Shown piece after piece: positions 1 through 34,622 of a DNA stretch of 34,622 nt (position 1 is the stretch's first letter; each line of letters begins with the position of its first letter). The stretch is from a virus. The stretch is from positions 1 to 34,622 of IMG/VR virus record IMGVR_UViG_3300031364_000011. The stretch is one strand, 5' to 3'. A program made the translations under genes and the position numbers. Under the pieces are notes generated by a model that ran no database searches, had not been told where the DNA came from, and saw only the letters and a program-made list of their open reading frames with translations.

Positions 1-25
1 CGTGGGTCCCAAGCTCGCGTTGTAT

Positions 26-102
26 CATGTTACCAACGTTATGTTACCTTGTTAATTTTTGATCTTGACAAATTGGTAACAAGGTAACATAATGGTAACA
101 TG
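26..102. repeat. Inverted repeat with GGTAACA iterons
   Basis: The left arm is 26-54 and the right arm 77-102. The two arms match over 26 of 26 bases apart from one 3-base insertion (36-38) in the left arm. Each arm is built from copies of one heptamer: TGTTACC at 28 and 42 plus a degenerate copy at 50, and GGTAACA at 75, 83 and 94. The right arm covers the -10 box and the start codon of the first gene, so a protein bound here would block both transcription and initiation. This is either an operator or a terminase recognition site; the sequence alone does not decide. Confidence 0.8.
65..93 (+). promoter_or_regulatory. Sigma70-type promoter of the terminase/late operon
   Basis: TTGACA at 65-70, a 17-base spacer, then CATAAT at 88-93 (five of six matches to the -10 consensus). 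The predicted transcription start falls at about 99-101, which is the ATG at 100. No Shine-Dalgarno sequence fits in front of that ATG, so the first message is probably leaderless. Confidence 0.8.
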
Positions 103-924
103 GCAGAAATCAATCAATCACAATTTGCTAAAATTGCGGGCGTGAAACGACAAGCTGTCTACATGGCTGTCAAAAGAAATAATATTGTAATCAATTCAGC
201 AAAACTCATCGACACGGAAAATAAACAAAACGTAACTTGGTTACGCTCTCATGGGAAATCTGAAAAAGACGTGATTCAATATCTTGCCGAACTCCAACAA
301 AAAGAAAAAAAAATAAACTTAAAAAAAATAAAGTCTAATCCAATTCCGAAAATCAGAGAGAAATCAAAAAAAAAACAAGTCCAGGTCAAACCTGAAAAAA
401 TACAAATAATTCAGGAATATATTGAACCAAAACTGCAGGATAATGATGAAAATCAGAACGAAGACAAAGGACAGGATGAAATTGATTTTGAAAATGTTAT
501 AGGGCTTCCGGCCCGCATGATGGATTTGAATATCAAACAACTTGTTATGCGTTATGGCGGACCGATGATGCTTGATAATTGGTCAAAGATTTTACAACGG
601 CTCATGTCTGCAAATGAAAAAGATCAAAAAATCCAGGAACGCAGACTTGAACTCATAGAGAAAGATTTTGTCATAGCAAGATTATTTTCATATCTTGAAA
701 CATTATCAAGTAGACTTTTTGATTATACAGAAAATATCCCCATTGGAATTATTGCACTTGTCAATTCAGGTGCTGACAACCTTGAGTTCAGAATTAAGAA
801 AAAAATGAGGAAAGATTTCTCAAATCTCATCCGTGACACAAAAGAAAATATAAATCGTGAATTGGAAAATCTAAAACAGAAATATGAAAAGGGGAATAAT
901 GGTAATACAGATAACGAATCTTAA
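100..924 (+). CDS. Terminase small subunit (probable)
   Basis: A 274-residue protein directly in front of the large terminase, the usual place for the DNA-recognition subunit. Residues 4-35 look like a helix-turn-helix (SQFAKIAGVKRQAVYMAVKR), as in lambda Nu1-type proteins that bind packaging sites. A lysine- and glutamate-rich linker (about 65-125) leads to a helical region (about 130-265) that could form the oligomer and the contact with the large subunit. It overlaps the large-subunit gene by 26 bases. The GGTAACA iterons over its promoter and start codon are a natural candidate for its own binding site, giving autoregulation or a packaging site. The call rests on position and the HTH; sequence identity to known small subunits is not evident by eye. 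Confidence 0.7.
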   Translation: MAEINQSQFAKIAGVKRQAVYMAVKRNNIVINSAKLIDTENKQNVTWLRSHGKSEKDVIQYLAELQQKEKKINLKKIKSNPIPKIREKSKKKQVQVKPEKIQIIQEYIEPKLQDNDENQNEDKGQDEIDFENVIGLPARMMDLNIKQLVMRYGGPMMLDNWSKILQRLMSANEKDQKIQERRLELIEKDFVIARLFSYLETLSSRLFDYTENIPIGIIALVNSGADNLEFRIKKKMRKDFSNLIRDTKENINRELENLKQKYEKGNNGNTDNES

Positions 925-2872
925 TGATATAGATTTTTTCCAGGGACAAATAAATTCAATTACAGATTCACGTGATTATGAGTTGCCGTCCCATTATGCA
1001 GAGCGCGTGCGATATCTTCCTCCGGAGCTGACGCCCATGCCTGGTAAATATTCTTTTGACAAAGCTCCTTTCCTTCGGGAAATATTAGATTGTCTATCTC
1101 CTATGTCATTAGTTCAGGAAGTCGCTGTCATGAAGGGCGCCCAAATTATGCTCACAACAGGAGTGCTTGAAAATTATCTCGCATATAATATCGGATGTGA
1201 TCCAAAGCCTATGTTATACATATCGGCTGACAAAGAACTGGTGACAACCGGAATGAAAACGAAAATTGAACGGATGCTTGACTCATGTAATTTGCGTGAT
1301 TTAATTTTTGCACAAACAAATAAAAAACGATCAACAGGCGACACGGTAACTGAGAAAGAATATCCGGGTGGTTTTCTCCATGCAATCGGCGCGCGTAATC
1401 CAGGTAAATTAAGACAGATGAGCTATCCTGTTATATTGTTTGATGAAATTGACGGTTTCCCGGAAAAACTCGGAAAAGAAGGTGATCCGATTACACTTGC
1501 GAAAAATCGTACAAATGCATATGCGACAAAGAGAAAAATATTATATTTGTCTACCCCTCTCATTTCCCAGACCTCAAGAATATATTATCTATATCAACGA
1601 GGCGACCAGCGTAATTTTTTCGTACCATGTAAATATTGCAGAGAAATGCAGGTCCTGCAGTGGCATGGCGTTAATGAAAACGAAAAACAATATGGAATAA
1701 CTTTTGAGCTTACCGACAAATATCTACCTGATTATGATTCAGTGGGTTATCGTTGTAAGTATTGCGGGCAGATTATGAAAAACCATGATAAGTCAATCAT
1801 ACTAGAAAAAGGAGAGTGGCGGTCAACTTCCGAAGCTGAATTACCATTTTTTAGGTCGTATTGGATTTCTGCTTTATATTCACCGCCTGGTATGTATTCA
1901 TGGGAGAAGATGGTAGCGGATTGGTCCGAAGCCTGGGACCTGGAAAAAAACAGAATGAAAGATAAAGAAAAAACAAGAGCGTTTTATAATCTTAAACGCG
2001 GTCTGCCCTGGGAGGAACGAGGGTCCAGTATTAAATATGAAAAATCAGTATTACACAGGCGATCCGGTTTTATACTTTCAGAAATGCCTGAAAATATTAT
2101 GATTCGTGATACAGGGAGTTTTGCGTTATTATTGACCTGTGCAATTGATGTGCAGGCAAGCGGTGTGTTTGTTCACACGATAGCCTGGACGTTTGGCGGT
2201 CAATCCTGGACAATAGATTTTTTCAAAATAGATGGTGATATCACTGATGAAAAATCAAAAATGTGGTCGGAGGTTGATAATTATATAATGCAGAAAATAT
2301 ATTTTTCGGAATCAGGAAAACAATATCGGATAATAAATACTTTTGTAGATTCCGGCTGGGGAAAATATTCAGATGTTGTATATAGATTTTGTTCTCAATA
2401 TTCTTCGGGCGTCTATGCAATAAAAGGCGAAGATTGGATTAAGTCAGGTTTGGTATATAAAATGTTCACAAAAACCACGCTTGAAAAAATCGGACTGTCG
2501 GCAGCATTTATAATAAATACGACAATATTAAAAGACAGGTTATCACGTTATATGGGAGTATTGCAATGGGACTCAGGCCAATTACAACCGGAATGGTATC
2601 CTAATTTTCCGGAGAATCTCGGTGATGATTTTTTTAGAATGTTCGAAGCTGAATATCGTATCGAGGTTCATGATCGGGATACTGGAAAATTTAAATATAT
2701 TCGCTGGAAACAAACACAGGGTGCGGATAATCACGCATTTGATACGACTGTATATAATCTGGCAGGTTTGGAATTAATAGCTAATCGTGTTTGTCGTGAA
2801 GAACTCGGCTTACAGGCATTAGATTGGAATCAATTCTGGGAATATTGCAAAGAAGGATATTTCTACTCTTGA
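899..2872 (+). CDS. Terminase large subunit, GpA family
   Basis: The packaging motor: an ATPase that pumps DNA into the prohead and a nuclease that cuts it. From the chosen start it has 657 residues, typical of lambda GpA-type terminases. An atypical Walker A region lies near 77-87 (VMKGAQIMLTT), Walker B (VILFDE) near 178-183 and a coupling motif LSTP near 217-220. Two CxxC pairs near 244-247 and 286-289 probably bind zinc. The nuclease domain begins with AIDVQ (Asp near 417) and includes VDSGWG. I prefer ATG 899 to the upstream ATG at 884 because AAAAGGGG lies 4 bases in front of it. A TTGACA overlapping the stop codon belongs to the next promoter. Confidence 0.93.
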   Translation: MVIQITNLNDIDFFQGQINSITDSRDYELPSHYAERVRYLPPELTPMPGKYSFDKAPFLREILDCLSPMSLVQEVAVMKGAQIMLTTGVLENYLAYNIGCDPKPMLYISADKELVTTGMKTKIERMLDSCNLRDLIFAQTNKKRSTGDTVTEKEYPGGFLHAIGARNPGKLRQMSYPVILFDEIDGFPEKLGKEGDPITLAKNRTNAYATKRKILYLSTPLISQTSRIYYLYQRGDQRNFFVPCKYCREMQVLQWHGVNENEKQYGITFELTDKYLPDYDSVGYRCKYCGQIMKNHDKSIILEKGEWRSTSEAELPFFRSYWISALYSPPGMYSWEKMVADWSEAWDLEKNRMKDKEKTRAFYNLKRGLPWEERGSSIKYEKSVLHRRSGFILSEMPENIMIRDTGSFALLLTCAIDVQASGVFVHTIAWTFGGQSWTIDFFKIDGDITDEKSKMWSEVDNYIMQKIYFSESGKQYRIINTFVDSGWGKYSDVVYRFCSQYSSGVYAIKGEDWIKSGLVYKMFTKTTLEKIGLSAAFIINTTILKDRLSRYMGVLQWDSGQLQPEWYPNFPENLGDDFFRMFEAEYRIEVHDRDTGKFKYIRWKQTQGADNHAFDTTVYNLAGLELIANRVCREELGLQALDWNQFWEYCKEGYFYS

Positions 2873-2899
2873 CAAAAAAAATATTTCATATATTATATG
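2869..2899 (+). promoter_or_regulatory. Possible promoter for the LamG-like protein
   Basis: TTGACA at 2869-2874 overlaps the terminase stop codon. The -10 could be TATATG at 2892 (17-base spacer) or TATGAT at 2894 (19-base spacer). A strong ribosome site (GGAGGTG, 2904-2910) follows and the ATG is at 2917. The -35 is perfect and the -10 mediocre. Confidence 0.45.
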
Positions 2900-2916
2900 A
2901 TACATGGAGGTGATGT

Positions 2917-4728
2917 ATGCCTACTCTTAATTTTCCATTTACAAATATTGAAAATTATACGGTCGATACAGATGAAATGAATATAGTAGCCGGGAAAATG
3001 AAACTTGCATTACAGCAGGATGATGTTGATTTTGTCGAGGATTTTGCAGACGATACGGATTTTATTTATGATAGCGATTTAGCAGAGTTTTTCGATGAAG
3101 AAGAAGATCCGTTGTTATTAGTAAGACAAAAAAACAAAAGACCTACAAATGCAATTTTTTACGCTTCTTTTACAAATGGTAAAGACGCTTCCTGGGGAGA
3201 AGGAACATTAACGGGCACATTAGGCGGTAATGCATCGGTACATGATGGTTATCTTGATTTGTATTCTGGCGGATATGAAGAATTTCCTATTGACAATTTT
3301 GCTTCTATGCAAAGCAGTTCTGGGTGTATTAGAAAAAGAATATCCTTTGATTATTCAGGAGCTGCTCCTAATGTACAATATATAATACAAACCAGTCCAA
3401 ATACTGCAAGTAGAGTGTATTTAGTTCATAATGCAACATTCATTCAGTGTTACATTACAAACACAGGTGGGACTACTATTTACAGTATGGTTTTTTCCTG
3501 GACTCCTAATCAAGGACAAATATACGAATTCGAAATTGACTGGACAAGTACTCACGCCTATATATTTATTAATGGCCAATTACAAGATTCAGATACGGGA
3601 TCGTTAGGAATGGCAGAACCATCATTATTCAGGATTGGAGCTGACGCTAATACTCAAATGAGATATTATGATATTATTGTTTTTAATACGTTGCAACATT
3701 CATCAAATTATGCACCTGATTGGTCAAATATATATGAATATGATTATCTCGGGTCATCTGTCATACTTCCAGAAATGGAACACGCCGGAGACGGTACAAT
3801 AAAATTATTTAATTCATTTTCGACAACAGAAACAGGGTCGCCACGTTATACTTTACAGATCGGACGTTCAGGAGACTATCTTTATTGGAATGGGTCTGCA
3901 TGGGTTGTGTCAAACGGCACATATGATCAAGCTAATGACGCAACTACTTTCAACACAAATATAGAATCACTCAATGTTGACGGTGAAAATTATGGACAAT
4001 TTAAAATAATTTTTACGGAATCAAATACTCAAAACTCTGTTGATGAATTAACAGCTAACATGAATGTTGATATAGGTTATCTGACAACCAATCCATATGG
4101 AAAAATAAATACAGGTTTTAGAACTGATGAACTGGAAGCATTTATTGAAACTACTACAAAAAACGGAAACGATGAAATAAAATATATTCTTGAAAAAGAA
4201 GGAAATTATTATTACTGGAATGGTAGTGCCTGGGTAACCGGAAGCTTACAATATAGTAATTCATCAACAGCAAGTGATATAAATACAAATTGTAGTGCGT
4301 TAGTTGATGGTTCATCCTTATGGTATATTTATTTTTTTCTGCATTCAGATGATGGTTCATCTACGCCTGAATTTGATAATTTACAGGTTAATTTTTCTTA
4401 TGGTGGTGAAACGCCTGATACAATTAACACTTGTTTGGTGTGGGGTTATATGTTCGACGCCGAAGGAAATCCGCTTACGGATTCATTCAATATCAGACTT
4501 AATAAATATATTGTCGAGTATGGCAGTTACTCATCTATATTAAAAAACGATGACATAAGGGTAACCCCGGATGAGTCGGGATATTGGGAAGTAGCTTTAA
4601 TAGAAAATGAAAATATGGTTTCACCTGACGGTGAAGATGTGAAATATATTTTTGATTTCGGAGATACAAATGTATTCGAAAAAACTGTACCGAATGAAAC
4701 AACAAAGGCGTATAACGATCTTGAATAA
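2917..4728 (+). CDS. LamG/concanavalin-like surface protein with two internal repeats
   Basis: A 603-residue protein between terminase and the head-tail connector, where lambda has no equivalent. After an acidic N-terminus (about 35-65), residues 80-275 resemble a laminin-G/concanavalin-like jelly roll (the IYEFEIDWTSTHAYIFINGQ stretch is typical). Two related modules follow, each with a YWNGSAWV motif, near residues 321 and 430. The last 100 residues look like an immunoglobulin or carboxypeptidase-regulatory fold. There is no signal peptide or catalytic motif. It is likely a virion surface fibre that binds a carbohydrate, perhaps on the head. Its own promoter and strong RBS suggest high expression. 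The family is inferred from fold-like features only. Confidence 0.5.
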   Translation: MPTLNFPFTNIENYTVDTDEMNIVAGKMKLALQQDDVDFVEDFADDTDFIYDSDLAEFFDEEEDPLLLVRQKNKRPTNAIFYASFTNGKDASWGEGTLTGTLGGNASVHDGYLDLYSGGYEEFPIDNFASMQSSSGCIRKRISFDYSGAAPNVQYIIQTSPNTASRVYLVHNATFIQCYITNTGGTTIYSMVFSWTPNQGQIYEFEIDWTSTHAYIFINGQLQDSDTGSLGMAEPSLFRIGADANTQMRYYDIIVFNTLQHSSNYAPDWSNIYEYDYLGSSVILPEMEHAGDGTIKLFNSFSTTETGSPRYTLQIGRSGDYLYWNGSAWVVSNGTYDQANDATTFNTNIESLNVDGENYGQFKIIFTESNTQNSVDELTANMNVDIGYLTTNPYGKINTGFRTDELEAFIETTTKNGNDEIKYILEKEGNYYYWNGSAWVTGSLQYSNSSTASDINTNCSALVDGSSLWYIYFFLHSDDGSSTPEFDNLQVNFSYGGETPDTINTCLVWGYMFDAEGNPLTDSFNIRLNKYIVEYGSYSSILKNDDIRVTPDESGYWEVALIENENMVSPDGEDVKYIFDFGDTNVFEKTVPNETTKAYNDLE

Positions 4729-4733
4729 TTTAT

Positions 4734-4760
4734 TTGACAAAATTGATAGGATGGGATAAT
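4734..4760 (+). promoter_or_regulatory. Weak promoter candidate before the connector gene
   Basis: TTGACA at 4734-4739, then GATAAT at 4755-4760 with a short 15-base spacer. The ATG at 4769 is 8 bases downstream, so a transcript from here would be nearly leaderless. AGGATGGG at 4748-4755 could instead act as a distant ribosome site if transcription reads through. Confidence 0.35.
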
Positions 4761-4768
4761 AATTAGAT

Positions 4769-5068
4769 ATGTCATTATTGAATGAATCACATTCAAGTAA
4801 TTCTCAAACCTCAACAGAATACTGGCAGGATGAACTCAAGAATTCCCGTGTACTTCTTTTTCAAATCAATCAAGCAATAAGTACGATAACTTCCAATTCA
4901 CATCAAAGTTATACGATAGATACCGGACAGAGTCGTCAAACAGTAACAAGAGTTGATTTACCTGCGCTTATAGAACAGCGTAATAATCTTATTCAAAAAA
5001 TTAGAGAATTAGAATTATATCTTGATGAGGGCAAGCCCGGAATAATTCAGGTTCGCCCGGAATGGTAG
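4769..5068 (+). CDS. gpW-like head-tail joining protein
   Basis: 99 residues directly before the portal, the position of lambda gpW. The C-terminal half (about 50-90) has the shape seen in gpW/DUF6148-type proteins: a short beta segment with an aromatic or aliphatic turn (YTIDTG, QTVTRVDLPAL) and then a helix rich in Arg, Glu and Leu (EQRNNLIQKIRELELYL). Such proteins sit under the portal and close the filled head. The N-terminal 45 residues are longer than in gpW. The start is weakly supported, with no good Shine-Dalgarno sequence at normal distance. The function call comes from context and pattern. Confidence 0.6.
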   Translation: MSLLNESHSSNSQTSTEYWQDELKNSRVLLFQINQAISTITSNSHQSYTIDTGQSRQTVTRVDLPALIEQRNNLIQKIRELELYLDEGKPGIIQVRPEW

Positions 5069-5076
5069 CATAGAAT

Positions 5077-6765
5077 ATGGATCTTAGAGCATCGTATATA
5101 CAGAAGGCCCGTACACTAATGAAGCTAGGACTTGAAGACAGGGCAATAGTATTACTTAATGCAGCAAGTAAGATAAGCACTCAAGAAAAAAATACTTTCA
5201 AAAGTATACACAGAACAGAAAGCGACAAATTGCAATATTATGTTACCGATCTTGTGGATGCAATATGGACCGGTGAAAAGTTCCCGGGAGGATTCGGTCT
5301 TACAAAAGATTTTGTTTTTGTTGATTATTATACTCTTCGTACTCGTTCTGTTCAATTATTCAAAGAAAATCTATATGCTCGCGGAATGTTAAGACGATTA
5401 TTAAGAAATGAAATCCACAAAGGACTTAACCTCGAAGCTAACAGTATAACAGAGATCACGGGGCTATCCGATGAAGAAGCGATCGACTGGGATGAAAACG
5501 CAGAGCTTGAATGGAAAATATGGGGTGATGAAGAAAAAATATGTGACTGGCAAAAAAAGAAAAAGTTCGGAGAGTTACAGCATGATGCCAGAATGTCCGC
5601 TCTCATTTCAGGAGATTGTCTTATAGTGATACATATAGATCAAAAATCAAGCCTGCCATCAATTGAATTGATAGACGGGACAAATATAAAAAGCCCATTC
5701 AATCAAACAGTACGAAAAGGAAATAGAATAATACACGGAGTTGAACTCGATAGATTTGACAGGCACGTAGCATATTGGGTTCAGACACAAATAGATAACG
5801 GCTATCAAATGAAACGTATACCATGTTACGGTGAAAAATCAAAACGTAAAATAGCATTTCTCATTTATGGGACAGATAAGCGTCTTGATGAAGTTAGAGG
5901 GGAACCAATACTTGCACTTGTATTATATATGCTAAAAGAACTTGATAGATATAGAGACGCAGAGCAAAGGGCAGCTGTACTTAATTCAATAATTCCATTA
6001 TTTATTAAAAAAACAGAAGGCGGTCTCGGAAGCCATCCACTTAACAAAGGTGCTATTAAGCGTGGCACTGATACAACCGAAGATTTTGATAGTACTGAAA
6101 GGACATATCATATAACGTCCTCATTACCTGGAACTATACCGGATGAATTGAACAAGGGAGAAGAACCTACATCATTTGATACAAAACGTCCGAATGTCAA
6201 TTTTAAGATTTTTGAAGAAACAATAATCAACGCTTTTGCATGGGCTTGTGAAGTCCCTCCGGAAATAGCACGTCTTTTGTTCCAGTCTAATTTTTCAGCT
6301 TCCAGGCAGGCTAATAATGAATTTAATGTTTATCTTTCATATATAGCCTGGAAATTTGGTAATAATTTTTGTCAGCCGATATATGAAGAATTTCTCACAG
6401 CATCAATTTTGCTTAATCAAATAATGACTCCCGAATTTCTTAATTCATATTGGTCCGGGAATTGGCGTGTTATGCGTGCATGGTTTAATGCCGAATGGAC
6501 CGGAATATCAAGGCCGAGCGTTGATTTGCTCAAAGATGTAAAAGCAGCAAAAGAAGCACTTGCACTTTGTACAACAACTTTTGATCAACAATCAAGAAAG
6601 ATATCCGGTATGTCATTTAGGACAATTATAAAAAAGCGTGCACGTGAGAAAAAATTACTTGATCAAGCCGGGCTAACATCAAGCGTTGATGAAACATCCA
6701 CAGGTGAGCCGATTGTTTCCAGGATATCTGAAATGGAAGAAAAGATTTTTGAAATGGAAGGTTAA
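5077..6765 (+). CDS. Portal protein, lambda gpB family
   Basis: A 562-residue protein that forms the dodecameric ring through which DNA enters and leaves the head. Length and layout fit the lambda-type portal family. Recognisable stretches are LYARGMLRRLLRNEIHKGL near 100-120, the stem region with RYRDAEQRAAVLNS near 290, the ACEVPPEIARLLFQSNFSAS block near 385-405 and the closing region with DVKAAKEALALCTTTFDQQS near 490-510. It follows the connector gene by 8 bases and precedes the lysis cassette. An insertion of lysis genes between portal and protease is unusual for lambda-like heads. Confidence 0.93.
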   Translation: MDLRASYIQKARTLMKLGLEDRAIVLLNAASKISTQEKNTFKSIHRTESDKLQYYVTDLVDAIWTGEKFPGGFGLTKDFVFVDYYTLRTRSVQLFKENLYARGMLRRLLRNEIHKGLNLEANSITEITGLSDEEAIDWDENAELEWKIWGDEEKICDWQKKKKFGELQHDARMSALISGDCLIVIHIDQKSSLPSIELIDGTNIKSPFNQTVRKGNRIIHGVELDRFDRHVAYWVQTQIDNGYQMKRIPCYGEKSKRKIAFLIYGTDKRLDEVRGEPILALVLYMLKELDRYRDAEQRAAVLNSIIPLFIKKTEGGLGSHPLNKGAIKRGTDTTEDFDSTERTYHITSSLPGTIPDELNKGEEPTSFDTKRPNVNFKIFEETIINAFAWACEVPPEIARLLFQSNFSASRQANNEFNVYLSYIAWKFGNNFCQPIYEEFLTASILLNQIMTPEFLNSYWSGNWRVMRAWFNAEWTGISRPSVDLLKDVKAAKEALALCTTTFDQQSRKISGMSFRTIIKKRAREKKLLDQAGLTSSVDETSTGEPIVSRISEMEEKIFEMEG

Positions 6766-6766
6766 A

Positions 6767-6973
6767 ATGGAAAAGATAGATATGATTTATAATACTGTTA
6801 TTGAAAATCAAAAAGATATAAAAGATATATTATCGGTTATGCCTAATTTACAAACACAAGAAAAATGTGAAGAAATTAGAAAAGAAAATAAAAATATTTT
6901 TAAAGGCAATTTGAAATATATTATAACAACTTTTATAGCATTAGGCGCTGTAATAATAGCTATATTTTTTTAG
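6767..6973 (+). CDS. Small C-tail membrane protein, XhlA-like
   Basis: 68 residues: a charged, probably coiled-coil N-terminal part (about 1-45) and one C-terminal membrane helix (about 48-67, YIITTFIALGAVIIAIFF). This layout is that of XhlA/haemolysin-type lysis accessory proteins, which sit beside endolysin and holin. I chose ATG 6767 because GGAAGG lies just upstream and the start follows the portal stop by one base. The frame is open further up to 6686, but that would overlap the portal without reason. It opens a lysis cassette with the endolysin next. Confidence 0.55.
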   Translation: MEKIDMIYNTVIENQKDIKDILSVMPNLQTQEKCEEIRKENKNIFKGNLKYIITTFIALGAVIIAIFF

Positions 6974-6982
6974 GAGTTTAAA

Positions 6983-7576
6983 ATGTTGACCGACAAAACA
7001 ATTAAAAACTGGAAAAAAATATTTGTCAAAGAACTTGAAAAACAACTAAACGCCAGATATACGTTAGGTGGCGGACAAATGACAAAATATTCAGGATATA
7101 ATAATCTTGATGAAAACGGATATCCTGTCGGTTTCGACTGTTGCGGTGGTATAATATATGCAATTGAACAGACAACAGGATTAGAGTTGTCACCTCGTCC
7201 CGTTAATAGCTTTTTAAATACAATATGGCTTGATGAAATTATAGAAACACAATTACAGGAAGGCGATTTAATCCTTGTCGATATACCAGGAATGAAGAAT
7301 GGAAACCTGCTCATTGATAAAAGTGGGAAAACAATATATGGCAAGTTTAATCATGTGATGACATTTGTGCCTAATGGTGTATATGATATAATTACAACTG
7401 AAGGGGTTGGCGGTGATCATAGAATAAATCCGAGTTCAAGTGCAACAACCAGAAGATGGAAATTATCAGAGTTTAAAAGAGTTTCATCATTAATTTTTAA
7501 AGGAAAAACAAAATATAAATATATGAGAATAAACTGGCAGTGGTTTTTTGACTGGAAAAATTCACACCAGGTATAA
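6983..7576 (+). CDS. NlpC/P60-type endolysin
   Basis: A 197-residue cell-wall hydrolase, likely an endopeptidase that cuts the peptide stem of peptidoglycan at the end of infection. It shows the NlpC/P60 layout: YTLGGG near 26-31, the catalytic cysteine in GFDCCGG (Cys53), and the catalytic histidine in FNHVMTFV (His124). The usual motif is DCSG, so the residue after the catalytic Cys is a second Cys here. No signal peptide is seen, so it needs the nearby holin to reach the wall. Its RBS (TAGGAG) overlaps the previous stop codon. Family confidence is good; the cut bond is inferred. Confidence 0.82.
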   Translation: MLTDKTIKNWKKIFVKELEKQLNARYTLGGGQMTKYSGYNNLDENGYPVGFDCCGGIIYAIEQTTGLELSPRPVNSFLNTIWLDEIIETQLQEGDLILVDIPGMKNGNLLIDKSGKTIYGKFNHVMTFVPNGVYDIITTEGVGGDHRINPSSSATTRRWKLSEFKRVSSLIFKGKTKYKYMRINWQWFFDWKNSHQV

Positions 7577-7587
7577 CGGAGGTTTAT

Positions 7588-8010
7588 ATGCCTATCAAAG
7601 AAATTAAATCACAGAAAACAATATGGGTTGTATGGCTCATTATCATATCTGTTTTTTTACTTTTTCCGCTTCAACTGATTGTAACATTTGAAATACCGTT
7701 CGACGGTGCAATCTGGGCGTTGCTTTTGATTGTAGGCGGTTATATGGGATTCGATCAATTTGCAACGGTAGTTACATCAAGAACTTTACCGGTAGGATAC
7801 AAATATACGGGTTCATATAAAAAATTACTTTTCGTAACAATTGCACTATGGTTAATTCTCATAGAAGCTATTATTTTTCAGGGAATTTTAAATCAAATCA
7901 AATTACCACTCGATCAATTATTTTTTGCAGTTGGGGTGATTTCCGGTATTTTCGCAGGCGGAAATAAATTAAATAATGTAGCCGAACAGCATGAAGGTGA
8001 GGAAAAATGA
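7588..8010 (+). CDS. Holin (probable), multi-pass membrane protein
   Basis: 140 residues with four likely membrane segments: about 12-36, 43-64, 80-102 and 108-127. It ends in a short charged tail (AEQHEGEEK). Its place between the endolysin and the spanins, and the lack of any other motif, make a holin the best reading: it would form the lesion that lets the endolysin out. It has a good RBS (CGGAGG) and overlaps the next gene by four bases (ATGA). I do not recognise a named holin family. Confidence 0.65.
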   Translation: MPIKEIKSQKTIWVVWLIIISVFLLFPLQLIVTFEIPFDGAIWALLLIVGGYMGFDQFATVVTSRTLPVGYKYTGSYKKLLFVTIALWLILIEAIIFQGILNQIKLPLDQLFFAVGVISGIFAGGNKLNNVAEQHEGEEK

Positions 8011-8297
8011 TCTATATAATTTTTATCGTTTTATTGCTTGTCTCTTTGGGAATAAATTATTTACTCATTAAAGCAAATCAGAAAAAAGATAAGATCATCG
8101 AACAAAAAGATTTCGCAATCGAAAATGCATCACAAAACATGAAACATCTTATTGATTATCAGGATATAATTGACAATATAAAAAAAGATCATCATGAAGT
8201 TTATAATCAAATAAAGGAGGCTAAAACAGATGAAGAAGTTGTTGATATTATTCATAATATTATTGACATTAACAATAAGCACGTGCACGACAGTTAA
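8007..8297 (+). CDS. Inner-membrane spanin, Rz-like
   Basis: 96 residues: one N-terminal membrane anchor (about 1-22) and then a long, highly charged helical segment (about 25-85), the classic Rz shape in which a coiled coil reaches through the periplasm. It is paired with an out-of-frame lipoprotein that begins inside it at 8230, as in lambda Rz/Rz1. The two together would fuse inner and outer membranes as the last lysis step. Its ATG overlaps the holin stop (ATGA), with GAGGAAAA as RBS. The call rests on architecture and pairing. Confidence 0.78.
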   Translation: MIYIIFIVLLLVSLGINYLLIKANQKKDKIIEQKDFAIENASQNMKHLIDYQDIIDNIKKDHHEVYNQIKEAKTDEEVVDIIHNIIDINNKHVHDS

Positions 8298-8472
8298 GGA
8301 ATATGTGACCGTCAAATATGTATTACCTCCTTTTCCGAATCGTGAAATAATTGTTATTCCAGATAACCCGACTACCAAAGATTATGCGAAAATCATAAAT
8401 TATTATGAGCATTTGGTACAGGAATGGGAAGAATGGGGAAAAATTACGAAAAAAATACTTGACACAAAATAA
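8230..8472 (+). CDS. Outer-membrane lipoprotein spanin, Rz1-like
   Basis: 80 residues. A hydrophobic signal (1-18) ends in a lipobox-like ISTC with the acceptor Cys at 19. A short mature part follows with a proline-containing stretch (VLPPFPNREIIVIP). The gene starts 68 bases before the end of the Rz-like gene in another frame, the typical overlapping Rz/Rz1 arrangement, and has its own RBS (AAGGAGG, 8214-8220). Ile at -3 and Thr at -1 are looser than the usual lipobox. The presence of this protein is the best sign that the host has an outer membrane. Confidence 0.78.
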   Translation: MKKLLILFIILLTLTISTCTTVKEYVTVKYVLPPFPNREIIVIPDNPTTKDYAKIINYYEHLVQEWEEWGKITKKILDTK

Positions 8473-8486
8473 ATAGGTGTCATAAT
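8459..8486 (+). promoter_or_regulatory. Promoter with overlapping inverted repeat
   Basis: TTGACA at 8459-8464, a 16-base spacer, and CATAAT at 8481-8486. The arms TGACAC (8460-8465) and GTGTCA (8477-8482) form a perfect inverted repeat lying over both boxes, as an operator would. The same TTGACA/CATAAT pair is used in front of the terminase operon. It probably restarts transcription for the head genes after the lysis cassette. Confidence 0.6.
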
Positions 8487-8514
8487 ATAAGAAATTTATA
8501 TTTCGGAGGGAATA

Positions 8515-9375
8515 ATGAGTATAAGAACACAATTACATAGAGTAAGAAAAGATACACGTGAAGTTGATGAATATGCAGCTAACGTATGGCATGTATGGTC
8601 GGCTGTTTCCGCGAGTGGTTCAGGTGTTAGCTGGGAAACAGCTTTTAAAACATTCGCAGAGGCTTTAGTAGTTGCGACTGCAGGTGATGTAATTAAAGTG
8701 TTAGGTGAGTTTAATGAATCAGGGCTTGAATTAGCAGTCGAACTCACAATTATTGGTAGTGATGTTTCAAACAATCATTATCGAACACTTTTTTATTCAG
8801 ACGTCGAGACACCTATTTTTATACCAAAAGCAAATAATATTACAGTCAAAAATCTTGGTATTGCACAACAGGCAGCATATCCAGCTATCAAAATTGGTGA
8901 CGCATTAGGCCAATCATGGTATAAATTATTACTTCAAAATCTTAAGATTGACGGATGGGGAGCAGCGACATATGGTGTGTCATTCGGCCATGCAACGGTA
9001 GATGCTCCAGATATTCATATTGAAAATTGTCTTTTTAGATCAATTGCAGGAACTCATATCGTTTCGAACGCAACCAGGGGACGATATAATAAAAATAAAT
9101 TACTTCTCTCGACAAACGGAGTCGGAATTGATCATCAACCTGATACATCAGACAGACCTGATACGATTATCGAAGAAAACCTTATTGTCGGTGTTAATTC
9201 GGGCGATACCGGAATAAAGATTACAAATACCCCGGATGCGGGTAAATTGATTGCGCGCAGAAATGATATTTTTAATTGCGCAACGACCATCACGCAAAAA
9301 GCAACAAATGTCGCAGTGCAGATGAATTACACTAACGATGGCGCAGGCGGTGTTTTAATTGATCCGATAGCATAA
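8515..9375 (+). CDS. Right-handed beta-helix (pectin-lyase-like) virion protein
   Basis: 286 residues with the repeating short-strand pattern of parallel beta-helix proteins: NNITVKNLGI, IHIENCLF, IIEENLIVGV, IARRNDIFNC. Near 35-60 it has the usual opening WETAFKTFAEALVVATAGDVIKV in shortened form. No catalytic residues of lyases or depolymerases can be assigned, so it may only bind or coat. It has its own promoter and a strong RBS (GGAGGG). Its place between the lysis genes and the capsid protease points to a head-associated or decoration role; a spike is the alternative. Confidence 0.55.
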   Translation: MSIRTQLHRVRKDTREVDEYAANVWHVWSAVSASGSGVSWETAFKTFAEALVVATAGDVIKVLGEFNESGLELAVELTIIGSDVSNNHYRTLFYSDVETPIFIPKANNITVKNLGIAQQAAYPAIKIGDALGQSWYKLLLQNLKIDGWGAATYGVSFGHATVDAPDIHIENCLFRSIAGTHIVSNATRGRYNKNKLLLSTNGVGIDHQPDTSDRPDTIIEENLIVGVNSGDTGIKITNTPDAGKLIARRNDIFNCATTITQKATNVAVQMNYTNDGAGGVLIDPIA

Positions 9376-9385
9376 CAGGAGTTTT

Positions 9386-10426
9386 ATGAAAACGATAATA
9401 ATAGATGGTGTTATAGGATGGGATTTCACAGCTTCTAATTTCAGGGACGCAGTTGACGAAGCCAAAGGCGATAATCTTGATATACAAATCTCTTCTCCAG
9501 GTGGTTCTGTTTTCGAAGGAAATACAATTTTTGATCTGATTATGAAATATAAAAAGGATTTCCCAAGTGCAAATATAACTGTGACATCTTTTGGCATTTC
9601 AGCTTCCCAGGCTTCAATTATAGCGTTAGCCGGTCATGAACATTATGTATATGAAAATACAGTTTATGTAATTCATAACGCATGGGCGCTTGAAATTGGC
9701 GATCATAGACAGATGCGTAAGACTGCAGATATTCTTGAAAAATTATCAAATATGTCGGTCCGTGTTTATGCTGCGAAATCAGGAAAACCAATATCTGAAA
9801 TTAAACAAAAGCAGGATGATGAAACATATTTTTATGGTCAAGAAATCATGGATTATGGCTTTGCTGATCAAGTTTTAAAACAGGAAGAAGAATCAGATAA
9901 ACAAGAAAAAATATCATTTGCAGAAATCGCAATTAAAGAAACATTGCAGAAAATTAAAAATGATAAAGATTTCAATCCAGAAGAGGATTTGTTCAAAGCA
10001 GTTGCGTTAATTAAAGAATCACAAAACAACAAACAGTCTAGCATTCCCGCATCTGCGGGCAAAAATATAAATACGGAGGTAATTATGAATCTTGATGATC
10101 TCAAGAAAAATCACCCCGAACTGTATGCCCAGGTCGTGCAGATCGGGAAAGATGAAGAGTTTGATCGGGTTCAGGCTCATATAACAATGGGTAAAGAATC
10201 CGGTAGTCTCGATATTGCCGTGAAAAATATCGAGGAAAAAAAAGTATTCACGCAGGCAGTAGCGGCAGAATATATGGCAGCAGGTATGAAAAATCAGGCA
10301 ATTCAAAGCAGAAAAGATGATGAACCCGATACAAGCGGCGGACACACTGAAGGTGATGATAAAGCCGATACCGATGCTTATACAAAAAAGCTGCTTGCTT
10401 TAAGGGGGGTGAAAAGTGGGAAATAA
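9386..10426 (+). CDS. Capsid maturation protease with C-terminal scaffold, ClpP-like (lambda C type)
   Basis: 346 residues. The N-terminal domain (1-165) is a ClpP/S14-type phage prohead protease. The triad candidates are Ser74 in GISASQAS, His97 in VIHNAW and Asp161 in GFADQV; SSPGGS near 36-41 is the usual substrate-strand motif. From about 165 on, the chain is charged and helical, as in scaffold regions. An internal in-frame start at 10085 with its own RBS would give the scaffold alone, as lambda C gives Nu3. It shapes and then clears the prohead interior. It overlaps the decoration gene by 11 bases. Confidence 0.9.
   Translation: MKTIIIDGVIGWDFTASNFRDAVDEAKGDNLDIQISSPGGSVFEGNTIFDLIMKYKKDFPSANITVTSFGISASQASIIALAGHEHYVYENTVYVIHNAWALEIGDHRQMRKTADILEKLSNMSVRVYAAKSGKPISEIKQKQDDETYFYGQEIMDYGFADQVLKQEEESDKQEKISFAEIAIKETLQKIKNDKDFNPEEDLFKAVALIKESQNNKQSSIPASAGKNINTEVIMNLDDLKKNHPELYAQVVQIGKDEEFDRVQAHITMGKESGSLDIAVKNIEEKKVFTQAVAAEYMAAGMKNQAIQSRKDDEPDTSGGHTEGDDKADTDAYTKKLLALRGVKSGK
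10046..10080 (+). promoter_or_regulatory. Internal ribosome site with upstream hairpin
   Basis: CGGAGGT at 10074-10080 lies 4 bases before an in-frame ATG at 10085. A small hairpin (CCCGC at 10046-10050, GCGGG at 10055-10059) stands 14 bases upstream and might affect access or slow the ribosome. A strong RBS inside a coding frame is the main evidence for a separate scaffold product. Confidence 0.65.
10085..10426 (+). CDS. Scaffolding protein from internal start (Nu3-like)
   Basis: 113 residues identical to the C-terminal third of the protease polypeptide, read from the internal ATG. It begins MNLDDLKKNHPELYAQVV, a common opening of phage scaffold or protease tails, and ends with a charged region. 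In lambda, Nu3 is made in the same nested way from gene C, and the free scaffold is needed in large excess over the protease. The case here rests on the strong internal RBS and the family parallel. Confidence 0.65.
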   Translation: MNLDDLKKNHPELYAQVVQIGKDEEFDRVQAHITMGKESGSLDIAVKNIEEKKVFTQAVAAEYMAAGMKNQAIQSRKDDEPDTSGGHTEGDDKADTDAYTKKLLALRGVKSGK

Positions 10427-10823
10427 TACGGTAACCAATTTTTACCCAGGTGATGGGGTAAGAAGTGTTAAACACTCTGAACAAGGTGAGCATACAAATG
10501 ACACAGGCGGTGCACTTACGGTATATCGTTTAACAATTTTAGGCCGGATAACAGCAACAGGGTTATACAAACAATATGCAAGTGGCGCAGTTGATGGTTC
10601 ACAAATACCTGTAGCTGTTTCGCTCAACGAAGTTGTTCATGCAGCGGACGGTGATTTACCGTGTGGTGTTATGCTCCAGGGTGAAGTAAATGAGGGCGAT
10701 CTTATTATACACGGAAGTGCTGCCGGTGTCGGTATCACTGACGCGATAAAAGATGCTCTTCGAACATATGGTATCATGGTAGTACCGAGAACTGAAACCG
10801 GTGCACTTGATAATCAAACCTAA
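10416..10823 (+). CDS. Head decoration protein, lambda D-like
   Basis: 135 residues in the slot between protease and major capsid, where lambda gene D lies. The composition (many Gly, Thr and Val, few charges, no long helices) and motifs such as DGSQIPVAVSLNEV and GEVNEGDLIIHG fit the D family, trimers of which brace the expanded head. The start is GTG at 10416 with AAGGGGGGTG in front, overlapping the protease stop by 11 bases. It is about 25 residues longer than lambda D, mainly at the N-terminus. Confidence 0.75.
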   Translation: MGNNTVTNFYPGDGVRSVKHSEQGEHTNDTGGALTVYRLTILGRITATGLYKQYASGAVDGSQIPVAVSLNEVVHAADGDLPCGVMLQGEVNEGDLIIHGSAAGVGITDAIKDALRTYGIMVVPRTETGALDNQT

Positions 10824-10838
10824 GGAAGGCGGTAAAAT

Positions 10839-11924
10839 ATGGCAGCAGATAAAAGAACATCCTATCTTGAGGCTTACAGACAATTACAGGTTTTTATACC
10901 CTTTCTCTCAACATTTTTCAGGACAACACCGCGTGATATCGTCAAATCAGAATCTGTGAAAATTGACATAAAAAGGGGTACAAGGAAAATCGCACCGGTA
11001 ATCAGTAATTTCACACAGCGTGGTGGAAAGATTGAAAAATCACAGTATACTCAAAAAGAGTTTACTCCGCCAGTGGCAGCATTAGGCGGTGATTTCGCTC
11101 CGGGTGATCTTATTGAGAAAGCGTTCGGTATTGATAAATATGCATCGGCTAGTGAAGATTATATGATGACTTTGCAGAATAACATCATGGATACGATGAT
11201 GGAAATTGAAATGCAATTCGGACGACTATTTGAGTATATGGCATCCGAAATATTTCAAACAGGTGAATTATCATTATATGATGATCAGGGAAATATTGCT
11301 TACACAATTGATTTTTTTCCTAAAGTAACACATTTCCCGACAGTATCCGTAACCTGGGATGATGAAGACGCGGACCCGGATACCGATATCGCAAGTCTTA
11401 TTGATGTAATCAAAACCGACGGCCATGTAAATATAACAAATATTATATTCGGAAAAACTGCACTTGATGAATATTTGCGCAACACGAAAGTCGATGATAA
11501 ATTCGATCTTCGCAGAATAGCATCAGGCGAATATGACCCGCAAAGACAGAACGAAGACGTTGTATATTTAGGCGATTTGCTTATTGGTACAAATCGTCTT
11601 GCAGCTTGGAAATATGAGGGCGAATATGAGCACCCGTCAACTGCAACTATTACACGATTTGTTGATAATGGAAAAGTTATATTACTTCCATCACAGGGCG
11701 CCATGAACGTAGATTATAGAAAAGTATATTGTAAGGTTCCTACGATTACCGGTGTAGACCCTCGTTTTTCAGGAATTATTCCAGTAAATATGAATCTTGA
11801 TAACAGAGCATATACGGCCCGTGTGTGGGTTGACGGTGGAGCTGACGCGCTTAATGTCGAACTCAAAACACGTCCATTACTCATACCGGTTGCAATTGAC
11901 ACATTCGGCTGTCTTACAACATAA
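10839..11924 (+). CDS. Major capsid protein, lambda E family
   Basis: 361 residues, close to lambda E (about 340) and its relatives. It sits directly after the decoration gene with a good RBS (AAGGAAGGCGG). Family-like features are an N-terminal helix and arm (YLEAYRQLQVFIPFLSTFF), a PVAALGGDFAPGDLIEKAFG segment near 77-96, the NIIFGKTALDEYLRN helix near 200-213, and a final strand-rich part with VDYRKVYCKVP and LNVELKTRPLL near the end. It should form the HK97-fold shell. Confidence 0.88.
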   Translation: MAADKRTSYLEAYRQLQVFIPFLSTFFRTTPRDIVKSESVKIDIKRGTRKIAPVISNFTQRGGKIEKSQYTQKEFTPPVAALGGDFAPGDLIEKAFGIDKYASASEDYMMTLQNNIMDTMMEIEMQFGRLFEYMASEIFQTGELSLYDDQGNIAYTIDFFPKVTHFPTVSVTWDDEDADPDTDIASLIDVIKTDGHVNITNIIFGKTALDEYLRNTKVDDKFDLRRIASGEYDPQRQNEDVVYLGDLLIGTNRLAAWKYEGEYEHPSTATITRFVDNGKVILLPSQGAMNVDYRKVYCKVPTITGVDPRFSGIIPVNMNLDNRAYTARVWVDGGADALNVELKTRPLLIPVAIDTFGCLTT

Positions 11925-11935
11925 TTGGAGGTAAT

Positions 11936-12229
11936 ATGAAATATATATGCAAAAACGGGCATTCACTCGTCACGATGCGTGGTATTATAGGACCGCCTGT
12001 TGATCCTGAAAAACCGACAAATCAGGAAATCATAACAGAAAAAGATTTCAGGAATGGCAAAACAGGATTGACAAAACTACTTCAGCATAAAAAATGTCCT
12101 ATAATAGTACTGAATGAAAAAAAATCCGAAGTTGTATCCGATGAAAAAAAACCAGATTCAATTACGGACGAAGATTCACAGCAACCCGAAAAAGATGATA
12201 AAAATAAAAAAGGAGCTGTGAAAAAGTAA
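11936..12229 (+). CDS. Small protein after the capsid gene, unknown
   Basis: 97 residues. The first 60 are mixed and hold two cysteines (about 5 and 57). The last 40 are a highly charged, probably disordered tail rich in Lys, Asp and Glu, ending in lysines. Its place between the capsid and head-completion genes matches small FI-like or accessory head proteins, but I see no diagnostic motif. RBS TGGAGG; its stop overlaps the next start (TAATG). Confidence 0.6.
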   Translation: MKYICKNGHSLVTMRGIIGPPVDPEKPTNQEIITEKDFRNGKTGLTKLLQHKKCPIIVLNEKKSEVVSDEKKPDSITDEDSQQPEKDDKNKKGAVKK

Positions 12230-12585
12230 TGAATCTGAATGAGATAGCTGAATCCGATCTTGTTTTTACTCTTGAGGATAATGAGACCGGATTCGGCGTA
12301 TCTCTTACCTTTTATAATTCTGTAGGATTACCTAAGACAATCAGCTGTAATACGACTGATATTAGTTATTTTATTGATCCGGAAACCGGGGAAGGAGTTG
12401 AATCAAGGACTGTTGAAATAACAGGACGTATCACGACATTTGAGAATAATGACGTTTCGCCTGCGAAAGGTTCTATTGTCAAATATTATGATACGCAAGG
12501 CACTGAGTATAAATCGAGTATAAGACAAATAATGCCTGATAGGAAATTGGGAATATACAAAATAATTCTTGAGGCCAGAAAATGA
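12229..12585 (+). CDS. Head-tail completion protein (probable)
   Basis: 118 residues, mainly beta by pattern. The stretch IDPETGEGVESRTVEITGRI followed later by KGSIVKYYDTQGTEYKSSIR and a closing DRKLGIYKIILE is typical of small neck or head-completion proteins of lambda-like and Mu-like phages, which sit between portal and tail terminator. It overlaps its neighbours at both ends (one base upstream, four downstream), so it is part of one translational unit. The exact family is uncertain. Confidence 0.6.
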   Translation: MNLNEIAESDLVFTLEDNETGFGVSLTFYNSVGLPKTISCNTTDISYFIDPETGEGVESRTVEITGRITTFENNDVSPAKGSIVKYYDTQGTEYKSSIRQIMPDRKLGIYKIILEARK

Positions 12586-13253
12586 GCGCACTTATAACAA
12601 CACTTATCGACAAACAGGACTCAAATGAACTTGTAAGGGACCAGATAGCAGCAATACTTGCAGTCGAGGTGGCAAACCAAAGAACGCTTGCGATAGCAGA
12701 CGGTAAAGACCCAGATGATTATTCCTTTTCGGTATATATTGAACGATCGAAACCATGGGAGAGCGGAGAAATGCCACTTGTTAACGTGTTATTTGATAAT
12801 GATCGTTTTGATAATCGTAATTCAAATATGTTAGATAGACAAAGAGCAATAGGTACATTTTATATAGATTGTTATGCGAAAAAAAATACGACAGATGATA
12901 ATGAAGGTGATGAATTATCATCTAAAGAAGCCGACCGCATAGCAATGCTTGTGCGTAATATAATTATGTCGAATGAATATTTTCAACTTGCACTTGGTTA
13001 CCGTGAACTTGGCGTAGGCAATAATATTGTTTCACGTCGTTACATTATGCGTAGAGAAAAGTTTCAACCCGATATCAGAAACGAAGCCTATGAAAACATA
13101 ATAGCCTGTCGGGTAATGGTAGAGGTGGAATATGACGAGTTCAGCCCGCAGACCGAAACAGAAGATTTTGAATTGTTAATACACTCATGTAAAAGGAGTG
13201 ATGATGATAAGGTCCTTTTTGTGACCGAACATGATATGACAGAGGAGGAATAA
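12582..13253 (+). CDS. Tail terminator / Mu gp37-like protein
   Basis: 223 residues between head completion and sheath, the position of the Mu gp37-type tail terminator. Mid-protein motifs such as MPLVNVLFDNDRFDN, an IGTFYIDCYAK strand and a late NIIACRVMVEVEYDEFSPQ strand followed by a short tail fit this class, which caps the tail tube and joins it to the neck. It starts within the last four bases of the previous gene and ends one base before the sheath start. Confidence 0.6.
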   Translation: MSALITTLIDKQDSNELVRDQIAAILAVEVANQRTLAIADGKDPDDYSFSVYIERSKPWESGEMPLVNVLFDNDRFDNRNSNMLDRQRAIGTFYIDCYAKKNTTDDNEGDELSSKEADRIAMLVRNIIMSNEYFQLALGYRELGVGNNIVSRRYIMRREKFQPDIRNEAYENIIACRVMVEVEYDEFSPQTETEDFELLIHSCKRSDDDKVLFVTEHDMTEEE

Positions 13254-13254
13254 T

Positions 13255-14736
13255 ATGTCAATAGCGCAATCAGTAGTTGCCCGTGTAACGGGTGTTAATG
13301 TTTCATACAAGAATTTTAATCTCGGTCAAGCTCAATATTTACCTCAGCGTATAGCTGTAATAGGGCAGGGTCGTACAACTCTTAACGGGACATATTCAAA
13401 TGATAAGGCAGTTGTAACGTCTGAAAAGGATGTTGCCGATACATATGGATATGGTTCACCGCTTCATCTTGCTTGTCGTCAATTATTGCCGGCTAATGGA
13501 AACGGAGTGAAGGGAATCCCTGTTACTGTATATTCTCTTGATGATTCGGGTACCGGGGTTGTTGCAGACGGTTCAATTGATGCAGTCGGAGATGCTATAG
13601 AAGATGCAAGCGGTTATGTATATGTAGGCGGTGTAAAATCAGCAAAAATTGTGATATCAAACGAAGACACGGCGGCCGAAGCGTTAGCAATTATAAAAAC
13701 AGCAATAGACGCAGTTTTATATATGCCGGTCACAACAGGAGTTATTGCAGAAGGTTCACTTCCTCTTGAAGCAAAGTGGTTAGGCGAAAGTGGAAACGAC
13801 ATAACACTTGATGTTTCTGAATTGATTGTGGCAGGTCTTACTTTTTCGGTAACCGATATGGCGAGCGGTGCAAATAATCCGAGTGTTCAGGACGCGCTTG
13901 ATATTATTGATGAGACCTGGGAAACACTTATAATCAATTGCATGAATTATGATGATACAACAAATAACGCATTATATCATACAGCAAATGAAGCACGGTG
14001 GGAACAGACTGTCAAGAAACCGTTTATAGTTTTCACCGGATGTGTTGACAATTATGCAACCCGTACAGCGATAACAGACGCAGCAGCAGCGAAAGCATAC
14101 AGAACTATGGCGCTTGTTCAATCTTGCGGGTCCCGTGAATTACCTTTTGTTATTGCAGCCCAGGGACTTGTCAACGATATTGCGCAAAAAGCAAATGATA
14201 AACCGGCTCATAATTATATCGGAACTCTTGAAGGATTACAAACCGGTGCTGATACGGTCCAGGAAAATCACTCGGTAAGGGACGCGGCTGTAAAACTTGG
14301 TTCATCGACAAATATAAAAGTTGGAAGCCTTGCGGTGATAGCTGATATTGTCACATGGTATCATCCTGCCGGAGAAGATCTGCCCGCTTATCGTTATGTA
14401 GTCGATATTGTGAAACTCATGAATATTATATATAATCTCGATATTATCCAGGAAACATTCAGGGGAAGGCCATTATTGCCGGATGATACGCCGACAAATG
14501 ACCCGGATGCGGTACAGCCCAAAATGATACAATCAGTATTATCAGTGTTGGCCGATTCGCTTGCATCAGGCAGGTCGGCAATTATAGCGGATGCAGATTT
14601 CACAAAAGAAAACATGAGCGTGTCAATTAACGCTACAAACCCGAAAAGAATTGATACTGTTTTCCCTGTGAAACTATCAGGTAATGTCGAGGTTAATTCA
14701 ACCGATGTTTATTTTTCATTTTATTTAGGTGAATAA
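13255..14736 (+). CDS. Contractile tail sheath protein, Mu gpL-like
   Basis: 493 residues, the length of Mu-type sheath proteins. Typical features are the opening with a PQRIAVIGQG strand, the middle block with LIINCMNYDD and KKPFIVFTGCVDN, and the C-terminal VSINATNPKRIDTVFPVKLSGNVE, which closely matches the conserved end used in sheath-sheath interlocking. It is followed directly by the tube gene. This pair shows that the phage is a myovirus. Confidence 0.9.
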   Translation: MSIAQSVVARVTGVNVSYKNFNLGQAQYLPQRIAVIGQGRTTLNGTYSNDKAVVTSEKDVADTYGYGSPLHLACRQLLPANGNGVKGIPVTVYSLDDSGTGVVADGSIDAVGDAIEDASGYVYVGGVKSAKIVISNEDTAAEALAIIKTAIDAVLYMPVTTGVIAEGSLPLEAKWLGESGNDITLDVSELIVAGLTFSVTDMASGANNPSVQDALDIIDETWETLIINCMNYDDTTNNALYHTANEARWEQTVKKPFIVFTGCVDNYATRTAITDAAAAKAYRTMALVQSCGSRELPFVIAAQGLVNDIAQKANDKPAHNYIGTLEGLQTGADTVQENHSVRDAAVKLGSSTNIKVGSLAVIADIVTWYHPAGEDLPAYRYVVDIVKLMNIIYNLDIIQETFRGRPLLPDDTPTNDPDAVQPKMIQSVLSVLADSLASGRSAIIADADFTKENMSVSINATNPKRIDTVFPVKLSGNVEVNSTDVYFSFYLGE

Positions 14737-14752
14737 GAAAGGAGCATAAAAC

Positions 14753-15136
14753 ATGGCATCAGGCGGACCATTAGAAAGTATAACAATTGATAGTCGGCGT
14801 TTTCCTGTAGACGGAGAGGTTAACGCTATGTTATCTCTTCCAGGATATACGAATGAAATCAAATCGAATGGTGATCGTAAAACATTTCGTATTGTTAAAA
14901 CTGCAAAAACAGGAAAAACGAAGGCAATACCGATCGTGATTGATAATGCGAGAGGCGATATGGAATTTATACAAGATGTTATGGACTCACCTGAACCTGT
15001 CCCGTTTTTTGCTACAGAAGTAGATGGTACAGTATGGGAAGGTGAAGTTATGATTTCCGGTGATCCTGAAAAATCGACAAAAGAATCGACTATGGAAATT
15101 GAAGTGCATGGTTTTATAAAGAGACAGGGGGCATAA
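14753..15136 (+). CDS. Tail tube protein, Mu gpM-like
   Basis: 127 residues immediately after the sheath, the standard order. It begins with a strand-rich segment (ESITIDSRRFPVDGEVNAML), has FRIVKTAKTGKTKAIPIVID in the middle and a long beta hairpin near the end (VWEGEVMISGDPEKSTKEST), as in phage tube proteins that stack as hexameric rings. RBS AAAGGAGC. Its last base overlaps the first base of the chaperone start. Confidence 0.8.
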   Translation: MASGGPLESITIDSRRFPVDGEVNAMLSLPGYTNEIKSNGDRKTFRIVKTAKTGKTKAIPIVIDNARGDMEFIQDVMDSPEPVPFFATEVDGTVWEGEVMISGDPEKSTKESTMEIEVHGFIKRQGA

Positions 15137-15567
15137 TGTTAGGTGATAAAAAGAAAAACAAAGTAGACCGTGAAACAGCAAGTGATATGTTTATGAGATT
15201 TTGTGAAGACTGGGAAATCGATTGCGATGAATCAGGAATGACACAGGATGATAAAATTGATTTTGAATCTCAAAAATCTAAAATAGTAAACTCTGTTATG
15301 AAGGGACGTCTTATATATGAAAACGAATGTCTTGTATATACTGTAAGTTCAAAATCAACAGGACTTGAAGGACAGGAAATTAAAATACAGCGACCAAAAG
15401 GCGCAGCATATATGGAAATGGACAGATTTAAAGATCGTGAAGGTGTCCACAAAACCTACGCTGTATTATCAGCTATGACCGGTCAACCTTCATCATTCTT
15501 TGCAAAGTTAGATGGTATTGATCTTAAACCATTCATGGCAGTGGTGACACTTTTTTTAGCAGGATAA
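15136..15567 (+). CDS. Tail assembly chaperone, short form (Mu gp41-like)
   Basis: 143 residues, placed between tube and tape measure where nearly all long-tailed phages carry a chaperone that binds the tape measure during tail assembly. The C-terminal third (QRPKGAAYMEMDRFKD and PFMAVVTLFLAG) fits the Mu gp41 / lambda G class. Most ribosomes would stop at TAA 15565. Just before it is a slippery heptamer from which a longer form can be made. It starts inside the last base of the tube gene. Confidence 0.75.
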   Translation: MLGDKKKNKVDRETASDMFMRFCEDWEIDCDESGMTQDDKIDFESQKSKIVNSVMKGRLIYENECLVYTVSSKSTGLEGQEIKIQRPKGAAYMEMDRFKDREGVHKTYAVLSAMTGQPSSFFAKLDGIDLKPFMAVVTLFLAG

Positions 15568-15767
15568 TCTCTGTAGTTGCTAAAGACGGCAGAGAAAAAA
15601 AGATATTAGGTATAACAGGTGTTATAATACAACTATTACAGATTGCAACTGATTATAATTCCTTGCCGGATTTACGAACTCTTGAATTGTTTGAAATCCG
15701 GTTTTTTTATGAACCTCTTATACCTAATTTAATTGAATATCAAAAGAAAGCGAACAAGGATGGCTAG
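15136..15767 (+). CDS. Tail assembly chaperone, -1 frameshifted long form (Mu gp41-42-like)
   Basis: If the ribosome slips back one base at 15552-15558, the first 141 residues continue with 69 more read from AGC at 15558, giving 210 residues and ending at TAG 15765. The extension is a good protein, not noise: it contains SVVAKDGREKKILGIT and then LFEIRFFYEPLIPNLIEYQ, much like the second chaperone domain of Mu-like phages. The extension ends 5 bases beyond the ATG of the tape measure, tying the two genes together. In lambda the same trick yields gpG and gpGT in a fixed ratio. Confidence 0.78.
15552..15595 (+). other. Programmed -1 ribosomal frameshift signal
   Basis: The slippery heptamer T TTT TTA (15552-15558) lies in the correct zero-frame phase, with codons TTT and TTA. 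After a 9-base spacer comes a hairpin with arms TCTCTG (15568-15573) and CAGAGA (15590-15595) and a 16-base loop. The heptamer, spacing and downstream structure match the textbook arrangement, and the zero-frame stop lies inside the spacer. Confidence 0.78.
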
Positions 15768-17499
15768 TCGCTATAGTATCGAAGCAGTATTTAGAGCAAT
15801 AGATAAGTTCACAGCTCCTATGACAAAGTTTACACGCTCGACAAAAACATTCACAAGTATTGTTAGGCGTGATTTTGCACGTGCTCAACGATCGGTCAAT
15901 AATTTTGTAAGAAACTTTAAAAGAAATTTTGGCAGGAATCTTCTTATCGGTGTAGGTATAGCAGGTGCAGCAATAACAAAGTTGACAATTGAATCGTCAA
16001 AAGCATGGGATATACAAGCAGCTGCAATAAAAAATGTAGAGGCAGGTATACAATCGACGGCGGGTATTGCGAACAGAAGTCTTGCAGAATTAGAAGCACA
16101 GGCAAAATCATTACAGGCTAACACGTTCATAGGCGATGAATCTATTCTCCAAGGTGTTACAGCTCAAATGCTCACATTTACAAATGTAACTGAGGAAAGA
16201 TTTGACAGAGCACAACAGGCAATAGTCGATGTTACTTCTAAACTTTACGGTCTTGATGCAACAACAGAAAACTTTCGTTCAACATCTATCCAAGTTGGAA
16301 AAGCCTTGAATGATCCTATTGCAAATCTCGGCGCACTTGGTAGAATGGGTATTCAATTTTCAAAATCACAAAAAGCAACCATAAAGGATCTTGTGTTAAC
16401 AGGTCGGCTAACAGAAGCGCAGAGCATTATACTCACAGAAATAGAAAAACAATATGGAGGTACAGCGGCAGCGCTCGCAAAGACGGCAGGTGGTATGCAG
16501 AAATCAACAAAGAATCTAACAGGCGATATGCTTGAGTTAATAGGAAAAGGGATTGAACCTTTACGGCTTAAGTTTTTAGAGTTTTTAAATAAAATACTTG
16601 TAAAATTATTACCATACATAAAAAAGTTTACTGATTTCATAGAACAAAATGCGGATGTTATTTTTAATACATTTGTAAATACCTTAAAAGTTGTCTGGAA
16701 TGTAGTAAAAACAGGAATAAAAGTTTTTACAACTATTTATAAAATACTCAAACCATTTGCGCCTATCATCTTCGGAATCATAGCAGCATTCATGATTTAT
16801 AAAACTGTTCTTATGGCGGCTGCTGTTGTCCAGGCGATAATGAATGTAATAATGTTGGCAAATCCAATTGGGCTTATAATTATTGCAATTGGTATACTTA
16901 TTGGACTTGTTATAATAATAGTTACTCACTGGAAAAAAATAGTCGCATGGCTTAAAAAAGTATGGGATGCGGTTGTAAAGGTAGCAAAGGCTATATGGGA
17001 TTGGCTTGTAAAAGCATTCAAAGGCGCTGTTGAATGGACAAAAAAAGTAGGCCAGAAGTTTACGTTTTTTCTTGGTCCTGCAGGCGCTATTGTCTCTATA
17101 TTGATTGAAATCGCCAAACAGTGGGATAAAATAGTAGGTAAGTTCAAATCAGATGATATATTAGGTGGCATACTTGCAATAGGCGGTGCTATTCTTTCAG
17201 GAATACTTGCGCCTGTTCAGGGATTGCTTGAATTATTATCAAAGATTCCAGGCGTAGGCGATCTTGCGAAAGGTGGTGCCGAAAAAATAGCAGAATTCAG
17301 ATCGTTTCTTACAGGCGAAGAAAAAACACCAATATCACCTGCTGAACGTTCGGCGACTATCAGAGAACAGAAAACCTCATCAGGCGAGCTTGTTATACGG
17401 GATGAAACAGGAAAGGCACAATATAAAAATATAAAAGGGTCGCCCGGATATAAAATAAGACTTCAAACGTCAAGTGGATTTTCCGGAGGTGCTCATTAA
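15760..17499 (+). CDS. Tape measure protein
   Basis: 579 residues from the ATG at 15760. It fixes tail length and is later ejected with the DNA. The N-terminal half is helical and rich in Ala, Gln and Lys. The region about 340-400 contains several long hydrophobic segments (such as IGLIIIAIGILIGLVIIIVT), and amphipathic tryptophan-rich helices follow (AIWDWLVKAFKGAVEWTKKV), as usual for tape measures. I chose this ATG, not TTG 15733, because it overlaps the end of the frameshifted chaperone. At about 1.5 angstrom per residue the tail would be roughly 85 nm, a family rule of thumb. Confidence 0.88.
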   Translation: MASRYSIEAVFRAIDKFTAPMTKFTRSTKTFTSIVRRDFARAQRSVNNFVRNFKRNFGRNLLIGVGIAGAAITKLTIESSKAWDIQAAAIKNVEAGIQSTAGIANRSLAELEAQAKSLQANTFIGDESILQGVTAQMLTFTNVTEERFDRAQQAIVDVTSKLYGLDATTENFRSTSIQVGKALNDPIANLGALGRMGIQFSKSQKATIKDLVLTGRLTEAQSIILTEIEKQYGGTAAALAKTAGGMQKSTKNLTGDMLELIGKGIEPLRLKFLEFLNKILVKLLPYIKKFTDFIEQNADVIFNTFVNTLKVVWNVVKTGIKVFTTIYKILKPFAPIIFGIIAAFMIYKTVLMAAAVVQAIMNVIMLANPIGLIIIAIGILIGLVIIIVTHWKKIVAWLKKVWDAVVKVAKAIWDWLVKAFKGAVEWTKKVGQKFTFFLGPAGAIVSILIEIAKQWDKIVGKFKSDDILGGILAIGGAILSGILAPVQGLLELLSKIPGVGDLAKGGAEKIAEFRSFLTGEEKTPISPAERSATIREQKTSSGELVIRDETGKAQYKNIKGSPGYKIRLQTSSGFSGGAH

Positions 17500-18716
17500 T
17501 GTCATGGACTGATAGATTACAGACAGCAGCTTACACTTCACCATCCGGGATACGCTTCGAGTTTCAATACGAAAATGTATCTATGAGTGTTGACAAGAAA
17601 ACCGGAGAGTTCGATTTTTCAGAGATTGACGGAACTTATATTCAGGATCTTGGCAGAAAAGGCAGAAGATTTCCATTCACTATTTATTTTTCAGGACCTG
17701 ATTATGATATTGATTCTGATTCATTTTTTGCAGCATTAGAAGAACCAGGAATAGGCACACTCGAACATCCATTATATGGCATAAGAAAAGTTATACCGAC
17801 AGGCACAATTACAAGGCGTGACGATCTTGTCACAGGTGCGAACCAGGCTATATTTGCTATAACATTTTCTGAAACGATAGTTGATATCAATTTCCCTTCA
17901 TCTGATCTTAATGAAAAAGTGGATATACAAAACTCTGTTGATAATCTTAATGAAAATATATCAGATCAATATGCAAATGATCTCGATGTAGAAAATGAAG
18001 TGGAAACGGCAGGTTTACAAAATGATATAATAGATAAAAAGGATTTGTTTGTTGATACTCTATCAGCACTTACGAAGCTTAATGATGATATTGATAATGC
18101 CATGACGACTGTTAGTAATTCAATAGATACTACAGTATTGGATTTGATTTTAAATCCAGGCGGTATTGCAAGTCAGATATTGACACTTATAAATACACCA
18201 TCTAACATTATAGCGTCGGCATCTGCATTTATTGAAGGTTACGGAAGTATAATTGATACTTATATCTCAAGTGAAAACGAATCAGCAAACGAATATTTAA
18301 ATAATTTACTTTTTACTTCTAGTTCATTCGGGGCTTTAACATTATCCATGTTTAATGTTGAATTTCTAAACAGACCAGAGGCGATAGATGCATTTGAAAA
18401 TATAGAAGACATTTTTGATAATATAACATCCTGGATGGATGATAATATAACAGCATTTGAAATACTTGATATAGGCGATATTTATTCTGCGCTTACTAAT
18501 GTGTTTTCAAAAATATCCGGTTATCTTGTCAGACTGTCTTTTGAATTACCGAAGAAAATATATTTGACATTAACATCTGACAGACAGCTGATTGAACTTG
18601 TGGCAGAGTTATATGGCAATCTCGATATGATAGATTTTTTCATACAGACAAATGACTTAACAACTGATGAAATAGAATTACTCTCTATGGGAAAGGAAAT
18701 AATATATTTTGAGTAG
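17499..18716 (+). CDS. Mu gpN-like tail/baseplate protein (DNA circularization family)
   Basis: 405 residues. The first 130 (SWTDRLQTAAYTSPSGIRFE, then IDGTYIQDLGRKGRRFPFTI, then PLYGIRKVIPTGTITRRDDL) match the conserved N-terminal domain named after phage Mu gpN. In Mu it is needed for the tail end near the baseplate; the old name DNA circularization is historical. The remainder is helical and variable. It starts in the last base of the tape measure stop and overlaps the next gene by 8 bases. Confidence 0.85.
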   Translation: MSWTDRLQTAAYTSPSGIRFEFQYENVSMSVDKKTGEFDFSEIDGTYIQDLGRKGRRFPFTIYFSGPDYDIDSDSFFAALEEPGIGTLEHPLYGIRKVIPTGTITRRDDLVTGANQAIFAITFSETIVDINFPSSDLNEKVDIQNSVDNLNENISDQYANDLDVENEVETAGLQNDIIDKKDLFVDTLSALTKLNDDIDNAMTTVSNSIDTTVLDLILNPGGIASQILTLINTPSNIIASASAFIEGYGSIIDTYISSENESANEYLNNLLFTSSSFGALTLSMFNVEFLNRPEAIDAFENIEDIFDNITSWMDDNITAFEILDIGDIYSALTNVFSKISGYLVRLSFELPKKIYLTLTSDRQLIELVAELYGNLDMIDFFIQTNDLTTDEIELLSMGKEIIYFE

Positions 18717-19971
18717 AACGCATAACGTAGTAACAGGTGACACGCTCTATGATATAGCCGGTAAATATTATGGTAATCCACATAAATGGTCTATAATACT
18801 CAACGCCAATCCTCAGTTAAGCGATAGCGCGAGAATATACCCGGGTCAGGTACTTACAATACCAGATGAAACGGAAAACATATCAAATCCAACACAATCA
18901 AAAGAATCTCCGGAATCAATACAAAATGTTTCAGATAATGCGATTTCGATTCTTATAGATGGCAATCTGTTTTCATTTTTCACAGAATATAGTATGACAT
19001 TTGAGATCGATACGTTTGATACATTTTCATTTTCTGCACCATTCGATAATTCAATAGAAATATATAGAGAAATATTCAGGCCGTTTTCTTATAAGCCTGT
19101 CTCAATTTATTATGGAAAAGAATTGATTTTTACGGGAGTATTACTTGCACCCGAATCGGCAGTTTTGCCAGATAGAAGAGAAATATCTATTTCAGGATAT
19201 TCAAAACCAGGTATTCTTAATGATTGTATGATGCCTATAACATCGTTCCCACTTGAGTTTAATAATCAAAAACTTGAACAGATAACATCTGTTCTATGTA
19301 AACCATATGGTGTTCAATATAGATTTCTTGAATCATCCGGTAATCCATTTAAAAAAGTATCAATTGGAATTGATCAGAATATATTTTCTTTTCTTTCAGA
19401 CCTTGCAAAACAGAGGGGATTGTTAATCACAAACGATTCAAAGGGAAAGCTTGTTTTCTGGAAATCAGAAACAGGAAAATCTCTTGCATCGTTTGTTGAA
19501 GGGGAATTACCATTCATTTCATGTGCGCCGTCATTTGATTATCAGAATTTTTATTCTCACATAACAGGAGTTACATCAACAACAGAGTCAAAAGATTCTG
19601 CAAAATATACATATCAAAACAAATATCTTACAAAATTAGGTATAATGAGAAATTATAATTGTACTATCGATGATGCCAAAGATTCGGACATCAAGCAGGC
19701 TGTATTATCAAAAGTTGGCAGGATGTTTGGTGAAAGCGCATCATACGAATTAACAATACAGGGACATATTGATAGACAGAGAAATATTTTTAAAAAGAAT
19801 ACAACAATAACTTTACTTTCTCCTGGGGCCATGATTTACAGGGAAACAGAGTTTTTAATAAAATCATTTACGCTTAACAGAGGGATAGACGGTGACAGTA
19901 CTGTATTTTCTCTTGTACTACCTGGAGCTTATACGGGAGAAATATCGGAGATTTTTCCATGGGAAAAATAG
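18709..19971 (+). CDS. Baseplate hub protein with N-terminal LysM domain (Mu gpP-like)
   Basis: 420 residues. Residues 4-52 form a LysM-like module (VVTGDTLYDIAGKYYGNPHK, then ARIYPGQVLTIP). The rest resembles Mu gpP / P2 gpD hub proteins, with the FSAPFD strand, VSIYYGKELIFTG near 130-145, YSKPGILNDCMMP and the late PGAMIYRETEFLIKSF followed by a FSLVLPGAY end. In P2 the LysM-type protein X is a separate gene; here it is fused. The start is TTG at 18709, with AAAGGA about 11 bases upstream. Confidence 0.82.
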   Translation: MSRTHNVVTGDTLYDIAGKYYGNPHKWSIILNANPQLSDSARIYPGQVLTIPDETENISNPTQSKESPESIQNVSDNAISILIDGNLFSFFTEYSMTFEIDTFDTFSFSAPFDNSIEIYREIFRPFSYKPVSIYYGKELIFTGVLLAPESAVLPDRREISISGYSKPGILNDCMMPITSFPLEFNNQKLEQITSVLCKPYGVQYRFLESSGNPFKKVSIGIDQNIFSFLSDLAKQRGLLITNDSKGKLVFWKSETGKSLASFVEGELPFISCAPSFDYQNFYSHITGVTSTTESKDSAKYTYQNKYLTKLGIMRNYNCTIDDAKDSDIKQAVLSKVGRMFGESASYELTIQGHIDRQRNIFKKNTTITLLSPGAMIYRETEFLIKSFTLNRGIDGDSTVFSLVLPGAYTGEISEIFPWEK

Positions 19972-20432
19972 CACGTTGGTTATCATCAAAAGTAGAGACT
20001 TATATAACCGGTATTATTGAGAGCAGGATAAATGAACGCATACAGTCTATATTGTATGGTCCAGCCGGTGATGATTCACCACCGTTACCAGATGACAGAT
20101 GTTTGATGATAAAAATTGACGGTTCAGGAAACCATATTATTTCAGGCGTTATATGCAAATCTCAAGGCGCGGACCCTGGAGAAAAGATTTTATATTCCCG
20201 TGATTCGAATGGAAATGTCCAGGCTACAATAAAACTATTATCAGATGGCACAATAGAAATAAACGGAAATGCTGATTTTGCAGTATCATGGACAGATTTG
20301 AATGCAGCTTTGCAGGGTTTGGTAACCGCAATAAATGCAGCATTTGCATCAAAATCAAATGGTAGTGGATCACCTGGGACATTAACTCTTGATCTTTCAA
20401 GTGCAAAATCAACGGAGGTGAAATTGTCATGA
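19959..20432 (+). CDS. Baseplate spike protein, Mu gp45-like
   Basis: 157 residues. The N-terminal helix (about 5-35) is followed by a short OB-like region and then a regular strand run (YSRDSNGNVQATIKLLSDGT, then IEINGNADFAV) expected for the triple-stranded beta-helix of the membrane-piercing spike. The end, STEVKLS, is polar. The place between hub and gp46-like wedge is the same as in Mu. It overlaps the hub gene by 13 bases and the next gene by 4. Confidence 0.8.
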   Translation: MGKIARWLSSKVETYITGIIESRINERIQSILYGPAGDDSPPLPDDRCLMIKIDGSGNHIISGVICKSQGADPGEKILYSRDSNGNVQATIKLLSDGTIEINGNADFAVSWTDLNAALQGLVTAINAAFASKSNGSGSPGTLTLDLSSAKSTEVKLS

Positions 20433-20896
20433 ACAGTTATGAAGGTGATGTTTTAATTCATTCAACTAATGACGGTGGCGAGATCAATTTTAACGATGGT
20501 GTTATAGAAATGACTCAAGGATTTGAATCAATAGTTTATTTATTGTTATTCGGAGGAAATTATAAAGATGACGGAACAGATGCAACAAAAAAATATCAGT
20601 GGTGGGGCAATCTCCTTGAGGAAAATAATCCGGAAAGAAAATTACATAGTAGATTTCAGAATCTATTATATGGTTTACCGGCGACCCCTGCGAATCTTAA
20701 ACGATTACAGGTGGCTGCAGAACAAGATTTATTGGTCTTGACTTCTGAAAAAATATGCGATAAAATTGAAATTGAATTAAGCATATCAGCAAAAAATTGG
20801 ATTTCAGGTGAAATAATATTATGGAAAGATCAACAGAAGTTATATGAGACATCATTTGAAGAAAACTGGAAAGGGCAGGTAGAAAATGGCTCTTGA
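20429..20896 (+). CDS. Baseplate wedge, Mu gp46-like (gp25/W family)
   Basis: 155 residues. The opening GEINFNDGVIEMTQGFESIVYLLLFGG and the central YQWWGNLLEENNPERKLHSR block are characteristic of Mu gp46-type proteins, the small wedge protein that helps start sheath assembly. Later strands end in WISGEIILWKDQ. It overlaps its neighbours by 4 bases upstream and 11 bases downstream. Confidence 0.8.
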   Translation: MNSYEGDVLIHSTNDGGEINFNDGVIEMTQGFESIVYLLLFGGNYKDDGTDATKKYQWWGNLLEENNPERKLHSRFQNLLYGLPATPANLKRLQVAAEQDLLVLTSEKICDKIEIELSISAKNWISGEIILWKDQQKLYETSFEENWKGQVENGS

Positions 20897-23051
20897 AAAT
20901 AAAACAATCAGTGAAATAAATGAAGCTATTATAAATCAAATAGAGGCGCAAATAAGTCAAACAATTCCAATTCTCCCAATTTCATTCACGCGTATTTTAG
21001 CAAAAATACTCGCAGGTGTTTTTTTAATTCTTTATAAAGTAGCACAAAAATTATTTTTAGATATATTTGTCTCAACAGCAAGTTTTAAGGAAACGACGAT
21101 ATTCGGAAAAAAAGTAACACCTCTTATAGAGTGGGGCGTAGTGGTTGGTGCAGGCCAGCCACAAACAGCCATACAGACGGAGCTTAAAATAGAAGTCACT
21201 GTAAACGATATAGGAGAAACATTACCTTCGGGTACTCAGTTTATTTCGACGTTAAACGGTCTTATATATATTACACAAACAGATTATATATTAACAGCGG
21301 GCCCGGATGCTATTGATGTTATATGTACAACTGGAGGAAGTGACGGAAATCTTGAAGTAGGCCAGACGCTTACACTTATTAACACGCTGGGAATTATTGA
21401 TAATGACGCAGATATAACTGATATATTGATTACAGGTGTTGACGCAGAATCAGAAGCATCTTATCGTCAAAGAGTTGTTGAACGATTTCAATTACAACCA
21501 CAGGGCGGGGCATTAGCTGATTATCGCTTATGGGCATCGGAAGTTGAGGGCGTCTTACAAACATATATTTATACCGGTGACCCTGGGAACGTTTTGATTT
21601 ATGTTGCGGGTGATATAGATTTATATAGTGATAGAATACCGGATAGCGCATTATTGCTATTAATCGGTGCAGCGTGTACATACGATCCAATTACAGGAAA
21701 AGCTACAAGAAAACAGGTTACAGCAATTATAGATCCGGATGGCGATGAAACATATGGGAATGTATTACCAATCACGGTTAAGTTGTTTGATGTGATTATT
21801 TTTGATCTTGATGTCGAAGATGAAGCCGATGTAATGGATCAGATAGAGGAAGCGCTTGAAGCATTTTTCCTTGAGAAAGAACCATATATTTTAGGTTTAT
21901 CGGTATTGCCAAGGCGGGATATAGTTTCGAGAGTTAATGTGATAGGAATTATTGATGATATAGTTAATGCGAATAATGGCAGTTTTTCAGATGCTTTAAT
22001 ATATGAAAAAGATACTTATATGGCCGTAGCGCACGACACTTCGCCCTATATTACCATCTATAAAAGATCCGGCGACGTGTTTACCAAGTTAGCTGATCCA
22101 GCCGACTTGCCCGCAGGTGCAGGACGAGGTTTTTCTTTTTCTGCTAATGGTGTTTATATGGCCGTAGCGCACTACACTTCGCCCTATATTACTATCTACA
22201 AGCGTTCTGGTGATACATTCACCAAGTTAGCTGATCCGGCTAGTTTACCAACTGGAAATGGGCAACTATGTGCCTTCTCATCGGACGACACCTATCTTGC
22301 AGTTTCGTATACAACTTCACCTTATATTACCATCTATAAGCGGTCTGGTGATACATTCACCAAGTTAGCTGATCCGGCTAGTTTACCGGCGAGTACCGGT
22401 TATGCTTGCGCTTTCTCATCTGATGATACCTATCTTGCGGTGGCGCATCCAACTTCCCCCTATATTACCATCTACAAGCGGTCTGGCGACACTTTCACCA
22501 AACTAGCTGATCCGGCTAGTTTACCAACTGGAAATGGTTATGCTTGCGCTTTCTCATCGGACGGTACTTATCTTGCAGTGGGGCATAGCACTTCGCCTTA
22601 TATCACCATATATAAACGTTCTGGTGATACATTCACCAAGTTAGCTGATCCGGCTAGTTTACCAACTGGAATAGTACGTGGTTGTATATTTTCATCAGAT
22701 GATACCTATCTTGCAGTTTCGCATATTGGCTCGCCCTATATTACCATCTATAAAAGATCCGGCGACACTTTCACCAAGTTAGCCGATCCGGCAAGCTTGC
22801 CGGCGGGAAATGGGCAACTATGTGCCTTCTCATCGGATAATATCTACTTCGCCGTAGCACATTCATATTCGCCTTATATTACCATATATAAACGTTCAGT
22901 TGATACTTTCACCAAGTTAGCCGATCCTGCAAGTCTGCCGACTGGAGATGGCTACGGCGTTATGTTCTCAACCGGCGGATTGATAAACTTTCATACCCTC
23001 GAAGAAGGTCAGCTTGCACAATTAGATTTATTGGATTTTCAGGATTCATAA
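20886..23051 (+). CDS. Baseplate J protein (Mu gp47-like) with inserted seven-repeat propeller
   Basis: 721 residues. Residues 1-360 are a normal baseplate J protein: FGKKVTPLIEWGVVVGAG, LPSGTQFIST, AESEASYRQRVVERFQLQPQ and the RRDIVSRVNV end. Residues about 377-695 are seven near-identical 46-residue repeats with SPYITIYKRSGDTF, KLADPASLP and AFSSDDTYLAVAH, most simply a seven-bladed beta-propeller. The last 26 residues (FHTLEEGQLAQLDLLDF) look like the normal J C-terminus, so the array was inserted inside the gene, not added after it. J bridges hub and wedge; the array would give the baseplate rim a binding surface. Confidence 0.85.
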   Translation: MALENKTISEINEAIINQIEAQISQTIPILPISFTRILAKILAGVFLILYKVAQKLFLDIFVSTASFKETTIFGKKVTPLIEWGVVVGAGQPQTAIQTELKIEVTVNDIGETLPSGTQFISTLNGLIYITQTDYILTAGPDAIDVICTTGGSDGNLEVGQTLTLINTLGIIDNDADITDILITGVDAESEASYRQRVVERFQLQPQGGALADYRLWASEVEGVLQTYIYTGDPGNVLIYVAGDIDLYSDRIPDSALLLLIGAACTYDPITGKATRKQVTAIIDPDGDETYGNVLPITVKLFDVIIFDLDVEDEADVMDQIEEALEAFFLEKEPYILGLSVLPRRDIVSRVNVIGIIDDIVNANNGSFSDALIYEKDTYMAVAHDTSPYITIYKRSGDVFTKLADPADLPAGAGRGFSFSANGVYMAVAHYTSPYITIYKRSGDTFTKLADPASLPTGNGQLCAFSSDDTYLAVSYTTSPYITIYKRSGDTFTKLADPASLPASTGYACAFSSDDTYLAVAHPTSPYITIYKRSGDTFTKLADPASLPTGNGYACAFSSDGTYLAVGHSTSPYITIYKRSGDTFTKLADPASLPTGIVRGCIFSSDDTYLAVSHIGSPYITIYKRSGDTFTKLADPASLPAGNGQLCAFSSDNIYFAVAHSYSPYITIYKRSVDTFTKLADPASLPTGDGYGVMFSTGGLINFHTLEEGQLAQLDLLDFQDS
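22014..22970 (+). repeat. Propeller repeat array 1 (7 copies, 138-base unit)
   Basis: Seven copies of a 46-codon unit inside the baseplate J gene. The array begins in mid-unit (YMAVAH followed by SPYITIYKRS) and ends with the complementary part (TKLADPASLP then VMFS), a circular permutation that would let the last blade close on the first. Differences cluster after LP and between AH and SP. DNA copies differ by silent changes (for example KRS as aaaagatcc, aagcgttct or aagcggtct) in a mosaic pattern. Confidence 0.85.
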
Positions 23052-24646
23052 TGGCAGTAAATGAAAAATGGTTTAAAGTAATAAAACAACTCGTTCCAAA
23101 GTCAAATGCATTTATATTATTTATTCAGAAAAAATTTACTCAATTTTTTGAAGGATTGACGATAATACCTGATGAGTTCAGAGACTATATACATCAAATA
23201 TGGTTTGATATTTTCCCGTCAACTACAAGAGAATTAACAAAATGGAAAAATCAATTTGGAATAATCTATTTTCCAACTCTGGAAGCAGATCAGCGTCAAA
23301 TGATAGATACAGAATGGAAATTAGAAGGCGGTCAAGGAAAAGATTATATTCAGGAACAATTACAAAATGCAGGATTCGATGTCCAGGTACATGAAAATAT
23401 AGCACCTGTTAATCCTGATTTTTTTTATGATGGCGACAATTTACTTGTTAACGGTCCGCTAAAAGAAGCCGGGCAGATTGAAAAAGTATATATAATCACA
23501 GATGATTCTGATTATTGGGGATTTTTCTTTTTTATTGGAGGAGATGTAACCTACGCGCTGATATGTGATAAGTTAGATGATCCTGCCAGTTTACCAGCAG
23601 ATGATAGTTATGGATGCGCTTTCTCATCCGATGATACTTACCTTGCAGTGGGACATATTGGCTCGCCCTATATTACCATCTACAAGCGGTCTGGCGACAC
23701 TTTCACCAAACTAGCTGATCCTGCTAGTTTACCGGCGAGTACCGGTTATGCTTGCGCTTTCTCATCTGATGATACCTATCTTGCGGTGGCGCATAATACT
23801 TCGCCCTATATTACCATCTATAAAAGATCCGGCGACATTTTCACCAAGCTAGCTAATCCGGCAAGCTTGCCAGCGGGAAATGGTTTAGCTTGTGCTTTCT
23901 CATCGGATGGTACTTATCTTGCAGTGGGGCATATTGGCTCGCCCTATATTACCATCTATAAAAGATCCGGCGACATTTTCACCAAGCTAGCTAATCCGGC
24001 AAGCTTGCCGGCGGGAAATGGTCGAGGGTGCGCATTCTCAGCAGACGATACTTACCTTGCGGTGGCGCACTACACTTCCCCCTATATTACCATCTACAAG
24101 CGGTCTGGTGATACATTCACCAAGTTAGCTGATCCGGCAAGCTTACCGGCGGGAAATGGTCGAGGGTGCGCATTCTCAGCAGACGGTACTTACCTTGCGG
24201 TGGCGCACTATACTTCCCCCTATATTACCATCTACAAGCGGTCTGGCGACACTTTCACCAAACTAGCTGATCCGGCAAGCTTGCCAGCGGGGACCGGTTT
24301 AGCTTGTGCTTTCTCATCGGATAGTACTTATCTTGCAGTGGGGCATAATACTTCGCCCTATATTACCATCTATAAAAGATCCGGCGACATTTTCACCAAG
24401 CTAGCTAATCCGGCAAGCTTGCCAGCGGGGACCGGTTTAGCTTGTGCTTTCTCATCGGATGGTACTTATCTTACAGTGGGGCATATTGGCTCGCCCTATA
24501 TTACCATCTATAAAAGATCTAGAAATGGTATTTTTGAAATAGAAACAGTTAATATATCATCTGATAGAGAAAATGAATTTAAACGATTAATATTAAAATT
24601 AAAACCTGCTCAGACGTGGACAATATTGATTGTTAATTATACATAA
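23051..24646 (+). CDS. Mu gp48-like tail protein (DUF2313) with inserted seven-repeat propeller
   Basis: 531 residues. Residues 1-172 match the Mu gp48/DUF2313 type (LVPKSNAF, then IFPSTTRELTKWKNQFGI and WGFFFFIGGD). Residues about 174-490 are seven copies of the same 46-residue repeat found in the upstream gene. The final 41 residues (SSDRENEFKRLILKLKPAQT followed by WTILIVNY) are the normal conserved family end. So here too the array sits inside the gene, a few tens of residues before its C-terminus. The start directly follows the previous gene's stop. The gene abuts the next, convergent gene with no base between the two stop codons. Confidence 0.85.
   Translation: MAVNEKWFKVIKQLVPKSNAFILFIQKKFTQFFEGLTIIPDEFRDYIHQIWFDIFPSTTRELTKWKNQFGIIYFPTLEADQRQMIDTEWKLEGGQGKDYIQEQLQNAGFDVQVHENIAPVNPDFFYDGDNLLVNGPLKEAGQIEKVYIITDDSDYWGFFFFIGGDVTYALICDKLDDPASLPADDSYGCAFSSDDTYLAVGHIGSPYITIYKRSGDTFTKLADPASLPASTGYACAFSSDDTYLAVAHNTSPYITIYKRSGDIFTKLANPASLPAGNGLACAFSSDGTYLAVGHIGSPYITIYKRSGDIFTKLANPASLPAGNGRGCAFSADDTYLAVAHYTSPYITIYKRSGDTFTKLADPASLPAGNGRGCAFSADGTYLAVAHYTSPYITIYKRSGDTFTKLADPASLPAGTGLACAFSSDSTYLAVGHNTSPYITIYKRSGDIFTKLANPASLPAGTGLACAFSSDGTYLTVGHIGSPYITIYKRSRNGIFEIETVNISSDRENEFKRLILKLKPAQTWTILIVNYT
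23570..24520 (+). repeat. Propeller repeat array 2 (7 copies, 138-base unit)
   Basis: Seven copies of the unit, here beginning with KLDDPASLP and ending with SPYITIYKRS, so the array is cut in another phase than array 1. Some neighbouring units are almost identical at DNA level (the two units with the GRGCAFSAD loop near 24018 and 24158), and a 72-base block at 23723-23794 is identical to 22377-22448 in array 1. Recent duplication and exchange are likely. Confidence 0.85.
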
Positions 24647-25051
24647 TTATAATTTGCCTTGTAATTCAAGATTAAAATATAATTTATTATAATGACCTTC
24701 TAACAAAGCATTATTTTTTTGTCTATCGTTTGCACTATAAGGAAAAATAGGATGAAAACATAAGTGCTCATATCCTAATTCAATTTCTTTATATCGTAAA
24801 CCTGTTGAAAATCTGTATTGATCACAATCGGGGTAAAACTCTAATTTATTTTTTACAGAATTGAAATTGTTTTGAATAGATCCGTGTAGAAAAAATAAAT
24901 TAAAAAAATATAAATCTATTTCGAATTTTGCTTGGAATGCAGAATTAAGATTTAATTGTTCATACTTATATTCATTGATTCCATAGTTAATATTCCAGTC
25001 CGGCAAATAAGAAATGTTAAAAATAAGTGTAAAAATTAAAATATTAAACAT
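24647..25051 (-). CDS. Small exported protein, moron candidate
   Basis: 134 residues. The first 16 are hydrophobic (MFNILIFTLIFNISYL) and could act as a signal or anchor. The rest alternates polar and apolar residues with many Tyr and Phe (YRFSTGLRYKEIELGYEHLC and then FHPIFPYS), as in small outer-membrane barrels, with two cysteines. It lies alone after the tail genes, runs convergent to them, and has its own promoter and RBS (AAAGGAG), the layout of lysogenic conversion genes that change the host surface. I do not recognise the family; a role in blocking other phages is a guess. Confidence 0.55.
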   Translation of the reverse strand: MFNILIFTLIFNISYLPDWNINYGINEYKYEQLNLNSAFQAKFEIDLYFFNLFFLHGSIQNNFNSVKNKLEFYPDCDQYRFSTGLRYKEIELGYEHLCFHPIFPYSANDRQKNNALLEGHYNKLYFNLELQGKL

Positions 25052-25086
25052 AATAATTCTCCTTTATTAAAAGTATTTCTATATAA

Positions 25087-25115
25087 AATATATCTCTTTT
25101 TGATTTAAAAATCAA
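25087..25115 (-). promoter_or_regulatory. Promoter of the exported-protein gene
   Basis: On the minus strand: TTGATT (25115-25110), a 17-base spacer, then TATATT (25092-25087). Four and five consensus matches. It lies in the 72-base gap before the gene, which has its own RBS, so the gene can be read independently of the early operon. Confidence 0.5.
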
Positions 25116-25123
25116 TAAAAAAA

Positions 25124-25828
25124 TTAAATTATTTCTGTGGATCTTAATAATTTTTTCATTTGTGAATTATAAATATTCTGTGCGTCATGAGCAGGCTGTT
25201 CAATAGCTGGTGAGAGCATTTTTCTCTGTTTTATATGCGCGCTTCTTTCCGAAACATTATAGATATGTCTTTTTTTATATTTTATCCTGGTTTTATTTTT
25301 CCTGAAAGAAGTAACAAGATATAGATTTTCAGAATATTTGATTATCTTTTTTTCTCTATAGGCTACATATGCACGTGCGACCCCGCGGGCCTTGCGACTT
25401 CTGAAACGTTTTTTAAACTTTCCTTTTATTTTTTTTGATTTCAATTTTCTTAAATATAGTGATTTGCTTACAGGTCGTCTACGAGAACCTCCCCTGGAAT
25501 AATCCTGTGGTATTGCGAGTTTTGACCCTCGTTTCGGTTTGCGTCTACCAGATTCTTCATGTAACAAGAGATAGCCGGCACGTTTTAATGCGCCTACTCT
25601 GGATTCCATAAGGGCTATATTATCACCCTCGGCTTTATCATATCGTATGCTGTTTTCCGTGAATTTATTTCTTAAAATCATACTACGCCTTATATTTGAT
25701 TGATAATTTCTTCTTGAGATTGCTGCTATAATATTAAGGGTATTTTTTACTGCAAGTTTTGACGCTCTGTTTAGATCAACGAATCCTTTGTTTATTTTTT
25801 CCTCATTTATTTTCAGGTGTATTTCCAT
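25124..25828 (-). CDS. Lambda Z-like tail completion protein (probable), inverted
   Basis: 234 residues, very basic in the middle (about 90-150, many Arg and Lys). MILRNKFTENSIR near 50-60, SRVGALKRAGYLLLHEESG near 76-94 and LAIPQDYSRGGSRR near 103-116 are the landmarks of gpZ-like minor tail or tail completion proteins. Such genes normally lie on the late strand between capsid and sheath. Here it is on the opposite strand, next to the early genes and behind its own control region. RBS AAAGG at 25834-25838, directly after a leader hairpin. Confidence 0.6.
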   Translation of the reverse strand: MEIHLKINEEKINKGFVDLNRASKLAVKNTLNIIAAISRRNYQSNIRRSMILRNKFTENSIRYDKAEGDNIALMESRVGALKRAGYLLLHEESGRRKPKRGSKLAIPQDYSRGGSRRRPVSKSLYLRKLKSKKIKGKFKKRFRSRKARGVARAYVAYREKKIIKYSENLYLVTSFRKNKTRIKYKKRHIYNVSERSAHIKQRKMLSPAIEQPAHDAQNIYNSQMKKLLRSTEII

Positions 25829-25844
25829 GACAACCTTTCAATTG

Positions 25845-25886
25845 TTGACCGGCAAGCATAACTGGGAGTAACTACTTGCCGGCCAA
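25845..25886 (-). promoter_or_regulatory. Leader hairpin before the Z-like gene
   Basis: Arms 25845-25856 and 25875-25886 pair over 11 of 12 positions (core CCGGCAAG/CTTGCCGG) around an 18-base loop. On the minus strand it lies 6 bases upstream of the RBS AAAGG. No T-run follows in either direction, so it is not a standard terminator; control of translation or a protein binding site is more likely. Confidence 0.55.
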
Positions 25887-25921
25887 TTTAAAATAATTAA
25901 ACATATATAAATATAAAAATA

Positions 25922-25975
25922 TTAAATAAAACGTAACCGTTTTGCCTTAGCTACCCGCTCGGCTGAACCGGTCAT
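25922..25975 (-). CDS. Possible 17-residue mini-ORF in the control RNA
   Basis: ATG 25975 with AAGGGGG 8 bases upstream, reading MTGSAERVAKAKRLRFI to a TAA. It is basic and possibly helical. The ribosome site is strong and the local G+C is clearly above that of its surroundings. Its very short length means it could be chance. Confidence 0.3.
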   Translation of the reverse strand: MTGSAERVAKAKRLRFI

Positions 25976-26034
25976 GGTTGACGCCCCCTTCTGCCCTGTT
26001 AGTTGGCTTTGGCATATTCGGAAACAATCTTCAT
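25929..26034 (-). ncRNA. GC-rich leader or small RNA (candidate)
   Basis: A stretch clearly richer in G+C than its AT-rich flanks, just downstream of a consensus promoter. On the minus strand it can fold into at least a GCC-AGC/GCT-GGC hairpin (25942-25961) and an AAAACG/CGTTTT hairpin (25929-25944) followed by TATTTAA. It holds two mini-ORFs. It may be an untranslated leader of the Z-like gene or a separate regulatory RNA. No known RNA family is recognised. Confidence 0.35.
25999..26034 (-). CDS. Possible 11-residue leader peptide
   Basis: ATG 26034 reading MKIVSEYAKAN then TAA, beginning about 5 bases after the predicted transcription start of the strong minus promoter. It may be a near-leaderless leader peptide that couples ribosome passage to folding of the GC-rich RNA behind it. 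The evidence is only position. Confidence 0.25.
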   Translation of the reverse strand: MKIVSEYAKAN

Positions 26035-26046
26035 GATTATCCCTTA

Positions 26047-26075
26047 ATTGTACTACTACTACTACAATCTGTCAA
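26047..26075 (-). promoter_or_regulatory. Consensus minus-strand promoter
   Basis: TTGACA (26075-26070), a 17-base spacer made mostly of GTA repeats, then TACAAT (26052-26047). Eleven of twelve consensus matches at ideal spacing. It would drive the GC-rich leader and the Z-like gene, directly after the end of recT. Confidence 0.75.
26051..26065. repeat. (TAC)5 microsatellite in promoter spacer
   Basis: Five perfect TAC triplets fill most of the promoter spacer. Gain or loss of one triplet would change the -35/-10 distance from 17 to 20 or 14 bases and so switch the promoter off. Confidence 0.8.
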
Positions 26076-26084
26076 CGACAGATT
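26066..26084. promoter_or_regulatory. Palindromic operator over the -35 box
   Basis: AATCTGTC (26066-26073), AAC, GACAGATT (26077-26084): a perfect 8-base inverted repeat with a 3-base centre, ending right at the recT stop codon and covering the -35 of the minus promoter. The form fits a dimeric repressor site. On the plus strand it is followed by TTTT, so a weak terminator is the alternative. Confidence 0.6.
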
Positions 26085-27029
26085 TTAAAACAAGTCAAGG
26101 TCCTCATCATCGTCTTTTTTTTCATCCGGTTTAGTTTCTTCTGATCGTTTTTCAGTTTCTTCTGGTTCTTTTCCCAGTTCTGGTTTCGAGAGGGCTTCAT
26201 CTATGTTTTTAACTGTTGTTTTTTGTTCTGTTTGTTGTTCTTCATCGTCATACAAAGCGGATGCGAGCAGCTCCCGCGCTTCTTCGTAACGTTCGCAAAA
26301 ATGACGTATACTTGCCTGTAGTGCCATTTCTTCGGGCCAGGTCAACCATGGAGAATCATTATATTTTTTTTCAACCGCTTTTTGATATGCCTTTGATGAA
26401 TTGCGCCATTGTTCAATTTTTGAATTGGGATAAAATTCAACTTCGAGCTGATTATTTATTTTTTTTGCCTGTACCCAGCACCCAAGAAATTTTCCTTTAT
26501 CATCGGTTATTGCTACATTATGTTTTACTTCTCCGTTTCCTTTGTTGATTGTACAATCATCTTTTTCATATACAGATCCCCATCGCAGGTCAAGAAAAAT
26601 GGGTTTCTTTCCTCCACATAACAGGGCATAATAACCACGATCCCGGATAGAGAAACGTACCTCAGTGGCCCATATAGCAATACCTTTTTTGTCTTTTCTG
26701 TTTGTTCTTTTTGGCTGCGGTACAAGATAGGCATGTTTACCGCCAATTTGCAGGCCCGTGGCTACTGCTTTCTCAACCGCTTCTATGATTGATAATTTTC
26801 CTTCCGGACTATTAAAACAATCAATCAATTTTTCATCTTTAGCAATTGCAATAATTGTGCGTTCAAAGAACTGATTTTGTTTTTCCTCCGGCCATGACTG
26901 AAACTCATCACCTGCAGATACAAGGATTTTTTTCTTGAGTGCGGTTATTCCATTTCTGATTGACTCTTCTTTTTGAATCATACTTACTACCGGGACATAT
27001 TCCTCCGGCAGGTTATTTTTTTGATCCAT
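26085..27029 (-). CDS. recT: RecT-family single-strand annealing protein
   Basis: 314 residues. It pairs complementary single strands made by a partner 5'-3' exonuclease. RecT features are SPEGKLSIIEAVEKAVATGL near 78-97, GGKHAYLVPQ near 99-108, VRFSIRDRGYYAL near 125-137 and SPWLTWPEEMALQASIRHF near 225-243. The YqaJ-type exonuclease lies two small genes upstream, completing the pair. The tail (about 275-314) is acidic and ends DDDEDLDLF, much like the acidic tip of bacterial SSB. RBS AGGAGG. Confidence 0.9.
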   Translation of the reverse strand: MDQKNNLPEEYVPVVSMIQKEESIRNGITALKKKILVSAGDEFQSWPEEKQNQFFERTIIAIAKDEKLIDCFNSPEGKLSIIEAVEKAVATGLQIGGKHAYLVPQPKRTNRKDKKGIAIWATEVRFSIRDRGYYALLCGGKKPIFLDLRWGSVYEKDDCTINKGNGEVKHNVAITDDKGKFLGCWVQAKKINNQLEVEFYPNSKIEQWRNSSKAYQKAVEKKYNDSPWLTWPEEMALQASIRHFCERYEEARELLASALYDDEEQQTEQKTTVKNIDEALSKPELGKEPEETEKRSEETKPDEKKDDDEDLDLF

Positions 27030-27039
27030 ATAACACCTC

Positions 27040-27216
27040 CTATTGTATTTTTAAACTTATGCCAATTTCATATATTGATTTCCATGGTATTTTCTTTGTG
27101 CATGGAATTGACATATTGTTTTCATAATAATTTTTGATTACTTTCAAAAGTTTTTTGTAATCATTTTTATTTTTCGGATTTTCATATTCAATTGTGAAGT
27201 TAATATTTATTTTCAT
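27040..27216 (-). CDS. Small protein between exonuclease and recT, unknown
   Basis: 58 residues, starting MKINI and ending SLKIQ, rich in Lys, Asn and Ile. RBS AGGAG lies 9 bases upstream and the stop comes 10 bases before the recT start. No motif is recognised. Tight spacing in the recombination operon and a proper RBS argue that it is real. Confidence 0.6.
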   Translation of the reverse strand: MKININFTIEYENPKNKNDYKKLLKVIKNYYENNMSIPCTKKIPWKSIYEIGISLKIQ

Positions 27217-27228
27217 CTCATATATCTC

Positions 27229-27375
27229 CTATAATTCCATTAAAATAATTTCATCTTTTTCTATAATGATTTTATCAATATCAAACCGATATTCTATATT
27301 ATAACATTTTACTTTTAGATTACCATATTTTTCTTCAATATCATTTAATTTACAAATCAATTCTAATATTCTCAT
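27229..27375 (-). CDS. Small protein coupled to the exonuclease, unknown
   Basis: 48 residues, starting MRILELICKLNDIEEKYG, probably an alpha-beta mini-fold with two cysteines. Its ATG overlaps the exonuclease stop (ATGA) and its stop codon overlaps the next RBS. It uses the same AGGAG-plus-nine-base ribosome site as its neighbour, which suggests a recent common layout. Function unknown. Confidence 0.55.
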   Translation of the reverse strand: MRILELICKLNDIEEKYGNLKVKCYNIEYRFDIDKIIIEKDEIILMEL

Positions 27376-28430
27376 CTCACATATCTCCTGTCTGATTTTT
27401 TTATCAATCCTTTTTCCTCAAGTATGTTATATGCATCCGGGGCCAGTTTTGCTATTGTTGACGGGTGAATCATATTATACTGATCTTTTGTAATTACCTG
27501 CTGGAATATTTTTTTTCCAGTCTCACCGTTAAACAAAAACTTGTTTTCACCCATGAGCAACCCGGCTGCGTCTTTTATATCGTCTATCCTTGATTGGTAT
27601 TTTTTTATTTTATCTTTGAGTTTTTTCTTTTCGGCTTTCATCTGTTCTGCGATTATTGCACGTTCACCGGTAACGTAAATGGCTTTATCTTTTATTTCTG
27701 GGAATAATTTTTCTATATCCGAATATTTCTCCGGCTGTGGTGGCTTGTCTTTTTTGCAGTGCCAGATAAATCTGCTTGCCTTTTCAAGTATAAGTGGGAA
27801 CCATTTTTTTATTGCAGGTACTTCATAGATGTGAAACTTATTATCATCAACTAACAATAACACATATGTTAAATCAATATTATAGCACAACATCTGCCAC
27901 TGGACCTGTAAGAGAATATCAGATGGTACGCCATTTGCTGTATGATCTTCGAGGTTAAAACCTTCAAAGCTTTCCCGCCTGATACGTGCATAATACCCAC
28001 CTGTTTTTGCTTCCATGATAATTGGTAATTCATGATCATTTTTTACACAATCAGCATGAGCAATTGCCCAGGAGAATTGAGGGTTTCTGCATTCTGTGAA
28101 CGGATGAAACATAGTAAGCGGTCTATATTTTTCTATGTCTCTCCATTCCTGATGAAGTATATAATCAACTTTGAATTTGTATGCTGTTTTTGAATTATAT
28201 CTTTGTCTTATGAATGCGGTAATCAACAGTGGTTCGAGCTCATTTCCCCAGGTTGTATATTCGTTTCCCTGAAATGATTCAACTTTTCCGGTTTTTTCCT
28301 GCCATAATTCATAAGCTGATTTTTTTATTCGTGAGTTTTTTGTTTTTATTATAACAGGGATATCGGACGAACCTATAATAAGCTCATCGCTTCGTCTAAC
28401 ATCGGATTGATAAAAGGTATATTTATTCAT
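27372..28430 (-). CDS. YqaJ-type recombination exonuclease
   Basis: 352 residues. A lambda-exonuclease-like nuclease that trims 5' ends to feed RecT. Family marks: IGSSDIPVI near 19-27, ELWQEKTG near 41-48, GNELEPLL near 62-69, the metal-binding Asp127 in AHADCV, Glu140-Ala-Lys142 in IIMEAKTG and the LLQVQWQMLCYN helix near 173-184. The C-terminal 100 residues are a coiled-coil extension. It overlaps the upstream small gene by 8 bases; RBS AGGAG. Confidence 0.88.
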   Translation of the reverse strand: MNKYTFYQSDVRRSDELIIGSSDIPVIIKTKNSRIKKSAYELWQEKTGKVESFQGNEYTTWGNELEPLLITAFIRQRYNSKTAYKFKVDYILHQEWRDIEKYRPLTMFHPFTECRNPQFSWAIAHADCVKNDHELPIIMEAKTGGYYARIRRESFEGFNLEDHTANGVPSDILLQVQWQMLCYNIDLTYVLLLVDDNKFHIYEVPAIKKWFPLILEKASRFIWHCKKDKPPQPEKYSDIEKLFPEIKDKAIYVTGERAIIAEQMKAEKKKLKDKIKKYQSRIDDIKDAAGLLMGENKFLFNGETGKKIFQQVITKDQYNMIHPSTIAKLAPDAYNILEEKGLIKKSDRRYVR

Positions 28431-28731
28431 GTTTTACTCCTATTCTATATTTTCCTTTATAAGTTTTTCTTTTTTTATATCGTTTTGTTAAATCACCTTT
28501 CATTAAATTTTTAGTCCTGTATGTATTATATAATTCTCTCATAACTTTTATATCGAGAATTTCAGCACATAACTTGCCTAAGTCGCTTTCAAAAAACTTA
28601 TGTGCTGAATATTGATCTACCTTACTTAAGCCAGATGTGTTTTTAATTTCTTTTTCTGATAGATGCAAATCCTTGATAGCCTGAATTATCATAGCCAACG
28701 CAAGTCGTTTAATACCTATTTTAGTAAACAT
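28423..28731 (-). CDS. Small basic early protein, unknown
   Basis: 102 residues. The first 80 look helical (RLALAMIIQAIKDL, KFFESDLGKLCAEILDI), a pattern common in small phage early proteins that sit beside replication genes. The last 25 are very rich in Lys and Arg and may touch nucleic acid. Its ATG comes directly after the helicase stop, and its RBS (GGGGG) is inside the helicase end. I cannot assign a family. Confidence 0.6.
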   Translation of the reverse strand: MFTKIGIKRLALAMIIQAIKDLHLSEKEIKNTSGLSKVDQYSAHKFFESDLGKLCAEILDIKVMRELYNTYRTKNLMKGDLTKRYKKRKTYKGKYRIGVKHE

Positions 28732-30225
28732 TTAACCCCCTTCATGGTATTTTCTCCATACTAAATTAGTCCATTTTCGATCTTTTCCGATCATCCTTGC
28801 TAATTCTCCAAACCGATCAAAACTGGACATATGGCCAGATCGTAGACGGTCGATTATAGCCTGTTCACGATCATTTATTTCAAACTCTTCTATATCTGCA
28901 ATATCGTTAAATCCTTGCTGCACGGGTGAAGGCAATATGGACATTGGGGCTTGTACTTCCTTGACTGTATGTTCTATAAAGCCTTCTGATTTCAGGGATT
29001 CCCCGCAATACGGGCATGTTTTCGGCTTATCTGCTAACAACGCGCCACATGATGAACAAACGGTCATAGATACCTTTTCTTCTTCTTCTTGTTTTTGTCT
29101 CTGTAGGCCATCCAGCGTCCATATACGACGTGTTAGAGGATGTCTATGGATGATAGAATTACCACACTGGTCTATTATGAGGTTATATTTTTTCCCTGGG
29201 TATTTTCTGGCTGATCTTCCAATCTCTTGTAAATAAATAATAATACTAAGTGTCCTACGACGCAAAATACAGCCAGCAGTAATCGGTATATCAACCCCTT
29301 CACCGAGAATATCATAACTGCATAAAAAATTATATTTACCATTGCCGAGACCAGATATATAATCCTTGCGTTCCTCTCTATCCATTTTGTCATATACCGA
29401 ACCCCCTTTCCATCCCCTGGCCCTCATAGCTGCTGTTACTTCAAAGCAATCATTAACCGATGCGCAAAAAATAATACATGGCGCAGAGAAAAAATATTTT
29501 TCATATAGATCACAACAATTGTTAATTACAATTTTCTCACCGAATATCTGTTGTTCTGTTTCCGGGTCATAATCTTTTCGTTTTTTCTTACCCTTTGATT
29601 TTGATAATTTAAACGTCAAAGGAGAATAAAAAACTATCGGTTCAGATAGATGAACATATCCGCCAGTGTAATCCGGATTAATTAAATCTGGATATTGCGG
29701 ACCATGTATAAGCGCTGTATATCCTGCCGATTTTAAACCTATACCGTCCGTTCGCTGCGGAGTTGCTGTTAACCCGATAATACAACAGTTTTTCTTTTTT
29801 TCTTTCAGGAATGAATATATTTTCATCCAACTATTTGCGGTTCCATGATGGCATTCATCACTGATTATTATATCCGGGAGTATTCCATTTTTTGACAGGA
29901 AGTTAAGCCGTTTTACAAGTGTTTGTACCATGGCAACGTGCGTGAGTGAATCTTTCATATAGTTTTTGCCTTGAATGATACCAGGATTTATTCCGAATAA
30001 TACAAGTTTTTTGACTGTCTGGTCTGCTATTTCATCACGATGTACAAGCCAGAGAACACGTTTTTTATTCATGTTTGCTTTTTGTGTTATGCTTGCACCT
30101 ATTACCGTTTTACCACCTCCAGTAGCACAGGCATATATAAATTGATTGTGCTTACGTGCTGTTATGCGTATTTGTCCTTCTCCTGTTTGTTGATATTTGC
30201 GCAAGTGGATCATAAAACTATCCAT
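28732..30225 (-). CDS. SF2 DEAD/DEAH-type helicase with C-terminal zinc ribbon
   Basis: 497 residues. An ATP-driven DNA or RNA translocase. Motif I ATGGGKT at 34-40, Ia LVHRDE near 60-65, II DECH at 123-126, III TATP at 153-156, the second RecA domain with LGEGVDIP, and motif VI QEIGRSARK. Near 400-425 a zinc ribbon with two CxxC pairs (CSSC, CPYC) follows. It resembles SSL2/RecQ-like phage helicases that help replication or recombination. It overlaps the upstream membrane-protein gene by 16 bases. RBS AGGAC is modest. Confidence 0.88.
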   Translation of the reverse strand: MDSFMIHLRKYQQTGEGQIRITARKHNQFIYACATGGGKTVIGASITQKANMNKKRVLWLVHRDEIADQTVKKLVLFGINPGIIQGKNYMKDSLTHVAMVQTLVKRLNFLSKNGILPDIIISDECHHGTANSWMKIYSFLKEKKKNCCIIGLTATPQRTDGIGLKSAGYTALIHGPQYPDLINPDYTGGYVHLSEPIVFYSPLTFKLSKSKGKKKRKDYDPETEQQIFGEKIVINNCCDLYEKYFFSAPCIIFCASVNDCFEVTAAMRARGWKGGSVYDKMDREERKDYISGLGNGKYNFLCSYDILGEGVDIPITAGCILRRRTLSIIIYLQEIGRSARKYPGKKYNLIIDQCGNSIIHRHPLTRRIWTLDGLQRQKQEEEEKVSMTVCSSCGALLADKPKTCPYCGESLKSEGFIEHTVKEVQAPMSILPSPVQQGFNDIADIEEFEINDREQAIIDRLRSGHMSSFDRFGELARMIGKDRKWTNLVWRKYHEGG

Positions 30226-30389
30226 AGTCCTAATAATATGATTACTGCTAATTCACATAACGCAATAATAGTGATAATATCTCTTTGTCTCGCGACTGTA
30301 AAAGTAGTTCTGCCCATAACGCCTTTTGAAAACATATCAATTCTTTTTCGCATTTGTCTTCTTAATTTTTTTGATGATCGTTCGGACAT
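30210..30389 (-). CDS. Small C-tail membrane protein
   Basis: 59 residues from the ATG at 30389: a strongly basic N-terminal part (SSKKLRRQMRKR) and one C-terminal membrane helix (about 37-58, ITIIALCELAVIILLGLWIV). The RBS AGGGGG, 5 bases upstream, decides this start over the ORF extension to 30437. It overlaps the helicase start by 16 bases. Similar basic one-TM proteins occur in phage early regions; the function is unknown. Confidence 0.6.
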   Translation of the reverse strand: MSERSSKKLRRQMRKRIDMFSKGVMGRTTFTVARQRDIITIIALCELAVIILLGLWIVL

Positions 30390-30390
30390 G

Positions 30391-30564
30391 CTACCCCCTA
30401 TATGGGTTGTGATCCTGGCACTTAATTTGCCATTCATCGCCTATTTTATGATTTGTCCAGCCCTCTTGTTTCATTTCTTCTTTGATGATATGATAAGGGC
30501 CGTCAAACTCTTGTTCATTTATGCAATCTGGATGATCACATATAAGTATTGTTTTAATCGCCAT
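30391..30564 (-). CDS. Zinc-binding mini-protein (probable)
   Basis: 57 residues. It opens MAIKTILICDHPDCINEQEF and ends with a CQDHN segment, so CxxxC and CxxH pairs could hold one zinc ion. RBS GGAAGG lies 5 bases upstream. The start lies inside the end of the nuclease gene (11-base overlap) and the stop supplies the RBS of the next gene. Clear spacing and a metal-site pattern argue for a real gene; the role is unknown. Confidence 0.65.
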   Translation of the reverse strand: MAIKTILICDHPDCINEQEFDGPYHIIKEEMKQEGWTNHKIGDEWQIKCQDHNPYRG

Positions 30565-31024
30565 TTTTACCTTCCTGTAAAATTATTGAGATTCCGCCGG
30601 CTTCCTGTACCGCTTTGCGGAATTTAATCTGATCCGGGGATTCTTTTCCGTCTTTAGATTTTGTTTCTAGGTTCAAGAAAACTGCTATCTTTTTATTAAA
30701 AGAACATGTTTGACAATTACCATTACAGCCTGGTATATTGACATCAGCGGGCAATAATTCACACAGTGTTTTGCTTTCCCAGCCTATGTAATCACCACCC
30801 CCGGTTTGTTTTGTGCGTCCGGTTTTTTTGTCCTTTTTGGGGAAACCTACCCCGAAAAATATAGGTCGTAATTTTTTGAGTATTCTTTCAAGCCTGTTTC
30901 TGATTCTGAATGTCAACAATTTTCCCTGCCATGCCATGCCGGAATTATTGCGGAATATGCGAGCGTCAGGGTGTAATTTCTGCCATTCAGGAAGAGCTTG
31001 TTTTGCATAGTTTGATTCATTCAT
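30554..31024 (-). CDS. VRR-NUC-type nuclease
   Basis: 156 residues. A PD-(D/E)xK nuclease of the VRR-NUC / Holliday-junction-resolvase-like kind. Seen: FRNNSGMAWQGK near 24-35, Asp78 in GGGDYIGW, Glu120-x-Lys122 in LNLETKSK, and Gln132 in SPDQIKFRKAV. Between the acidic residues lies an extra segment with four cysteines (88, 100, 104, 107), which is not usual in this family. It likely resolves branched DNA from the RecT pathway. ATGA overlap with the gene upstream. Confidence 0.82.
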   Translation of the reverse strand: MNESNYAKQALPEWQKLHPDARIFRNNSGMAWQGKLLTFRIRNRLERILKKLRPIFFGVGFPKKDKKTGRTKQTGGGDYIGWESKTLCELLPADVNIPGCNGNCQTCSFNKKIAVFLNLETKSKDGKESPDQIKFRKAVQEAGGISIILQEGKNGD

Positions 31025-31173
31025 TTTCTTTTCCTTTTCCTTTTTCCGAATCTAGATTTTCTGTAATAAATAGCAATTTTAAAAAATGGATCATTTTCTG
31101 ATTTAATAAATCTTTTTGTATGTTTATGTTTGTCACGATTTGAACCAGAAGGCATTTTATGTTTGTATTTCAT
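31021..31173 (-). CDS. Small very basic protein, unknown
   Basis: 50 residues, starting MKYKHKMPSGSNRDKHKHTK and ending in a run of Lys and Arg. RBS GGAGA, 6 bases before the ATG. Its stop overlaps the nuclease start (ATGA). The charge suggests nucleic-acid binding; nothing more can be said. Confidence 0.55.
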   Translation of the reverse strand: MKYKHKMPSGSNRDKHKHTKRFIKSENDPFFKIAIYYRKSRFGKRKRKRK

Positions 31174-31175
31174 TT

Positions 31176-31337
31176 TTATCTCTCCAATTTTTCGAGATAT
31201 TCATTAATTATCATTTCAATCTGGCTGCTGATTGATCTGTAATTTTTTTCTGCTATATCTGATATTTTTTGATGAATATCAGGTTTTAGTCTAACAGTCG
31301 TTGCAATTATTTTATTATCTTTTCTTGGTCTACCCAT
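31176..31337 (-). CDS. Ribbon-helix-helix regulator, Arc/MetJ-like
   Basis: 53 residues from ATG 31337. The strand IIATTVRLKPDI (about 9-20) followed by two helices (ISDIAEKNY, ISSQIEMIINEYLEKL) is a ribbon-helix-helix fold, which binds operators as a dimer of dimers. The N-terminus MGRPRK carries a GRP core like an AT-hook, perhaps for extra minor-groove contact. AAGGAGGT 8 bases upstream fixes the start over the longer frame to 31394. A strong hairpin stands in its leader. A regulator of the early operon or copy control is plausible. Confidence 0.75.
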   Translation of the reverse strand: MGRPRKDNKIIATTVRLKPDIHQKISDIAEKNYRSISSQIEMIINEYLEKLER

Positions 31338-31360
31338 TTTTTTAAACCTCCTTAATAATT

Positions 31361-31389
31361 TGCGGGTATATAAAATACCCGCATTTTTT
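31361..31389 (+). terminator. Plus-oriented intrinsic terminator in the minus operon
   Basis: Perfect 9-base stem TGCGGGTAT (31361-31369) / ATACCCGCA (31375-31383) with a 5-base loop and six T on the plus strand (31384-31389). It would stop plus-strand transcripts, though the genes here run minus. In the minus direction there is no T-run, so it would only be a leader hairpin for the regulator gene. Confidence 0.65.
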
Positions 31390-31396
31390 AGCAATC

Positions 31397-31534
31397 TTAA
31401 TATAGGTCATTTTCGTTTTCTACAACTGCATCCATTCCGAATATTTTTTCCAAATTGTCAAAAAGTTCTTCCCATTCATCATAGGATGCAGTAATTTTTT
31501 GATTGCCGATGTTAAATGTAAATTGTTTATCCAT
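31397..31534 (-). CDS. Tandem mini-protein A, unknown
   Basis: 45 residues beginning MDKQFTFNIGNQKITASYDE. It is a paralogue of the next gene upstream: FNIGNQ-ITAS and WEELF are shared. RBS GGAGG before the ATG. The ATG overlaps the end of its paralogue by 8 bases. Acidic; perhaps a small alpha-beta fold. Function unknown. Confidence 0.65.
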   Translation of the reverse strand: MDKQFTFNIGNQKITASYDEWEELFDNLEKIFGMDAVVENENDLY

Positions 31535-31649
31535 TTTTTACCTCCATGGATAGATTATATTTACTCTTTAATTTCTCAAAGAGTTCCTCCCAGTTATCGC
31601 ATGACGCTGTTATTTCCTGATTACCGATATTAAATATTATTTGAGTCAT
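31527..31649 (-). CDS. Tandem mini-protein B, unknown
   Basis: 40 residues beginning MTQIIFNIGNQEITASCDNW. Paralogue of the 45-residue gene behind it, about half identical over 30 residues. Its start lies inside the end of the 74-residue gene upstream (20-base overlap). The RBS is weak (AAGAAAG), so translation may depend on coupling. The shared sequence in two neighbouring short frames is strong evidence that both are coding. Confidence 0.6.
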   Translation of the reverse strand: MTQIIFNIGNQEITASCDNWEELFEKLKSKYNLSMEVKNG

Positions 31650-31854
31650 CTTTCTTTACCACCTTTCCGTTAAATATTTTTTTAATGTTGTGTATTTCAG
31701 GCGTTATCTGTCCGCCTATAAGGGTGTCTATTTCTTCTTTTGTGTATTTGATTTTGTCTTCTGTCACCACTTCTCCCGTATCCTTATTATACGCATATTT
31801 CATATTGAGAGTTTTTGAATAATAGTACACCCAGTTACCTTTTTTTTCAGGCAT
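31630..31854 (-). CDS. Small early protein, unknown
   Basis: 74 residues. The N-terminal half contains YYSKTLNMKYAYNKDTGEVV, a strand-turn-strand pattern; the rest is helical and charged. It starts inside the end of the DUF7768-like gene (8-base overlap) with AGGA in front. No family recognised. Confidence 0.6.
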   Translation of the reverse strand: MPEKKGNWVYYYSKTLNMKYAYNKDTGEVVTEDKIKYTKEEIDTLIGGQITPEIHNIKKIFNGKVVKKDDSNNI

Positions 31855-32227
31855 ATAATTTCCTATAGTTTATATCAAGGCCTAATCTATCAGCATTGCT
31901 AATCCCCTGATGCATTCCATCTGTTATGCCATAGTCTGTATAGACTACCATATAACTTGCCCGCTGATGCCAGGCGAATCCCGCTTTAATTCCGAGGTTG
32001 CGCATTTCATGATTATTATCGTCTAATACTTGGGTAAAAAGAAGATGTGACACATTAGGCGACTCTCCACGCTTAAGACAGTCAAGCATGCAACGTTGAG
32101 CATATTGTTTAAATTCTTTTTGTAAGGCCTTTGCCTCATAGATGTCAATTGCACCTTCTACGCCTTGTTTGTCTGTTTTGAAGTTTATATTTGCCCTATA
32201 AGGTGATTCTAAAATTACACATTTCAT
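31847..32227 (-). CDS. DUF7768-type nucleotide-related protein
   Basis: 126 residues from ATG 32227. ILESPYRAN near 5-13, YAQRCMLDCLKRGESPNVSH near 41-60, GIKAGFAWHQRA and VVYTDYGITDGMHQGI near 95-110 match a common phage protein related in pattern to nucleoside deoxyribosyltransferase/SLOG-like folds. In those folds such loops bind nucleotides, but the activity of this group is not established. The RBS GGAAAGGA lies inside the parB end and excludes the longer frame to 32284. The start is 1 base after the parB stop codon. Confidence 0.7.
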   Translation of the reverse strand: MKCVILESPYRANINFKTDKQGVEGAIDIYEAKALQKEFKQYAQRCMLDCLKRGESPNVSHLLFTQVLDDNNHEMRNLGIKAGFAWHQRASYMVVYTDYGITDGMHQGISNADRLGLDINYRKLYA

Positions 32228-32228
32228 A

Positions 32229-33104
32229 TTAAAAATCCTTTCCGCAATATTCGCACTTATCCTGTAGAAATATTTTTTTCTCATAAATGATTGCTTTCAC
32301 TTCCGGTAGATGGAGAAAATCTTTGATCGACATCTGTATTATTGATGATTCTTCTGTTTCTACCGTTGCTGTTTTTACATTTCTGCTATCATATGAGCAA
32401 ATATTGCATTTTGTTTGATTTTCGCATAACTCCAGCCTCGTGCAGTATTCCGGGTTCATATTTGTTGGTATTACTATAGGTCCGACATTTTGATGTTTCT
32501 CGATTATAATTTCTTTTGTCACTTCCCGGACAGCTTTTACAGTACCGCCCTTTTTCTTTATTTTTTTCACAGCTTCTTTTTGTTTTTCCTCTGGTACTGA
32601 ACGTATAAGAGAAATAGCACTTGTACTCATTCCGGTTGTGTCGATTCGTTTTTCTTTCATACTGTCCCGGATCTTTTTCGCTACAAGAGTATCACTTATT
32701 CGTGTTACACGGATGTTTAGTCGGTCTGCTATTTCTTTTTGTTTCATACCGGCATCTACGAGGGCTTGTAATGCGTTTTCAAATTCTTCTGGTTTCAAAT
32801 CGTCCCTGTGAATGTTTTCTATAAGCTGGATAATAGCAGGGTCACCGGTCGTAATTTTTGCTTCTATTTGATTGAAATCTTTCCCTTCATCCAGGAGAAA
32901 CAGGAACGCGTTTAGTCTACGAAAACCATATAACATATTGAAGGTGCCATCTTCCTGTTCTGATACACCTATAGGCTGTAATTGTCCGTCTCGCTCAATA
33001 CTTCTGGCTAGTTGTTCTATATCATCATACTGTTTGCGGATATTATCCGTTATGTTAATCTGTGAAATATCGATTTTACGAATTGATTGTTTTTGTAGTT
33101 TCAT
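32229..33104 (-). CDS. parB: ParB-family partition protein with Cys-rich C-terminus
   Basis: 291 residues. The ParB/Srx domain (about 9-105) shows QLQPIGVSEQ, YGFRRLNAF in place of the GERRxxA box, and LIENIHRDDL. A KorB-like helix-turn-helix follows (QKEIADRLNIRVTRISDTL, about 122-140). The C-terminal part is unusual: cysteines 221, 227, 233, 236 and again 284, 287 suggest one or two zinc sites where other ParBs have a dimer domain. Co-transcribed with parA (4-base overlap). It would load at parS and segregate a plasmid-like prophage. RBS AGGAGGTG. Confidence 0.85.
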   Translation of the reverse strand: MKLQKQSIRKIDISQINITDNIRKQYDDIEQLARSIERDGQLQPIGVSEQEDGTFNMLYGFRRLNAFLFLLDEGKDFNQIEAKITTGDPAIIQLIENIHRDDLKPEEFENALQALVDAGMKQKEIADRLNIRVTRISDTLVAKKIRDSMKEKRIDTTGMSTSAISLIRSVPEEKQKEAVKKIKKKGGTVKAVREVTKEIIIEKHQNVGPIVIPTNMNPEYCTRLELCENQTKCNICSYDSRNVKTATVETEESSIIQMSIKDFLHLPEVKAIIYEKKIFLQDKCEYCGKDF

Positions 33105-33814
33105 TCAATCACCTCCTTAGTAAAGTTTTCCATTATTTGTTTTGCCCGACCCTGGAGTGAATAACCTGTTGATAATTCACTTGTTAGGCGGGATATTGAT
33201 TTCATAGCAGGAACTTTCCCGGACCATAGAAATGATTGTAAATCAGGATCATTTCTGAATTGGTTTTCAATTCCCGGGGTGTTTCGTTTTGAATCGTATC
33301 TATTGAGTACTATCTGTACATCTGCATCGACTCCGCACATCTCCATTTCTTCGAGAATCAATTTTGTTGCCTGATAGTCGATATCTGAAAACATAGCAGG
33401 AATAATTATTTTATCGGCTGCAATCATGGCGTTACGCGTTAATGCATTCATGGTTCCGGGTGGATCTATGAAGATATAATCATAGCGTGAGAGATCTATT
33501 TTTGATAGATTTATTTTTAATACTCTATCGGAAATATTATTTAATCGTGCTATTTTTAAATCAGACGGTATTATATCCACCTGTCCTTTTTGTAATGACC
33601 ATAAAGCTTTTGTAAAGTCTATATCACCGTTTAACAAATCAATAGACGTGTATTTCCCACCTATCGAATCGTAAACGCTACTTATAGAAAGATTGCTATC
33701 CAGGTCAATTATCAGGATAGACTTGTCCTGCTTTGCGAGTAGTTCTATACACGCAGTAGCAAGGCTTGTTTTCCCGGTCCCGCCTTTCCAGGATGCGAAT
33801 GTAATTATTTTCAT
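33101..33814 (-). CDS. parA: ParA-family partition ATPase
   Basis: 237 residues. Deviant Walker A KGGTGKTS at 10-17, Walker A' with ILIIDLDSN near 33-41, Walker B YDYIFIDPPGTM near 110-121. No N-terminal DNA-binding extension, so it is the short type that usually leaves operon control to its partner or another protein. It moves plasmid copies apart with ParB. Its start overlaps the end of the small membrane gene (ATGA). Confidence 0.9.
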   Translation of the reverse strand: MKIITFASWKGGTGKTSLATACIELLAKQDKSILIIDLDSNLSISSVYDSIGGKYTSIDLLNGDIDFTKALWSLQKGQVDIIPSDLKIARLNNISDRVLKINLSKIDLSRYDYIFIDPPGTMNALTRNAMIAADKIIIPAMFSDIDYQATKLILEEMEMCGVDADVQIVLNRYDSKRNTPGIENQFRNDPDLQSFLWSGKVPAMKSISRLTSELSTGYSLQGRAKQIMENFTKEVIE

Positions 33815-33933
33815 TTATGTTTCTCCCTTCTATAATAAAAAATTGAACAGAATATCAAAAGTATAATTAACAATATGCCTAATCCGAAATAGGCAAGTAA
33901 AAATATTCTTATTATATTAAGCAGGACTTCCAT
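33811..33933 (-). CDS. Single-pass mini membrane protein upstream of parA
   Basis: 40 residues: a short start (MEVLLNIIR), one hydrophobic helix (about 9-32) and a basic end (YYRREKHK). RBS AAAGGA is 7 bases upstream, and its stop overlaps the parA start. It may be an exclusion or toxin-like peptide, but no family is seen. It lies between a terminator and parA, so it is probably the first gene of the par operon. Confidence 0.6.
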   Translation of the reverse strand: MEVLLNIIRIFLLAYFGLGILLIILLIFCSIFYYRREKHK

Positions 33934-33947
33934 GTTTTTTCCTTTCA

Positions 33948-33978
33948 TTCTGTCATTTCAGAACCTCGTAAAATTCTG
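33948..33978. promoter_or_regulatory. Inverted repeat before the par operon
   Basis: TTCTG (33948-33952) and CAGAA (33959-33963) form a short inverted repeat, with a third TTCTG at 33974-33978. It lies between the minus-strand terminator and the first gene of the par operon, where an operator or a parS-like site would be expected. The arms are short, so the call is weak. I found no clear promoter boxes here. Confidence 0.3.
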
Positions 33979-33979
33979 G

Positions 33980-34010
33980 AAAAACAGGGGGAACCGGGTT
34001 ACGGCTCCCC
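33980..34010 (-). terminator. Intrinsic terminator or attenuator before the par operon
   Basis: On the minus strand GGGGAGCCG (34010-34002) pairs with CGGTTCCCC (33995-33987), one G-U pair, 5-base loop, followed by CTGTTTTT. It separates the small coiled-coil genes on the right from the par operon. Confidence 0.7.
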
Positions 34011-34018
34011 TTATAACG

Positions 34019-34192
34019 TTATGTAGGCTGGACAAAAAATCGTCTTGCCTCAATCTCCAAATACGTTTTGTCATACTTATTTTTTATTTTATTTTTTTCT
34101 TTCGCTGCATTGATTTCTTCGTCAATAAGACGATTTGTTTCCCGGACCAAGTCCAGGATATCCCTTGTTTTTTCTTTGTTTATTTCTGTCAT
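34019..34192 (-). CDS. Small coiled-coil protein, unknown
   Basis: 57 residues, starting MTEINKEKTRDILDLVRETN, almost wholly helical and charged, ending RRFFVQPT. Excellent RBS (AGGAGGT). It starts 4 bases inside the end of the 65-residue gene and stops 8 bases before a terminator, so it closes this small operon. Function unknown. Confidence 0.6.
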   Translation of the reverse strand: MTEINKEKTRDILDLVRETNRLIDEEINAAKEKNKIKNKYDKTYLEIEARRFFVQPT

Positions 34193-34386
34193 TTTATTAC
34201 CTCCTGGGTTGATTGTAATATTTCTGTATATTTTTTTAGATAGTCAATTTTATACTCGGCTTTTTTGATATTTCTTTCCGCACCATTGAGATAGGCAAGT
34301 GCTTTTTCTGCATTCTCAATAGCAATATCGAGTGCCATTTCCTCAACGATTAAATCATCAGTGTGTTGTAGTTTTTCCTGTAACAT
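34189..34386 (-). CDS. Small helical protein, unknown
   Basis: 65 residues, predicted all-helical (AENAEKALAYLNGAERNIKK type composition), no Cys and no membrane segment. Strong RBS (AAGGAGGG) right before the ATG. It is followed by another coiled-coil gene with a 4-base overlap; the two could form a complex. No family recognised. Confidence 0.6.
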   Translation of the reverse strand: MLQEKLQHTDDLIVEEMALDIAIENAEKALAYLNGAERNIKKAEYKIDYLKKYTEILQSTQEVIK

Positions 34387-34429
34387 ATACCCTCCTTTGT
34401 CGGTGTCCTATTCGTTCCCCTCCCGGAAA

Positions 34430-34622
34430 CTATTCAAGCTTTCCAGATATTTTATTTGCTAATTCCAAAATCCTTTTCGTTATATAGGTTTTTCCTTCTT
34501 CACTAATTTCTTTTTTTCTTCGGAAGCGTACTATTTGATACGAATCCAGCCATTCAGCTGTTTGTTCATATTCTCCGCGCTCAAATTTCTTTTCTGCCTC
34601 TTCTCGTGTCAATGCATCAATT
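34430..34622 (-). CDS. Partial gene cut by the right edge of the window
   Basis: At least 60 residues (ending LANKISGKLE). The frame is open to the last base of the window (IDA before the TTG at 34612), so the true start probably lies outside. The visible part is charged and helical (EEAEKKFERGEYEQTAEWLD). The partial gene shows that the early operon continues to the right and that the window is not the full element. Confidence 0.55.
   Translation of the reverse strand, partial: IDALTREEAEKKFERGEYEQTAEWLDSYQIVRFRRKKEISEEGKTYITKRILELANKISGKLE

Follow-up and report, generated by a model that had tools for sequence, protein, structure and literature searches.

Contractile phages normally recognize their receptors through separate fibers or spikes attached to the baseplate wedge. 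In the locus analyzed here, two neighboring wedge genes each carry a long array of similar repeats, which raises the question of what these arrays form and whether they could do the work of a fiber. We examined the IMG/VR record IMGVR_UViG_3300031364_000011 in its entirety (34,622 bases, a linear fragment; hereafter, the window). The window comes from a contractile-tailed phage and encodes a GpA-type terminase, a lambda-type portal, a tail sheath, a tail tube, baseplate hub proteins and a baseplate wedge subunit. The genes for J and then for a gp48-like protein sit after the wedge subunit gene; gp48 is the last late gene in the window, and the next genes are on the opposite strand. The features relevant to the analysis are:

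13255..14736, + strand, tail sheath protein of the contractile tail (phrog_165, 1.1e-80)
20429..20896, + strand, baseplate wedge subunit upstream of J (phrog_180, 2.9e-16)
20886..23051, + strand, J open reading frame (721 aa), wedge protein with inserted predicted propeller (Baseplate_J; phrog_6)
22014..22979, + strand, predicted J propeller array of seven blades, opening in strand b and closing after strand a (repeats; AlphaFold; PDB 7bid)
22989..23048, + strand, conserved C-terminal segment of J (FHTLEEGQLAQLDLLDFQDS), which in L091 and L093 directly adjoins the body (HTLEEGQL)
23051..24646, + strand, putative gp48-like wedge open reading frame (531 aa) with inserted predicted propeller (phrog_4920, 6e-30; weak phrog_203 baseplate wedge)
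23567..24520, + strand, predicted gp48 propeller array, strands d-a-b-c seven times (repeats; AlphaFold; PDB 7big)
24521..24643, + strand, conserved C-terminal segment of gp48, including LKLKPAQTW, which ends array-less homologs such as those in L091-L094, L119 and L120

Repeat arrays in two wedge proteins

Residues 97-331 of J match Pfam Baseplate_J (4.3e-29), J also matches the phrog_6 baseplate wedge family (2.5e-34), and a Baseplate_J (PF04865) score of 102 bits against a curated cut-off of 21.1 makes J a member of the family. The identity of the putative gp48 is weaker than the J assignment and draws on the gene order after J, the phrog_4920 match and the weak phrog_203 match; Pfam gave no match for the window protein, and its homologs in L095 and L181 score 30.5 and 32.2 bits with PF10076 (Phage_Mu_Gp48, the Mu gp48/P2 gpI-type family), below the cut-off of 37.4. 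The genome-borne relatives of J are from Spirochaetota, the one group searched genome by genome (best, 50.5%), and the J protein of Acinetobacter phage Scuro is also near (43%).

The original prediction placed between 22014 and 24520 seven copies of the motif SPYITIYKRS in each of the two proteins, one per 46-residue (138-nt) unit, and both the coordinates and the counts are correct. The Tandem Repeats Finder scores of the arrays (779-1237) far exceed chance. The J array extends from 22014 (TYMAVAH) to 22979 (ending in MFSTGG), with FHTLEEGQLAQL beginning at 22989, and the gp48 array from 23567 (DKLDDPASLP) to 24520 (ending in IYKRS), with LKLKPAQTW beginning at 24593. Both sequences follow their array in frame, in agreement with the claim that the arrays interrupt the host proteins before conserved C-terminal pieces. 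The description of the blades as near-identical was, however, too strong. They are similar, with mean identities of 77% (J) and 81% (gp48) in protein and 73% (J) and 80% (gp48) in DNA.

Predicted fold of the arrays

AlphaFold2 models, built with alignments made solely from the window and the fetched loci, had 28 strands per array in J and gp48 alike and pLDDT values above 90 across most of each. The best solved matches were seven-bladed WRAP designer propellers, 7bid for the J array (TM 0.88 by target length) and 7big for the gp48 array (TM 0.90 by target length). The strand order is b-c, further d-a-b-c units and then d-a in J, and d-a-b-c seven times in gp48. Because J opens with strand b and closes with strand a while gp48 opens with d and closes with c, the arrays are different circular permutations, each with seven complete blades. 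The arrays are matched by several propeller families of Pfam, two of which (PF23389 and PF10282) score above their cut-offs, and by the WD40 repeat model below its own. Each array is thus predicted to be a seven-bladed WD40-type beta-propeller, and this modeled fold is well supported. The proposal that structure prediction would reveal two closed rings projecting from J and gp48 proteins of normal fold held for the rings, which were modeled with high confidence; the bodies outside the arrays were modeled at low confidence, so their normal folds rest on sequence families.

As in WRAP propellers (PMC9218822; solved structures), the window arrays make a seven-bladed ring of similar blades. Sequence identity between the WRAP structures and the window arrays is about 20% at most; unlike WRAP, the window arrays are inserted in phage wedge proteins and focus their variability on one face. 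The window blades also differ by many synonymous changes (up to about 0.53 per site, variable positions left out), whereas the Npun_R6612 WRAP domain has none, and this high synonymous divergence rules out a very recent amplification of the WRAP kind. Beta-propellers are present in other phage structural proteins too, including the T7 and SU10 nozzles, the K1F endosialidase and phAss-1 (cited in PMC10607447); as that source mentions them, they are nozzle, enzymatic or capsid-protein domains rather than wedge-inserted repeat arrays.

A search of the unit against phage proteins, proposed with the original prediction, showed that the module recurs in other phage tail proteins. SPYITIYKRS-type arrays, mostly of about seven units, were found at approximately 78 viral loci (L012-L089), in several circular permutations, in many different host proteins and sometimes as 2 or 3 arrays per contig. 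Blades occur in tail fiber-like and other tail proteins of phages and in fiber-like genes of Spirochaetota genomes (prophages), and one blade-bearing protein is encoded near a tail assembly chaperone and a holin. Most complete arrays of this widespread viral family have about seven units, and the family is a possible probe with which to search unannotated phages for receptor-binding proteins.

A predicted variable face on each ring

We profiled the variability of 547 blades from 81 arrays as the within-array entropy at each position of the unit. Entropy was highest at positions 35 (0.77), 17 (0.76), 19 (0.75) and 36 (0.68), all of which fall, by strand order, in the d-a and b-c loops that make the top face of WD40 propellers. 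By motif alignment, positions 17 and 19 correspond to R1-2 and R1, and 35/36 to D-1, the three hotspot residues that WD40 proteins generally use for partner binding (PMC3419727). Mean entropy was 0.55 at top-loop positions versus 0.23 at the others (P 4e-5, which is descriptive only because the top-loop positions were picked after the profile was seen). At five variable positions of the window blades, pN/pS was 0.92, compared with 0.16 at the remaining positions; the corresponding values for the blades of L090, a contig from another metagenome, were 0.73 and 0.28. Each ring is predicted to combine a conserved frame with strongly variable residues on one face, and this candidate binding face is unlike between the two rings and among phages.

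Fiber genes and retroelements at the same place in relatives

In L119, L120, L122 and L124, a fiber-like gene lies directly downstream of gp48 and is followed by a second gene without assignment. The homolog of the fiber-like gene in L091 matches tail fiber families and the one in L092 has a tail collar domain. We looked in the window for a convincing counterpart of the two downstream genes and found none. The earlier claim that ordinary tail fibers are missing stands for the usual fiber slot, but the window is a linear fragment and two of its proteins without assignment could be adhesins. The inserted propellers apparently stand in for the separate fiber of the relatives.

The two candidate adhesins are encoded upstream of the wedge genes. 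The first (2917-4728, + strand) is a 603-aa protein between the terminase and the portal without a Pfam match or phage relative. Solved antifreeze protein chains match it weakly (E 0.004), and it is possibly an adhesin or another virion protein. The second (8515-9375, + strand) is a 286-aa protein without a family match that resembles a parallel beta-helix by eye and is a possible virion surface protein.

Prophages of Treponema/Spirochaetales with a related J (L095-L098) carry a diversity-generating retroelement downstream of gp48, at about 12820-15812. Here, gp48 precedes two small genes, a lectin of the Mtd-domain/FGE type and a reverse transcriptase. The best 100-base matches between the 3' end of the lectin gene and the downstream template had 10, 10, 8 and 9 mismatches, all at template A, which is the mark of such elements. 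These Mtd/TvpA-type lectins are variable binding proteins encoded close to the position of the window arrays but have another fold, and the window arrays vary in codons that use all bases. We found no reverse transcriptase in the window, and its arrays do not have the features of a retroelement target. A retroelement origin of the blade variation was ruled out, because a reverse transcriptase was matched in only 1 of the 45 blade-bearing viral records searched (L101, on the contig of L062) and the variable blade codons differ at all bases rather than specifically at adenine.

A putative receptor-binding domain built into the wedge

Because the fiber genes of the relatives are absent from the window, blades are found in tail proteins elsewhere and variability concentrates at WD40 hotspots, we consider it probable that a mobile WD40-type propeller in J and in the gp48 wedge protein of a Mu/P2-like baseplate is a built-in receptor-binding domain that replaces the fiber of relatives. 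A propeller common to many environmental phages would have been inserted into both wedge proteins of the contractile baseplate, with rings that may point outward and, we infer, bind the host receptor. The contractile wedge of the (gp6)2-gp7 type, exemplified by XM1 gp16/gp17 and R2 pyocin PA0618/PA0619, has the same J-then-gp48 gene order (PMC10457771). The XM1 wedge is (gp16)2-gp17, and the baseplate has six wedges with two J-type subunits and one gp48-type subunit each (PMC10457771). By this rule, a virion of the window phage would display 18 propellers (12 on J and 6 on gp48). XM1 has separate tail spikes on its wedge (PMC10457771), whereas the window has an extra ring on both wedge proteins. 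Each propeller would keep a conserved framework and line one face with variable residues at WD40 hotspot positions. Judging from the sequences, this face may be altered by substitution under relaxed or diversifying selection, and blade fragments may be copied within and between J and gp48 without a diversity-generating retroelement.

The rings could instead be structural, bracing adjoining wedges or docking an unseen fiber or spike without contacting the host. WD40 propellers often serve as protein-docking platforms, XM1 spikes attach at the T4 gp7-type wedge protein, and a fiber gene may be missing from the linear fragment. Yet a docking face is expected to be conserved, and the hotspot positions of the top face are the most variable; furthermore, the window lacks the fiber genes found in close relatives, and the module is part of fiber-like proteins in other phages. 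We therefore regard a structural role as unlikely. General binding to environmental or surface glycans, for example to keep the phage near hosts without a specific receptor, is in our assessment improbable. It would fit a module spread across many unrelated phages, several of which have further tail proteins too, but not the position of the module, in the place of the usual fiber in the window lineage, nor a candidate face that varies from one ring to the other and among phages.

Receptor binding through a variable face of the wedge-borne rings remains our preferred reading. On this reading, the wedge would seem to hold receptor recognition as part of its own structure, in two places and on a scaffold of modular repeats that has a clear candidate binding face. 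Highly repetitive propellers are known in their own right, as are contractile wedges and variable receptor proteins, and the twin wedge insertion is undescribed in the literature that we searched: within their incomplete coverage, our searches yielded no account of propeller insertion into both wedge proteins and, with four blade-motif peptides, no report of the viral blade motif. Since Treponema prophages with a related J have a retroelement-driven lectin close to where the window arrays lie, two routes to variable receptor binding could also be compared on one tail architecture.

Insertion of the arrays into J and gp48

Insertion is well supported by relatives without the arrays. In the closest of these, L119 and L120, with J identities of about 67%, and L091-L094, with about 60%, the sites in both J and gp48 are empty; together with the predicted rings, the empty sites bear out the claim that propellers were inserted in two baseplate proteins. 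L090 has a J body 77-78% identical to that of the window and the same array junctions in J, and its gp48 enters an array of its own at the entry point of the window gp48. The L090 contig ends inside this array, so the complete twin structure is seen in the window alone. Except for L090, none of the J or gp48 homologs in more than 100 other contigs had a SPYITIYKRS-type module (counted by locus, since a few of the contigs were retrieved repeatedly), and all homologs matched over most of J have a J of 372-433 aa. A common site for this type of propeller in J/gp48 was discarded accordingly, as no further case emerged.

The arrays have a GC content of 46% and 49% in the window versus 32-37% for the flanking parts of J and gp48, and 52% versus 34-37% in L090. 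As array GC tracks phage GC in 67 other contigs (rho 0.88), the offset in the window and L090 suggests acquisition from a source of higher GC.

That an assembly artifact joined the repeats of a separate gene to J and gp48 is hardly credible, even though close relatives have normal J and gp48 proteins and two contigs of a Spirochaetota genome (G159; L105 and L113) end within blade arrays, because L090, from another metagenome, agrees with the window at the J junctions and at the gp48 entry junction while having its own blade consensus, both arrays are followed in frame by the conserved C-terminal pieces, and the longest exact repeat in the array region is 87 nt, shorter than a typical short read (a general figure from which the record's own reads may differ). 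The truncated contigs L105 and L113 suggest that arrays break assemblies and are under-counted.

L181 encodes a gp48 homolog (5992-7686, + strand; 564 aa) in which another repeat, 44 residues long (..WSPEL..SPDGINWT..), occurs seven times, at a different site from that of the window array. This repeat array is possibly an independent propeller insertion and, as read from its sequence, would support gp48 as an insertion place.

Apparent sequence exchange between the arrays

The J bodies of the window and L090 share 74% DNA identity, whereas their position-matched blades share 59-65%. Within the window, by contrast, J and gp48 blades average 75% DNA identity, with a maximum of 89%. A blade tree separated window from L090 (support 0.986) and intermixed the J and gp48 blades. 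Moreover, J blade 4 and gp48 blade 2 have in common a perfect 72-nt tract with mismatches clustered outside it. The arrays appear to exchange sequence because the J and gp48 blades are more alike than their L090 counterparts and share this identical tract, a pattern that fits gene conversion between the two arrays, although whole arrays could also have been re-acquired separately in each phage.

Tentatively, phage propeller arrays may represent a retroelement-free diversification of receptor binding that evolves partly by blade shuffling within an array and between two unrelated baseplate genes. If so, each ring would offer about 28 changeable face residues on a conserved seven-blade frame, with many rings per baseplate, and shuffled propellers would hold, in one tail lineage, the place of the fiber or retroelement-diversified lectin of relatives. 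Cross-gene blade similarity was rejected as a general rule, since the outcome in other contigs was mixed: the arrays of L015, L037, L064 and L084 had no excess similarity within their own contig, and most of the arrays that did have it resemble gene duplicates.
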